Part shown: positions 1-56,026 of the stretch, one piece after another
Position numbering within the stretch: the stretch's first letter is position 1
Layout of the letters: each line of letters starts with the position of its first letter
Made by a program: the position numbers and the translations under genes
The notes under the pieces: model-generated
What the model was told of the DNA's origin: nothing
The model's input: only the letters and a program-made list of their open reading frames with translations
Database searches by the model: none
From: Longimicrobiales bacterium
GTDB lineage: Bacteria; Gemmatimonadota; Gemmatimonadetes; Longimicrobiales; RSA9
Assembly (NCBI GenBank): GCA_035764935.1
Contig: DASTYK010000051.1
Span: forward strand, 1 to 56,026
Reading direction: 5' to 3'
Length of the DNA stretch: 56,026 bases

Positions 1-287
1 GGCGTCGTGTAGCCGGGCAGTGTCATCTCGGTTCCGGGCACGGTCGCACCGTACGCGGACTTGCTCAGCACGAGGAAGTCGCCGACCAGCAGGGTGTCCT
101 CCATCGAGCCGGAGATCACCGTCCAGGTCTGGATGACGAAGGTGCGGATGACGAGGAAGAGCAGGAACCCGATGAACAGCGACTTGGTCCATTCCCAGGC
201 GGAGCGGCCGAGGGTGCGCTCCTGCTGCTGCGCCGTGGGGGGCCGGGACTGCTTTGTCTGCGACCGGTTGCGGTTCGAGGTGGCCAT
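1..287 (-). CDS. lepB: Signal peptidase I, N-terminal part (runs off the left edge)
   Basis: The reverse strand from the ATG at 287 encodes the first 95 residues of a type I signal peptidase, the membrane-bound serine/lysine protease that removes signal peptides from exported proteins. A charged, Gln-rich cytoplasmic head (about residues 1-35) is followed by one membrane segment (about 37-57) and then the conserved box containing SGSMEDTLLVGDF. The Ser of SGSM is the family's catalytic nucleophile. The usual Pro of the S-M-x-P-T-L motif is Asp here. The catalytic Lys and the rest of the enzyme lie outside the window. The gene diverges from hutU across about 175 bases in which I see no clear promoter. 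Family identity is secure; completeness cannot be judged. Confidence 0.85.
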   Translation of the reverse strand, partial: MATSNRNRSQTKQSRPPTAQQQERTLGRSAWEWTKSLFIGFLLFLVIRTFVIQTWTVISGSMEDTLLVGDFLVLSKSAYGATVPGTEMTLPGYTT

Positions 288-462
288 GGGTCCAGCGGTT
301 CGGGGGTACGGCCGGTCAGCGGCCGCCACTCTCAGAGATACGCTCCTGAACACCTGATGTTTCGCCTTTCATCCCGCCGTGGCAAGTGGCGCAGGGTATC
401 CGCTGGCATTCCGCGCCCCCTTGTGTCATGATCCGGACGGAACCAGTGCTCCCGGAATTCGC

Positions 463-2130
463 ATGTCGACGACCGAAGCCCCCGTAATTCGTGCACCCCG
501 TGGTTCGACGCTCCGCTGCCGCGGATGGCAGCAGGAGGCGGCGCTGCGGATGCTGATGAACAACCTGGACCCGGAGGTGGCGGAGCGGCCGCAGGACCTC
601 GTCGTGTATGGCGGTACGGGCAAGGCTGCGCGGGACTGGGCCAGCTTCGAGGCGATCGTCCGCACGCTGGAGACGCTGGGCGACGACGAGACACTGCTGG
701 TCCAGAGCGGCCGGCCGGTGGGCGTGTTCCGCACACACGCGCACGCGCCGCGGGTGCTGATCGCCAACGCCAACCTGGTCGGTGACTGGGCGACTTGGGA
801 GCAGTTCCGCGAGCTGGAGCGGGCCGGCCTGACGATGTACGGCCAGATGACGGCGGGCTCCTGGATCTACATCGGCACGCAGGGGATCCTGCAGGGGACG
901 TACGAGACGTTCGGCGCAGTGGCGCGTCAGCAGTTCGGCGGATCGCTGAAGGGCAGGTGGGTGCTGACCGGGGGGATGGGCGGCATGGGCGGTGCCCAGC
1001 CGCTGGCCGCGACCATGAACGAGGGGGCGGTCCTCTGCGTGGAGGTCGACCCGGCCCGCATCCAGCGCCGGATCCAGCAGCGCTACTGCGACCGGATGAC
1101 CCACGACCTCGACGAGGCGCTGGAGTGGGTGCGGGGCGCGGCATCCCGGGGCGAGGCACTGTCGGTCGGGCTGGTCGGCAACTGTGCCGAGGTACTGCCG
1201 GAGCTGGTGCGCCGGCGCGTGGTCCCGGATGTGCTCACGGACCAGACGTCCGCCCACGACGAGCTGAACGGGTATGTCCCCGCAGGACTCTCGCTCGAGG
1301 AGGCGGACGATCTCCGCACGCGCGATCCCGCGACATACGTGCATCGCTCGATGGAGTCGATGGCCGTGCACTGTCGCGCGATGGTCGAGCTGATGCGCCT
1401 GGGGGCCGTAACGTTCGACTACGGCAACAACCTGCGCGGCCAGGCGAAGCAGGCCGGCTACCAGGATGCGTTCGCGTTTCCGGGCTTCGTGCCTGCGTAT
1501 GTCCGGCCGCTGTTCTGCGAGGGGAAGGGGCCGTTCCGCTGGGCGGCGCTGTCAGGTGACCCGGCGGATATCCGTCGCACGGATGAGCTGGTGCTGGAGC
1601 TGTTCCCCGAGGACGAGCACCTGAAGCGCTGGATCCGGATGGCGCAGGAGCGCGTCGCGTTCCAGGGGCTGCCGGCGCGCATCTGCTGGCTGGGCCAGGG
1701 CGCGCGCGCGAAGTTCGGCGTCGCGCTGAACGACCTGGTGGCGAGCGGTGAACTGTCCGCGCCGATCGTGATCGGTCGCGACCATCTCGACACCGGTTCC
1801 GTCGCCTCGCCGTACCGCGAGACCGAGGCGATGAAGGACGGCAGCGATGCGATCGCCGACTGGGCGATTCTCAACGCCCTCCTGAACGTGGCGAGCGGGG
1901 CGAGCTGGGTGTCGTTCCACCATGGCGGCGGCGTCGGCATCGGCCGGTCGCTGCACGCGGGACAGGTGATCGTCGCGGACGGCACGGCGGACATGCGCGA
2001 GCGGCTCGAGCGTGTGCTGACGAACGATCCGGGCATCGGCGTGGCGCGCCATGCGGATGCGGGGTACGAGATTGCAATCGAGACCGCGCAGCGGCATGGA
2101 ATTCGTCTGCCGATGCGCGAGCAGGGCTGA
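463..2130 (+). CDS. hutU: Urocanate hydratase (urocanase)
   Basis: The 555-residue product matches the usual urocanase length. The enzyme adds water to urocanate to give imidazolone propionate, the second step of histidine degradation, in the cytoplasm with tightly bound NAD+. Visible hallmarks are [12 protein letters not shown] near residue 48, the Gly-rich NAD-binding [10 protein letters not shown] (170-179), [12 protein letters not shown] (260-271), [10 protein letters not shown] (351-360), the active-site Cys region ICWLG (Cys408) and HHGGGVGIG near the C-terminus. The frame is open from 379, but the ATG at 463 gives the standard N-terminus; its ribosome binding site is weak. A clpP-like gene follows after 26 bases and hutF lies further downstream. 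No hutH or hutI is in the window. Confidence 0.95.
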
Positions 2131-2156
2131 TACAGCGAACAACATCCAGGAGTGAG

Positions 2157-2804
2157 ATGACCGAAGATCTACTGCGCCGTGCGGGCGCACGGCTGGACGA
2201 GAACGGCGACGAGGAGGCGGAGAAGCAGGAGTCGCCGGAGCGCGCCAACCCCGCAATGCTGACGGAAACCGTGCGCGACCGGCTGTTCAAGTCGCGCACG
2301 CTGATCATCAGTGGCGAGATCAACCAGAAGCTGGCCGCGCAGGTGATGGGTCAGCTCCTCGCGATGTCGGCGGAGTCGGAGGACCCGATCACGATCTTCG
2401 TGAACTCGCAGGGAGGCCACGTCGAGTCGGGTGACACGATCCACGACATGATCCGCTTCATCACTGCGCCGGTTCGCATGGTCGGCACCGGCTGGGTTGC
2501 GAGCGCTGGTGCCCTGATCTATGTCGCCGTGCCGAAGGAGCAGCGCTTTTCGCTGCCGAATACGCGTTACCTGCTGCATCAGCCGTGGGGCGGTGCGCGC
2601 GGCAGTGCCGCGGACATCGAGATCGAAGCGCGCGAGATCGTGAAGATGCGCGAGAGGCTGAACCGCGTATTCGCGGAGCAGACGGGGCAGCCGCTGGAGA
2701 AGATCGTGGACGACACGCGCCGCAACTTCTGGCTCTCGGCAGAAGCGGCAGTCGATTACGGCCTGGTCGGCACGATCATCCGCAGCCGTTCCGAGTTGAA
2801 GTAA
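2157..2804 (+). CDS. clpP: ClpP-family serine peptidase paralogue with Ser-His-Asn triad
   Basis: A 215-residue ClpP-fold peptidase, normally the proteolytic core of ATP-dependent Clp proteases. An acidic N-terminal extension of about 33 residues precedes the core. The nucleophile is Ser116 (VASAGA) and the catalytic His is His141 (LLHQPWGG), with the 25-residue spacing of E. coli ClpP. Counting the usual 49 residues on from the His lands on Asn190 (DTRRNFW) where active ClpP has Asp. Listeria ClpP1 is known to have the same Asp-to-Asn change. The substrate loop reads [10 protein letters not shown] instead of NSPGGSVTAG, and GWVASAGA replaces the usual GQAASMGA. A good AGGAG lies just before the ATG. 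No clpX or clpA is nearby. It follows hutU closely and ends at a strong terminator. It is probably a paralogue rather than the housekeeping ClpP. Confidence 0.85.
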
Positions 2805-2810
2805 AGGGCG

Positions 2811-2843
2811 TGCGACGCTGCACCGGCGGATTGCAGCGTCGCA
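2811..2843 (+). terminator. Strong hairpin terminator between clpP-like gene and hutF
   Basis: A perfect 12-bp stem (2811-2822 pairing with 2832-2843, containing GCGACGCTGCA and TGCAGCGTCGC) with a 9-base loop lies seven bases after the clpP-like stop codon. It is followed by a pyrimidine-rich tract (ttcttcctctcccctcc) rather than a pure T run. It looks like an intrinsic terminator that separates hutU-clpP from hutF, or an attenuator. Confidence 0.7.
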
Positions 2844-2862
2844 TTCTTCCTCTCCCCTCCTG

Positions 2863-4242
2863 ATGTCGACGATTCTCGTTCCCGAGCTGCTCTGGCAGCA
2901 TGGCCGCTTCGTGCGTGACCGCGCCCTCGTGGTGGAGGGTGACCGCATAGCGGCGATCGTTCCGGCGGAGCGGGCCGGGCATGAGGCGCGCCGGCTGCCG
3001 CGACGGGCACTGATGCCGGGTTTCGTCAATGCGCACTCGCACGCGTTCCAGCGGCTGATCCGTGGTCGCACGCAATGGCGGCCCGCCAATGACCGAAGAG
3101 CGGACTTCTGGAGCTGGCGCGAGGAGATGTACCGCGCCGCACTGCTGCTCTCGCCCGAGCAGGTGGAGGCGGTCTCCGCGTTCTGTTTCCTGGAGATGCT
3201 CAAGGCCGGTTACACGTCCGTGGGCGAGTTCCACTACCTGCACAACGACAGGAGTGGGGCGCCGTACGACGATCCCGCCGAGCTCGCCCGGCGCATCCTG
3301 GCCGCCGCGCGCAGTGTCGGCATCCGCATCGCGCTGCTGCACGTGGCCTACGCGACGAGCGGCATCGGCCAGCCGCTGCGCCCCGAGCAGCGCCGCTTCG
3401 CCACGCCGACGCTGGACGGGTTCCTCCGTGTGGTGGACGCATTGCGCGAGTCGGCCGCAGGCGACCCGCTGGTCAGTGTCGGCGTTGCGCCGCACAGCAT
3501 CCGCGCGGTGCCGCGCGAGTGGCTGCCGGCCGTCCATGCGTATGCGGAGCAGTACGGCCTGCCGTTGCACATGCACGTCAGCGAGCAGCCCGCGGAAGTC
3601 GATGCCGCGCTCGCGGCGTTCGGCCTGCGCCCTGTGGAGCTGCTGGAACAGGACGGGCTGCTCGACGACCGTTTCACCGCGGTCCACGCGACGCACCTGG
3701 CGGCCCACGAGGTGAACCTGCTCGGCAACACCGCCGTAACGGTGTGCGCCTGCCCTACCACTGAACGGGATCTCGGCGACGGGTTCCTGCAGGCAGACAA
3801 CCTTCTGACCGCGGGCGCGCGCATTGCAATCGGAACGGACAGCCAGAGCATCATCGACCCGTTCGAGGAAGTGCGCCTGATCGAATACCACGAGCGGCTG
3901 CAGCGCCTGCGGCGGATCGTGCTGCTGCCGCCGGGCGCGGACGGCGCCGCGGACCCCGGCTCCCTGCTGCTCGACATCGGCACGCGCGCGGGTGCGAAGG
4001 CATTGCGCCTCGATGCGGGCCGGCTCGAAGCGGGCGCACTCGCGGATTTCATTGCCGTGGACCTGGACCATATCGCTCTCGCGGGCTGCGACGCGGATTC
4101 CCTCGCGGCGCACCTCACGCTGGGCGGGCGCGCAGAATGCGTGAGTGACGTGTGGACCGGCGGCATACAGCGGGTCGCCGATCGCAGCCATGCGGACGAA
4201 GAGCGGCTGCGCGCTGCATTCGGGGTCGCGGTGAGGTCGTGA
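2863..4242 (+). CDS. hutF: Formimidoylglutamate deiminase
   Basis: A 459-residue amidohydrolase-superfamily enzyme. HutF converts N-formimidoyl-L-glutamate to N-formyl-L-glutamate and ammonia, the fourth step in the five-step histidine pathway. Metal-binding signatures appear in order: NAHSHAFQR (HxH), HMHVSEQ (mid-protein His), HATHLAAHE and GTDSQS (Asp). GEFHYLHND near residue 120 is typical of HutF and separates it from related amidohydrolases such as chlorohydrolases. Length is normal. Translation starts at the ATG at 2863, 20 bases after the terminator hairpin, so it may have its own promoter, though I see no convincing boxes. Together with hutU it indicates the deiminase route rather than the direct HutG formiminohydrolase route. 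Confidence 0.9.
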   Translation: MSTILVPELLWQHGRFVRDRALVVEGDRIAAIVPAERAGHEARRLPRRALMPGFVNAHSHAFQRLIRGRTQWRPANDRRADFWSWREEMYRAALLLSPEQVEAVSAFCFLEMLKAGYTSVGEFHYLHNDRSGAPYDDPAELARRILAAARSVGIRIALLHVAYATSGIGQPLRPEQRRFATPTLDGFLRVVDALRESAAGDPLVSVGVAPHSIRAVPREWLPAVHAYAEQYGLPLHMHVSEQPAEVDAALAAFGLRPVELLEQDGLLDDRFTAVHATHLAAHEVNLLGNTAVTVCACPTTERDLGDGFLQADNLLTAGARIAIGTDSQSIIDPFEEVRLIEYHERLQRLRRIVLLPPGADGAADPGSLLLDIGTRAGAKALRLDAGRLEAGALADFIAVDLDHIALAGCDADSLAAHLTLGGRAECVSDVWTGGIQRVADRSHADEERLRAAFGVAVRS

Positions 4243-4285
4243 TGAGATGCGTTGCAGCCGCTCCCCACCGCCGGGTGGTCGACTG

Positions 4286-5422
4286 ATGGCGAGCATCCAG
4301 CTCGGCCGTATCGCCGGCTTCCGCTTCGGCGTCGACTACTCCTGGTTCATCATCTTCTTCCTGATCCTCTGGTCGTTCACGGCAGGCGTGTTCCCGGCCC
4401 AGGTGCCCGGCCTGGGTGATGGCGTATACATCGCGATGGGCGTGATCGGCACGCTGCTCTTCTTCGCCTCACTCGTGCTGCACGAGCTGGCGCATGCCGT
4501 GATCGCACGCAGGCGCGGCGTCGAAGTCGAGAGCATCACGCTGTTCCTGCTGGGCGGTGTCGCCCGTACGCGCGGCGAGGCGAGCACCCCGGGCGACGAG
4601 TTCCGGATCGCCGCGGTGGGCCCGCTGATGAGCCTGCTGATCGGAACGGTGCTGTTCGGCCTCGCGCTGGTTTCTCGCGGCGCCGGCTGGCACCCCGCCG
4701 TCGTCGTCGTGCTGCAGTACATCGCAGTGCTCAACTTCGTGCTGGCGGTGTTCAACCTGCTGCCGGGGTTCCCGCTCGACGGCGGCCGCGTTCTGCGCGC
4801 GGCGGTGTGGCACTTCACGGGTGATGCGACCAGGGCGACGCGCGTGGCGGCGATGTCCGGGCGTGCGATGGCGTGGATCCTGTTCGCGCTCGGCGCGTTC
4901 GAGATCTTCGGCGGTGCACTGCTGGGCGGTGTGTGGCTGATCCTGATCGGCTGGTTCATCCGCAATGCCGCGGACGCCGGCTACCAGCAGCACATGCTGC
5001 GCTCGACGCTGGGCAGTGTGCTCGCCCGCGACACCATGACACCGGCGCCACGCACGATCGAGTCGCACCTCACCCTGGAGCGGCTGGTGGGCGAGTACTT
5101 CATGCACACGCGTTACCTCTCGTTCCCGGTCGTTGACGGCGAGCGCCCGCTGGGCATCATCACCCTGAACCAGGTGAAGGCGGTGCCGCGTGACGACTGG
5201 CCGCACCGCACGGTTGCGGATACGATGACGAAACTCGACGAGGGCATCGTCGTGTCCGGAACGGACTCGCTGCTCACGGTGATGCAGCGGTTGCAGGCGT
5301 CGCCTGTCAGGCGGCTTCTCGTGGTCGAGCGCGACACGCTAGCCGGATACATCACCGCGCACGACGTCGCCGGCTGGATCGAGAAGAGCGGCATTCTCAA
5401 GGGGGAGCGGAAGCGTGGCTGA
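4286..5422 (+). CDS. Site-2 protease family (M50) membrane metalloprotease with CBS domains
   Basis: The 378-residue product is a multi-pass membrane metallopeptidase of the S2P/M50 family, which cleaves substrates within membranes, often releasing regulators. The zinc motif HELAH is at residues 66-70 and the third ligand lies in NLLPGFPLDGGR (Asp165). Several hydrophobic segments fill residues 15-235, and two CBS-like repeats (about 255-310 and 320-375) form the cytoplasmic tail, a common M50 architecture thought to sense nucleotides. The frame is open from 4247, but the ATG at 4286 gives MASIQLGRIAGFRFGVD, the normal start of this subgroup. The Nudix gene overlaps its 3' end by 8 bases, implying co-translation. 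Confidence 0.85.
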   Translation: MASIQLGRIAGFRFGVDYSWFIIFFLILWSFTAGVFPAQVPGLGDGVYIAMGVIGTLLFFASLVLHELAHAVIARRRGVEVESITLFLLGGVARTRGEASTPGDEFRIAAVGPLMSLLIGTVLFGLALVSRGAGWHPAVVVVLQYIAVLNFVLAVFNLLPGFPLDGGRVLRAAVWHFTGDATRATRVAAMSGRAMAWILFALGAFEIFGGALLGGVWLILIGWFIRNAADAGYQQHMLRSTLGSVLARDTMTPAPRTIESHLTLERLVGEYFMHTRYLSFPVVDGERPLGIITLNQVKAVPRDDWPHRTVADTMTKLDEGIVVSGTDSLLTVMQRLQASPVRRLLVVERDTLAGYITAHDVAGWIEKSGILKGERKRG

Positions 5423-6233
5423 CACGCGTGACGTGATACCGGAGGACCGGCTGCCGCCGGGGTTCGCCGAGCGGATCGACAACCCACCGGCCGAGCCGGC
5501 CGTACCCGCACCCTCGGCCACGGTGGTGCTCGCGCGCCCCGGTCACGGCGGGCCGGAAGTCCTGTTGCTCAAGCGGCTGCGCACGAGTGGCTTCGTGCCC
5601 GGCGCGTTCGTCTTTCCGGGCGGGCGCGTGGACGCCGCGGATTCCAGTGTCGACCTGATCGCGCGGACCGTCGGCATGACGGCCGAGCCCGAGCCTGCCT
5701 ACTGGATGGCAGCGGCGCGCGAGGCGTTCGAAGAGACCGGGCTCCTGCTCGGCGTGCGTACGGACGGGACGTCGTGTGCCCGGGGCGACGGAGGGCTCGA
5801 ACGCTGGCGCGAGAAGCTGCTCGCCGACCAGGCAACGCTGATAGACGTGCTGAGGACCGAGGATGTCAGGCTCGACTTCCGCCGCACTGCATACTGCGCG
5901 CACTGGATCACGCCGGTCGCCGAGCCACGGCGCTACGACACTCGCTTCTTTCTTGCGGAGGTCCCGCGCGAGTGCCTGGCGGTCATCGATGCACGCGAGA
6001 TGAGCGCGAGCGTCTGGCTGCGGCCTGCCGACGCACTCGAGCGGTTCCACCGCGGTGAGCTGCCCATGGTGTTTCCAACCGCCCGCACACTCCACGAGCT
6101 GTCACGCTTCACCACGATCGACGATGCGCTGGCTCACTACCGCTCTGCGACGATACGTGCGATCCAGCCACGCCTGGTTCGCCGCGATGGCGGGATCGGC
6201 ATGGAGCTGGACGACCTGGAGGAGGACGTATGA
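5415..6233 (+). CDS. Nudix hydrolase, NUDT19-like
   Basis: A 272-residue Nudix protein. The family hydrolyses nucleoside diphosphates linked to another moiety, CoA esters among them. The Nudix helix core [14 protein letters not shown] lies at about residues 98-111. The preceding GGRVD (about 70-74) is separated from it by about 25 residues instead of the compact Nudix box; this inserted layout is typical of the NUDT19/RP2-like subgroup, for which CoA diphosphatase activity has been reported. Substrate cannot be read from sequence. It starts at a GTG overlapping the upstream protease gene, and its stop overlaps the ATG of the MoxR gene (ATGA), so three unrelated functions sit in one tightly coupled run. 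Confidence 0.75.
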
Positions 6234-7690
6234 AGTCGCGGCCCGCGACACTCGGTGAGCTGAAGGCGAGCGGCTACCGTTCGCGCACCGTGAAGGACGA
6301 GATGCGCACGAACCTGCTGCGCAAGCTGCGCAGCGGCGAAACGCTGTTCCCCGGCATCGTCGGGTACGAGGACACCGTCGTGCCGCACATCGTGAACGCG
6401 CTGCTCGCCCGGCAGAACTTCATCCTGCTCGGGCTGCGAGGGCAGGCGAAAAGCCGGATCATCCGCCAGCTGGTCAACCTGCTGGACGAGGAGATCCCGA
6501 TCATCGCCGGCAGCGAAGTGAACGACGACCCGCTCGAGCCGATCTCCAAGTTCGCCCGGCAGATGATCGAGGAGGACGGCGACAGTGCGCCGATCGCGTG
6601 GGTGGGGCGTGACGCCCGCTTCGTCGAAAAGCTGGCGACGCCCGACGTCACCATCGCGGACATCATCGGCGACGTCGATCCGATCAAGGCCGCGCGTGGC
6701 GGGCACCTGCTCTCCGACGAGCTGACCATCCACTACGGGCTGCTGCCGCGCGCCAACCGTGGCATCTTCGCCGTCAACGAGCTGCCCGACCTCGCCGGGC
6801 GCATCCAGGTCGGGCTCTTCAACATCATGCAGGAAGGCGACGTCCAGATCAAAGGCTACCCGGTCCGTCTTCCGCTCGACGTGCAGCTCGTGTTCACGGC
6901 GAACCCCGAGGACTACACCGCGCGCGGCAAGATCATCACGCCGCTCAAGGACCGCATCGGCGCCGAGATCATGACGCATTATCCGGAGAGCGTGGACGCC
7001 GGGATGCAGATCACGGCGCAGGAGGCGTGGCTCGAGCGGGGTGAGCTGCCCGTCGACGTACCGCAGATCGTCGCGGAGCTGATCGAGCGCGTCGCGTTCC
7101 TGGCGCGTGCGGACCGCCGCATCGACCAGCGCAGCGGCGTCAGCCAGCGCATGCCGATCAGTGTACTGGAATCGGCCGTCTCCAATGCGGAGCGGCGGGC
7201 GCTGATGGTCGACGAGGAGGTGATCGCGGCCAGGCCGAGCGACGTGTACGCCGCGCTGCCCGCGATCACCGGAAAGATGGAGCTGGAGTACGAGGGTGAG
7301 CTGGTCGGCGCCGACCGGATCGCCCGCGAGCTGATCTCGCGCGCATGTGCCGACATCCTCGAGGAGCGCGGCGGCCAGATGGTCGAAAACGATCTCGAGG
7401 ACGTCGTCGACTACTTCGATCGCGGTGGTGTGCTGCAGCTCGGTGACACGGCGGGCGCGTCTGCCTCGCTGGAGGGGTTCCGCACGGTGACGGGGCTGGT
7501 CGAAGCGGTCGAGAAGCTCGCGCTGGTGCAGCTGCCGGCGAGCGATGGCGCGACGGTGGCCGCGTGTGAGCTGATCTTGGAAGCACTGGTCGCGGAGCGC
7601 CGGCTGTCACGCAGTGAGACGGGCAGCTACTCGCGAGCGGCACGGCGACCGCCGCCGCAGCAGGGGCCGGCGGGGCCGATCGAGATCTGA
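6230..7690 (+). CDS. MoxR/magnesium-chelatase-type AAA+ ATPase
   Basis: A 486-residue AAA+ ATPase of the MoxR / magnesium chelatase I-subunit class. The P-loop is GLRGQAKS (68-75), with Walker B and sensor regions around FAVNELPDL and [12 protein letters not shown], and a C-terminal helical lid. MoxR ATPases usually work with VWA-domain proteins as remodelling chaperones or metal-insertion machines. A VWA protein lies 1.3 kb downstream on the same strand (8986-10269), beyond an opposite-strand mutY. No chlorophyll-synthesis gene is nearby, so a pigment role is not supported. The start codon overlaps the Nudix stop. It is not the gas vesicle ATPase GvpN: it is 38 kb from the gvp operon and has its own VWA partner. 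Confidence 0.8.
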
Positions 7691-7738
7691 ACGGAAGGGG
7701 CCCTGGGCCCGGGGCCTGGGCCGGGGCCCGGGGTGGAC

Positions 7739-7791
7739 GGCGGGAACGGCGGGAACGGCGGGACCGGCGGGAACGGCGGGAATGGCGGGAC
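7739..7791. repeat. 9-bp tandem repeat in the convergent mutY/MoxR intergenic region
   Basis: Nearly six copies of a 9-base unit (consensus CGGGAACGG) run from 7741 to 7791, two of them with one substitution. Just upstream (about 7697-7733) lies a run of overlapping GGGCCC and CCCGGG palindromes, and at 7796-7809 there is a perfect 14-base palindrome (GCGCCGTACGGCGC). The block lies between two convergent genes, so the palindromes may terminate transcription from both sides; the tandem repeat is probably a slippage-prone spacer. Confidence 0.8.
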
Positions 7792-7814
7792 GTCTGCGCC
7801 GTACGGCGCGTCCG

Positions 7815-8861
7815 CTATCCGAGCACTGCGTGCAGCAGCCGCTGCTGACCGCGCGGCAGCGTGAAATTCGCGCGCGCCTGCGGCTCGTACCATGCGCGCC
7901 GGGGAGTGGGTCGCAAGGCGAAGGTGCCGGCGACCTGGAACGCCTGGTACTCCTCGATGCGGTGTGAGAAGACGTGCCGGACGGTGGCCACCGGCTCGTC
8001 GCTGTGCAGTGTGACGTCGTTGCGCCGTGTCACCGTCCGCGCCACGCCGAGCGCGGCATCCTCGGGTGCGGTTCCGTTCTCCGCAGTTCGCGCAGGCAGC
8101 TCCCACATGCCGGCGAGCAGGCCGGTATCAGGTCGTCGTGTGAGCAGGATGCGGCCCTTCGGGTCGCGCAGCACGGCGACCCCGACACTGACCACCGGCA
8201 CATCCGGCTTCTTCTTCGGAGCGGGGCGTTGCTTCTGTGTCCCCTTCCGGTAAGCGGCGCAGTGCGCCGTCACCGGGCAGGTGGTGCATTCCGGCGAGCG
8301 CGGTGTGCAGACCGTGGCGCCGAGCTCCATCAGTGCCTGGTTGAATTCGCCCGGTCGATCCCGCGAAACGAGGGCGGCAGTTTCCGTGCGCAGTGCCCGA
8401 CCCTCCAGGTCACGATCCAGCAGCCGTGACATCACCCGTCGCACGTTGCCGTCGACGGCGGGCTCGGCGTGGCCGTATACGATGCTCGCGATCGCGCCGG
8501 CCGTGTAGTCGCCGATGCCGGGCAGCGTACGCAGACCTTCTGCGCTGTCCGGCATCTCACCCGCATGACGCTCACGCACCACCCGCGCTGCCGCGTGCAG
8601 GTTCCGAGCGCGGGAGTAGTAGCCGAGGCCTTCCCACATCTTGAGCACGTCATCGATGTCGGCGTCGGCGAGGTGTTCCAGCGTGGGGAAGCGGGCGAGC
8701 CAGCGCTGATAGTACGGGATCGCGGCTGCGACACGTGTCTGCTGGAGCATGATCTCGCTGACCCAGACACGGTACGGATCCCGTGTTTCGCGCCAGGGCA
8801 GGGAACGGCCGTGCTGGTCGAACCAGGCGAGGAGTGACTGCTGGAAGCGGTGCGTCTGCAT
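7815..8861 (-). CDS. mutY: A/G-specific adenine DNA glycosylase
   Basis: The 348-residue protein is MutY, which removes adenine mispaired with 8-oxoguanine and so prevents G:C to T:A changes. The helix-hairpin-helix domain carries the catalytic Glu in SEIMLQQTRV, LPGIGDYTAGAI, and the catalytic Asp in AVDGNVRRV. The iron-sulfur cluster Cys pattern C-x6-C-x2-C-x5-C is intact (CTPRSPECTTCPVTAHC). The C-terminal Nudix-like domain (about 225-348) recognises 8-oxoG. Length is normal. It is inserted in the opposite orientation between the MoxR ATPase and its probable VWA partner, and is divergent from the latter. Confidence 0.95.
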   Translation of the reverse strand: MQTHRFQQSLLAWFDQHGRSLPWRETRDPYRVWVSEIMLQQTRVAAAIPYYQRWLARFPTLEHLADADIDDVLKMWEGLGYYSRARNLHAAARVVRERHAGEMPDSAEGLRTLPGIGDYTAGAIASIVYGHAEPAVDGNVRRVMSRLLDRDLEGRALRTETAALVSRDRPGEFNQALMELGATVCTPRSPECTTCPVTAHCAAYRKGTQKQRPAPKKKPDVPVVSVGVAVLRDPKGRILLTRRPDTGLLAGMWELPARTAENGTAPEDAALGVARTVTRRNDVTLHSDEPVATVRHVFSHRIEEYQAFQVAGTFALRPTPRRAWYEPQARANFTLPRGQQRLLHAVLG

Positions 8862-8985
8862 GGTGGCGCGGATCGTAACGGGCCCGGCGGCGCAGGGGAA
8901 GCCAGCAGCCTTTCACTGCCCACCCGCCATGCCCCCGCGGATTTCTGCTATACTAGGAGATCGACCCTCCGGCGGAGGCCCGGTC

Positions 8986-10269
8986 ATGCGCTACACCACC
9001 TATTCCAAGTATACCGGCTCCGTCCTGGATGCCCTGAACATCCAGGACCTGCTGGAGCGGCTCGCGGATTTCCTGCTGCAGAGCGGGTTCGAGGGCGGGC
9101 CGCACTACCACCCGTGGTGGGGGTGGAGCGGGGAGGAGGGGGAGGACAGATCGCTGGACGCGCTCAAGGAGGCGCTGCTGCAGGCGCTGATCGAGAGCGG
9201 CCAGCTCACACCGGAGATGCTCGCCGAGCTGCGTGGTGAAGGTGACGGTGACGAGGAGACGCGGCGCGCGATCGCGGAGCTGCTGGACGAGCTGGTGCGG
9301 CGCCTGGTGGAAGAAGGCTACCTGAACACCAGCCAGGCACCCCAGATGCCGACCGGTCACACGGAGATGACCGGCACGGTGGACGATGCCCGCAAGGCCG
9401 CGCAGCAGGTCGAGTTCAACCTCACGCAGAAAGGCATCGACTTTCTCGGCTACCGCACGCTGAAGAACCTGCTCGGAGCCCTGGGCCGCAGCAGCCTGGG
9501 CTCGCACGACACGCCTCACCTCGCAACGGGAGTGGAAGCGGAGGCGGCACCGAAGACGTACGAGTTCGGCGACACGCTCAACCTCGACATCCCCGCAACG
9601 CTGTCCAACGCGCTTGCACGTGAAGGGATGCGTGTCCCGCTGAACCTGGAGTACGACGACCTGATGGTGCACCAGGCGGAGTACCGGAGCTCCTGCGCGA
9701 CGGTGCTGATGCTGGACATCTCGCACTCCATGATCCTGTACGGGGAGGATCGCTTTACGCCGGCGAAGAAGGTGGCACTGGCGCTGTCGCACCTGATCCG
9801 CACGCAGTATCCCGGCGACACGCTGCGCGTGGTGACGTTCGGCGACCGGGCGCAGGAGATCCCGATCGGGGAGCTGCCGCACGCGAAGGTGGGCCCGTTC
9901 CACACCAACACGGCGGAGGGGCTGAAGCTGGCGCGTCGCATCCTTCTCTCCCAGAAGAAGGACATGCGCCAGATCGTGATGATCACCGACGGCAAGCCGA
10001 GCGCGATCACGGTGGGGCAGGACCGCGTGTACAAGAACCCGGCCGGCCTCGATCCGCGGGTGATCAAGGAGACGCTGCACGAGGTCGCCGCGTGCAGAAA
10101 GGCGGGCATCCTGATCAACACGTTCATGCTCGCGCGCGAGCGCGCACTCGTGCAGTTCGTCAGCAAGGTCTGCGAGATGGCGCGTGGCAAGGCGTACTTC
10201 ACGAATACGGTGACGCTGGGCGAGTATGTGATGCGCGACTTCCTGCGCCGCCGGACGTCCCGGGGCTGA
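8986..10269 (+). CDS. VWA-domain protein, probable partner of the MoxR ATPase
   Basis: A 427-residue soluble protein with an N-terminal helical, acidic half and a C-terminal von Willebrand A domain (about 235-420). The metal-ion-dependent adhesion site is intact: DISHSM at 244-249 supplies DxSxS, HTNTAEG supplies the Thr, and MITDGKPSA supplies the Asp. Such proteins act with MoxR AAA+ ATPases to bind and remodel substrates. The ATG at 8986 follows GGAGG at a good distance; the open frame extends upstream to 8749 but over the mutY start, so that part is rejected. A TATACT hexamer at 8949-8954 could be a -10 box, although no matching -35 is evident. Its own promoter would explain separation from the MoxR gene by mutY. 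Confidence 0.8.
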   Translation: MRYTTYSKYTGSVLDALNIQDLLERLADFLLQSGFEGGPHYHPWWGWSGEEGEDRSLDALKEALLQALIESGQLTPEMLAELRGEGDGDEETRRAIAELLDELVRRLVEEGYLNTSQAPQMPTGHTEMTGTVDDARKAAQQVEFNLTQKGIDFLGYRTLKNLLGALGRSSLGSHDTPHLATGVEAEAAPKTYEFGDTLNLDIPATLSNALAREGMRVPLNLEYDDLMVHQAEYRSSCATVLMLDISHSMILYGEDRFTPAKKVALALSHLIRTQYPGDTLRVVTFGDRAQEIPIGELPHAKVGPFHTNTAEGLKLARRILLSQKKDMRQIVMITDGKPSAITVGQDRVYKNPAGLDPRVIKETLHEVAACRKAGILINTFMLARERALVQFVSKVCEMARGKAYFTNTVTLGEYVMRDFLRRRTSRG

Positions 10270-10372
10270 GCGGGGCTGGCCTGATTTTCGCCCTTGCCAC
10301 TGGCCCGGCGCGCGGCGGCGTCGCATTCTGCAGCGCGAACCCTGACGGCAACCAGCGACAACGGGCTCTTGC

Positions 10373-11293
10373 ATGACGTGGTGGGAAGCGATCCTTCTGG
10401 GCGTGGTACAGGGAATCACAGAGTTCTTCCCCGTGTCCAGCTCCGGACACCTCGTCATGTCACAGCACCTTCTCGGCCTCTCCGTGCCGGGGATCGGCTT
10501 CGAGGTCGCCGTGCACGTCGCCACGCTGATCTCGGTGCTGATCGTTTACCGCCACAAGGTGTTCAGGCTGCTGCGCGGGGCCATCGGCATGGAGGAGGAG
10601 TCCGCCTGGCCGTACCTGCTGAAGCTGGTGCTGGCCTCCGTGCCGGCAGCAATCGTCGGCCTGGCATTCAAGGACTGGTTCGAGGAGCGGTTCGACGATC
10701 CCGTGTTCGCGGGCACCATGCTGCTCGTGACGGGCATGCTGGTATGGTCGAGCCGCTGGACGCGCGCGGAGCGTGCACCGTCGTGGAAGGAATTCATCCC
10801 GCTCGTTCTTGCGACGATCGTGGCGCTGCTGCTTGGCTCGTTCGCCGCGTTCCTGGTGGTGAGCGCAATCCTGCTGGTGATCTTTGCACTGTCCCGGGCG
10901 ACAGCCCGTCACGAGTGGAAGCAGGAGCCGACGTGGGGCGGCGCGCTGATGATGGGTATCGCGCAGGCGTGCGCCATCCTGCCCGGCATAACACGCTCCG
11001 GGTCGACGGTGGTCACAGGGCTGTGGCGGCGGATCGATCCTGTCGCCGCGGCGGAGTTCTCCTTCCTGATGTCGATCCCGGCGATCATCGGTGCGGCCGT
11101 TCTGTCGCTGCCCGAGATGGCCGAGGGTGGTGCACAGGTAGCGACTGTGCCCCTCGTCGCGGGGTTCCTCGCATCCGGCATCGCGGGGGTGCTCGCGATA
11201 CGCTGGTTCGTCGCGCTCCTGGCGAAGCAGAACTTCTACGTGTTCTCATACTACTGCTGGCTGGCGGGTACGCTCTTTCTGCTGACCCTCTAG
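10373..11293 (+). CDS. uppP: Undecaprenyl-diphosphatase
   Basis: The 306-residue polytopic membrane protein is UppP/BacA, which dephosphorylates undecaprenyl pyrophosphate so the lipid carrier can be reused for peptidoglycan and other envelope polymers; overproduction gives bacitracin resistance. Both active-site signatures are present: VQGITEFFPVSSSGHL (residues about 12-27) and PGITRSGSTV (about 204-213). About eight hydrophobic segments cover the rest. Length is slightly above the typical 265-280 because of a longer central loop. It begins 103 bases after the VWA gene and ends shortly before a clear terminator hairpin. Confidence 0.95.
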   Translation: MTWWEAILLGVVQGITEFFPVSSSGHLVMSQHLLGLSVPGIGFEVAVHVATLISVLIVYRHKVFRLLRGAIGMEEESAWPYLLKLVLASVPAAIVGLAFKDWFEERFDDPVFAGTMLLVTGMLVWSSRWTRAERAPSWKEFIPLVLATIVALLLGSFAAFLVVSAILLVIFALSRATARHEWKQEPTWGGALMMGIAQACAILPGITRSGSTVVTGLWRRIDPVAAAEFSFLMSIPAIIGAAVLSLPEMAEGGAQVATVPLVAGFLASGIAGVLAIRWFVALLAKQNFYVFSYYCWLAGTLFLLTL

Positions 11294-11319
11294 CAGGCAG
11301 CGCAGCGGGATAACGAAGC

Positions 11320-11346
11320 GGCCCCGCAGCCAGTCGCTGCGGGGCC
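11320..11346. terminator. Bidirectional hairpin terminator after uppP and the M14 peptidase gene
   Basis: A perfect 11-bp stem (GGCCCCGCAGC pairing with GCTGCGGGGCC) with a 5-base loop lies between the convergent uppP and M14 peptidase genes. There is no T run, so termination may depend on the stem alone; its symmetry and position suit both strands. Confidence 0.7.
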
Positions 11347-11388
11347 GTCGTGCATTCCGTTCTGCCAGCGCCGATCAGGCCGCGGCGG

Positions 11389-14250
11389 CTACTGTCGTTG
11401 CTGCGCCTCCGTCGTGACCGCACTCGCCGGTGTGCTGACCGGCATGTCGTTCCAGCTCATCAGCGAGTTCCAGACAAGCGGGATCTCGTGATGGTTGAGG
11501 AACCGGTGGAGCGGGTTGAACGAGAACGCGACCACGCGGCCCTGACCGACCGGGACGTCGAAGATCGCGCCCTGGCCGACGATCACGTTCTCGTTGCGGA
11601 CCATGCCGGACAACACGTAGCGGCTGTCGTCGCCGGAGCGTTCAGCGCGAGCCGGGCCTGTGGATTCCGGCCGTTCGTCCGCGGCGGCCCGTGTCTCGGG
11701 CATCCCCATCATCTCGCCCGCAGGCTCGGGCCGTTCATCGGCAGCCGGCCTGGTGCCGTACTGTGCGACGACCAGGTCGCGGTCGCGGCGGTCCACGGCG
11801 AACAGGGGGCCGTTGCCGCGGAAGAGGTGGAACGTCTCGGGATAGCCGTACATGACCGGGTGCTCCGGCCGACGCGCTTTCGCGGTCACCACGGACCCCG
11901 GGTGGAACAGGTTGCCGGTCGGCCGCTCGCTCAGCTGCCGGGCGAGGCCGCCGTCGGACGCCAGCCGGGTAGGATTGCCGAGCGTGACGAGCATGCCACC
12001 GCCCTCGATGAAGCGCTGCAGGCCGGCCAGCCCCTCGAAGCCCATGCCGCCCGTCATGTCAGCGGTGGAGTCGGGCGTGCCGTGCGACGGGAACTCGGCT
12101 GTCCTGGTGAATGGCATCGGTCCCCACTTCCGGTCGATGCCGTGCACGAGCTGCTCCAGCTCACCGCGCACCTGGGGGACCAGTATGACATCGAAGCGGC
12201 TGCGCAGGTTGCCGGCGCGCAGGTCGTCCTTGTCGATCGAGGTGTACGGCACGCCGTACTGCTCGAGGGTGAAGCGCGCCCAGCCTTCGTCCTGGGTGTT
12301 GTACCAGGTGTGGTAGACGGCGACGCGCGGGACGTCAGCCGCGTGGCGCGGCACGTTGGGCGCGCGGTTCGTTGCAACGAGATCGACGCCGAAGCGCTGC
12401 GCGAGCTGCTGTGCGACGTCACGCGACGCACCGCTGATCACGAGGCTGCCGGCGGGGAAGGAGTCGCGTCCGACCGTGAACGCAGAGCGTGCGACCTCGG
12501 CCGTCGCGCCCTGTCCGTTCTCCGCGAGCCAGTACAGCGCGGGCAGCAGCTCGCCCTGGCCGGTGTGCGCGGCCACGTGGATGCTGCCGTTGCCGCGCAC
12601 GCCGCCGGCGTACGCAACCGTGTCGGTCAGCAGCGCCAGGTCGTCCCACTCGAAGATGCCGGGATCGTCGACCGGCTCGACGTCGACGCCATACAGGTAG
12701 CCGAGCGTCCAGGCGATGTCGTCGTAGGGCGGGTGCTCGGCGTCCTCCGGGAAGTCCTGCTTCGTGAGCAGGGTCACGGCCAGGTCGCGATACGGCTGAT
12801 CGAGGCGCACGACGAAGTCGCCGTCGCGACGCTGGTGCACTTCGATTGCCTGCCTCTGGAGCTGGTTCACGAGGTACGCCGTGCGCCGCGGGTCGCGCTG
12901 CTCGTCGAAGCCGGGGATGACGAAGCCGTGCGGTGCCTTGGTCTGCCCGCGCGTGATGCTGTTGCTTCCCTTCTGCCAGAAGTTGCGCAGCAGCAGGTCG
13001 CCGTTCTCCGCGGTGAACAGCAGCGACGCGAGCACGCCGGCCTGCATGTAGTTGGTGTTGTTGCGCAGAGACCAGCGCACCTTCGCCGTGGGCGGCCAGT
13101 GACGGTACCACTGGCGGCTGGTCACCGGATCACCTGCATACCGCTGGTTCGACAGGTCGCGCACGTAGGTCTCTGCGCCGGCGTTGCCGAACGTCTCGTA
13201 GAAGCGTGCGATGCTGTTGTGGTTGTTGGCCACCCAGGCCGCGTAGCCCGGCCACCAGCCGTCGAAGAAGCCCCAGTGCCAGACACCCGGCATGTTCTGC
13301 GCGGACAGGCGCGTGATGTCGTTGTTCGCGAACAGCTGCCACTCGCCGACCACGATCGGGTCGTTTTCGTGGTTGTAGGGACCGGTGCCGGTCGAGATGT
13401 AGAGCAGCGGCACCGACTCGTGCAGATCGTGGATGACGAGCGGGTGCCAGTCGTAGTACGCGCGGAAGAGTGCCCTGGTCAGCTCCTGCGAAACCTGGAT
13501 GCCATCCCGGTTGTTGTCGTGGACGACGTACTTGCCCCAGTACGGTGTCGAGCGTGGGAACCCGTCGTCGAACGTCTCGCGTCCCCTGGTGTAGCGGTTG
13601 TACCAGTCGACCTGGCGGTCGCGACCGTCCGGCTCCGCGACGGGGTTGATGATGGTGATGACCTCGTTGCGGATGCGTGCGACGTCGGGGTCGTCGCTCA
13701 CGGCGAGCCGGTATGCGAGCTCCGGCAACATCTCCGGCGGCCCCATCTCCGGGGAGTGCAGTCCGCCGTTCAGCATGTAGATCGGCTTCGCATCGGCGAT
13801 CACGGCGTCCACTTCCGTGGCTGCCAGCGTGCGCGGATCGGCGAGCCGCGCGAGCTGCGAGCGGTAGTGGTCGAGTCGCTGCATGGTCTGCTCGTCGGTG
13901 ACGATGACGAGCAGGATCTCACGACCTTCCTCGCTGGTGCCGATCGTCTCCACGCGCACGCGCGGTGTGGCCGCGGCAAGGGCGCGATAGTAGGCGTACA
14001 GCTCGTCCGTCGAATGCATGACGCCCGGCGCGCCGGAGATCACGCCGAAATGGTCCCTGGGCGACGGGACCGTCGGATGGTCCGGCAGGGTCGAGACCGT
14101 GGTCGACAGGAAGAGCGTGTCCGTCGTGTACTCACGGATGAGACGGCCGTATTCCTCGTCGAGTGGCAGTCGCTGCTGTGCAGCCGCGGGCAGGGCGGCC
14201 ACGAGCAGCGCGAGGAGAACGGACGACGGACGCAGGACGGCGCGTCGCAT
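11389..14250 (-). CDS. Secreted M14-family zinc carboxypeptidase-like protein
   Basis: A 953-residue exported protein. The start at 14250 gives a signal peptide MRRAVLRPSS then a hydrophobic stretch ending in PAAAQ (cleavage near residue 25), preceded by AGGAG; the open frame continues upstream without coding signs. The N-terminal half is an M14 metallocarboxypeptidase domain: zinc ligands His165 and Glu168 in HSPEMG, a third His in HDLHES, and INPVAEPDGRDR matching the family's substrate-site region. The C-terminal half, about 400 residues, resembles the long glutamine-amidotransferase-like tail found in secreted M14 proteins of this type. It likely degrades peptides outside the cytoplasmic membrane. 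It is transcribed alone, towards uppP. Confidence 0.85.
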   Translation of the reverse strand: MRRAVLRPSSVLLALLVAALPAAAQQRLPLDEEYGRLIREYTTDTLFLSTTVSTLPDHPTVPSPRDHFGVISGAPGVMHSTDELYAYYRALAAATPRVRVETIGTSEEGREILLVIVTDEQTMQRLDHYRSQLARLADPRTLAATEVDAVIADAKPIYMLNGGLHSPEMGPPEMLPELAYRLAVSDDPDVARIRNEVITIINPVAEPDGRDRQVDWYNRYTRGRETFDDGFPRSTPYWGKYVVHDNNRDGIQVSQELTRALFRAYYDWHPLVIHDLHESVPLLYISTGTGPYNHENDPIVVGEWQLFANNDITRLSAQNMPGVWHWGFFDGWWPGYAAWVANNHNSIARFYETFGNAGAETYVRDLSNQRYAGDPVTSRQWYRHWPPTAKVRWSLRNNTNYMQAGVLASLLFTAENGDLLLRNFWQKGSNSITRGQTKAPHGFVIPGFDEQRDPRRTAYLVNQLQRQAIEVHQRRDGDFVVRLDQPYRDLAVTLLTKQDFPEDAEHPPYDDIAWTLGYLYGVDVEPVDDPGIFEWDDLALLTDTVAYAGGVRGNGSIHVAAHTGQGELLPALYWLAENGQGATAEVARSAFTVGRDSFPAGSLVISGASRDVAQQLAQRFGVDLVATNRAPNVPRHAADVPRVAVYHTWYNTQDEGWARFTLEQYGVPYTSIDKDDLRAGNLRSRFDVILVPQVRGELEQLVHGIDRKWGPMPFTRTAEFPSHGTPDSTADMTGGMGFEGLAGLQRFIEGGGMLVTLGNPTRLASDGGLARQLSERPTGNLFHPGSVVTAKARRPEHPVMYGYPETFHLFRGNGPLFAVDRRDRDLVVAQYGTRPAADERPEPAGEMMGMPETRAAADERPESTGPARAERSGDDSRYVLSGMVRNENVIVGQGAIFDVPVGQGRVVAFSFNPLHRFLNHHEIPLVWNSLMSWNDMPVSTPASAVTTEAQQRQ

Positions 14251-14381
14251 GGCGGCTCCTGGTGCGATGGGGTCGTTTGACGTCGAGGGTAGGAGGGATT
14301 GATAGGGCGCGGCGGCTGTCCTGCGCAAGTTGATCCGCCGGGGGACCATCCATACGTTCGGAGTTTTACGGGAATGCTGTC

Positions 14382-14780
14382 ATGAGCTCATCGGAATCGA
14401 TCCACCTCACACCGCCCGCGCGGCTCGCCTGTTTCGGCGCAGATTCGACGCCGGCCACGGTCGAGCTGCTCGAGCGACCCTTTTCCTGGCGGATGACGCG
14501 TGCCCTGCTGGCCGCCGGTATCGGCCTCGGGCTCGCGCCGGTCGCCGCCATTGTACCGCCCCATATCCCGTGGGCCGGCGCCGCACTCATTGGCGGCGGC
14601 GTGATCGCACGCGGCCGCTGGATCGAGCGCTACACGCTCGCCCGGATCGAGGGGACCTGCCCACGCTGCAGTGGTGCCATCAAGATGACGCCCGCCCGGC
14701 GCCTGAAGGACCCGGAGTCGATCACGTGCGGCAACTGCGGCGAGACCGTGCTGGTGGAGGTCGAAATCCCCGGCAGCTAG
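14382..14780 (+). CDS. Small membrane protein with C-terminal zinc ribbon
   Basis: A 132-residue protein of unknown function. A short soluble N-terminus (1-35) is followed by two hydrophobic segments (about 38-58 and 63-78), then a cytoplasmic tail with a zinc-ribbon Cys pattern: CPRC near residue 92 and CGNC near residue 118. I do not recognise a named family. It diverges from the M14 peptidase gene and stands 117 bases before the MltD-like gene, which may or may not be co-transcribed. Even codon use and its two Cys pairs support it being a real gene. Confidence 0.6.
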   Translation: MSSSESIHLTPPARLACFGADSTPATVELLERPFSWRMTRALLAAGIGLGLAPVAAIVPPHIPWAGAALIGGGVIARGRWIERYTLARIEGTCPRCSGAIKMTPARRLKDPESITCGNCGETVLVEVEIPGS

Positions 14781-14857
14781 GGGAACACCGGCCGTCGCTC
14801 CGGCACTGCTCGTTCGGCCCCCTGCACCCCTTCGGCCCGACCGGAACGATGCTTGCA

Positions 14858-14894
14858 ACCTCCACTGGAGCAAGTAGTTGCAACCACTGGAGGT
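14858..14894 (+). promoter_or_regulatory. Hairpin that can mask the ribosome binding site of the MltD-like gene
   Basis: ACCTCCACTGG (14858-14868) can pair with CCACTGGAGGT (14884-14894) over 11 positions with one mismatch. The 3' arm contains the GGAGG ribosome binding site just before the ATG at 14898. An alternative local hairpin uses CTCCA and TGGAG within 14860-14870, flanked by CTTG and CAAG. The two structures exclude each other, as in a translational switch. No trigger is visible and this is a structural prediction only. Confidence 0.4.
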
Positions 14895-14897
14895 CCG

Positions 14898-16022
14898 ATG
14901 GAGCACAGGGACGCAGGCGAACGGAACGGGCGCCGGGGGGAACATCACGCCACGGCAGGCACGGAGCAACGGACGCAGCCAGGCCAGGATAATGGCGATG
15001 ACCGCGTGCGGCGGGCCGCTCGCGGCGTCTCGTCGGCCGTGCACAGGAACAAGGGCACCGTCGCCGCTGCGGGACTCGCCGCGAGCTCCATAGCCATGAT
15101 CGCGGGGGGCATGAACCCCGCCGCCGAGGCTCCTGCGCAGGCGGCACTGGAAGGGCTGGCAGACGCGTCGGAGACGGTCCGGCGCGAGGTGGTGCCCGCC
15201 TCGGCCGCGTTCGACCTGCCGAAGCACGAACACGAGAACATCGACTTCTTCGTCGAGTTCCTGGCCGGCGACAAGCACGAGCGGACGGGTGAATGGCTCG
15301 AGCGGATCGGCAAGTACGGGCCGATGATCCAGGAAGAGCTGCGCGCGCGGGGCATGCCGCAGGACCTGCTGTACCTCACGATGATCGAGAGCGGCTTCGA
15401 TCCGAACGCGTACTCGTCGGCGCACGCGGCCGGCCTCTGGCAGTTCATCGAGGAGACCGGCGAGCGCTACGGGCTGGAAGTTTCCGAGTACGTCGACGAG
15501 CGGCGTGACCCGGTCAAGGCGACCGGCGCTGCACTCACGTACCTGCAGGAGATGCACGACCGTTTCGACAGCTGGTTCCTCTCGGCGGCTGGCTACAACA
15601 CCGGCGAGAACCGCGTGGGCCGGCTGATGCGCGAGATCACCGGCTCGGAGCAGGGCTCCGAGGACGATTACTGGAAGATCTGGCCGCGACTGCCGCGCGA
15701 GACGCGCGACTACGTGCCGCTCATGCTGGCCGCTCGCGAGATCGCTTCACAGCCCGAAAAGTACGGTTTCACCAGTGTCGAGCTGCAGGAGCCGCTCGCC
15801 TTCGACGAGGTCCTCGTTCCCGGCGGCACGCCCCTCTCGGATGTGGCCGCCGCCGCGGGCGTGAACCAGGCGGTGGTCGAGGACCTGAACCCGCACTTCG
15901 TCAAGAAGATGACGCCGCCGGGACGTGAGATGGCTGTGCGCGTTCCCGTTGGAATGCAGCAGCAGGTCGCGGCCGCCTTCGAGCAGCCGACCGGCGTTGC
16001 GGAACGCGACCTGGCCGACTGA
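14898..16022 (+). CDS. MltD-like membrane-bound lytic transglycosylase
   Basis: A 374-residue peptidoglycan lytic transglycosylase. After a charged, low-complexity head (1-50) comes one hydrophobic segment (about 55-75) that anchors or exports the protein. The SLT/GH23 catalytic domain follows: the catalytic Glu lies in LTMIESGFDPNAYS, followed by AAGLWQFIEETG and AAGYNTGENRV, with the later DYVPLMLAA region typical of MltD. A C-terminal LysM-like segment (about 305-355) probably binds glycan. The start at ATG 14898 is chosen over the upstream frame because GGAGG precedes it. Its stop is only 3 bases from the convergent M61 peptidase stop. Its translation may be controlled by the hairpin described at 14858-14894. 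Confidence 0.85.
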   Translation: MEHRDAGERNGRRGEHHATAGTEQRTQPGQDNGDDRVRRAARGVSSAVHRNKGTVAAAGLAASSIAMIAGGMNPAAEAPAQAALEGLADASETVRREVVPASAAFDLPKHEHENIDFFVEFLAGDKHERTGEWLERIGKYGPMIQEELRARGMPQDLLYLTMIESGFDPNAYSSAHAAGLWQFIEETGERYGLEVSEYVDERRDPVKATGAALTYLQEMHDRFDSWFLSAAGYNTGENRVGRLMREITGSEQGSEDDYWKIWPRLPRETRDYVPLMLAAREIASQPEKYGFTSVELQEPLAFDEVLVPGGTPLSDVAAAAGVNQAVVEDLNPHFVKKMTPPGREMAVRVPVGMQQQVAAAFEQPTGVAERDLAD

Positions 16023-16025
16023 CGA

Positions 16026-17873
16026 CTAGCGCAGCACGGTTGCCCGGCTGCCGAGCCATGCCTCGCGGAAGGCGATCGCATCGGCGGCCGGGTTGTCGAC
16101 CGGCACGACAACCAGCGTCTCGTCCTCCTGGATCGTGATCGGCCGCGTCAGCACCTCACCCCGGATCTCGTAGGTCACCGTCGTGCGCGTGCCAGGCGCC
16201 ATCGCGGCGACGAGCTGCTGCAGCTGGTCGGCGCTGGCGACAGTCGTCTCCCCGAGTGCTCGAATGATCGCTCCCTGGTCCACGCCGGCATCGTAGAGCG
16301 GCGTATCGATGCGCGTCGCCGTTGCGACCAGCACCCCGCCCCCCGGTGCGTCTTCCAGGCGGGTCGGTCCCAGCCACGGCACGCCCGGGCGCGCCAGCCG
16401 GACCTCCGCGCCGGCCGGCTGCAGGAGCCGCGCGTAGTCGGGCGCTTCACGTCCCTCGATGTAGCGCTGGAAGAACTCGTTCGCGAACCGCCGGTTTCCG
16501 GTCACGTCCGCGAGCGCGGTCCGCAGGTCGGCGATCGTGTAATTGTCGAAGGACCGGCCGTGACGCTGCCACAGCTCGCGCATGTAGTCGTCCAGCGTGA
16601 TCCCGTCGAAGCGCGTGCGCAGCTCGAGGTCGAGCGCGAGCCCGATGCCGGCGCCCCACGTGTAGTACGAGATGAACGTGTTGCCGCGGTTGTTCGGATC
16701 GATGGACACTGCCGCGTCGACGAACGGGGCCTGCATACTCATCTCGACGGGAGAAAAGAAGCGGCGGCCCCTGCCGTTCACCACGGCGTTGATGGTGCCG
16801 CTCAGGCCGCCCAGGTACTGCTCGTCGTCTAGCACGCCCGCGCGTCGCATCGTGAGGTCGTCGTAGTAGCTGGTGAACCCCTCACCGAACCACAGCTCGC
16901 CCGACATGTTCGCCTCCTCGAAGTCGAACGGCTCGAGTGCAGCGCTGCGCAGCCGCTCCATGTTCCAGGCGTGGAAGAACTCGTGTGCCACGGTGCCGAG
17001 CAGGCCGGTCATGTTGTCGGCGAGCGACGAGGACGAGGTCAGGATCGTCGAGTTCCGGTGCTCCATCCCGTCGCCGGCGGCCCAGGGCAGGTAGCAGGCG
17101 ATAAAGGTGTACTCGCCGTAATCGAACCGGGGGTACTCGCCGAAGACTGCCGCCTGCTCCGCCGCGATGGCCCACGTCTGTTCGGCGTAGGAGCGGGCTT
17201 CCGCCTCCGTGCCGAGGTGATGCAGCGCGATGCGCAGCGTCTGCGTGCGGCCGTCCTGCCTGACTTCGTGCTCGAGCACGGTGTGGTCGCTCAGCTCGGT
17301 CGGGCTGTCGAGGAAGTACGCCAGGTCGGGCGCGGTGAACGTGGTCGCCTCCGCGGTGGGCACCAGCTGCGTGGCGACGCGCCAGCCGGAGCCGTCAGGG
17401 ATGTCGAACGTCACGCGGATCGGGCGCTCCCCGGTGTTGCGCGCCCACATGAACGTTGCCGGCATGTTCAGGTGCGCATGCGTGTTGTCCACTGCCGCGT
17501 ACGTCCCGTCGGCGCGGTCCGCGAACAGGGTGTAGCGCACCCGGACCGTGCCGTCGTGCCCGGCCACGTTCCACTGGTGCACATTCGGCCGGCTGACCTC
17601 GAGCGTGTCGCCGGCTGCACTGGTAGCGACGACGTCGTACACGTTCTTCGCGAACTCGTGCAGCGCGTAGCGTCCCGGCGATGACCGGCTCATGCGCAGC
17701 TCCAGCGGCTGTGGCGGCAGGTTACGGTACTCGATCAACACCTGCGCCTCGTGATGCAGCGCATTCGGGAAGGAGATGCGGTACACCGTCGTGTCCTGCG
17801 CCGCTGCGGGTATCGCCGCCAGCAGAAGCGCGCAGAGCGCGCCGAACAGCGTCATCGGCCTGGAAACCGTCAT
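16026..17873 (-). CDS. Secreted M61-family (glycyl) aminopeptidase with PDZ domain
   Basis: A 615-residue exported metallopeptidase. The signal peptide is hydrophobic to about residue 25 (ending PAAAQ). Zinc motif HEFFH is at 297-301 and the downstream Glu ligand is in GEGFTSYY (Glu331). The N-terminal beta-domain (30-230) and a C-terminal PDZ domain (about 500-590) complete the M61 architecture; the founding activity is glycyl aminopeptidase. The ATG at 17873 is preferred, but ATG 17855 would also give a signal peptide. The upstream extension of the open frame to 17987 lacks coding character. It diverges from the TonB receptor gene and converges with the MltD-like gene. Confidence 0.9.
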   Translation of the reverse strand: MTVSRPMTLFGALCALLLAAIPAAAQDTTVYRISFPNALHHEAQVLIEYRNLPPQPLELRMSRSSPGRYALHEFAKNVYDVVATSAAGDTLEVSRPNVHQWNVAGHDGTVRVRYTLFADRADGTYAAVDNTHAHLNMPATFMWARNTGERPIRVTFDIPDGSGWRVATQLVPTAEATTFTAPDLAYFLDSPTELSDHTVLEHEVRQDGRTQTLRIALHHLGTEAEARSYAEQTWAIAAEQAAVFGEYPRFDYGEYTFIACYLPWAAGDGMEHRNSTILTSSSSLADNMTGLLGTVAHEFFHAWNMERLRSAALEPFDFEEANMSGELWFGEGFTSYYDDLTMRRAGVLDDEQYLGGLSGTINAVVNGRGRRFFSPVEMSMQAPFVDAAVSIDPNNRGNTFISYYTWGAGIGLALDLELRTRFDGITLDDYMRELWQRHGRSFDNYTIADLRTALADVTGNRRFANEFFQRYIEGREAPDYARLLQPAGAEVRLARPGVPWLGPTRLEDAPGGGVLVATATRIDTPLYDAGVDQGAIIRALGETTVASADQLQQLVAAMAPGTRTTVTYEIRGEVLTRPITIQEDETLVVVPVDNPAADAIAFREAWLGSRATVLR

Positions 17874-18044
17874 GTGTGCCTGCTGAGATCGGGTATCGCG
17901 GCGCCTGCGCACGTGCCGGTGCCGTCCTGCGCCAAGAATGTCCATGCCGCGGGGGCAGTGCAACCCGACCGTGCGAGGGGTGGCCATCAGGGGTATTATG
18001 CGGCTGCCACGCCAACTGGAACGAAGTCGAGAGGAAGCGAACTG

Positions 18045-20078
18045 GTGAAGCGAGCCGTCGTAGCGATACTGCTGGTGACAGGTGCAGGTCCCGCCTCCGC
18101 GCAGGAGCCATCCGAAACGACGAGGGGGGACAGCGTTTTCCGGATCGAGATGATCCGCGTCGAGACGGCGCGGCCGGCGACGACGGCAGGCGGTGCGGCC
18201 GCGGTCGAGGTGAACCTCGACTCACTCCACGTGGCGCCGGTGTCGACGGTCGCGGATGTGCTGCGCGGGCTGCCGCTGGTGCAGGTGCGCACCAACTCGC
18301 GCGGCGAGGTGCAGTTCGCGCTGCGCGGCTCGGGAACCGATACGCGGCAGGCGGCAGTGCTCGTCGACGGCATCCCGCTCACGCTGGGGTGGGACGCGCG
18401 CACAGACCTGTCCGTGATTCCGACCACGGCCGCGCGCACACTCACGCTGACGCGCGGAGCTCCCTCCGTGCTGTACGGTCCGAACGCGCTCGGTGGTGTC
18501 GTGACGATCGGCGTCGTCTCCACGCTCGGCCCGGACGAACGGCCATCGCTCGAGCTCGGCAGCGGGATCGATCACACCGGAGGGCATGCGCTTTCTGCGA
18601 CCGGCACGGCGCCGCTGGACATCAGCGGCGGCACACTCGTGGTGCGCGGTGGCGCCGGGTACCGGGAGCGTGATGCGCTGCTGCGCGCGGAGGATGTGCC
18701 GGTCACCTGGAGCGGCGATGCCGACGAGCTGCCGAACAGCGACGTGCGGCAGGTCGATGGGTTCCTCGGCGCACGCTACACCGCCGATGGCGGCGCCTGG
18801 ATGTCGCTGTCCACGTTCGGCTTCGATGCGGTCCGCGGCGTTCTGCCGGAGCTGCATTCGAGCGAGCCGCGGCTGTGGCGCTACCCGAACGTGTCGCGCG
18901 TCGTTACCGGGCTGTCCGGCGGGACCGGCATACGGAACGCAATCGCCGGCGGAACGGGCGACCTGGAGGCGGCTGTCGGGGTCGACGTGGGCAGCACCGA
19001 CATCGACAGCTACCGCACACTGGCGTATGACGCTCTCGATGGGCAGGAGCAGGGTGACGACCGCACGCTGACACTGCGCCTGCTCGGTGATCACACGCTG
19101 GGTGACAGCGGCAATCTGAGTGGCGCGCTGACTTGGGCGGAGATCAGGCACGACGAGCGCATCGATGCGGGACCGGAGGTGCGCTACCGTCAGCGCCTCT
19201 GGAGCGCCGCGCTGGAGAGCACCATCAGGATCGGTGACGTGGTCGGCCTGCGCGACGCCCGACTCACCGTCGGCGGGGTAGTCGACGGAGCCGATACGCC
19301 GGAAACAGGTGGCCGGCCCGAACAGGAGGCACTGCGCGCGTGGGGCGCGCGCGTCGGTGCGACGGCCGTGGCGGCGGACGGGGGGCTGCTGCTGCACGCT
19401 GCAGCCAGCCGGCGGGCGCGCTTTCCGGCGCTGCGCGAGCTGTACTCCGGCGCGCTCGGCCGCTTCGAGCCGAACCCGGAGCTCGAGCCGGAGCGGCTGG
19501 TCGTCGGTGAGCTCGGAGCGACGATGCGCCTCGGTAGAGCAGAGGTGCAGGCGGTCGGCTTCACGCACCGGTTGAGCGACGCTGTCGTACGGGTCAGCAC
19601 TTCCGCCGGCAACTTCCAGCGGGTGAACCGGGACGAGATGCGCAGCTACGGCGTCGAGCTGCTCGCGCTGATCCCGTTCGGACCGCTGCAGATCGCAGCG
19701 GACGCGACCTTCCAGGATGTCGAGCTGCGCGACCCCACGACACCGGAAGACGAGGCCGAGCCGGAGTACCAGCCTGCCTTTGTCGCCGGGCTCAACGTCA
19801 GTGCTCCGCTGCTCGCCGGCATCGGGGGTGCCGTGCAGCTCCGCCACACGGGCAGGCAGTACTGCGTGAACCCCGATGTGGGAGGCAACGAGGAGCTCGC
19901 CGCGTGGACACGCGTGGATGCGCAGCTGTCCCGCGGCTTCGGCGTGCGGCAGGGCGGGCTGCTCTCGCGCGGTCAGGTCACGCTCGCGCTCGACAACGCT
20001 ACCGACTCGGCGCTGTACGACCAGTGCGGGCTCCCGCAGCCCGGGCGCACGCTGCGGTTGCAGCTGCGGTTGTTCTGA
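18045..20078 (+). CDS. TonB-dependent outer-membrane receptor
   Basis: The 677-residue product has a signal peptide (hydrophobic to about residue 20, ending ASAQ), a plug domain (about 45-165, with VADVLRGLPLVQVR and RGAPSVLYGPNALGG) and a long beta-barrel ending in an aromatic residue (LQLRLF), as expected for outer-membrane insertion. These receptors import siderophores, vitamins or glycans using TonB energy; the ligand is not readable here. The start is GTG 18045, preceded by GAGGAA. A TATTAT hexamer at 17994-17999 may be a -10 box. I looked for a cobalamin riboswitch upstream and saw none. The next gene overlaps its stop by one base. Confidence 0.88.
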   Translation: MKRAVVAILLVTGAGPASAQEPSETTRGDSVFRIEMIRVETARPATTAGGAAAVEVNLDSLHVAPVSTVADVLRGLPLVQVRTNSRGEVQFALRGSGTDTRQAAVLVDGIPLTLGWDARTDLSVIPTTAARTLTLTRGAPSVLYGPNALGGVVTIGVVSTLGPDERPSLELGSGIDHTGGHALSATGTAPLDISGGTLVVRGGAGYRERDALLRAEDVPVTWSGDADELPNSDVRQVDGFLGARYTADGGAWMSLSTFGFDAVRGVLPELHSSEPRLWRYPNVSRVVTGLSGGTGIRNAIAGGTGDLEAAVGVDVGSTDIDSYRTLAYDALDGQEQGDDRTLTLRLLGDHTLGDSGNLSGALTWAEIRHDERIDAGPEVRYRQRLWSAALESTIRIGDVVGLRDARLTVGGVVDGADTPETGGRPEQEALRAWGARVGATAVAADGGLLLHAAASRRARFPALRELYSGALGRFEPNPELEPERLVVGELGATMRLGRAEVQAVGFTHRLSDAVVRVSTSAGNFQRVNRDEMRSYGVELLALIPFGPLQIAADATFQDVELRDPTTPEDEAEPEYQPAFVAGLNVSAPLLAGIGGAVQLRHTGRQYCVNPDVGGNEELAAWTRVDAQLSRGFGVRQGGLLSRGQVTLALDNATDSALYDQCGLPQPGRTLRLQLRLF

Positions 20079-20998
20079 TGATGCGCGGCCCCGTTCTGCT
20101 GCTGTTCCTCGACGGGGTCGGTCTTGCGTCGGAAGACGAGCACAACCCGTTCGCACACGCGCGACTGCCCGTGCTGCGCTCTCTGCTGGGCGGCGCGCCG
20201 CCGCTGGCGGAACATGCCGGCCTGCAGACGTCGCATGCATCGCTCCATGCACTCGATGCGGTGCTCGGCATGGCGGGGCTGCCGCAGAGCGGTACCGGAC
20301 AGGCGGCGCTCTTCACGGGTGTCGACGCGATCGCACTGCATGGCCGGCACTTCGGCCCGTGGGTCCCCACGGCGCTGCGGCCGATGCTCGCCGAGCAGAA
20401 CCTGCTCGTCCGATCACAGGCGGAGGGCCGCGACGTCGCGTTCGCGAACGCCTATCCGGAGGAAGCGGTGGCAATGCTGCGTGACGGTGCACGCAGGCTT
20501 CCCTCGTTCCTGCGTGCCGGGCCGCCGATCGCCGCGCACGCTGCCGGGCTGCTGACGCTGCACACGCGCGAGCTCGCACAGGGCGCCGCCGTGGCGAGCG
20601 AGATCACGAACACCGGGTGGCGCGAGAAGCTGCAGCGCGATGTACCGGACATCACGCCGGCGCAGGCGGGTCACAACCTGGCCGGGATCGTCCGTGCGCA
20701 CGACCTGACGATGTTTGCGCATTACCAGACGGACACGGTCGGGCATACACGCGAGCTGGGGCCCGCCATCGCCGCTCTCGAGAAGGTGGACGCGTTCATC
20801 GGTGGGTTGCTGGATGCACTGCCGGAGAACGCGATCGTCGTGATCGCCAGCGATCACGGGAACATCGAGGATGTCCGCATGCAGCACACACGCAATCCCG
20901 CCCTCGGCATGGTGATCGGGCCGGTGGCAGGACGTGCGGAGCTGGGCGCGATCACGGACGTTGCGCCGTTCATACAGCGGGTCCTGCGAGGAACCTGA
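20078..20998 (+). CDS. Metalloenzyme of the phosphoglycerate mutase/alkaline phosphatase fold
   Basis: A 306-residue protein with the metal-binding core of the alkaline phosphatase superfamily: LLFLDGVG (Asp12), the nucleophile region QSGTGQAALFTG (about 70-81, Ser/Thr), HYQTDTVGHTREL and VIASDHGNIED. It resembles the metalloenzyme domain of cofactor-independent phosphoglycerate mutase but lacks the inserted transferase domain and is far shorter than the 510-residue enzyme, so mutase activity is unlikely. A phosphatase or phosphodiesterase is more plausible. No signal peptide is seen, so it is cytoplasmic. The ATG overlaps the TonB receptor stop (tgATG arrangement), implying coupled translation and perhaps processing of an imported phosphorylated compound. 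Confidence 0.7.
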   Translation: MMRGPVLLLFLDGVGLASEDEHNPFAHARLPVLRSLLGGAPPLAEHAGLQTSHASLHALDAVLGMAGLPQSGTGQAALFTGVDAIALHGRHFGPWVPTALRPMLAEQNLLVRSQAEGRDVAFANAYPEEAVAMLRDGARRLPSFLRAGPPIAAHAAGLLTLHTRELAQGAAVASEITNTGWREKLQRDVPDITPAQAGHNLAGIVRAHDLTMFAHYQTDTVGHTRELGPAIAALEKVDAFIGGLLDALPENAIVVIASDHGNIEDVRMQHTRNPALGMVIGPVAGRAELGAITDVAPFIQRVLRGT

Positions 20999-21032
20999 AG
21001 TCAGTTCGTGCGGCCCGGCGACCGGTGCGTCG

Positions 21033-21794
21033 TCACACTTCCCGCCTGGTCAGTCCCACACACCCGAGGACCAGCGCCAGCGCGGCGTAGATCAGGACGA
21101 TCGAGACCGCATTCCACGGCAGGACCAGCTCCTGCGCGTATGCCTGCTCGATCTCCAGGATGGCGCCATGGGGTGGAAGCAGGACCGTGATGATCTCCCG
21201 CAATCCGGGGGCAGTCCCGGCGAGCAGGTCACCGCGGCGCAGCGAGTACCAGACCATCGCGACCATGCTGAGCAGCAGGGCGATCCACGCATCCGCGCGC
21301 GTCCAGACGGAGAGCAGGAACGTCAGCGCGCCGAACAGCAGCACGTATGTGCCGATCAGGACGAACGTGGAAGGGCCGGCCCAGCGGCCGAGCATCACGA
21401 GATCGAACAGCGGCATCAGCAGCGCTGCCACGGCGAACGCTACGAGAGCGCGTGCAGCGAAGCGCGCGAGGTAGACGCCCACCGCCGAGCCCGGTCGCGC
21501 GTGCAGCAGCCGGGCCGTGCCATCCGCCCGATCACTGCTGCACACGCCGGCCAGCATGACGAACGCAGCGATCATCCCGAAGCGGCCGAGCATCCAGCCG
21601 ATGAGCAGCATGCCCGAGATCAACGGATAGCCACCGATCTGGAAGAGCCGGTCGAACTCGACGTGCCCCTCCTGGCCCGCGGCCACTCTCGCCACGACGG
21701 CGGCGGCGAAGAACACGAACGCAAAGGCGACCAGCAGCGCGATGCGGCGACGTCGCGCCTGCAGATCCAGGAGCACGAGCGCCGTGCCTTTCAC
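21033..21794 (-). CDS. ABC-2 type transporter permease
   Basis: A 253-residue integral membrane protein with about six hydrophobic segments (for example 18-40, 55-82, 110-135, 140-165, 170-188, 230-248), the layout of ABC-2 export permeases. It starts at a GTG whose GTGA overlaps the stop of the ATPase gene, so the two are co-translated and form one exporter, probably with a homodimeric permease. No third subunit is present and the substrate is unknown. It converges on the phosphatase-fold gene with 34 bases between. Confidence 0.75.
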   Translation of the reverse strand: MKGTALVLLDLQARRRRIALLVAFAFVFFAAAVVARVAAGQEGHVEFDRLFQIGGYPLISGMLLIGWMLGRFGMIAAFVMLAGVCSSDRADGTARLLHARPGSAVGVYLARFAARALVAFAVAALLMPLFDLVMLGRWAGPSTFVLIGTYVLLFGALTFLLSVWTRADAWIALLLSMVAMVWYSLRRGDLLAGTAPGLREIITVLLPPHGAILEIEQAYAQELVLPWNAVSIVLIYAALALVLGCVGLTRREV

Positions 21795-22681
21795 TGTTCC
21801 TCCGCGAGCGCACGGCGGACGCGCTCCTCGAGCGCTTCGTGCCGGGGCGTGACTGCAACGACGCGCGCGCCACCGGCAATCGCGGCGGCCAGCCGCGTGC
21901 TGAGCTCATCGGCGTCGCGCACCTCGACATCGTAAACGGCTTCGCCCGCGTCAGCGGGAGTCGCGCCCGCGAACGCGGCATCGAAGCCGTCGCTCGGAGA
22001 GGCGAGACGCACACGGTAATGAGTCGGTGTTGCAGGTGCTGCCGTTTCGAGGACGCTGTGAACGCGGCCCGCCTCGAGCAGCACGGCGTGTCCGGCCATG
22101 CGCTCCACCTCGACGAGATCGTGGCTGGCGATCAGCACGGTGTGCCCCGCCGCGCGCAGCTCGAGCACGACGTCCCTCAGCCGCACGCGCCAGAGCGGGT
22201 CGAGCCCCTCGTGCGGCTCGTCCAGCACGACCAGCTCGCGGGGGACGAGCAGCGCCTGCGCGAGACCGAGTCGCTGTCGCAGCCCGTGCGACAGCTCGTG
22301 CACCTCCTTGCCGGCGTGCCGCGCCAGCCCCCAGCGCTCGATCGCCGCGTCGGCCGCAGCCGGCACCCCATCGAGCTTCGCGAACGCGCGCAGCATGTCG
22401 CCCACATGCCAGGCGGACGGGGGGTTGAATCGTTCCGGGAGGTAGCTGACGCCGGTGCGCCGGACGTAGTCACGCGGGTCGGAATCTTCGATGGTGATGT
22501 CGCCGTCGGTCGGGCGCAGAAAGCCCAGGGCGAGGCCGAACAGCGTGCTCTTCCCTGCGCCGTTCGGCCCGACGACGGCGAACGCGCTCCCGCGCGGCAC
22601 CTCCAGCGATACGTCGCGCAGGGCCACCGTGCCGCTGCGGCGCGTGCCGTAGCGCTTGCTCACGAAGTCGAAACGGATCAT
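21791..22681 (-). CDS. ABC transporter ATP-binding protein
   Basis: A 296-residue ATPase that powers the adjacent ABC-2 permease. Walker A is GPNGAGKST (38-46); the signature motif reads LSHGLRQRL in place of LSGGQ, so the normally conserved second Gly is His; Walker B is LVVLDEPHEGLDP, followed by the switch His in ASHD. The C-terminal 70 residues form the extension common in ABC-2 exporters. A Leu-Ser-His signature occurs in some functional exporters, so inactivity cannot be assumed. ATG 22681 begins the gene; gspE diverges from it. Confidence 0.85.
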   Translation of the reverse strand: MIRFDFVSKRYGTRRSGTVALRDVSLEVPRGSAFAVVGPNGAGKSTLFGLALGFLRPTDGDITIEDSDPRDYVRRTGVSYLPERFNPPSAWHVGDMLRAFAKLDGVPAAADAAIERWGLARHAGKEVHELSHGLRQRLGLAQALLVPRELVVLDEPHEGLDPLWRVRLRDVVLELRAAGHTVLIASHDLVEVERMAGHAVLLEAGRVHSVLETAAPATPTHYRVRLASPSDGFDAAFAGATPADAGEAVYDVEVRDADELSTRLAAAIAGGARVVAVTPRHEALEERVRRALAEEQ

Positions 22682-22845
22682 TGGCGGTGCGTCAATGCAT
22701 CCCGTGCGCCACGAGGGCGGACATTATCGCCGAGTACTTCGCCGCAGCTCGCAGGCGAACCGCCGTCAACCTATGCTGCGGCGGCCATCCGTGCACTGCT
22801 CATTCCGACATTCTCCCGCCCGGGCGGGCGCACCATCCTCCGATC

Positions 22846-24498
22846 ATGACCGAGGCACTGCTGGAGCATATCACGCAGTCCGCTGACATCGTCCGCCGCG
22901 GTGCGCTCGGTGCCATGCTGCAGTCGGCCGGCTGCGTTTCTGCCGATCTGCTCGCCAGCGCCCTGGCCGAGCAGCGGGTCACGGGAGAGCGGATCGGCAC
23001 GGTTCTCGTCCGTGCCGGCGTGGACCCCGAGGACGTCGCCCGCATGCTCGCACTGCAGGTTCGGATGCGGTACCTGTCGCCGCCGGTGCGTGCGGACCCT
23101 CCTGCTGCCGGCCTGGTCACGGCCTCTCTCGCCAGGAGGTTGCAGGCGCTGCCCATCCGCTGCGACGAGCGCACCGTGACCGTGGCGATCAGCGATCCCC
23201 TTGACGTCGCTGCGCTCGACGACCTCCGCTTTCGCCTCGGCCGCCGCATCGAGCCGGTCGTCGTGTCAGCGGCCACGCTGGAGCACGCGATCCAGCACGC
23301 CTACGACGACGGAGCCGTCCGCGACCTCGCCCGCCGCTTCAATGGCGGCGCGAGGGTGCGGGGCGTGGCGCAGGCGCCCAGCGCGGAGGAGCTGACTGCG
23401 CTGCGCCGGGCCTCCGAGGCCGCGCCTGTAGTCGAGCTGGTCAACCTGCTGGTCGAGCGGGCGATCGCGCGGCGCGCGAGTGATGTGCACGTCGAGCCGG
23501 TCGACGATGGGCTGCACGTCCGTGCCCGCATCGATGGCGTGCTGACCCCCCTCTTCGAGATCCCGAGCGAAGCGGCGGGCGCGGTGATCAGCAGGATCAA
23601 GATCATGGCGGGGCTCGACATCGCCGTTCGGCTGCGTCCGCAGGACGGGCGCGCCAGTGCGGCGGGAACGAACGGGACCGTCGCACTGCGGGTGTCCACA
23701 CTGCCCGCGCTGGGCGGGGAAAAGGTGGTGATCCGCCTGCTGCGCGGAGGCGCCGCTGCGCCGAGCCTGGATGACCTGGGCATGGATGCGGACACGCGTG
23801 TGCGCGTGGATCGCATGCTGGCGCAACCGCACGGCGTGCTGCTCGTGACGGGCCCGACCGGCAGCGGCAAGACGACGACGCTCTACGGCATGCTCGCGTC
23901 GCTCGATCGCCGGCGTCGCAACATCATCACTCTCGAGGACCCGGTGGAGTACCGGCTGCCCGGCATCACGCAGGTCCAGGTGCACACGCGCGCGGGGCTC
24001 GGTTTCGCCGATGCACTGCGCGCGGTGCTCCGGCAGGACCCTGACATCATCATGGTGGGGGAGCTGCGGGACCGTGAAAGCGCGGGCATCGCGCTTTCCG
24101 CGGCGCTTACCGGCCACCTCGTGCTCGCGACGCTGCACACCAACGACGCACCGACTGCTGCGACTCGCCTGTGCGAGCTGGGCATGCCGCCGTACCTCGT
24201 TGCGGGCACACTGCTCGGTGTCGTGGCGCAGCGCCTCGCGCGTCGCGTGTGCAGACAGTGCGCCGGCAGCGGTTGCCAGAACTGCGACGCGGGGCTGCAC
24301 GGCCGCACCGGTGTCTACGAGGTGCTGGTCACCGATGATGCAATCCGCGCCCGCATCCTGCGGCGCGCACCGGCGCACGTGATCCGCGCCGCCGCGCGGG
24401 CGGGCGGGATGAGAACGCTGGGTGAGGACGCACGCCGACTCGTGGACGCAGGCATCACGCGTGAAGACGAAGTCGCGGGCCTGCTCACGCTGCCATGA
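22846..24498 (+). CDS. GspE/PilB-type secretion or pilus assembly ATPase, orphan
   Basis: A 550-residue ATPase of the type II secretion/type IV pilus family. An N-terminal GspE_N-like domain (15-155) precedes the ATPase core, with the Asp box region (ASDVHVEPV, 211-219; ID of 229-230), Walker A GPTGSGKTT (336-344), VGELRDRE Walker B and the His box ATLHTND. The zinc motif is compact: Cys469, 472, 477 and 480 form CxxC-x4-CxxC, whereas GspE usually has a loop of several tens of residues between the pairs. No pilin, platform protein or secretin gene is nearby. The start at ATG 22846 gives the natural N-terminus; the open frame reaches 22681 but includes non-coding sequence with a 14-base palindrome at 22815-22828. 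Confidence 0.85.
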   Translation: MTEALLEHITQSADIVRRGALGAMLQSAGCVSADLLASALAEQRVTGERIGTVLVRAGVDPEDVARMLALQVRMRYLSPPVRADPPAAGLVTASLARRLQALPIRCDERTVTVAISDPLDVAALDDLRFRLGRRIEPVVVSAATLEHAIQHAYDDGAVRDLARRFNGGARVRGVAQAPSAEELTALRRASEAAPVVELVNLLVERAIARRASDVHVEPVDDGLHVRARIDGVLTPLFEIPSEAAGAVISRIKIMAGLDIAVRLRPQDGRASAAGTNGTVALRVSTLPALGGEKVVIRLLRGGAAAPSLDDLGMDADTRVRVDRMLAQPHGVLLVTGPTGSGKTTTLYGMLASLDRRRRNIITLEDPVEYRLPGITQVQVHTRAGLGFADALRAVLRQDPDIIMVGELRDRESAGIALSAALTGHLVLATLHTNDAPTAATRLCELGMPPYLVAGTLLGVVAQRLARRVCRQCAGSGCQNCDAGLHGRTGVYEVLVTDDAIRARILRRAPAHVIRAAARAGGMRTLGEDARRLVDAGITREDEVAGLLTLP

Positions 24499-24552
24499 TC
24501 GACCGACACTGCGTGGGATGATCCGGACGCGGCAGCTCCCACCGCGTGCGGC

Positions 24553-25890
24553 CTACGTTGCCAGCAGCATCACGACCGCGAGAGCCACCATGCCGAACAC
24601 GAAGACCCACAGGTAGCTCCAGCCGAGCACCCACCACTTGACCGTGGTACGCACTACGCCCTGCCCATACACCTTCCGCATCGCAATCCACATGTACACG
24701 ATCATCCACAGCAGCAGAGCCCGGTCGATCCAGTCCCACGGCACGAGCAGCACGAGCGTGAACGTGACGAAGGCGAACGCGTGAATGTGCAGGGCGAATA
24801 CGAAATGTTCCGCGTAGTAGCGGCCGCGGCGGACGTACAGCAGCTTGAGCAGCAGTGCGTAGACGGGCAGCAGCAGGAAGATCATGTGAGGCGCGAACTC
24901 GATGTAGTCGCGCGCGACCTGCCCGAAGGCCTCGCGCGGCGTCAGGTGCCCGACCTGCTCGATCTTGCGCTGCACTGCCCGGTCGAGCGCCGGGAAGCGA
25001 GTCTCTGACCGTATTCTTCGCGCCCATGGCTGCAGCCGATCTCCGCCCGGTGCGAGCGCCGCCGGTGGTTCCGGCACCGAGCCATCTGCTGCTATGGCGG
25101 TGTCGGCGACGGCGGAGTCAGGAGCAGCGGGATCAGCAACGGCGCCTTCACCCGGTGTCGCGGCCTGCGATGTCGCGGCAGCGGGTCGAGCCGCCTGGGA
25201 GTCCGCTGCGGCGGCGGTGCTCGAAGCCGTTTCGCGTTCCGGGTCGAGGGGCGAAGGCGGTGCCAGCGGCGCCGGCGGCGCTTCGCCGGTCAGCTCCGCG
25301 ATCGCCTGCGCAGCAGCGGTGCTGTCTGCGATTGCCTGGGCGAGTGCGACCTGCAGGTTCGTGTACGCCCCGCGCAACGAGCTGCGCGCCGCCTCCGGCA
25401 TCGCGGCCGTGTCCATGTCCGCCAGCTCGCGCTCGAACTCCTCCACGGCGCTGCGCGCGTCTGCGACGGCCTCCAGCTCCGTGATGTTGACCTGCGAGCG
25501 CTCGAGTACGGCGAGTCCGATGAACGAGAAGAGCAGGAAGAAGAGCACGCTCGCCACGAGGTACAGCCGGAACGGCGCGATGTAGCTGACGATGCGGCCG
25601 CGGATGTACTCGTTTGTGAGGTGTCCGGGGCGGAACAGCAGTGCGACCAGCGTGCGGGGCAGCGCCCCGCTGAGCGCGAGCTGATCCTCGAGGACGTCGC
25701 GCAGCATGGTCCGGACGGAGACCTGCACCTCGAGCTTGCGCTGCCCGCAGGTCGGGCAGTACCGACCGTAGGTCGGATCGCCGCAGTTGAGGCACGGCTC
25801 CTCGGGCGAACGCCAGCGCTTCGCTCGCTCGCCACTGTTCGTTGTGCCCCTGTCGGCGGGCGCGCCGTCCGCGGCGTCGTTGGAAGACAT
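24553..25890 (-). CDS. DUF3667 zinc-ribbon membrane protein with long Ala/Pro-rich insert
   Basis: A 445-residue membrane protein of the uncharacterised DUF3667 family. The N-terminal zinc ribbon is CLNCGDPTYGRYCPTCGQ (about 33-50), followed by the family's conserved VLEDQLALSGALPRTLVALLFRPG region and a first membrane segment (about 108-130). A low-complexity, Ala/Pro/Asp-rich region (about 150-285) separates this from three to four further membrane segments (325-445). The insert has no membrane character and probably faces the periplasm. Function is unknown. It converges with gspE and lies downstream of two other small leftward genes, the nearest of which also has a zinc ribbon. Confidence 0.7.
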   Translation of the reverse strand: MSSNDAADGAPADRGTTNSGERAKRWRSPEEPCLNCGDPTYGRYCPTCGQRKLEVQVSVRTMLRDVLEDQLALSGALPRTLVALLFRPGHLTNEYIRGRIVSYIAPFRLYLVASVLFFLLFSFIGLAVLERSQVNITELEAVADARSAVEEFERELADMDTAAMPEAARSSLRGAYTNLQVALAQAIADSTAAAQAIAELTGEAPPAPLAPPSPLDPERETASSTAAAADSQAARPAAATSQAATPGEGAVADPAAPDSAVADTAIAADGSVPEPPAALAPGGDRLQPWARRIRSETRFPALDRAVQRKIEQVGHLTPREAFGQVARDYIEFAPHMIFLLLPVYALLLKLLYVRRGRYYAEHFVFALHIHAFAFVTFTLVLLVPWDWIDRALLLWMIVYMWIAMRKVYGQGVVRTTVKWWVLGWSYLWVFVFGMVALAVVMLLAT

Positions 25891-25974
25891 GCGGTGTCGG
25901 TTCGTCGTGGGAGCGGAGCTGTCGACAGGGTTCGCGGCCCGCGAAGGCCGGCTCGTATTCTAGCGAACGGGCTG

Positions 25975-26343
25975 CTATGGCGCTGCCGCCGGCAGCGGGC
26001 CCGGCAGTCTCGTCCCCGCTCGCCTGTCCGCAAACACCGCGGCGAGCACCTGTGCCGCGAAGAGAGTCAGAACGAAGGCCAGCACCAGCGCACGCTGCAG
26101 CGGGCTCAACCGGGCGCGCACCCGGACCGGCACGGGACTTTGCACGGGCGCTGTCGCGCGCAGCCCGCCGGACTCCTGCAGCAGCGTGTGCATGTCCGCG
26201 CCACAGCGTACGCAGAGCCGGTCCGCATGGGGATTGACGCCCCAGCAGTGGGGGCAGACCGCGAAACGAGTCGAGGTCGGCGCAAAGGGGAGTTGCGCCC
26301 CGCCATGCGCCTGTGGCCGTCGAATGCCGTGGCTACGCCACAT
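25975..26343 (-). CDS. Small zinc-ribbon protein with one membrane segment, unknown
   Basis: A 122-residue product when started at ATG 26343, which stands 10 bases after AGGAG; GTG 26349 and ATG 26352 are alternatives. It has a zinc ribbon CPHC-x10-CVRC near residues 30-47 and one hydrophobic segment (about 85-105). No family is recognised. It overlaps the end of the upstream leftward gene by about 11 bases and precedes the DUF3667 gene by 84 bases, so the three probably form one operon. Confidence 0.5.
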   Translation of the reverse strand: MWRSHGIRRPQAHGGAQLPFAPTSTRFAVCPHCWGVNPHADRLCVRCGADMHTLLQESGGLRATAPVQSPVPVRVRARLSPLQRALVLAFVLTLFAAQVLAAVFADRRAGTRLPGPLPAAAP

Positions 26344-27070
26344 GGCCACCATTCTCCTGGAAGCCGTCGGCGACCTGCCGGAGCAGCCGCTCGATCCGGT
26401 TGCCGGTCGCGGGGAACAGGTGGCGATCGGCGATGCGGTTCAAGGCCGTCCGCAGCAGCGGAAAGGTTTCCGCACATTCGCGGTACACGAGATCGAGGCC
26501 GTGCGCACGGGCGATCGTGTGGTCCGCGGCCATGCGGTAGCCAGTCGCCCCGAGCTGCTCGTAGTAGGCGAGCCCGGGCGCGCCGCGCCGCTGCACGCGC
26601 GCGGTGATGTGATCGGGAAACAGCCCGCTCAGCCACAGCGCGAACTCGCCCAGGTGCGCGCGCAGCATGAATGCGCGCTCGCCGCTCGCGTCGTCGCCGG
26701 CCGCGACGATGTCGACCAGGTGGGAAAACTCGCGCGTCTGCTCATCGGGACGGAACGCCCGACGCGTGTTGCCGAATGCAACGAGCAGCGCGGCAAGGTA
26801 ATCGGCGAGCAGGCGGTCGGAGACGTCGCTCTCCAGCAGTGCGTGGCGAACGAGCAGGTAGAACACGAGGCCGGGGTGTGCCGTGCTGAACTCACGGGTC
26901 GCCATCAGCGCATTGAAGGTGCGCGGATCATCCAGGATGGCATCCAGGCCCTGCTCGTCCAGCCGATCCTGCACGCGCTCACGCTCGCCCTCATCACCCC
27001 GGGCCAGCAGCCATACGACGAAGGCTGCATCGGAACGATCGAACTTCGTGCGGACATTCGGAACGATCAT
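26333..27070 (-). CDS. Helical soluble protein of unknown function
   Basis: A 245-residue protein with no signal peptide, membrane segment or recognisable catalytic motif. It appears wholly alpha-helical and rich in Leu, Ala, Arg and charged residues, with blocks such as FVVWLLARGDEGERERV near the N-terminus and a His-containing central stretch. The start at ATG 27070 is strongly supported by AAGGAGGG eight bases upstream; the longer open frame to 27511 runs antisense to the kinase gene and is rejected. It diverges from the NtrY-like kinase across 173 bases. I do not recognise the family. Confidence 0.65.
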   Translation of the reverse strand: MIVPNVRTKFDRSDAAFVVWLLARGDEGERERVQDRLDEQGLDAILDDPRTFNALMATREFSTAHPGLVFYLLVRHALLESDVSDRLLADYLAALLVAFGNTRRAFRPDEQTREFSHLVDIVAAGDDASGERAFMLRAHLGEFALWLSGLFPDHITARVQRRGAPGLAYYEQLGATGYRMAADHTIARAHGLDLVYRECAETFPLLRTALNRIADRHLFPATGNRIERLLRQVADGFQENGGHVA

Positions 27071-27243
27071 GACGAATCCCTCCTTGCGATGCACCATTTC
27101 GCACGGGCCATGCCGCTGCACGCGGGTCGGTCGGACGGGGAGCGCGGCGGATGCCGCGACTATCGAGATGCGGGCTGCTTCTCCAAGATTACGACGGACC
27201 GGGCCGAAAGGTCCATGACCACCCTGCGGCGGAGGAGCACGGC

Positions 27244-28473
27244 ATGCTGCGACGACACAGCCTGGAGCGCCGCCTGTTCGGGTGGCTGCTCGCGCTGGCG
27301 CTCGTGCCGCCGCTGGTCGTGCTCGTGGTCGCATTGACGATCGGCGCGGGGTCGCTCGGCTGGATGGGCACGCTGGGGCCCTGGGACCGCGTGGGTGAGT
27401 CGGGGAGGGAACTGTTCGAGGCGGCGGCGCCCGCAGCAGCGCAGGACTCCGCGCTGGCCGCGGCGCTCGACCGGCACCGGCAGCAGCTGGGCGAGTCGCT
27501 GGTGCAGGCATCCCGCTGGAGCTTCCTCGGCTCGCGCATCGCGACCGTGCTGCCGGTCGCGGTGGGTGTCTCGATCGTCATCATTGCACTCATTGCGCTC
27601 TGGGTGAGCAGGCGCATGGCGCGCCAGCTCGCCCGCCCCGTGCGCGACCTGGTGCAGATGACGGAGCTGCTCGCAGCGGGCAAGCCGCTGCCCGAGGGCG
27701 CGCCGCCACGCAGGCGAGACGTGCGCGAGATGCGCGTCCTGCGAGAGGCGCTGCGCTCGGCCGCGGCGCGCATCGAGGAGGCGCAGCTCCGCGCGCTGGA
27801 AACGGAGCGCGTGCGGGCGTGGGGGGAGATGGCGCGCCGGGTCGCACACGAGATGAAGAACCCGCTCACGCCGATGCGCCTGGCGGCGCACCGGCTGCGG
27901 CGCGCGGCAGGCACGGACCCCGCACTCGCCGACCCGGTCGAGGTCATCGAGGAGGAGACCGCCCGGCTCGAGGATCTCGCCCGCAGCTTTGCAGTGCTCG
28001 GCCGACCTCCCGAAGGCCCGCCGAGCGAGATCGACGTGGGCGAGCTGCTGCGCTCGCTCGCGACCAGCGACGTCCCGCAGGGAATCGAGGCACGCCTGGA
28101 CGTCGAGCCAGAGCTGCCCGCCCTGCTCGGGCACTACGACCCGCTGCTCCGTGCGCTGCGCAACCTTCTGCGCAACGCAGTGGAAGCAGTGCAGTCGAGA
28201 CACGAAGCGGGCGGCGGCATGATCCTGCTGCAGGCGCGCACTGCCGGCGACGAGATCGAGATCGTGGTCGGTGACAACGGGCGTGGCATCCCTGCGGACG
28301 CGATCGAACGCATCTTCGAGGCCGATTACACCCTGAAAGCGGGGGGCACGGGTCTCGGACTTGCCGTCGTCCGCCAGGCGGTGGCCGCGCATGATGGGCA
28401 TGTGCGCGCACGCGAACGGGCGGGTGGCGGCGCGGAGTTCGTCGTCCGGCTCCCGCTGCGCGCCGAGCGCTGA
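27244..28473 (+). CDS. NtrY-like sensor histidine kinase
   Basis: A 409-residue membrane kinase. Two membrane segments (about 11-38 and 99-121) bracket a short periplasmic loop; a HAMP-like linker (122-185) leads to the phosphoacceptor box, AHEMKNPLTPMRLA with His202, whose ...HEMKNPLTP form is typical of NtrY/NtrB-type kinases. The ATPase domain has NLLRNAVEAV (N box), VVGDNGRGIP (G1) and GGTGLGLAVV (G2). ATG 27244 follows GGAGG. The NtrC-family regulator 0.8 kb downstream is its likely partner, with a lipoprotein gene in between. The sensory input is unknown. Confidence 0.85.
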   Translation: MLRRHSLERRLFGWLLALALVPPLVVLVVALTIGAGSLGWMGTLGPWDRVGESGRELFEAAAPAAAQDSALAAALDRHRQQLGESLVQASRWSFLGSRIATVLPVAVGVSIVIIALIALWVSRRMARQLARPVRDLVQMTELLAAGKPLPEGAPPRRRDVREMRVLREALRSAAARIEEAQLRALETERVRAWGEMARRVAHEMKNPLTPMRLAAHRLRRAAGTDPALADPVEVIEEETARLEDLARSFAVLGRPPEGPPSEIDVGELLRSLATSDVPQGIEARLDVEPELPALLGHYDPLLRALRNLLRNAVEAVQSRHEAGGGMILLQARTAGDEIEIVVGDNGRGIPADAIERIFEADYTLKAGGTGLGLAVVRQAVAAHDGHVRARERAGGGAEFVVRLPLRAER

Positions 28474-28520
28474 GGCGTCGCGGATACGAACCCGCATGTA
28501 CAGCTGCGGTACACACGAAC

Positions 28521-28536
28521 GCGCGCGCGTGCGCGC
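28521..28536 (+). terminator. Possible weak hairpin between kinase and lipoprotein genes
   Basis: GCGCGC, a 4-base loop and GCGCGC are followed by CCCTTTC, 18 bases before the lipoprotein start. It could attenuate read-through from the kinase gene. The stem is short and the base composition makes chance occurrence likely. Confidence 0.25.
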
Positions 28537-28553
28537 CCTTTCATGGAGACAGA

Positions 28554-29264
28554 ATGAAGCTCGCCTGGACGACAGTGATGGCAGCCGTGATCATGGGCGG
28601 CTGTGCGGGCGGCCTCGGTGGTGGGCCGGATCCGGTCACCTACACGATGGTCGGGGTGGATGCGGGCACCGTTGGAGCCGATCAGGTCGCGGCACAGATC
28701 GCGCCGGCGAATGCGGATTTTGCGCTTGTCGTCGCAGCGCGCGACGCCGCGTGGTTCACACAGCTTGCACAGGCGACGAACCTGGAGCTGAGCGGTCCCG
28801 CGATCGCCGACAGCCTGGGGCTCGCGTTTCTCTCACGCCTCGAGCTGCTCGGCGACACGGCGATCGTGCTGGGCAGTGGTGATGCCGCCTTCACGGTGCA
28901 GGACGCGCTCTACCAGGCATCCGACGAGCGGTTCCTCGACCTCATGCTGGTGAATCTGCCGCACGGCACCAACGTCGATGCTGCGATCCGGGCGCTGCTC
29001 CAGTACATGGCGACGGACGTGATGGCGAATGCGTCCGTCGTTCTCGGCATACGGGCCGCGAACGCAGCCGACGCGGCGATCGCGGAGAGCATGCTGCGCG
29101 CCGCTTTCATGAACGCGATCGAGTGCGGCGGCATGGAGGGAGTCGACCGCAACTACCGCATGTTCTTCGGACCGTCGGCACGCACGCGCTGCACCGCGGC
29201 GCAGCCACTCGCGGGCCCGGCGGATGCGATCACGGCGCGCGTGAGCGTCGGGCTGCAGTACTGA
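28554..29264 (+). CDS. Predicted lipoprotein between the kinase and regulator genes
   Basis: A 236-residue protein starting with a lipoprotein-type signal (MKLAWTTVMAAVIMGGC; Cys17 the probable lipidation site). The rest is Ala-rich with alternating hydrophobic residues and no known motif; two later Cys residues (in ECGG and RTRC, near 190 and 213) may form a disulfide. ATG 28554 follows GGAGA. It lies between an NtrY-like kinase and its NtrC-like regulator, with only 6 bases to the latter. A role as an envelope sensor or modulator of the kinase is a reasonable guess, not shown by sequence. Confidence 0.6.
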   Translation: MKLAWTTVMAAVIMGGCAGGLGGGPDPVTYTMVGVDAGTVGADQVAAQIAPANADFALVVAARDAAWFTQLAQATNLELSGPAIADSLGLAFLSRLELLGDTAIVLGSGDAAFTVQDALYQASDERFLDLMLVNLPHGTNVDAAIRALLQYMATDVMANASVVLGIRAANAADAAIAESMLRAAFMNAIECGGMEGVDRNYRMFFGPSARTRCTAAQPLAGPADAITARVSVGLQY

Positions 29265-29270
29265 GCGGGC

Positions 29271-30614
29271 GTGGCATCCGTCCTGATCGTCGACGATGAG
29301 CCGAACATCCGCCGGATGCTCGGCAGCCTGCTGGAGACGGAGGGTTACGACGTCCGTCATGCGGAGGACGGGCAGGCGGCGATCGCGGCGGTGACCAGTG
29401 ATGAGCCGGACGTCGTGCTGCTGGACCTGGCGTTGCCGCTCATGAACGGCCTGCAGGTGCTGGAGCGGCTGCGCGAGCGCTGGCCGCACCTGCCGGTGGT
29501 CATGATGAGCGGTCGCGCGACGCTCGCGGACGCGGTGAGCGCCACCAAGCTCGGCGCGTTCCACTTCATCGAGAAGCCACTCACCCCCGAGGCCGTGCTC
29601 CTCACACTGGCCGGTGCGCTCGAGCTGCGCCGTGCACGCGAGCTGTCGCGCGCGCTGGCTGCGGAGCTGGGGGCGCGCGGGCGGCTGGTCGGCTCGAGTG
29701 CCGCGCTCGACGAGGTGCGTCGCCTGATCGAACAGGTCGCACGCACGGACGCACGCGTGCTGATCACGGGCGAGAGCGGCACGGGCAAGGAGCTGGTTGC
29801 CGCGGCGATCCACGACGCGTCGCCACGGCGCGGCGCCCCGTTCGTGCGAGTGAACAGCGCGGCCATCCCGCGCGAGCTGGTCGAGTCCGAAATGTTCGGC
29901 CACGAGAAGGGCGCATTCACCGGTGCCCATGAGCGGCGGCGCGGTCGCTTCGAGCTGGCTGACGGCGGGACCCTTTTCCTGGACGAGGTCGGCGACCTGG
30001 GGGCCGGCGCGCAGGCCAAGCTGCTGCGTGCGCTCGAGACGGGCATGATCGAGCGTGTGGGTGGCCGGCAGCCGGTACGTGTGGACGTGCGCGTGATCGC
30101 CGCAACGAACCGTGACCTGCCCGGGGCGATCACAGAGGGAACGTTTCGCGAGGACCTGTACTACCGACTGAACGTCATACCCGTGCGCCTGCCGCCGCTG
30201 AGGGACCGGCTGAGTGACGTGCCCGAGCTGACGCAGCACTTCCTCGCGCAGCTGCACGTCCGGCACGGGCTGGAATCACCGGTGCTCGGCAGCGACGCGA
30301 TCGAGGTGATGCAGCGCTATCACTGGCCGGGCAACGTGCGCGAGCTTGCCAACCTGTGCGAGCGCCTCGCGATCCTGTACCCGGGCCGTTCGATCGACGC
30401 CGCGGACGTGAGCGCACTGCTGGGCGCGGCGGACGCGCCGCGCGAGGAGGATGCGTCGCGCTCGCTCGCAGACAGGCTCGACGCGTTCGAGCGGCGGGTC
30501 ATCACGCGCGAGATCGAGGCCGCCGGGGGCAGCATCGCGGAAGCCGCGCGACGGCTGCAGACGGATCGAGCAAACCTTTACCGGCGCATGCGCCGCCTCG
30601 GACTGGATCGATGA
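29271..30614 (+). CDS. NtrC-family sigma-54-dependent response regulator (NtrX-like)
   Basis: A 447-residue regulator with receiver domain (1-120, phosphoacceptor Asp52 in VVLLDLALPLMNG), sigma-54-interacting AAA+ domain (about 138-370, Walker A GESGTGKE 167-174, sigma-54 loop GAFTGA 214-219, Walker B LFLDEVG) and C-terminal Fis-type helix-turn-helix (about 405-447, ITREIEAAGGSIAEAARRL). It should activate sigma-54 promoters after phosphorylation, probably by the upstream NtrY-like kinase. GTG 29271 starts it; the downstream gene begins inside its stop codon (ATGA). It is the only sigma-54 activator in the window. Confidence 0.92.
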   Translation: MASVLIVDDEPNIRRMLGSLLETEGYDVRHAEDGQAAIAAVTSDEPDVVLLDLALPLMNGLQVLERLRERWPHLPVVMMSGRATLADAVSATKLGAFHFIEKPLTPEAVLLTLAGALELRRARELSRALAAELGARGRLVGSSAALDEVRRLIEQVARTDARVLITGESGTGKELVAAAIHDASPRRGAPFVRVNSAAIPRELVESEMFGHEKGAFTGAHERRRGRFELADGGTLFLDEVGDLGAGAQAKLLRALETGMIERVGGRQPVRVDVRVIAATNRDLPGAITEGTFREDLYYRLNVIPVRLPPLRDRLSDVPELTQHFLAQLHVRHGLESPVLGSDAIEVMQRYHWPGNVRELANLCERLAILYPGRSIDAADVSALLGAADAPREEDASRSLADRLDAFERRVITREIEAAGGSIAEAARRLQTDRANLYRRMRRLGLDR

Positions 30615-32278
30615 GCTGGTATCGCACGCCCTGTCTGGCTGCAGCGCTGCTGTCACTCCTGGGACCGGCAGCCGTGGTGCGGGCGCAGGAGCCGTCGCCC
30701 GAGCTGCCCGACTCCGCCGCCGAGCGCGCGATCAGCGCGTACAACGCCGCCGACATCCGCATGGTCGGTGCATCCGACATTGCGATCGGCACGACCCTCG
30801 AGGGCAGCATCGCCGTGCTGGACGGACCGCTGCGCGTGAGCGGAACGGTGCAGGGCAGCGTGACGGTCATCAACGGCGATCTCGAGCTGCTCTCCGGCGC
30901 ACTGATCACCGGCAGCGCGCTGGTCGTGGGCGGGACCGTGAGCGGTGACACGGCGGCAGTGCAGGGCGGCGTCGTGGCATACCCGGAGCCGCTGCGCTAC
31001 CGCTTCGAAGGGCCCGGGATCGCGCGCGCGCGCCGGCCCGTGCGCGCAGTCATCTCCGCGGGGCGCGACTTCGCATTCGGCCGCACCGATTTCCTCGCCG
31101 CGGTGCACGGCGGCTACAACCGGGTGGAGGGACTGCCGATCGTGCTGGGCCCGCGTGCACGTCTCGGGCACAGCAATCCGACCGTGCTCGAGGCGCAGGC
31201 GATCATCCGCACGGAGAAGCCGCTCGACTACGAGCGCTACGGGTGGTCGTTGCGCGCGGAGCAGTACCTGGGCGGGCGGCGCGCGGTCAGCTTCGGGGTG
31301 CGTGCGCGCTCGGAGATCGTAGCGATCGAGAGCTGGATGCTGTCGGACCTCGAGAACTCGCTCGCCACGTTCCTGCTGCACCAGGACTATCGCGACCACT
31401 ACCGTCGCCAGGGGTGGAGCATCTACCTGCGCGCGCACCACCCGCAGCGGCCGATCGATGCCATGCTGGAATACCGGGACGAGCGGCACCGCTCCGTGCG
31501 CGCGGCCTCGCCGCTGTCCCTGATCGACAACGGCAAGGACTGGCGGCACGAGCCGGTCATCGAGGAAGGAACGCTGCGTTCCCTGACGCTGTCGCTCGCA
31601 TACGATACCAGGAACGACGAGAACGATCCGTCGGCTGGCTGGTACGTGCGTGGCGCCGTGGAGCAGGCGATCAACGGCGACCTCTCGCTGACGCCGGAGG
31701 CGGGCGCCGTGCTGGGGGCGGACAGCACCGACAACCACTTCACGCACCTGGAGGTGGACGCGCGCAGGTACCTGCGCTTCAGCCCGTGGGCCCGACTCGC
31801 ACTGCGGGTGTTTACCGCCGGCTCGCTGGACGGCGACGCGCTGCCCGCGCAGCGGCAGCACGCCCTGGGCGGCGAAGGGTCGCTGCCGGGATTCCCGCTC
31901 TTCGCACAGGACTGCGGCGCGCGCACGCAGACGATCGAGCGCAATGGCGACGGCGCGTACCCGTTCTACGGCTGTGACCGGCTCGCGCTGGTGCAGCTGG
32001 AGTACCAGGCGAGCTTCCCCTTCGCCGGTCGCCTGGGCGACCAGCTCGGGCTCGACCTCGACCTCGCCCGCGCAGTGCGCTGGTCGCTGTTCTTCGATGC
32101 CGGTCGCGCCTGGATCGAGGGCGACGCGCGCGCCGGCCGCTCACGCGGCGCCGACGACTTCTTCGCCGACACCGGCCTCGGCATCCGTATCGGCCCGCTC
32201 GGCCTCTACGGCGCGATCCCGATCTCGGGGCGCGGCCACGACTTCAATTTCTTCGTCCGCATCGGGCAGCGATTCTGA
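30611..32278 (+). CDS. Outer-membrane protein: bactofilin-like repeats fused to a BamA/Omp85-like beta-barrel
   Basis: A 555-residue exported protein. The signal peptide ends near residue 25 (VRAQ). Residues about 45-120 contain short repeats of the polymer-forming (bactofilin-like) beta-helix type, for example IGTTLEGSIAVLDGPLRVSG then GTVQGSVTVINGDLELLSG. The rest (about 150-555) is a beta-barrel with surface-antigen/Omp85 character, including TLSLAYDTRNDENDPSAGW and QRQHALGGEGSLPG, and ends in RIGQRF with a terminal Phe, the usual assembly signal. It overlaps the NtrX-like regulator stop and is followed 2 bases later by a DUF4390 gene, so the regulator, barrel and DUF4390 genes form one operon. 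A transport or assembly function is likely; the substrate is unknown. Confidence 0.65.
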   Translation: MSWYRTPCLAAALLSLLGPAAVVRAQEPSPELPDSAAERAISAYNAADIRMVGASDIAIGTTLEGSIAVLDGPLRVSGTVQGSVTVINGDLELLSGALITGSALVVGGTVSGDTAAVQGGVVAYPEPLRYRFEGPGIARARRPVRAVISAGRDFAFGRTDFLAAVHGGYNRVEGLPIVLGPRARLGHSNPTVLEAQAIIRTEKPLDYERYGWSLRAEQYLGGRRAVSFGVRARSEIVAIESWMLSDLENSLATFLLHQDYRDHYRRQGWSIYLRAHHPQRPIDAMLEYRDERHRSVRAASPLSLIDNGKDWRHEPVIEEGTLRSLTLSLAYDTRNDENDPSAGWYVRGAVEQAINGDLSLTPEAGAVLGADSTDNHFTHLEVDARRYLRFSPWARLALRVFTAGSLDGDALPAQRQHALGGEGSLPGFPLFAQDCGARTQTIERNGDGAYPFYGCDRLALVQLEYQASFPFAGRLGDQLGLDLDLARAVRWSLFFDAGRAWIEGDARAGRSRGADDFFADTGLGIRIGPLGLYGAIPISGRGHDFNFFVRIGQRF

Positions 32279-32280
32279 TC

Positions 32281-32901
32281 GTGCTGCGCGCCACCGTCTT
32301 CGCCCTGCTCGTGGCCGCCGTGGCCGCGCCCGCCATGGCGCAGTCGCCGGAGTTCGCGCTGACGTACCTGCCGGATCTCGCGCACCGGCCACTGGTTCGC
32401 GTGGGACCCGTCCTCGACGATGCTGACCTGGAGGAGGCCGCCCGCTCCGGGGTGCCCATCCGCATGCGCGTACGCGTGGAGCTGTGGCGCGACGGCTGGA
32501 CCGACGACCTGGTCGCGACCGAGCGGTTCGCGGCGGTGCTCGCCTACGATCCGCTGACCCAGGAGTTCCTCGTCCGGGGCCGCTCCGCGGACGCACCGGT
32601 CAGGCGCTTTGCTACCTATGCGGACGCACGCGCGGCGATCGAGGGCAACTACCCGCTCCAGATCCGACCGAACCGGTCGGGGCGCTACTACTACCTGGGC
32701 AGGCTCGAGATCGAGACGCTGTCACTCTCCGACATCGAAGAGCTCGAACGGTGGCTCCAGGGGGAGCTGCAGCCTGCGGTGCGTGGCGACCGTTCGGTGA
32801 CCGGTGCACTGGGCGACGGTGCCAAGCGTCTGGTCATCCGGCTGCTCAACCTTCCAGCGCGCGGACTCGACGCCCGCTCCGCACGATTTCGCGTACCCTG
32901 A
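32281..32901 (+). CDS. DUF4390-type exported protein
   Basis: A 206-residue protein with a cleavable signal peptide (hydrophobic to about 20, ending AMAQ). The central pattern, a two-Asp turn followed by GVPIRMRVRVELWRDGW and then LAYDPLTQEFLV, matches DUF4390, a family of unknown function that in many proteobacteria is encoded next to NtrY-type kinases. Here too it belongs to a cluster with an NtrY-like kinase and NtrX-like regulator, although the gene order differs. GTG 32281 is the start, 2 bases after the barrel gene stop. Confidence 0.6.
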   Translation: MLRATVFALLVAAVAAPAMAQSPEFALTYLPDLAHRPLVRVGPVLDDADLEEAARSGVPIRMRVRVELWRDGWTDDLVATERFAAVLAYDPLTQEFLVRGRSADAPVRRFATYADARAAIEGNYPLQIRPNRSGRYYYLGRLEIETLSLSDIEELERWLQGELQPAVRGDRSVTGALGDGAKRLVIRLLNLPARGLDARSARFRVP

Positions 32902-32970
32902 GCGGCACGAAGGATGCGCGGTTCGCACCGGGGGGGTGCCGCAAGCCATCGCGCCCCGCGGAGGGCGTGA

Positions 32971-34401
32971 ATGACCGAGCAACCCGGTTCCGGACCTGCC
33001 GACAACCAGGACAGCGACAGCCGCACCGAAACCGAGCGCACACTGCGGGAGGAGCTCCAGGCAGTGGAGCGACGCGCCGCGTTTCTGTCGGAGGCCAGCA
33101 GTGTTCTGGCCGCGGCGTCACTCAACGTCGAGTCCACGATCCGCACCGTTGCGCGGCTGACGGTATCGCGCCTCGCCGACTGGTGCGTCGTGTACATGAC
33201 TGACGCTTCCGGTCGTGTCTACCATGCGACAGTCGCGCACCGGGATCCCCGCCGTGAAGCAATGCTGCGCGCCCTGGAGGGCGCTCCTGCCGACCCCGGC
33301 ATACTGCAGTCGATCATCGCCGGCGGTGAGGTCAGCATCCTGGACGAGCTTCCCGCCGAGCTGGTCCAGGCGCTGAAGGCTGCAGGGGGCGAAGCGGCGA
33401 TCGATACCGAGAGAGCGTCGGTCCTGGTCGCGCCACTCATGGGTCGGGGGCGGACGCTCGGGGCAGTGCTGCTGGCCTCCTCGAGCGAGAAGTACACGGC
33501 GGAGGACATCTCGCTGGTGGAGGAGCTGGCGCGACGGGCTGCGATCGCGGTCGACAATGCGCGGCTCTTCTACGAAGCGCAGCAGGCGAACCGCGCAAAA
33601 TCCGACTTCCTGGCTGTCATGTCCCACGAGCTGCGCACGCCGCTCAACGCGATCATGGGATACACGGACCTGCTCGATGCCGAGATCGACGGACCGCTGC
33701 ACCCGAGGCAGCGGCGCCAGCTGTCCCGCATCCGCGCGAGCGCGCGTCAGCTCCTCCAGCTCATCGAGGAGGTGCTCGGCTTTGCGCGCCTGGAAGCGGG
33801 TACCGAGGAGGTGCACCTGCAGCGGCTGTCGCTCGGTGCACTGGTTCGCGACGCGGCCTCGCTCGCGGAGCCGTTCGCGCAGTCCAAGGACCTCGCGTTC
33901 CAGGTGGAGATTCGTGACGGCGACTGCCGCATCGAGACCGACCCCGGCAAGACCCGCCAGATCCTGGTGAACCTGCTGTCCAACGCCGTGAAATTCACGT
34001 CCAGCGGATCCGTCACCCTGCGGGCGAGCGTGGAGAATGATCACGCGGCAATCGCCGTGTGTGATACCGGTGTCGGCATCGAGCCGGACAAGTTGCGTCG
34101 TATTTTCGACCCGTTCTGGCAGGTCGAGCGCCCGAACACGAGGCGCGTCGGCGGTACAGGACTGGGACTGAGCGTGTCCCAGCGCTATGCGAGGCTGCTG
34201 GGCGGGGAGATCACCGTGGCGAGCACCCCGGGCAGGGGATCCTGCTTCACGCTGACGCTGCCCGTCCGGTTCGAGGCGGACTGCGGGGAGGCCGCCCGGG
34301 AGGCCGGCATGGCCGACGGGGAGGCCGAGCTGCGGTTCGCCGCCGTGCGCGGGGCTCGTCCGCATGGCGACGGCGCCGCGGCCGGGGAAACCTCTGGCTA
34401 G
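32971..34401 (+). CDS. GAF-domain sensor histidine kinase (soluble)
   Basis: A 476-residue kinase without membrane segments. A short coiled coil (20-45) leads to a GAF domain (about 50-200), then the phosphoacceptor box FLAVMSHELRTPLN with His219, and an ATPase domain with NLLSNAVKFT, VCDTGVGIEPDK and GGTGLGLSVS. The C-terminal 50 residues are Ala/Gly-rich and seem unstructured. It senses an internal signal by its GAF domain and has no adjacent response regulator, so its partner is unknown. ATG 32971 follows GGAGGG. Confidence 0.85.
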   Translation: MTEQPGSGPADNQDSDSRTETERTLREELQAVERRAAFLSEASSVLAAASLNVESTIRTVARLTVSRLADWCVVYMTDASGRVYHATVAHRDPRREAMLRALEGAPADPGILQSIIAGGEVSILDELPAELVQALKAAGGEAAIDTERASVLVAPLMGRGRTLGAVLLASSSEKYTAEDISLVEELARRAAIAVDNARLFYEAQQANRAKSDFLAVMSHELRTPLNAIMGYTDLLDAEIDGPLHPRQRRQLSRIRASARQLLQLIEEVLGFARLEAGTEEVHLQRLSLGALVRDAASLAEPFAQSKDLAFQVEIRDGDCRIETDPGKTRQILVNLLSNAVKFTSSGSVTLRASVENDHAAIAVCDTGVGIEPDKLRRIFDPFWQVERPNTRRVGGTGLGLSVSQRYARLLGGEITVASTPGRGSCFTLTLPVRFEADCGEAAREAGMADGEAELRFAAVRGARPHGDGAAAGETSG

Positions 34402-34503
34402 CACGCCACGCGCTACCGGCGAACAGGACGTTGGCGCCGGTTCGTCCCACCCGATAGCTTGCGGTGACGCGCTGTCGCGCACCTGGTCCACCGCACACGA
34501 GCG

Positions 34504-36036
34504 ATGCCCGTTCAGACGTTCCGCTACTCACCGCACGCAAACCGCGCCAACGAGATTCACTGGCACGAGTGGGGCGACGCTGCCTTTGATGCAGCGGGCG
34601 CCGACCGCCTCGTGTTCCTGCACCTGACCGCCGTCTGGTCCCGGCAGTGTCAACGGATGGACGAGGAGGCGTTCTCGAATCCCGACGTCGTTGCGCTGTT
34701 GAACGGATCGGTCGTCCCCGTGCGTGTGGATGCGGACCGGCTGCCGCACGTACAGGACCGCTACATCGCCGGTGGCTGGCCGACCAACGCGCTGCTGACA
34801 CCCACAGGCGAGGTGCTGTGGGCGGCCACGTACCTGGACGCCGACGAGCTGCTCCAGGCGTGCACCAACGTGCTCACGACCTGGAACCGCCGGCGTGACG
34901 AGCTGACCACCGAAATCGAACGGCGGCGGCGCGCACTGGAAACTGCCCGAACGCGGCATACGCCGGTCGGACTGGTGCGTCGCGAGCCTGCCGACGACGT
35001 GCTGAACGCGATCACGCAGGCGTTCGACGCGCGCAACGGCGGCTTCGGCGATGCACCCAAGTTCGTGGAGGCCGAAGCGGTCGAGCTGCTGCAGGTGCTC
35101 GGTGCCGGTGGCGATGCGGACGCGTTACGCATGGCGACGCACACGCTGGACGGCATGCTGGCCGGCGAGTTGCTTGACGCCGTCGACGGCGGTTTCTTCC
35201 GCTACACCCTTGCGGCCGACTGGACGCAGCCCCGACGTGAGAAACTGCTCGCCGTCAATGCAGGCCTGATCGAGGTGTACGCACGTGGCGCGGTGCAGCA
35301 GGATCGCGCGGACTGGCGTGTCGTGGTGGAGCGCACCGTCCAGTGGGCGGACACCGTCATGCTGCGGTCCGACGGCCTGTGGAACGTCAGCCAGGCCGAT
35401 CACGAAACGTGGTACGCGCTGGATTCCGCCGCACGCGCGCGCACTGCGGCGCCCTGCATCGACAACACGCTCTACACCAACGTCAACGCGCGCTGGATCG
35501 CGGCCCTGGCAAATGCCGGACGGAACCTGCAACGCGAGGAGTGGGTCGTGCGCGCGGCGCAGGCGCTCGACAGGCTGATCGGGCTGATGCAGACGCCCGA
35601 GGGTGTGCTCGCGCATTACCGGACCGAGGGTGGCGAGCCGGAAATCGACTTTCTGCTGATCGACACGCTGGCTGCAGCCGATGCGGCAATGGCGCTCGCG
35701 GAGGCCGAGGCCGGAAGTGAGTGGACGGAACGTGCGCGCGAGCTCACGCGCACTCTCGAACGCTGCTTCTGGATGGACGACGGCGGTTTCTGGGAACGGC
35801 GGCGCTCGCCCCACGACGTGGGCGCACTGCGCTACCGCGAGCGACCGTTCGAGCCGAACGCAGTGGCCGCCCGGCTGCTCGTGCGTCTCGCGAATGCCAC
35901 GGGCGAGCGCGGGCCGCGTGCCCGCGCCGAACGCGTCCTCGCGGTGCTCTCTCACGGCGCCGCCCGCTATGGTGTCGCGGGCGCCATCTTCGCACTCGCC
36001 GTCGAAGAGTTCTTCGACGGCGCACGCATGCGGTGA
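34504..36036 (+). CDS. DUF255/YyaL-type thioredoxin-like protein with altered CxxC
   Basis: A 510-residue protein related to the YyaL/SSP411 family: an N-terminal thioredoxin-like DUF255 domain (1-145) and a six-hairpin glycosidase-like alpha/alpha barrel. The family's CHWC active site is replaced by SRQC (Ser46, Cys49), so the N-terminal Cys of the redox pair is missing, while downstream landmarks remain (VRVDADRLPHVQDRY and GGWPTNALLTPTGE). It is also shorter than the usual family length of about 650-700 residues. The function of the family is unclear. It ends 3 bases before the luxE-like gene, so it is likely co-expressed with the fatty-acid reductase pair. Confidence 0.7.
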   Translation: MPVQTFRYSPHANRANEIHWHEWGDAAFDAAGADRLVFLHLTAVWSRQCQRMDEEAFSNPDVVALLNGSVVPVRVDADRLPHVQDRYIAGGWPTNALLTPTGEVLWAATYLDADELLQACTNVLTTWNRRRDELTTEIERRRRALETARTRHTPVGLVRREPADDVLNAITQAFDARNGGFGDAPKFVEAEAVELLQVLGAGGDADALRMATHTLDGMLAGELLDAVDGGFFRYTLAADWTQPRREKLLAVNAGLIEVYARGAVQQDRADWRVVVERTVQWADTVMLRSDGLWNVSQADHETWYALDSAARARTAAPCIDNTLYTNVNARWIAALANAGRNLQREEWVVRAAQALDRLIGLMQTPEGVLAHYRTEGGEPEIDFLLIDTLAAADAAMALAEAEAGSEWTERARELTRTLERCFWMDDGGFWERRRSPHDVGALRYRERPFEPNAVAARLLVRLANATGERGPRARAERVLAVLSHGAARYGVAGAIFALAVEEFFDGARMR

Positions 36037-36039
36037 CGG

Positions 36040-37161
36040 ATGCCGACCGCAGACCTGCACGCCACGGTGCGCGCCGCGCTGCGCGCACCGGCTGACGCAG
36101 CACCCGTCGAGCAGGAATTCGACGCACTCGCACTCCGCATCTTCCGCCACCAGTTCGAGCACAACGCGCCCTACCGCGCATACTGCGAGCGGCGCGGCCG
36201 CACGCCTGCGGATGTCTCGCACTGGACAGCGATCCCGCCCGTCCCGGTCGCCGCCTTCCGTGAGGTGCCGCTGGTGGCGGGTGACGCGCGCGACGCACGC
36301 GTCGTGTTCCGAACGAGCGGTACCACGGCAGGCGCTGAACGCCGGGGGACGCATTACCTGATCGATCCGTCGATTTATCAGGCATCGCTGGTGCCAACCT
36401 TCACGGCATACCTGCTGCCTGACGGCGCGCGCCCCGACATGCTGGCGCTGATCCCCCCGCGGCCGCAGATGCCCGACTCCTCCCTCGCATACATGATCGA
36501 CGTGGTGATCCGGCGGCTCGGGGGAGAACACAGCACGTACGCGGTCGATGCCGCGACGGGGATCGACTATCCCGCTGCAGCAGCATGGCTCGAGGCGGCG
36601 TCGGAGCGGGATCGCCCGGTCGCGTTGCTGGGGACGTCGTTTTCCTTCGTGCATCTGCTGGACGAGCTGGCCGGCAAGGGCGATCGCTTCCATCTGCCGG
36701 CAGGCTCCCGGCTGATGGACACGGGCGGCTACAAGGGGCGCAGCAGGGACGTGCCCGCCGAAGAGCTGCACAGGCTGTACGGCGAGTACCTGGGAATCGA
36801 GTCCGCATACTGCATCAACGAGTACGGCATGACCGAGCTGTGCTCACAGTACTACGACGCCACGCTGCGGGACGCAGTGCGCGGCGAGACAGGGCGACCA
36901 CGTCGGAAGCAGGGTCCCCCCTGGCTGCGTGCGCGCGTGCTCGATCCCGACACGCTCGAACCGCTGCCGCCCGGCGATGTCGGGATTCTCGCGCACTACG
37001 ACCTGGCAAACGTCGACAGCGTCCTCGCAATCCTGACAGAGGACCTCGGGCGCGAGGTGGAGGACGGGGTCGTCGTGCTGGGCCGTGCACAGGGTGCAAT
37101 GCCGCGCGGCTGCTCGATCGCACTGGACGACCTGCTCAGCGCGAACCGGCACGACAGATGA
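36040..37161 (+). CDS. luxE: LuxE-like acyl-protein synthetase
   Basis: A 373-residue member of the acyl-protein synthetase (LuxE) family, which activates fatty acids with ATP and carries the acyl group on a Cys before passing it to LuxC. The AMP-binding-type loop FRTSGTTAG lies near residue 90, MDTGGYKGRSR near 228 and NEYGMTELCSQYY near 258. The acyl-accepting Cys of LuxE is in a C-terminal RGCS motif; here it is Cys358 (PRGCSIALDDLL). The gene overlaps the luxC-like start (ATGA). No luxA or luxB is nearby, so the aldehyde made is not for light emission in this locus. Confidence 0.8.
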   Translation: MPTADLHATVRAALRAPADAAPVEQEFDALALRIFRHQFEHNAPYRAYCERRGRTPADVSHWTAIPPVPVAAFREVPLVAGDARDARVVFRTSGTTAGAERRGTHYLIDPSIYQASLVPTFTAYLLPDGARPDMLALIPPRPQMPDSSLAYMIDVVIRRLGGEHSTYAVDAATGIDYPAAAAWLEAASERDRPVALLGTSFSFVHLLDELAGKGDRFHLPAGSRLMDTGGYKGRSRDVPAEELHRLYGEYLGIESAYCINEYGMTELCSQYYDATLRDAVRGETGRPRRKQGPPWLRARVLDPDTLEPLPPGDVGILAHYDLANVDSVLAILTEDLGREVEDGVVVLGRAQGAMPRGCSIALDDLLSANRHDR

Positions 37162-38543
37162 TCATCCGGGCGTATCACCTGCCGGGATTCGCCGACGCGG
37201 ATGTCGCGAAGTGGGATGAGCGGCCGGCAGGCGGCGCGCGCCTGCTGATCCCGCATCTCCAACCCGGGGACGTGCAGCAAGTCGCAGCGCGACTGCGCGA
37301 GGCACAGGCCCGCCTGCGAGAGCGCAGCGTCGACTCCATCGTCGATGCAATCGACCGGGTCGCCCACCGGCTGCTCGATCGCGGCGATCCGCTTCGCACT
37401 GCTGCCGACGCCGCACTGCCTCCGCTGACCGGCTACTCCCCCGCCATGATCGAGCACATCCTGGACGGCATGGCCGCGGACTGGAGGCGCCCGGCCCTGG
37501 AGCGGCTCCTGGAGGCCGAGCTGGACGGAATCGACATCCTCGACCGGCCGGTCGAGCGGCGCGGCCGGCGGGTGATCGCCATGCCGCATCCGTTGCTGCT
37601 GCACGTCTTCGCAGGAAACATCCCCGGCGTCGCGGTGACCTCGCTCGTGCGTGCCCTGCTCGTGCGAGCCGCCAGCCTCGGCAAAACAGCGGAGGGCGAG
37701 CCGCTGCTGCCCGCCCTGTTCGCGCAGGCGCTCGCCCAGCAGGACAGCACCATCGGGGACGCGCTGGCAGTCACGTACTGGAGCGGTGGTGACCAGGCGA
37801 TCGAGGACGTCGCGTTCCGGGAGGCGGACGCGATCGTCGTGTACGGCGGTGCCCAGGCTCTCGGGGACATCCGCCGGCGCGCCCCGGCGCACGTGCCCAT
37901 CCTCGACCACGGCCCACGCCTCTCCGTCGGCTTCATCGCGCGAGACGCGTTCGCCGACGGCATCCCCGCCGACCGCGTCGCCCGCGATGTCGCACGAGCC
38001 GTGGCAACCTTCGATCAGCAGGGCTGCGTCTCCCCGCACGCCGTGTACGTCGAGTCGTCGATTGCCGACGCCGTGCGGTTCGGCAGGCTGGTCGTCGAGG
38101 CCCTGGCCGAGCTGGAAGCAGACCTGCCCCGCGGCGCTCTCACGGCCGATGAGGCCGCAGCAGTTCGTGAGACACGCACACGCGCGGAGTTCGCAGCCTT
38201 TGCAGGCGGAACGACCGAGCTGCTGTCGCCACCCGACGCCCCGTTCACCCTGGTCCTCCACCAGGCCACCGGCTTCGAGCCGTCCTGCCTGCAGCGTACG
38301 ATTCACCTGTACGCCGTCCCCGCCATTGACGACGCACTGGCAGTGCTCGCCCCCCACCGCGCGCTGCTGCAGTCGGCTGCCGTTGCCGGCGGTGACGACG
38401 CGCTGCTGTGCCGTATTGCACAATCCGGCTTCACCCGGATCACGTCTTTTGCGCACATGGCATGGCCCGATCCTGCCGGCCACCATGATGGCCGCGGCCC
38501 GCTCTGCGAGCTCGTGCGGCTGGTCGCCGTCGAAGCTCCGTAA
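37158..38543 (+). CDS. luxC: LuxC-like acyl-CoA/acyl-protein reductase
   Basis: A 461-residue NADPH-dependent long-chain acyl reductase of the LuxC family, of the aldehyde dehydrogenase fold. The catalytic Cys is Cys290 in FDQQGCVSPHAVYVE, the family's hallmark; HVFAGNIPGVAV (149-160) and VYGGAQALGDIR match the cofactor-binding region. With LuxE it should reduce a fatty acid to its aldehyde. Length is slightly below the 475-490 of bioluminescent bacteria. ATG 37158 overlaps the luxE-like stop; the longer open frame from 36585 is antisense-like noise. The 288-base region downstream contains no gene. Confidence 0.82.
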   Translation: MIIRAYHLPGFADADVAKWDERPAGGARLLIPHLQPGDVQQVAARLREAQARLRERSVDSIVDAIDRVAHRLLDRGDPLRTAADAALPPLTGYSPAMIEHILDGMAADWRRPALERLLEAELDGIDILDRPVERRGRRVIAMPHPLLLHVFAGNIPGVAVTSLVRALLVRAASLGKTAEGEPLLPALFAQALAQQDSTIGDALAVTYWSGGDQAIEDVAFREADAIVVYGGAQALGDIRRRAPAHVPILDHGPRLSVGFIARDAFADGIPADRVARDVARAVATFDQQGCVSPHAVYVESSIADAVRFGRLVVEALAELEADLPRGALTADEAAAVRETRTRAEFAAFAGGTTELLSPPDAPFTLVLHQATGFEPSCLQRTIHLYAVPAIDDALAVLAPHRALLQSAAVAGGDDALLCRIAQSGFTRITSFAHMAWPDPAGHHDGRGPLCELVRLVAVEAP

Positions 38544-38649
38544 CCAACTGTCGGACCGTAATTTATCGTCTTTGGCCTGCCGTGAGGACAGGACTGTCAC
38601 ACGAGCAGGGCATGTTGCGGCCCTGGCCGGCAGTGTTGCGTCGAGGGCG

Positions 38650-38726
38650 CAAAAACTTTTCGGACTTGACAAATTTTTCGCTCCTCCCAAGCTGCACTTT
38701 CAACACCAGTTGCGGGGTTATCCACA
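38650..38726. promoter_or_regulatory. AT-rich patch with a TTGACA hexamer and a consensus DnaA box
   Basis: Within the longest gene-free stretch (38544-38831), an unusually AT-rich segment (about 38650-38680, containing aaaaactttt and aaattttt) includes TTGACA at 38666-38671. A perfect DnaA-box consensus, TTATCCACA, lies at 38718-38726. No clear -10 box occurs at 16-18 bases from TTGACA. It may be the promoter region of the lytic transglycosylase gene with DnaA control. There is no cluster of further boxes and no dnaA or dnaN, so an origin is not supported. Confidence 0.4.
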
Positions 38727-38831
38727 GTTTCTGGCCCGTGCAGGTACAGCGCTTGCCATCCCGAGTCACCCGGCGATCCGCGTCGTGCGTTCCCCGGGCG
38801 GCGGCGGGTCCGGAGCTGAAGGAGGTCCCGG

Positions 38832-39548
38832 ATGTGGAGTGAGATGCGATACCTGGCGAAGCTGGTGCTGGATGTTCTGAGGCCGCACCGGCCGGAGCAG
38901 GCGCGTGGGCCGCGGCGAGTCCGACCGGTGTTCGGCATGCTGCTGCTGGGCGCGATCGTGCTGGTGTTCGCCGGCTGGCTGGGCGCCGACACGATCAGGG
39001 CCGACGTGCCGGCCGTGACGATTCTGAAGGAGCGGGTCGCGGATGTCGGTGCGGCCTACGACCGAGTGGAGCGTTCGTACGAGCGGGACGTTGCCCCGAT
39101 CGAGCGGGTGCTGCTGCAGTACCGGAACGAGCCCGAGCTGGTGCGGCGCATTGCCGTTTCGCTGGTGCGAGAGGGTCGCAGGACGGGTATCGAGCCGCGT
39201 CTGCTGCTTGCGGTGCTGCTGGTCGAGAACCCGTGGCTGAACCCGACGGCGGAAAGCTTCGTCGGTGCGCGTGGCCTGATGCAGGTGATGCCGCTGCATC
39301 GTGGTCAGTGGGGGTGTGGCGACTCACTGGAGGACGTGGAGTCGAACATCTGTCACGGCGCGAAGATCTTTGCCTCGTACCTGAGCTCGGAAAAGGGCAA
39401 CGTGGAGCGGGCCCTGCTGCGCTACAACGGGTGTGTGCGCGGCACGAACACGCCGAACTGCCACACGTACCCGAACCACGTATTTGCGCGTGCGGGTCGG
39501 GCGAGCATCATGGCGTGGCGCGGTGCAGGTCGAGCGGCGGCTCCGTAG
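38832..39548 (+). CDS. Membrane-anchored lytic transglycosylase (SLT domain)
   Basis: A 238-residue protein with an N-terminal membrane anchor (about 33-53), a short helical stalk (60-95) and a compact SLT/GH23 domain. The catalytic Glu is in LLLAVLLVENPWLNP, followed by SFVGARGLMQVMP and, near the C-terminus, ALLRYNGC. Two Cys pairs (CGDS/NICHG and NGCVRG/NCHTY) could form disulfides in the periplasm. The start at 38832 has a strong GAAGGAGG. It converges with the Wzi-like gene across 12 bases containing a repeat of GCTCAGCGCA. Confidence 0.85.
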   Translation: MWSEMRYLAKLVLDVLRPHRPEQARGPRRVRPVFGMLLLGAIVLVFAGWLGADTIRADVPAVTILKERVADVGAAYDRVERSYERDVAPIERVLLQYRNEPELVRRIAVSLVREGRRTGIEPRLLLAVLLVENPWLNPTAESFVGARGLMQVMPLHRGQWGCGDSLEDVESNICHGAKIFASYLSSEKGNVERALLRYNGCVRGTNTPNCHTYPNHVFARAGRASIMAWRGAGRAAAP

Positions 39549-39560
39549 CTCAGCGCAAGC

Positions 39561-41177
39561 TCAGCGCAGCACGCCGAAGGTATAGCGGAGCTGAAGCCGG
39601 GCCGTGGTTTCCTGCCAGCCGGCGCCGTCCTCATGGGCGGCGCCGGCGCTCATTTCCAGCCGGTCGGCGAGCCGCCATGCGACGTCCAGCGCTGAGCCCG
39701 CGGCGAGGCCCTCGTGCTCGGGCGCGTAGAGGTTTTCCGGACCCCGGTCGAAAAGCCAGGTCGCAGCGCGCAGGCGCAGTCGGGCATCGAGGAGGTCCAG
39801 GGATGCGTGGCCGTAGGCACCCTGGCCGTGTCCCCCGATGGGATGCCCGAGGGCGCGACGCCGGTGCGTCCAGCCGCCGCTCAGGGCGTAGTTGCGGTAC
39901 CAGATGGGGTTCTTGTCGCTCGCCCCGGAGAAGTAGACGTACTCCGCTCCGATGCCGAGCGCCGGCAGCCCCGGCACGAACGGCAGTCGCACGCCGGCGA
40001 TGATCGCGGGTGCGCGCCAGTACGCGCCGGATGCGTCGTCGAAGCCGTGCTCGAAGTAGAGCGCGAGCGGCAGCGCGCCGAGGGGCGGACGCCAGCTCAC
40101 GTTCCAGCCGAACACCTCGTTGCTCCACTCGCCTTCACCATCGACGGACGGGTCGCCGAGCACCATCTGCCAGAGTCGAGATGCCGTCACGGGAGCGGCG
40201 TTGTCGCCACCGAACATGACGGCGCGCGTGGCGCCCATGCTGAGCCGCTCGTGCGGTGCAATGGAGATGCGCATCGCGCCGAGCCACGGATCGCTGACGC
40301 CGGTGGAGTCGCCGTTCTCGGCGCGGCTCAGGAACAGTTCGGCGTCGAATGGGCCGAGATGGCGGAAGATCCAGGGCAGAGTGATGGGCCGGGACAGGTG
40401 AATACCGCCGCCATCGAAGGTGTGCCCATCCGCCAGGGTGATCGCCCCGCTCTCGGGTGCGCCGAAGCCGAGTGTGCGCCGCCCGCCCCACAGGGTGACC
40501 GGTCCGGCCGCGACGACGGCGTAGGCGGCCGGTACTTCGACGTCGTCGGAGCGCGTCACCACCTGTGCCTCGAAGCCGAAGCGCGCCAGCGCGCCGTGGG
40601 CGCGCACGCCCGCACCCGCCCAGGTGTCGTCATCCAGTGGGCTGGTGCCGCTCCATGCGATCGGCGGCTCGTCGTAGCCGATGCCGGTGCCGACGAGCCC
40701 CTCCGCGTGGGCGGCGGCGGCCGTTGCGCCAGGAACGATGAATGGTGACTGCCCCGTGCCGGCACGTTCGCCGGCCAAGGTGAGCGGTGTCGTGCCGTAC
40801 TCGTCCTGCAGCAGCCGCAGCCAGCTGGATGCGAGCTCGCGCAGCGCCGGGTCCTCGGCATGGTCAGCGGCGCGCTGGAAGACCTCGGCGACCTCGACGA
40901 GCCGGGGTGTCCGCCGACCGACGTCGTGGCCCGGCAGTCCGAGGCCGGCGGCCGTGAGTCTCCGCAGTGCGCCGACGGCCCAGTGGGAGTGGGGCAGGTA
41001 CGGCGCGGGCTGCTGGAGCGCGGGCTGCTGGAGCTCGGGCTGCTGGAGCTCGGGCTGAGCCGGTGCGCTCTCCTGTGCGGCGGCGGGCACGGCCATGAGC
41101 GCGGTGATGACGACCGCGGCGGCGATCCGTGCGGATGCGGCGGCACTCGACGGAAGACTGCCCATGGCTGCCGTCAC
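39561..41177 (-). CDS. Wzi-like outer-membrane beta-barrel (capsule assembly family)
   Basis: A 538-residue exported protein. The signal peptide (about 1-35, ending PAAAQ) is followed by a Gln/Pro-rich repeat (positions about 40-57), an alpha-helical region (60-125) and a beta-barrel (about 165-538) with alternating polar and hydrophobic residues, ending TFGVLR. IWYRNYALSGGWTHRRRALGHPIGG resembles the conserved Wzi segment, here shown in parts: RNYALSGGWTH and ALGHPIGGHG. Wzi anchors capsular polysaccharide at the cell surface. Start: GTG 41177 overlaps the flavoprotein stop (GTGA); ATG 41165 is the alternative. No other capsule gene is nearby, so the role is inferred from family only. Confidence 0.65.
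   Translation of the reverse strand: MTAAMGSLPSSAAASARIAAAVVITALMAVPAAAQESAPAQPELQQPELQQPALQQPAPYLPHSHWAVGALRRLTAAGLGLPGHDVGRRTPRLVEVAEVFQRAADHAEDPALRELASSWLRLLQDEYGTTPLTLAGERAGTGQSPFIVPGATAAAAHAEGLVGTGIGYDEPPIAWSGTSPLDDDTWAGAGVRAHGALARFGFEAQVVTRSDDVEVPAAYAVVAAGPVTLWGGRRTLGFGAPESGAITLADGHTFDGGGIHLSRPITLPWIFRHLGPFDAELFLSRAENGDSTGVSDPWLGAMRISIAPHERLSMGATRAVMFGGDNAAPVTASRLWQMVLGDPSVDGEGEWSNEVFGWNVSWRPPLGALPLALYFEHGFDDASGAYWRAPAIIAGVRLPFVPGLPALGIGAEYVYFSGASDKNPIWYRNYALSGGWTHRRRALGHPIGGHGQGAYGHASLDLLDARLRLRAATWLFDRGPENLYAPEHEGLAAGSALDVAWRLADRLEMSAGAAHEDGAGWQETTARLQLRYTFGVLR
41005..41057 (-). repeat. 15-bp in-frame tandem repeat in the Wzi-like gene
   Basis: Three and a half copies of a 15-base unit (GCGGGCTGCTGGAGC on the + strand, with g/t at the first base) encode a five-residue repeat of the form Pro-Glu/Ala-Leu-Gln-Gln just after the signal peptide. 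Copy number can change by slippage without shifting frame. Confidence 0.85.
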
Positions 41178-42088
41178 ACGCGCCTGGAGTCGGGCAGGAG
41201 ACTGCGATGAATGCTGAGCGCGGCGCGCACGCCGTCGGCGGCGGCCGTGACCGCGAGGTGAGGATGCCCCGTGATGTCACCGGCAGCGTGCACGCCCCGA
41301 ACGGTCGTTTCCTGGCCGCGGTCGACCTGGAGGTAGCCGTGGTCGTCGTATGCGCATGCGAGCTGGTCGGCGATGTCGCTGCGGGGGCGGGTCCCGACAT
41401 CGAAGAAGATCGCGTCGAGCATGATCGGTTCGCCGCCGTCCGTGTCGACGTGCGAGACCCGGGGGCCCGTGCCGTGCACCATGGTCAGGCGTTCCGTGCG
41501 CAGTTGCACGTGCTCGGTTGTCAGCACGCTGAGCGCACTGTCGGTCAGGTCCGGCCGTGTGCCGTTCGTCAGCAGCATCACCTCGTCCGCCCAGGTCTGC
41601 AGGTAGAGTGCGAGGTTTGCGGCCGCGCGCTGCGCGCCGATCACGCCCACGCGGCAGCCGCTCACGGAGGGGCCATCGCAGTCAGGGCAGTGAAAGACGG
41701 AGGTGCCGTAATAGGCGTCCAGCCCGGGCACGGCGGGCAGCTCATCGATGAGCCCGTAGGCGAGAACGATCCGGCGCGCCTCGCAGCGGTCGCCGTTCTC
41801 CGTCTGGACGTGAAAGGCGTCGCGCGCGCCGCTGACGCGCGTAACCTTCTGCGAGACCCGGGTCGCGCCGGCACCGATCGCCTGCTCGTAGAGTCGGCGC
41901 CGGAGCTCGGTGGGCGTGGGGTCGACGAGCCCCGGGTAGCCGTGCACGGCCCACGCCTCCTCGTTGCGCGGCTCGGCACTGTCGTAGACAAGGACGCGGC
42001 GGCGGTAGCGGGCGAGCCAGAGGGCGGCGGACAGGCCTGCCATGCCGCCGCCCACGACGACGGCGTCCCACGTGGCGGCGTCAGCCAT
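41174..42088 (-). CDS. Thioredoxin-reductase-like FAD/NAD(P) oxidoreductase
   Basis: A 304-residue flavoprotein with the thioredoxin reductase layout: FAD-binding VVVGGGMAGLSAAL (10-23), redox Cys pair in FHCPDCDG (about 131-138; typical TrxR has CATCDG), NAD(P)-binding VGVIGAQRAA (note Gln-Arg in place of the usual GxGxxG) and C-terminal FAD motif GVHAAGDITGHPH. The weakened NADP-binding motif suggests an unusual electron donor or a ferredoxin-dependent relative. Its start overlaps the histidine kinase stop by 8 bases and its stop overlaps the Wzi-like start. It could supply redox power to envelope disulfide systems, but no thioredoxin is adjacent. Confidence 0.75.
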   Translation of the reverse strand: MADAATWDAVVVGGGMAGLSAALWLARYRRRVLVYDSAEPRNEEAWAVHGYPGLVDPTPTELRRRLYEQAIGAGATRVSQKVTRVSGARDAFHVQTENGDRCEARRIVLAYGLIDELPAVPGLDAYYGTSVFHCPDCDGPSVSGCRVGVIGAQRAAANLALYLQTWADEVMLLTNGTRPDLTDSALSVLTTEHVQLRTERLTMVHGTGPRVSHVDTDGGEPIMLDAIFFDVGTRPRSDIADQLACAYDDHGYLQVDRGQETTVRGVHAAGDITGHPHLAVTAAADGVRAALSIHRSLLPDSRRV

Positions 42089-43571
42089 TCACTCCGGATG
42101 CGCCGTGGCCCGCCGTGGCCGTCGCGGGGATCTGCTCGGCGCGCGCGGGCAGCCAGACCCGGAACAGTGCGCCCTTGCCGACCTCGCTCTCCACCTCGAT
42201 GCGCCCGCCGTGCGCCTCGACGACGTCGTTGGCAATCGCGAGTCCGAGGCCGGCGCCGGTGCTTCGCGCGGCTTCTCCGACCTGGTAATACTTGTCGAAG
42301 ATGTGTGGCCGCTGGTCGTCGGGAATGCCGCTGCCGGTGTCCGACACCTCGATGACGACGAAGTTGTCCGGCGCGCGACGCACGCTGAGCTGGATGCTGC
42401 CGCCTTCAGGCGTGAACTTGATCGCGTTCGACATCAGGTTGCCGAGCACCTGGTCACGCAACCGGGTCGCATCCGCCGGGATGGATTCCGGGACGTTGAT
42501 CCCGACGTCCACGTCGAACTCGATGCCCTTCTGACGGCACAGGACGTCGAAGGCCCGCTGCACGCTCTCGATCATCTCGCGGAGCGGCACCGACTGGATC
42601 TCCAGGCGCAGCCCGCCCGCCTCCAGTCGGCTGACGTCGAGCAGCTCGTTGACCAGCTGGGCCAGTGCCCGCGTCTGCTCGCGAATCGACGCCACGGCCA
42701 CTTCCTGCTTGTCGGTGATCTCGCCGAGCAGCCGTTCGTCGAGCAGCTCCGCATACCCGGAGATCACGTTGATCGGGGTCTTCAGCTCGTGCGTCGCGAT
42801 GCTCATGAACTCGGCCTTCATGCGGTCGAGCTCCTGCAGCCGCTGGCTCATCCAGAGGAAGGAGCGGGCGAGGTCGCCGATCTCGTCCGGTCGATTGTAG
42901 GGGAGGTCCGGCGGCGCCGGGTGGGCCCCATCGGCCACCCTGGTCAGCGCCTCACCCAGGCGGTGCATCGGCGTGAACACCGTCCGGGTCAGCCAGCCGC
43001 CAAGCAGGATCGTGAACACCAGCGCGACCAGCAGCGCCAGCAGCGTGGTGGCCGAGGCCGCCTCGCTGATGTCGCGGGCCCGGTCGAGGTCCGCGGCACT
43101 GCGGGCATAGATCTCCCCCGAGATGCCGTCCAGCGCCGCGGCGGCAGTGACGAAGAGCGGCTTCACCCGCTCGAAGCGGGCGGTCGCCATCTGCGCGCTG
43201 TCGGCGTCGATCAGGGCGAGGATGCGGGCGGTCTCGCTCCGGATGGAATCGAGCGGCACCTGCTCGGTCGCCTCGGCATAGCCCGACACCGCGAGGCTGT
43301 CGAGAAGCGTGGCGGCAGCGGCGGACGCGCTGTCGATCTGTGCGCGCGCGTCGGGATCGAAGGTCGCGATGTAGGAGCGCTCGGCGCGGTCGAGCTCGGC
43401 CAGGCTGGCCTGCAGCTGACCGAGCGCGAGGCTCGCGCTCGCGTGCCGATCGCGCGTGATCACCACGATCTCTTCGAGCCGCCGGTGCTGCGTGATGCCG
43501 TAGACAGCGGGCAACGTCAGCAGCACGGCAATGCCGGCGAGGGTCAGCAGCAGCCGTGTTCGGAGGCTCAT
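42081..43571 (-). CDS. Membrane sensor histidine kinase with CHASE3-like periplasmic domain
   Basis: A 496-residue kinase. Two membrane segments (about 8-25 and 173-195) frame a helical periplasmic domain of about 145 residues that resembles CHASE3/four-helix sensors, followed by HAMP (195-245), the phosphoacceptor box FMSIATHELKTPIN with His261, and an ATPase domain with NLMSNAIKFT, VSDTGSGIPDDQ and GAGLGLAIAN (first Gly of the GTGLGL motif changed). No response regulator is adjacent. It lies 4 bases after the lipoprotein gene in an operon that diverges from the gas vesicle genes, so a link to buoyancy control is possible but unproven. Confidence 0.85.
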   Translation of the reverse strand: MSLRTRLLLTLAGIAVLLTLPAVYGITQHRRLEEIVVITRDRHASASLALGQLQASLAELDRAERSYIATFDPDARAQIDSASAAAATLLDSLAVSGYAEATEQVPLDSIRSETARILALIDADSAQMATARFERVKPLFVTAAAALDGISGEIYARSAADLDRARDISEAASATTLLALLVALVFTILLGGWLTRTVFTPMHRLGEALTRVADGAHPAPPDLPYNRPDEIGDLARSFLWMSQRLQELDRMKAEFMSIATHELKTPINVISGYAELLDERLLGEITDKQEVAVASIREQTRALAQLVNELLDVSRLEAGGLRLEIQSVPLREMIESVQRAFDVLCRQKGIEFDVDVGINVPESIPADATRLRDQVLGNLMSNAIKFTPEGGSIQLSVRRAPDNFVVIEVSDTGSGIPDDQRPHIFDKYYQVGEAARSTGAGLGLAIANDVVEAHGGRIEVESEVGKGALFRVWLPARAEQIPATATAGHGASGVNG

Positions 43572-43575
43572 TCGC

Positions 43576-44163
43576 CTATGGCTTCAGTGTGCGACGAACG
43601 CGTTCCAGCTCCGCCGTGGTGTCGGCAAGCGCCTGTTCCAGCCCGGCGATGCGCTGCATGAGCTGATCGCGCTCGCGCGCGAGCGCGGACAGCTGGGCGG
43701 GCACTGTCTGCCCCGAGTAGCGCGGCAGGGTCCGCGCGACGATGGCTTCCGCCGTGTCACGCGCCGCTTCCGCGGCCTGGCGCTGCTCCTCGAGTGCCCC
43801 CAGCTCGATGGAGACGAGATACATCGTGCGCGCGGCCGGCAGCAGGTACCCGGGCGCATTCGGCAGCCCGATCAGGCGGGCCGAGTAGTCCGAGCTCTGC
43901 CACAGCGACCGATCCGGATTGCGCGGGTCGAGCGTGAGCGCGGCCAGGCCGAGCAGCGCGTGCACGCCGGCGTCGGTGTTCCAGTGTGCGGTATAGACCG
44001 AGTCCAGCACGGCCATGGCGGGGGCGTAATCGCCCGCCTCCGCCAGTGCAAGCGCTGACCGTACCTCATCCTCGGGAGTTCTGCCCGGCAGGGCGGAGCG
44101 CATGGAAGCACACGCGCCGGATCCGATGAGTACAGCCGCCGCAATCCATCGCGATGGCTTCAT
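43576..44163 (-). CDS. Predicted lipoprotein with C-terminal coiled coil
   Basis: A 195-residue lipoprotein: signal MKPSRWIAAAVLIGSGACAS with Cys18 as the probable lipidation site. Residues 35-110 are TPR-like helices (SALALAEAGDYAPAMAVLD resembles a TPR repeat) and residues about 115-195 form a coiled coil (LEEQRQAAEAARDTAEAI and later QRIAGLEQALADTTAEL). GGAGG lies before ATG 44163, which fixes the start over the open frame to 44253. Being first in the operon with a histidine kinase, it may feed the kinase a periplasmic signal. Similar TPR/coiled-coil architecture is seen in many envelope proteins, so the function is unknown. Confidence 0.7.
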   Translation of the reverse strand: MKPSRWIAAAVLIGSGACASMRSALPGRTPEDEVRSALALAEAGDYAPAMAVLDSVYTAHWNTDAGVHALLGLAALTLDPRNPDRSLWQSSDYSARLIGLPNAPGYLLPAARTMYLVSIELGALEEQRQAAEAARDTAEAIVARTLPRYSGQTVPAQLSALARERDQLMQRIAGLEQALADTTAELERVRRTLKP

Positions 44164-44210
44164 GTTAGCTCCTCCACCGACAGCCGCAGCCGCCTCCAGC
44201 GTTTGGTTCG

Positions 44211-44327
44211 CGCGGATGCAATCCGCGGGCCGGGCACCAGCATCGATGCGCATGCTGTGCCCGCAACTTGCATAACCGACAGGTACAAATAGCTTGCGGC
44301 TGTCAATCCGCCAGACCGCAATCGGTC
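44211..44327. promoter_or_regulatory. Divergent control region with three inverted repeats upstream of the gas vesicle operon
   Basis: Three inverted repeats lie between the divergent lipoprotein and gvpF genes. The first is CGCGGAT-gca-ATCCGCG (44211-44227), perfect. The second is GGGCACcAGCAT and ATGCTGTGCCC (44232-44262) with an 8-base loop and one bulge, forming an 11-bp stem. The third is GACCG-caat-CGGTC (44314-44327). The first and third look like operators for dimeric regulators; the second could be an operator or a hairpin that insulates the two promoters. No regulator gene is adjacent, so the binding protein is not known. Confidence 0.5.
44256..44272 (+). promoter_or_regulatory. Sigma-54-like promoter element before the gas vesicle operon
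   Basis: TGTGCCCGcaacTTGCA matches TTGGCACG-N4-TTGCA in most positions: the -12 TTGCA is perfect and the spacing is right, but the first G of the near-invariant -24 GG is T. A start site would fall about 12 bases after the -12 element, giving a leader of about 105 bases to gvpF. Gas vesicle genes of Serratia are known to involve an NtrC-like regulator, and this window has an NtrC-family protein at 29271. The match is imperfect and may be chance. Confidence 0.3.
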
Positions 44328-44389
44328 AACGTTCGTCACATCGAGCTACCCACGCGCGGGCCCTTGTCGCGCCGCGCGCGCCGTGAGCC

Positions 44390-45199
44390 ATGGAAAACCA
44401 GGCTGAACAGAGCCAGGACTACGCTGCCCCTTCCTCCAATGACGAGGGCAAGTACGTCTATTGTATCATCAAGTCCGCGGAAGAGCGCGATTTCGGCCCG
44501 ATCGGGATCGGTGAAGGCGGGAATCGCGTCTATACCGTGCACCACCGCGACCTGGCCGCGATCGTCAGCGACACACCGATCCGCATCTACGATCCGACCC
44601 GGGAGAACGTCCTCGCGCACGAGCTCGTCAATGAGACGGTCATGCGCGAGCATACGGTCATCCCGATGTCGTTCGGCACGATCTTCCGCACGCGCGACGA
44701 CATCATCGAGCTGCTGAAGTCGACGTACCGTGCGTTCGACGACGTGCTCGAGAAGATGAACGACAAGATCGAGTTCGGCCTGAAGGTGCTCTGGGACCGG
44801 GACAAGGTAATCTCCCGGCTGGAGGAGAGCGACGAGGAGATCCGCCGGCTCAAGGACGAGATCACCGGAAACGCCCAGAGCTCCACCTACTTCGCCAGGA
44901 TGCAGCTCGGTCGCCTGATCGAGGGCGCACTGGAGAACAGCGCGAACGGCTACGTGGTGGACATCCACGAGTCGCTGAAGCCGGTGGCGGTCGCGAGCCG
45001 GTCCAACAAGCCGATCGGCGACCGGATGATCATGAACGCGGCCTACCTGGTCGAGCGCTCGCGCGAGCAGGAGTTCGATGAGGCCGTGAAGGCGCTCAGC
45101 AGCAAGTACGAGGACCAGCTCTCCTTCAAGTACACGGGCCCCTGGCCGCCGTACAACTTCGTCAACATCAAGCTGCGCCTCGAACGCGCGGATGCCTGA
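44390..45199 (+). CDS. gvpF: Gas vesicle protein GvpF/GvpL family, first copy
   Basis: A 269-residue GvpF/L-type protein, the accessory family needed for gas vesicle formation. It opens the operon. Visible family features are KYVYCIIKS at the start of the core, VYTVHHRDLAAIVSD (about 47-61), HELVNETVMREHTVIPMSFGT (in two parts, about 82-103) and the C-terminal block SFKYTGPWPPYNFVNI (245-260). A charged coiled coil sits in the middle (about 150-175). It has a long N-terminal tail of about 20 residues. The ribosome binding site before ATG 44390 is weak. gvpG follows after 9 bases. It is one of three GvpF/L copies in the operon and the one most like classical GvpF. Confidence 0.92.
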   Translation: MENQAEQSQDYAAPSSNDEGKYVYCIIKSAEERDFGPIGIGEGGNRVYTVHHRDLAAIVSDTPIRIYDPTRENVLAHELVNETVMREHTVIPMSFGTIFRTRDDIIELLKSTYRAFDDVLEKMNDKIEFGLKVLWDRDKVISRLEESDEEIRRLKDEITGNAQSSTYFARMQLGRLIEGALENSANGYVVDIHESLKPVAVASRSNKPIGDRMIMNAAYLVERSREQEFDEAVKALSSKYEDQLSFKYTGPWPPYNFVNIKLRLERADA

Positions 45200-45208
45200 T
45201 CGGCGCCC

Positions 45209-45643
45209 ATGGGGCTCCTCAAGCACCTCCTGTTCTGGCCCTACACGGGACCCAGGTTCCTGACGGAGTTCGCGCTCAACCAGGTCGAGGGGGTGGTACG
45301 CGAGGAGCTGACCGACGACTCCGCCGTCAAGGCGGAGCTGCTCGAGCTCCAGCTCCAGCTCGAGTTGGGCGACATCGACGACGACGAGTACGTCGCCCGC
45401 GAGGCCGTCCTGATGCAGCGGCTGCGCGAGATCCGGGACTGGCGCGAACGGCTGGGGATGGGCGTGTCCGGCGGCCCCGTCCGTGTCCAGCGCGACCCCG
45501 CGGAAGAGGGCGCGGCGGGCGACGTCCGGACGGACCCCGGCACCGGCGCGACCGCGGCCGGCGGAGAGCCGGGCGAAGACGGCCCCCAGGTGGCGGACCC
45601 GCGCGGCGGCGTCGACATCGATCTGAATCTGGACTGGGAGTAG
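45209..45643 (+). CDS. gvpG: Gas vesicle protein GvpG
   Basis: A 144-residue protein. The first 80 residues match GvpG: GLLKHLLFWPYTGPRF, a helix with EFALNQVEGVVREEL and a second helix LLELQLQLELGDIDDDEY. Residues 85-144 are a Gly/Asp/Glu-rich acidic tail not seen in short GvpG proteins (commonly about 80-100 residues). GvpG is a minor gas vesicle protein that often works with GvpF. It stands between gvpF and the ATPase gene, 9 and 3 bases away respectively. Confidence 0.88.
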   Translation: MGLLKHLLFWPYTGPRFLTEFALNQVEGVVREELTDDSAVKAELLELQLQLELGDIDDDEYVAREAVLMQRLREIRDWRERLGMGVSGGPVRVQRDPAEEGAAGDVRTDPGTGATAAGGEPGEDGPQVADPRGGVDIDLNLDWE

Positions 45644-45646
45644 ACC

Positions 45647-47539
45647 TTGGAGTCGCTGCTGTCGGCGACGGCTGCACACCCGTGCATCTTCGTCGTGGGC
45701 AAGGGCGGCGTCGGCAAGACCACCACTGCGGGCGCCATCGCCCTCGCCGCTGCCGACGCGGGGCAGCTGACCCACCTCATCACGACCGACCCTGCCGAGT
45801 CCCTGGGCGACCTGTTCCACGCGCCCCTCGAGCCGGGGCGCCCGGCGCCATCCCCCTGTTCCGATCGGCTGACGCTGGAAGCGTTCGATGCCCGCGGCTG
45901 GGGTGAGGCGTGGCTGGCGCCGAGGCGGCGGTCGATCGCCGAGATCATGGAGCGAGGCACGTACCTGGACGAGGCGGACGTCGACGGGTTGCTTGCCCGC
46001 AGCGTGCCGGGCATCGACGAGACAATGGGGGCGCTCCGGATCGCGCAGCTTGCAAAGGCCCGGGAGCGCGGCGTGGTGGAGCGCATCGTCGTGGACACGG
46101 CGCCGACAGGGCACACGCTCCGCCTGCTCGACGCGGGCAGATCGCTCGGGGCCTGGGTCGCTGCACTGCGTGCGATGGCGGACAGGGCGGACATCGTCGC
46201 ATCGGCCCTGCTGCACACCCCCGTCCGGCTGCGGGAGGAGCGCGCACTCGACGAGATCGAGAACGAGCTGCTCGTCCTGGAGGGAGTCCTGATGTCGGCG
46301 GCGTTCGTGGTCGTGCACCGGGCCGGCGACGTGGTGCGCGCGGAAACGAGACGGCTGGCGCTGCGGCTGCGCCAGCGTGGCTGTCAGGTGACGGCGTTCG
46401 TCGGGGTCGGCGCCGACGTGCACCCGCTGGGTGAAGCGGGGCTGGAGCGGTACGTGCCTCCGCTCCGGGATGCGACCGGCTGTGCGGGGCTGCGCGGGTT
46501 CGCGGCCGCAATGGTCCAGCATGGTGACGGTGGAGCGGCCGGTCAGGCGTCGCCACCGTCGCCCGCGCGCGCAGCAGAGCCAGACGCGCCTGCGCCGCCC
46601 GCGCGCTCCGGAGCGCCGGGCCCGGGGGTGGCCGCCACAGGACATGACACTGCCGGCCCTGATCGAATGCACGCCGCAGGGAGCGGCGCGGGCTGGATCC
46701 GCGCCACGCGCTGGCGTGTGATCTGGCTCGCGGGCAAGGGAGGTGTCGGCAAGTCGACGTGCGCCGCGGCCGTCGCGGTGGGACTGGCGGACGACCGGGC
46801 CGTGTCCCTCTTCAGCACGGATCCGGCCGGGTCGCTCGGCGATCTGTTCGAGCGGTCTCTCGGCGCGGATGCTGTGACGCTGGGGCCCACGCTGCGCGTT
46901 CAGCAGGTGGCGGCGGAATCGGTGTTCGCGGAGTGGGCAGCGGAGTACCGTGGTGAAGTGGAGCGCGTGTTCGAGAGCCTCGGACTGGACAGCGCGGCAG
47001 CGATCGACCGCAGGGTGCTCGATTCGCTGCTCGACTTCGCGCCGCCGGGCATCGACGAGATCGTATCGCTGGAGCACATTCTCGAATCCATGGAGCGCGA
47101 GGAAACGCTCGTGCTCGACACTGCGCCGACCGGGCATTTCCTGCGGCTGCTCGAGATGCCGGAGCTTGCGCTGGACTGGACGCACACACTGATGCGCATT
47201 CTGCTGCGCGCGGGTGTCGCGGGATCGCTTGACGCTCTTTCCGCACGCGTGCTAGCCTTCGCGAAACGCCTGAAAACACTGCGCGGCGTGCTGACCGATC
47301 CGAAGGACGCGGCCGTTTTCGTCGTCACGCTGGACGAGCCGATGGTGCAGGCGGAAACAGGGCGGCTGCGTGCTGCGCTGCAGTCGGCAGGGATCCGGGA
47401 GGCGGGCGTGATCGTGAACCGGGCGCGGAGTCGGTCTCCGGCGGTGAGCGGCCGGACGCTGCTTGCTCCCGAATGGCGGACGCCGCCCGCCGGTGTGGAT
47501 GCGCTGCGCAGATTCTTCGACTCCTGGGTCCTGGTGTGA
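45647..47539 (+). CDS. Two-domain ArsA/Get3-type ATPase inside the gas vesicle operon
   Basis: A 630-residue protein made of two ArsA/Get3-like ATPase domains. Domain 1 has P-loop GKGGVGKTT (18-26), switch TTDPAESLGDLF (46-57) and VDTAPTGHTLRLL (149-161). Domain 2 has GKGGVGKST (363-371), STDPAGSLGDLF and LDTAPTGHFLRLL (490-502). A Pro/Ala/Gly-rich linker (about 300-350) joins them. Get3 delivers tail-anchored proteins to membranes; ArsA drives arsenite export. The Cys residues do not fall in a pattern I recognise as the ArsA metalloid site, and no arsB or arsR is near. The gene starts at TTG 45647, 3 bases after gvpG, and overlaps gvpF2 by 4 bases, so it is part of the gas vesicle operon and may chaperone a hydrophobic Gvp protein. 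Confidence 0.8.
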   Translation: MESLLSATAAHPCIFVVGKGGVGKTTTAGAIALAAADAGQLTHLITTDPAESLGDLFHAPLEPGRPAPSPCSDRLTLEAFDARGWGEAWLAPRRRSIAEIMERGTYLDEADVDGLLARSVPGIDETMGALRIAQLAKARERGVVERIVVDTAPTGHTLRLLDAGRSLGAWVAALRAMADRADIVASALLHTPVRLREERALDEIENELLVLEGVLMSAAFVVVHRAGDVVRAETRRLALRLRQRGCQVTAFVGVGADVHPLGEAGLERYVPPLRDATGCAGLRGFAAAMVQHGDGGAAGQASPPSPARAAEPDAPAPPARSGAPGPGVAATGHDTAGPDRMHAAGSGAGWIRATRWRVIWLAGKGGVGKSTCAAAVAVGLADDRAVSLFSTDPAGSLGDLFERSLGADAVTLGPTLRVQQVAAESVFAEWAAEYRGEVERVFESLGLDSAAAIDRRVLDSLLDFAPPGIDEIVSLEHILESMEREETLVLDTAPTGHFLRLLEMPELALDWTHTLMRILLRAGVAGSLDALSARVLAFAKRLKTLRGVLTDPKDAAVFVVTLDEPMVQAETGRLRAALQSAGIREAGVIVNRARSRSPAVSGRTLLAPEWRTPPAGVDALRRFFDSWVLV

Positions 47540-48366
47540 GCGACATCGTCTACCTGTACGGTTTCGTGCCTGGCGATACCGGCACTGCCGATCTGCCGGC
47601 CGGTGTGGATGAGCGGCCGGTCCAGGGCATCGCCGCGGCGGGCGTGCTCGCGCTGGTGAGTCACCTGCCGGCCGAGACATACTCGGCAAACCTGCTCGAG
47701 AGCAGGCTGGAGGATCTCGACTGGGTCGCGGCGCGCGGGCTCGCGCACGAGCGCGTGGTTGCATGGGCCGTCGACCATGGCGAGATCGTGCCGGCCCCAC
47801 TCTTCACGCTGTTCAGCTCGGTCGACGCACTGCGCAGCGATGCCGAGCAGCGCGCCGCGGAGATTGCGGCGACGCTGGAGCGCTTTCGCGGGCTGCGCGA
47901 GTGGGACGTCAAGCTCGCCTATCGGGCGGACGTGCTGGCGCAGAACGCGGCAGCTGTTTCGGACGCCGTGCGCGATCTCGACCAGGAGATCGCCGCTGCA
48001 GCACCGGGACGCCGCTTCCTGCTCGCGCGCAAGCGCAGCGAGCTGCTGAAGACGGAAGTCGCGGGTGCGGCACACCGCGTCGCGTCACAGCTCTTCGAGC
48101 GGCTGCAGGCGCAGGCACACGCGGCGGTTCGGCTCGAGCTGCCGAGGACCGGCGCGGAGCTGCCGGTGGTGCTGAGCGCGGCGCTGCTGGTGCCGCGCCC
48201 GGATGAGGCGCAGATCATCGCGACGCTGGATACCGAGCGTGACGAGCTGCGGCCGCTCGGCTTCGAGCTGTCGTTCTCGGGGCCCTGGGCGGCATACCGG
48301 TTCATGGGGGCGCCACCCGATGCCGGCGACGCCCCGGCGCACGTCGTGGATGGTGCGGATGAGTGA
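47536..48366 (+). CDS. Gas vesicle protein GvpF/GvpL family, second copy
   Basis: A 276-residue GvpF/L protein, more diverged than the first. It has the N-terminal block IVYLYGFVPG, then LALVSHLPAE, LAHERVVAWAVDHGEIVPAPLFTLFS (in the place of the HELVNE...PMSFGT region), a helical coiled coil (about 150-185) and a C-terminal FELSFSGPWAAYRFM that aligns with the GPWPPYNF block of copy 1. GTG 47536 overlaps the ATPase stop (GTGA), and its end overlaps the next gene by 8 bases. Several GvpF/L paralogues per operon are common; they are thought to have distinct assembly roles. Confidence 0.85.
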   Translation: MSDIVYLYGFVPGDTGTADLPAGVDERPVQGIAAAGVLALVSHLPAETYSANLLESRLEDLDWVAARGLAHERVVAWAVDHGEIVPAPLFTLFSSVDALRSDAEQRAAEIAATLERFRGLREWDVKLAYRADVLAQNAAAVSDAVRDLDQEIAAAAPGRRFLLARKRSELLKTEVAGAAHRVASQLFERLQAQAHAAVRLELPRTGAELPVVLSAALLVPRPDEAQIIATLDTERDELRPLGFELSFSGPWAAYRFMGAPPDAGDAPAHVVDGADE

Positions 48367-48571
48367 GCGGAGCAACGTCCCGGTTCACGAGCAGTTGAGT
48401 CTCACGGAGATCGTGAGCCACGTGCTCGACCGAGGCGCGGTGATCAGTGGCGACGTGATGATCAGCGTGGCGGGCATCGACCTGGTCTACCTGGGACTGC
48501 AGGTGGTGCTGACGTCCGTGGAGACGGCGCGGGAGAAGGGCCGCCGGCTCACGGCGGATCCCTACGAGTAG
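48359..48571 (+). CDS. Small GvpA-family protein (GvpJ/M/S type)
   Basis: A 70-residue member of the GvpA superfamily, comprising mostly the conserved hydrophobic core: LTEIVSHVLDRGAVISGDV then the beta-hairpin region MISVAGIDLVYLGLQVVL and helix TSVETAREK. It lacks the extra C-terminal segment of the two other GvpA-type genes here. Such minor relatives (GvpJ, M or S) help start or shape the vesicle, but from sequence I cannot say which. ATG 48359 lies within the end of gvpF2, and the next gene starts directly after its stop. Confidence 0.8.
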   Translation: MSERSNVPVHEQLSLTEIVSHVLDRGAVISGDVMISVAGIDLVYLGLQVVLTSVETAREKGRRLTADPYE

Positions 48572-49249
48572 GTGGGCCTGCACCTGTACTGCGTGACGCC
48601 CGCCGAGCACCTGCCGCACGAGGTGACGGGCCTGGACGACGTTCCGGTAGCGGCAGTGCTCGTCGATGGGCTGGCCGTCTGGGTGTCCGACATGGACGCG
48701 CCCGCGCGCGCGTCCATCGAGTCGGCACAGCGGCATCACGCGGTGGTGGAAGCCGCGATGCAGAGCGTGACCCCGGTACCGCTCCGGTTCGGGCAGTGGC
48801 TCCCCGACGAGGATGCGGTGCGCACGCGAGCAGCGGCGCGGGCGGCAGAATGGAGGGAACAGCTGCTGGCTCTGGCCGGCAGGGCCGAGTTCACCGTGCG
48901 CATCCTCGATCCGGCCGTCGACGGCCCGGCCCGGGATGTGCGTGCAGAGCCCGCCGGGAGCGGGCGCGCGTACCTCGAGGCGGTCGCCGCGCGCCGCGCG
49001 GCACGCGAGCAGCGGTTCGCGCGCGGGCGTGCAGTGGCGGCGGAGATCGAAGCGGCACTTGCAGGATACGTGGTACGCACACGCGTGGACGCACTCGACA
49101 CGACACACGGACTCGCGACTGTCGCATTCCTGGTTGACCGCGACAGCGCCGGCCGATACCGGAGCGCCCTGGACCGGGCAACAGCAGCGCACCCCGGTCT
49201 GCATTTCCTGACGAGCGGGCCCTGGCCTCCGTGGTCCTTCGCGACATGA
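48572..49249 (+). CDS. gvpL: Gas vesicle protein GvpF/GvpL family, third copy
   Basis: A 225-residue GvpF/L protein, the shortest and most diverged. Core landmarks are LHLYCVTPAEHLP, VLVDGLAVWVSDMDAP, AQRHHAVVEAAMQSVTPVPL followed by RFGQ, and the C-terminal LHFLTSGPWPPWSFAT, matching the conserved GPWPPYNF block. GTG 48572 is the start, directly after the upstream stop codon; its own stop overlaps the gvpK start (ATGA). The symbol gvpL is a convenience; F and L cannot be separated reliably by sequence alone. Confidence 0.85.
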   Translation: MGLHLYCVTPAEHLPHEVTGLDDVPVAAVLVDGLAVWVSDMDAPARASIESAQRHHAVVEAAMQSVTPVPLRFGQWLPDEDAVRTRAAARAAEWREQLLALAGRAEFTVRILDPAVDGPARDVRAEPAGSGRAYLEAVAARRAAREQRFARGRAVAAEIEAALAGYVVRTRVDALDTTHGLATVAFLVDRDSAGRYRSALDRATAAHPGLHFLTSGPWPPWSFAT

Positions 49250-49584
49250 GTGGACACCGCGACGCTGCTGAAGAGCTGGAGCTGATCGCCGCCGACCTGC
49301 GGGAGCTTGCACCCGCATTGCCGGAGCGGATCGATGCGAACCCCGAGGACGTGGAAGCGGGGCTTGCGAAGCTGGTGCTCACGCTGATCGAGGTCGTGCG
49401 CCAGGTGCTGGAGCACCAGGCGGTGCGCCGCATGGAGGGCGGCGGGCTGAGCGACGAGGAGATCGAGCGGCTCGGGCTCGCGCTGCTGCGGTTGCAGGAG
49501 CGCCTCGAAGAGATCAAAATTGCGTTCGGCCTCGAGGGCGAGGAGCTGAACATCGATCTCGGGCCGCTGGGCAGACTTCTCTGA
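49246..49584 (+). CDS. gvpK: Gas vesicle protein GvpK
   Basis: A 112-residue protein matching GvpK, a core accessory protein found in nearly all gas vesicle clusters. The conserved stretch RIDANPEDVEAGLAKLVLTL is followed by IEVVRQVLEHQAVRRME and LSDEEIERLGLALLRLQE, then the acidic end FGLEGEELNIDLGPLG. It is wholly helical. ATG 49246 overlaps the previous stop; gvpJ follows after 10 bases. Confidence 0.92.
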   Translation: MSGHRDAAEELELIAADLRELAPALPERIDANPEDVEAGLAKLVLTLIEVVRQVLEHQAVRRMEGGGLSDEEIERLGLALLRLQERLEEIKIAFGLEGEELNIDLGPLGRLL

Positions 49585-49594
49585 AAGGGGTCAC

Positions 49595-49909
49595 GTGGCG
49601 AGTTCGTACGAGCTGGGTCCGCATCGTTCACAGGGGCTGGTCGATATTCTCGACCGGATCCTGGACAAGGGTCTCGTCGTCGCGGGGGACATCAAGATCA
49701 ACCTGGCGAATGTCGAGCTCCTGACGATCCAGATCCGACTGCTGGTCTGTTCCATCGACAAGGCGGAGGAGATCGGCATGAACTGGTGGCGCACGGATCC
49801 ACACTACGCCGAACGGGAAGTCGGCGCCGGCCAGGTGCAGCTGCTGGCCGAACGCCTCGATGCACTGCAGGCGAAGCTGGACCGGATCGAATCGAAGACC
49901 GAGAAGTAA
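49595..49909 (+). CDS. gvpJ: GvpJ-like protein with C-terminal coiled coil
   Basis: A 104-residue GvpA-family protein. The GvpA-type core is residues about 14-60 ([19 protein letters not shown], then [21 protein letters not shown]). It ends in a WWR segment (near 64) and a coiled coil (about 78-103, [19 protein letters not shown]). GvpJ is a minor component linked to vesicle initiation and shape in other species; the extra tail fits GvpJ better than GvpA. GTG 49595 follows AAAGGGG. gvpA follows 31 bases later. Confidence 0.82.
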
Positions 49910-49940
49910 ACGCGACCGTACCTGTCTCCGGAGAAACGAA

Positions 49941-50261
49941 ATGGCCGTTGAAAGAGCCCCGGCAGGCTCGAGTCTGATCGATGTTCTGGACCGGGTCCTC
50001 GACAAGGGCATCGTCATCGACGCCTATGTTCGCGTCTCGCTGGTCGGCATCGACCTGGTCAGCGTGGAAGCGCGCATCGTGGTCGCGTCGGTCGAAACAT
50101 ACCTGCGCTTCGCCGATGCCATCGCGGCGACCAGCTCGGCATCCCGTCCGATGCTCTCGGGCACCGGCTACACCGCCGGCGGCTATGCACCGCAGCGGGA
50201 GATGGACCGTGTCATGGCCGAGAACGCTGAACTGAAGCGCAGGCTCGATGAGCTGAGCTAG
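49941..50261 (+). CDS. gvpA: Major gas vesicle shell protein GvpA, with C-terminal extension
   Basis: A 106-residue GvpA. Residues 1-62 match the almost invariant GvpA sequence: [40 protein letters not shown] and [12 protein letters not shown]. GvpA forms the ribbed gas-permeable wall. The usual protein ends near residue 70; here a Gly/Ser/Tyr-rich linker (about 64-85) leads to a charged helix (86-106, [18 protein letters not shown]) that may form a coiled coil. GGAGAAACGAA before ATG 49941 is one of the better ribosome binding sites in the operon. It is the last gas vesicle gene, whereas well-studied operons begin with gvpA. Its stop overlaps the next kinase gene by one base. Confidence 0.93.
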
Positions 50262-52378
50262 TGACAGATGCAGTGCGCGCTTCGGATGCACTCGTCGCCG
50301 GACTGCTCGAGCAGCTTGCACGAGTAGCGTCTGCCGATGAGGCGTGCTCGCTGCTGCTGGCTCGTGCATCCGCAGAGTCCGGCATCGGGCACGCCCTGCT
50401 GTTGTACCGGACCCATGAAGGTCTCGAGCTGCTCGGCCCCGGGGTCAGCCCGGCACAGGCCGCCGACACGGTGGAGCAGGCGCTGGAGCCGGGCTCGGCG
50501 GTGCTCGACCTGTTCGAGTCCCTCCAGGATGCTCGCCCGGTTCACGCGCCGGGGGTCGGCGTTCTCGATTTTCCTGCCGTCGCACTCCCGCTCCGGGGGC
50601 TCGACAGCCTGCGCGGCGTCGTCTTCCTCGAGGCCACGGAGCTCACCCCGCGCATCCACGCCACGGCCGATCTGCTGCGGCGCTGCGGGCCGCTCGTCGA
50701 TCGCATCATCGAGTCTGCGTCGTCCGCCGGACGAGCGGGCCGGCTGAGCCGACAGATCGACATCCTGACAGACATGCTGAACGCGATCTCCGATCCCGTC
50801 GTGATGACGAACGGGAACGGGGCCGTGGTGTTGACCAACGCCCGGGCAGAAGCGTTGCTCACGTCGTCCGCGGACGACAGCGACGGTCGCCGCCGCGCGG
50901 TCGAGGTCAACAACCTGCTGTTCTCGTCGTTTCTGACGCAGACGGCGATGGCCGGTGGCATGTCCGCGCCCGGTGGCCGCGAGCTGAACCTGGTGGACAC
51001 CCACGAGGGCAGCGACCTGCTCTTCGAGGTGCTGACCATGCCGATCGGCGTGCTGGGCGAAGGCGCCCTGATGAGCGTGCTGCGGGACATCACGGACCTG
51101 AAGCGGGCCGTCAATGAGCTGGAGGTGCAGTACCGCCGCTCCCGCGTCGCCGAGCACAGGTCACGGCTGGAGCGTGACCGGCTGAACGCCATTCTCGAGA
51201 ACGTCAGCGATCCGATCCTGGTCACCGACGAGCACTCCAACATCGTGCTCATGAACGCGGAGGCGGACCGCCTCTTCGTCGCGGACCCGCTGACCTTCGG
51301 CTCCAAGCGACAGCTGATCCAGTCGAACGACACGCGCGTGACCACGATGATCAGCAACTTCCTGCTCAGTCCGGAAGTGCGGCAGGTCGAGCGGATCACG
51401 CTCGTGGATCCGGACCGGGAGCGCGAGTTCCCGGCCGAGATCGCGTCCAACAAGATCATCAACGCGCGCGGTGAGCCGACAGCGATCGTCAGCGTGATCC
51501 ATGACCTGACGTACGCGGAGGAGAACGAGCGGCTCGCGAACGAGCTGGGGCAGCTCAACGAGGGACTCGAGGACCGCATCCGCCAGGCGACCGCAGAGCT
51601 CGAGGAGCGCAACCGACGGCTCGAATGGCAGAGTCGTGAGCTGGAGAAGGCGTCGCGGCTCAAGAGCGAGTTCCTCGCGAACATGAGTCACGAGCTGCGC
51701 ACGCCGATCAACGTGATTCTCGGCTACACGTCGCTCATGCGTGAGCGCATCTACGGTGTGCTGACCGACCAGCAGGACGAGGCGCTCGCAAAGGTCTACA
51801 ACACGAGCCAGCACCTGCTCGAGCTGATCAACGACATCCTTGACCTGTCCAAGATCGAGGCGGGCAAGATGCCGCTGCACCTGGAGCAGGTGCTGCTGCC
51901 CGAAGTGATCGACGAGCTCGGGGAAACGATCGAGCCCATGGTTCGTGCCAAGGAGCTGGAGTTCCGCACCAGCGTCGCACCGGACCTCCCCGTGCTGGAC
52001 ACCGATCGCACCAAGCTCAAGCAGGTGCTGCTGAACCTGATCTCGAATGCGATCAAGTTCACGCACGAGGGACACGTGGCACTGACGGTCGCACACGTAG
52101 GCGGCATCGTGCGGATCACGGTGGAAGACACCGGCGTCGGCATCAAGCCGGAGGACCTGGAGGCGATCTTCGAGGATTTCCGCCAGATCGACCAGTCGCA
52201 CACGCGCGAGTACGGCGGCACCGGCTTGGGTCTCTCGATCACGCGCAAGCTGCTCACGCTCCTGGGCGGCTCCATCGCCGTCGAAAGCACCTACGGCAGC
52301 GGCACGAAGTTCGTCATCGAGCTGCCGTGCACCGCGCCCAGGCCCGATGACGTCGAGGCGTCGCAGGAGCCGGCCTGA
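50261..52378 (+). CDS. Soluble GAF-PAS-PAS sensor histidine kinase, coupled to the gas vesicle operon
   Basis: A 705-residue kinase without membrane segments. A GAF-like domain (1-150), PAS domain 1 (about 170-280, AISDPVVMTNGNGAVV), PAS domain 2 (about 305-420, NVSDPILVTDEHSNIVLMN), a coiled coil (420-465) and a kinase module: FLANMSHELRTPIN with His477, NLISNAIKFT, VEDTGVGIKPEDL and GGTGLGLSIT. No heme- or flavin-binding residue is identified. GTG 50261 shares a base with the gvpA stop, so translation is coupled; this places the kinase in the gas vesicle transcription unit, perhaps sensing oxygen, light or energy state. No response regulator is adjacent. Confidence 0.88.
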   Translation: MTDAVRASDALVAGLLEQLARVASADEACSLLLARASAESGIGHALLLYRTHEGLELLGPGVSPAQAADTVEQALEPGSAVLDLFESLQDARPVHAPGVGVLDFPAVALPLRGLDSLRGVVFLEATELTPRIHATADLLRRCGPLVDRIIESASSAGRAGRLSRQIDILTDMLNAISDPVVMTNGNGAVVLTNARAEALLTSSADDSDGRRRAVEVNNLLFSSFLTQTAMAGGMSAPGGRELNLVDTHEGSDLLFEVLTMPIGVLGEGALMSVLRDITDLKRAVNELEVQYRRSRVAEHRSRLERDRLNAILENVSDPILVTDEHSNIVLMNAEADRLFVADPLTFGSKRQLIQSNDTRVTTMISNFLLSPEVRQVERITLVDPDREREFPAEIASNKIINARGEPTAIVSVIHDLTYAEENERLANELGQLNEGLEDRIRQATAELEERNRRLEWQSRELEKASRLKSEFLANMSHELRTPINVILGYTSLMRERIYGVLTDQQDEALAKVYNTSQHLLELINDILDLSKIEAGKMPLHLEQVLLPEVIDELGETIEPMVRAKELEFRTSVAPDLPVLDTDRTKLKQVLLNLISNAIKFTHEGHVALTVAHVGGIVRITVEDTGVGIKPEDLEAIFEDFRQIDQSHTREYGGTGLGLSITRKLLTLLGGSIAVESTYGSGTKFVIELPCTAPRPDDVEASQEPA

Positions 52379-52619
52379 CACGCGCATCGCGTCTGCAGAC
52401 AGTCCGGTAGCTCCGCAGCGCCGGATTTCGACAGTGCTCTCCATGCATGGCAATCCGTAACAGGCAAATTGCCGCGATCTGGCCCCACACCCGCATGGCC
52501 GGTCAACGCCGACAGGGCTATGATGTGGCCGCGGCAGGGGCTCTGGCGCTGCTGGATCTTCGCAGGCCGCTGGTGCAGCGCTGCTGCACACGATCGGACC
52601 GGTATCCGGAACGCGACGG

Positions 52620-53279
52620 TTGAGCGGAAAATCTCTGGAAGAGCAGGATAGCCGTGGCGGTGACAGCGGCCAGGCCATGGAGCAGCAGCTGCAGGCGCTG
52701 GACGACGCGGCTGCTGCTGCCGGGCCGGGCGACGGTGCGCCGTTCGCACAGGCTGGCGATCTCGCCCTGAGCGGTGGTCAGCGCCAGCGTGCGCTCGAGT
52801 ACTACGGCCGGGCGATCGACACGTACCTGTCGGGAAGCCGTTACGACGCGGCTGCCGCAGTGTGTCGGCGTGTGCTGCGCATTGCGCCGCGTGCGGTGCG
52901 TACGCGTGCGACGCTCGCGTGGATCGCGCTCGGACGCGGCGTGCATGCGAACGCGCGCCGCGAGATCGAGGAGTACGTGCGTGCCGCACTGCGTGCCGGG
53001 GAGGAGCAGCGCGCGGCGCGGCAATTGTCGCTGATGGCGCAGGCGACGCTGGACCCGGACCTGCGTCGCATCATCGCAGAGCTGCTCGGCCGGCTGGGTG
53101 CCGTGAAGGAAGCGGAGCGGGTCATCTCCGACATGTCGGAAACGAGCCTGCGGCGCATGCCGAGCGCGGCGGAGCAGGAGCAGGTGTGGGCGCAGGTGCT
53201 GCAGGCGGCGCTCATGGGCCCGCGCGAGCTGGACGCGCACGGGCGCGACGACCAGCATCCGCCAGACGTGATGGACTAG
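52620..53279 (+). CDS. TPR-like helical protein of unknown function
   Basis: A 219-residue protein without signal peptide. Residues 45-165 are TPR-like helices, for example FAQAGDLALSGGQRQRALEYYGRAIDTY in two helices and YDAAAAVCRRVLRIAPRAVR. The charged N-terminus (1-40) and the C-terminal 30 residues appear disordered. The start is uncertain: TTG 52620 or ATG 52677. It lies 241 bases after the kinase, in a region with an inverted repeat (GGCAAT at 52449 and ATTGCC at 52468) that might be an operator. It may or may not belong to the gas vesicle operon, and converges with the permease operon. Confidence 0.55.
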   Translation: MSGKSLEEQDSRGGDSGQAMEQQLQALDDAAAAAGPGDGAPFAQAGDLALSGGQRQRALEYYGRAIDTYLSGSRYDAAAAVCRRVLRIAPRAVRTRATLAWIALGRGVHANARREIEEYVRAALRAGEEQRAARQLSLMAQATLDPDLRRIIAELLGRLGAVKEAERVISDMSETSLRRMPSAAEQEQVWAQVLQAALMGPRELDAHGRDDQHPPDVMD

Positions 53280-53310
53280 CGCCGTCCTGGCGCGCGCTCG
53301 GCGCGTGCAG

Positions 53311-54860
<1,550 letters not shown>

Positions 54861-54864
<4 letters not shown>

Positions 54865-55025
54865 CTCGCGCCGTCCCGGAGCGGCGGCTCCGGTGGCCGT
54901 TCCGGCCCGATGCCGTCGGGATCGTGATGTCGCCGGTGTCGCAGGATCTTGCCGAACGACCAGGCAGTCAGCCCCAGCACCAGCACCCAGCTCATTGCCA
55001 TGAAGATGATTGCGCCGGTCGTCAT
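54861..55025 (-). CDS. MetS-like small subunit of an NSS amino acid importer
   Basis: A 54-residue protein reading MTTGAIIFMAMSWVLVLGL at the N-terminus, a single membrane helix (about 4-24), then a basic stretch (KILRHRRHH) and a Pro-rich tail. The pattern of a short hydrophobic protein starting MTTGAII directly after an NSS symporter gene matches MetS, the small subunit required by the MetP methionine/alanine importer of Corynebacterium. Its ATG overlaps the symporter stop (ATGA), and its stop overlaps the permease GTG, giving a three-gene coupled chain. At 54 residues it is easily missed by automatic gene finders. Confidence 0.7.
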
Positions 55026-56026
55026 GCGCTCACCTCCGGAGCCGGCGTGACCTGGTCGTCCCGTGCCTCGACCTCCACGAAACCCTTGCGATCATCGTAA
55101 CCGTTGCGCTTCCAGGCGACGCGGACCAGCACGACGAACACCACCGCGAACAGCACGATGGCGAGCCGGGAGATCAGCACGTACAGCTCGCTGCCGGGCG
55201 CAACGCGCTCCATTCGCAGGATCGGCAGCGCGTCCTGCCAGCCCCACCAGCTCAGGATGAAGAGCAGGTAGAGCGGTGTGATGAACGTCATGATGAACTT
55301 GAACACGCGCGGGATGCGGATGTCCGCGCCCTGGTGGATGGAGCGCCAGGCATTCTCCGGCTTGAAGATCCAGACGAAAACGATGGTCTCCAGCATGGCC
55401 AGGACGACGAGGCCGAACGTGCCCGCCCAGTAGTCCCACTCGTCGAGTACACCGTGCTCGAGCCAGCCGATATGCATCAGCCCGAACAGAAAGGCGATCG
55501 CGCCCAGGGTGTAGGCAACGGGCTCACGCCTGAGGCCGAACTCCTCGCGGAAGAACGCCAGCACAGGCGTCAGCATCGCGACGGATGAGGTGATGCCCGC
55601 GAAGAACAGCAGGCCGAACCACATCGCGCCCAGGACATTGCCGGCAGGCAGCTGCTGAAAAACGACCGGCATCGTCGCGAAGCCCAGGTTGAACGATCCG
55701 GATTGCGCGATCGCCATGGCACCGGTGACCCCGAAGAACACCACCGCCGCTGGAATGGCGATGCTGCCCCCCAGCACGACCTCGGCGGTCTCGTTCGTGG
55801 CCGCTGTCGCGATGCCGTTCAGTGCGATGTCGTCTTTCGTGGAGAGGTACGACGCATACGCCTGCAGGCTGCCCATGCCGACGGACAGCGTGAAGAAGAT
55901 CTGGCCGGCGGATGCGAGCCACACGCTCGGATCACCGATGCGTGACAGGTCCGGGTTGTAGATGAACTGCAGGCCGTCGGAGACGCTGGCGCCGTCGGGC
56001 CCCGGCGGCAGCGTCAGTACGACGAC
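55022..56026 (-). CDS. NSS-family sodium-dependent amino acid symporter, C-terminal part
   Basis: The last 334 residues of a neurotransmitter:sodium symporter (SNF) family protein; the gene continues past the right edge. The open frame includes residues before the GTG at 55924, which reads as an internal Val: LPPGPDGASVSDGLQFIYNP and VWLASAGQIFFTLSVGMG match the family's transmembrane helix 6 region. Later features are NETAEVVLGG, TSSVAMLTPVL and FEWYDY-like segments of helices 8-12. These LeuT-fold transporters import amino acids with sodium. The downstream small MetS-like gene suggests a methionine/alanine importer (MetP type). Confidence 0.85.
   Translation of the reverse strand, partial: VVVLTLPPGPDGASVSDGLQFIYNPDLSRIGDPSVWLASAGQIFFTLSVGMGSLQAYASYLSTKDDIALNGIATAATNETAEVVLGGSIAIPAAVVFFGVTGAMAIAQSGSFNLGFATMPVVFQQLPAGNVLGAMWFGLLFFAGITSSVAMLTPVLAFFREEFGLRREPVAYTLGAIAFLFGLMHIGWLEHGVLDEWDYWAGTFGLVVLAMLETIVFVWIFKPENAWRSIHQGADIRIPRVFKFIMTFITPLYLLFILSWWGWQDALPILRMERVAPGSELYVLISRLAIVLFAVVFVVLVRVAWKRNGYDDRKGFVEVEARDDQVTPAPEVSA

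Follow-up and report, generated by a model that had tools for sequence, protein, structure and literature searches.

A Ser-His-Asn ClpP paralogue of the Listeria ClpP1 clade in a Longimicrobiales bacterium, and Asn-triad ClpP in other phyla

Introduction

ClpP1 of Listeria monocytogenes carries a Ser-His-Asn catalytic triad, in which the Asn selects an inactive heptamer, the protein being active in complex with ClpP2; its Asp mutant is tetradecameric, yet inactive in proteolysis with ClpX, and the authors describe this activation phenomenon as apparently special to Listeria (PMC5361862). The same paper describes ClpP1 as without a chaperone-binding motif, and ClpX as seemingly not binding via the ClpP1 ring (PMC5361862). 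A cross-linked structure has ClpX on the ClpP2 ring, one legend in the same review allowing either ring (PMC9035409). In an open-licence literature search for the Asn variant and its spread, the only cases to appear were Listeria ClpP1 and a general remark that some bacteria possess this rare Ser-His-Asn triad (PMC12900304). The substitution has so far been viewed as a rare, Listeria-type change linked to partner dependence.

ClpP rings are tied by an equatorial acid-Arg pair beside the catalytic Asp, which also helps to align the triad (PMC9035409); Glu170-Arg171-Asp172 is one example of this oligomerization sensor (PMC9823225). Mycobacterium tuberculosis ClpP1 is part of an obligate ClpP1P2 heterocomplex, and for Pseudomonas aeruginosa ClpP2 the title of structure entry 9ndj names a ClpP1/ClpP2 heterocomplex bound to ClpX. 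The paralogue described here is of a kind already known from Listeria and Pseudomonas; the variation lies in its sensor.

The paralogue gene and its neighbours

The window, by which we mean the whole stretch of 56,026 nucleotides that was analysed, is the entire contig C51 (DASTYK010000051.1) of Longimicrobiales assembly GCA_035764935.1 (3.83 Mb, 96% complete). The following features lie around the paralogue:

379 to 2130, + strand: hutU, urocanate hydratase, upstream neighbour (TIGR01228, 956 bits)
2148 to 2152, + strand: AGGAG, 4 bases before the paralogue's ATG and likely its ribosome-binding site (read from the sequence)
2157 to 2804, + strand: coding sequence of the Asn-triad ClpP paralogue (open reading frame, profile and structure-sequence matches)
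2157 to 2258, + strand: N-terminal tail, codons 1-34, acidic and predicted to be disordered (charge count; pLDDT)
2863 to 4242, + strand: hutF, formimidoylglutamate deiminase, downstream neighbour (open reading frame and profile)

The reading frame begins with ATG and encodes a product of 215 amino acids (P0001), which matches the whole Pfam CLP_protease domain (PF00574) with 208 bits (E 1.3e-61; cut-off 20.2) and scores 257.3 against NCBIfam NF009205 (PRK12553; curated cut-off 228). Canonical ClpP also passes the latter profile (277.4), which therefore does not separate the paralogue clade; a class-wide NF009205 search was dropped as a separator because both kinds matched, and 30 loci from it were used solely as canonical rows.

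hutU is co-directional and ends 26 bases upstream, as the earlier note on this DNA had it, and its true start probably lies some 28 codons later. hutF begins 58 bases 3′ of the paralogue. An M50-type metalloprotease with CBS domains is encoded directly 3′ of hutF (4247-5422), and a relative of it also occurs near the paralogue in locus L261 of genome G006. hutU adjoins the paralogue in the window genome, in G006 and in G009, where a gene whose opening letters resemble glutamate formiminotransferase, and then hutF, lie past the paralogue. It was found beside the paralogue in no other fetched family locus, within flanks of 1.5-6 kb, some of them cut by contig ends. Neighbouring frames were picked mechanically, and antisense frames of high-GC DNA displaced real genes such as hutF, so that this survey shows only weakly that the neighbourhood is unconserved. 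We regard the hutU link as a local arrangement, perhaps with shared transcription.

The tail (residues 1-34) holds ten D/E and five K/R. In the AlphaFold model, which is a monomer with a mean pLDDT of 84.3, the tail and part of the handle are low, the block means running from 44 to 65 across residues 1-40. A variable tail stands in the paralogues where canonical ClpP has its N-terminal region, and a net negative one is present in 40 of 47 Gemmatimonadota paralogue rows, 48 of 52 other paralogue rows and 24 of 64 canonical rows.

Catalytic triad and oxyanion loop

2406 to 2417, + strand: oxyanion loop S-Q-G-G, codons 84-87 (S/C-P-G-G in canonical rows; alignment)
2502 to 2504, + strand: catalytic Ser116 codon (alignment column)
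2577 to 2579, + strand: catalytic His141 codon (alignment column)
2724 to 2726, + strand: Asn190 codon, replacing the catalytic Asp (alignment column)

The alignment comprises 119 paralogue-family rows, some of which are the same gene fetched twice, and 65 canonical rows. Ser and His occupy the first two catalytic columns in every row of both kinds (119/119 and 65/65). At the third, the family has Asn in 112 rows and Asp in seven, and the canonical rows have Asp in 61 and Asn in four. This confirms the Ser116/His141/Asn190 triad, with spacings of 25 and 49 residues, that had been counted out from the single sequence; the reading of Asn rather than Asp also holds in a gap-free alignment to Listeria ClpP1 (4jcq), where Asn meets Asn.

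Part of the sampling came from a contig scan with six peptide patterns, DDTRRNFW among them, which favours Asn members and from which the best 80 of at least 538 matches were taken. Searches without this bias, by whole protein in the closest genomes and by Pfam, gave Asn in 24 of 26 and in 14 of 14 paralogues, respectively. The Asp-bearing rows are L028 and L029 from Gemmatimonadota, L085, L106, L114 and L125 from Solimonas and Sinimarinibacterium, and L115. Once identical cores are removed, Asn is found in 90 of 97 distinct paralogue rows and Asp in seven; Asn is thus fixed in most of the clade, which points to selection and not decay, and the conservation of Ser, His and Asn across such distances likewise speaks against decay. 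At least six changes between Asn and Asp, the fewest needed, are required on the tree.

The Gln of the NSQGG loop is present in 83 of the 119 family rows. We rejected the idea that the SQGG loop tracks Asn: Phenylobacterium and Acetobacteraceae combine SPGG with Asn, and Solimonas combines SQGG with Asp. The acidic tail and the altered loop, which the earlier note had added to this protein's divergence, are both present, but they are common traits of the clade and not a divergence of its own.

Clade and structural relatives

A single branch separates the paralogues, Listeria ClpP1 included, from canonical ClpP with support of 100/100 (100 in a second tree), in a tree built without the triad, sensor and oxyanion columns. 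P. aeruginosa ClpP2 forms a long branch, and its position inside the paralogue clade is unsure. Among solved chains, those of Listeria ClpP1 (4jcq, 6sfx, 4jcr) are nearest in sequence, followed by a chain of 9ndj and 7m1l, both named P. aeruginosa ClpP2 in the titles of the structure library. On sequence grounds, we place the window protein in the Listeria ClpP1/Pseudomonas ClpP2 clade. The kinship with Listeria ClpP1 proposed earlier is borne out by 61% identity over 179 columns as well as by the clade.

The AlphaFold monomer superposes on 4jcr with Z 29.4 (rmsd 1.2 over 171 residues), on 7m1l with Z 29.1 (2.5 over 174) and on 4jcq with Z 28.6 (1.4 over 168), and the best structural neighbours include the heterocomplex entries 4ryf, 6sfx and 9ndj. 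Canonical ClpPs follow closely, at a Z of about 27, so that structure alone barely separates the two kinds; the tree does.

With Listeria ClpP1 (4jcq, 4jcr, 4ryf, 6sfx) the window protein shares Ser-His-Asn, the NSQGGHVE loop and the motif GTGWVASAG. It differs in having Arg (RRN) where the Listeria sensor has Asp (DRN), S-A-A in place of Q-S-T at the handle motif, and a longer acidic tail. P. aeruginosa ClpP2 (7m1l), of the same clade and 59% identical, differs in its triad Asp, its sensor Glu and its SPGG loop. The QXT motif of M. tuberculosis ClpP1, which was compared by motif alone, is reported to be SAA, as in the window protein (PMC9035409).

Paralogues of Sorangium cellulosum and Rhodothermales (L069, L073, L076) nest within the Gemmatimonadota group (100/98), which suggests horizontal transfer of these genes; L069 is from Sorangium cellulosum and L076 from Roseithermus sacchariphilus. 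In a wider sample of the window's class the paralogue occurs in 44 of 296 genomes (E 1e-55 or better) and is hence an accessory gene there.

Oligomerization sensor, handle and docking pocket

2487 to 2489, + strand: Thr111 codon, at what we take to be the E. coli Met92 position of the unfoldase-docking pocket (alignment)
2604 to 2612, + strand: handle QXT motif, codons 150-152, here S-A-A (alignment; PMC9035409)
2718 to 2720, + strand: Arg188 codon, the sensor's acidic position, basic here (alignment)
2721 to 2723, + strand: Arg189 codon, the sensor's invariant Arg (alignment, 119/119 and 65/65)

All 65 canonical rows have the sensor acid (D/E), as do 35 of the 47 paralogues that are not in the Gemmatimonadota set; none of the 50 in that set has it, one of these 50 (L054) being from a bin with the label Terrabacteria. 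The residues found there instead are Arg (25), His (18), Leu (2), Asn (2), Gly (2) and Thr (1), and these non-acidic rows form a clade with support of 100/98. Three changes of the sensor acid are needed in total on the tree; as we read it, one of them sits at the base of the Gemmatimonadota group. The acid-Arg sensor of the Listeria ClpP1 type is not kept in the window protein (R188-R189), and we take this change as marking the Gemmatimonadota branch as a variant of that type, without treating it as defining. With Arg188 in place of an acid, a homo-tetradecamer would be disfavoured and pairing with canonical ClpP favoured.

The Gln of the QXT motif is absent from all 50 paralogues of the Gemmatimonadota set; this drift does not discriminate, because the motif reads TAA in the genome's canonical ClpP (L001). 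The pocket column holding Thr111, presumably that of Met92 in the hydrophobic unfoldase pocket of E. coli ClpP, has Thr in 95 and Ser in two of the 97 paralogues and I/V/M/L in 65 of 65 canonical rows. The window protein thus departs from canonical housekeeping ClpP in Asn190, in Thr111 and in having hutU as its neighbour.

Canonical ClpP and the unfoldases

PF00574 has three matches in the genome. One is the paralogue in the window and another, on contig C177, a canonical clpP; the third, a weak match on C106 (L003), belongs to an NfeD-type membrane protein. Flanked by tig and clpX, the canonical gene encodes Ser-His-Asp; the clpX-linked copy that the earlier note had proposed to look for is therefore there, and the genome holds both kinds. 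Compared with the paralogue, this canonical ClpP (L001, 1459-2100) carries two additional residues following HQP (HQPAAAQGIGGTAADIE). In the family to which the window genome belongs, the pattern of acidic sensor and Asp is found in 12 of 12 genomes and its Asn version in none of the 12.

Canonical ClpP accompanies the paralogue in 26 of 26 Gemmatimonadota genomes and in 36 of 37 genomes reached via named loci, one of these 36 having it as a fragment truncated at a contig end. G317, G543 and G574 hold the paralogue, but no canonical gene was found in them, perhaps because these bins are incomplete. Such co-occurrence is weak evidence, since canonical ClpP is near universal. A UVR-bearing ClpC-like ATPase of the genome carries ALGF, the kind of loop by which ClpC docks into ClpP. 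The genome's ClpX carries RIGF, and a ClpX loop of this kind docks into ClpP (PMC9035409).

Asn-triad ClpP as a probable housekeeping protease

All four canonical rows with Asn come from Calditrichaeota, Calditrichia or KSB1 bins. PF00574 was therefore searched at E 1e-40 in 59 genomes of the phylum to which one of them, the Calditrichaeota bin G324, belongs and which also takes in three KSB1 bins, and each match was read (L189-L239, together with L127, L134 and L136). A ClpP match at E 1e-40 or better was obtained in 58 of the 59. A ClpP linked to tig, clpX or both was read in 55 genomes: 50 have Asn, four have Asp (G558, G569, G579, G584) and one has Ser (G537, L239). An Asn ClpP is the sole match in 38 of the 58 genomes, and in 11 of the 58 both ClpPs are Asn-bearing. 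G559 has an Asn ClpP and an unlinked Asp ClpP, G586 has only an unlinked Asp ClpP, and G543 and G574 have the paralogue alone.

Sixteen of these canonical Asn ClpPs were aligned; they keep Ser, His and the acidic sensor, and 13 of the 16 have Met at the pocket position. They share the Ser-His-Asn triad with the window protein but differ from it in belonging to the canonical clade, in their tig/clpX linkage, in the acidic sensor and, usually, in the lack of a second ClpP. It is unlikely that in all 38 genomes a second ClpP lies beyond E 1e-40 or was lost from incomplete bins. To judge from these genomes, a housekeeping ClpP can have Asn as its third triad residue with no detectable second ClpP; that such proteins are active proteases is suggested by their conservation and by the tig-clpP-clpX locus. 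The suggestion that Asn is by itself sufficient reason for a needed partner finds no support in view of the 38 genomes with a lone, tig/clpX-linked Asn ClpP. The open-licence literature search gave no account of an Asn triad as the normal state of the housekeeping ClpP in a phylum.

In the phylum of G316 the Asn canonical pattern hit two of 247 genomes; one hit lies in a frame that does not appear ClpP-like and the other in no frame longer than 60 amino acids. The pattern recovers 49 of the 58 fetched Calditrichaeota/KSB1 loci and misses canonical forms with other letters around the triad.

Proposed role and alternatives

Within the Listeria ClpP1 clade, the paralogue is probably of the partner type, supplying a ring for canonical ClpP. 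A heptamer of the paralogue would stack on a heptamer of the ClpP encoded at tig-clpP-clpX; the canonical ring would provide the docking pockets for ClpX, through its RIGF loop, and for the ClpC-like unfoldase, through its ALGF loop, and the paralogue ring would close the chamber. Unfoldases are expected, though not with full certainty, to dock on the canonical ring. The Ser-His-Asn sites would work, or work well, only while the canonical ring holds the handle and the sensor loop in their active state, and activity would thereby be coupled to assembly. Two paralogue rings, each with Arg188-Arg189, would lack the usual inter-ring acid-Arg bridge, for which the canonical ring would supply Asp or Glu, and the coupling would be stricter in the Gemmatimonadota-type clade than in Listeria. 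The triad, the clade, the changes at sensor and pocket and the presence of canonical ClpP, ClpX and the ClpC-like protein are observed, and from them we infer the ring stacking, the docking side and the activity of the paralogue. Stronger hints of a partner than Asn itself are the lost sensor acid, Thr at the presumed Met92 position and the heterocomplexes of solved relatives, both solved members of the clade occurring in such complexes.

The paralogue might instead be an independent peptidase, a homo-tetradecamer with neither unfoldase nor partner ring, in which Asn is an ordinary substitute for Asp. Although the lone Asn ClpPs of Calditrichaeota/KSB1 indicate that such triads can serve alone, and Ser and His are invariant in the family, we think this unlikely: those lone ClpPs are of canonical type, with the acidic sensor and mostly the Met pocket, both of which the paralogue clade is without, and Listeria ClpP1 alone is an inactive heptamer (PMC5361862). 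The same invariance weighs the other way for a catalytically idle regulatory ring that only alters the assembly, docking or gating of canonical ClpP. Plastid ClpR is an idle ring component of this sort, and the changed triad and an acidic tail presumably placed at one mouth of the barrel would suit such a role. Ser116 and His141 are nevertheless kept in every family row, seven rows carry Asp, and Listeria ClpP1 is active within its complex (PMC5361862), all of which makes an idle ring quite improbable. That the protein is a histidine-pathway protease, co-transcribed with hutU and hutF and degrading either Hut proteins or a regulator, draws on the 26-base gap, on hutF downstream and on the hutU-clpP pairs of G009 and G006, with hutF further along in G009. 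Neighbours vary by lineage, however, and the link was seen in no other fetched locus within the 1.5-6 kb flanks, so we consider it very improbable.

Returning to the partner ring, we tentatively extend it to a broader view, which we hold with rather less than even confidence: Ser-His-Asn may be a stable, selected triad that has arisen or reverted several times and serves alone as the housekeeping ClpP of one phylum, and in Gemmatimonadota its combination with loss or reversal of the sensor acid may prevent self-pairing and hard-wire a barrel of canonical and paralogue rings. Many phyla have Asn as a fixed residue, and the sole ClpP found in one phylum normally carries it, so that natural pairs allow direct tests of what the third triad residue of ClpP does. 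From the change of sensor charge follows a simple rule, itself open to test, on which rings may pair with each other. A natural test case is found in the Gemmatimonadota paralogues L028 and L029 (genomes G075 and G032), which have Arg-Arg-Asp with an SPGG loop; their sensor Arg occurs together with a triad Asp, which indicates that sensor loss and Asn are separable.
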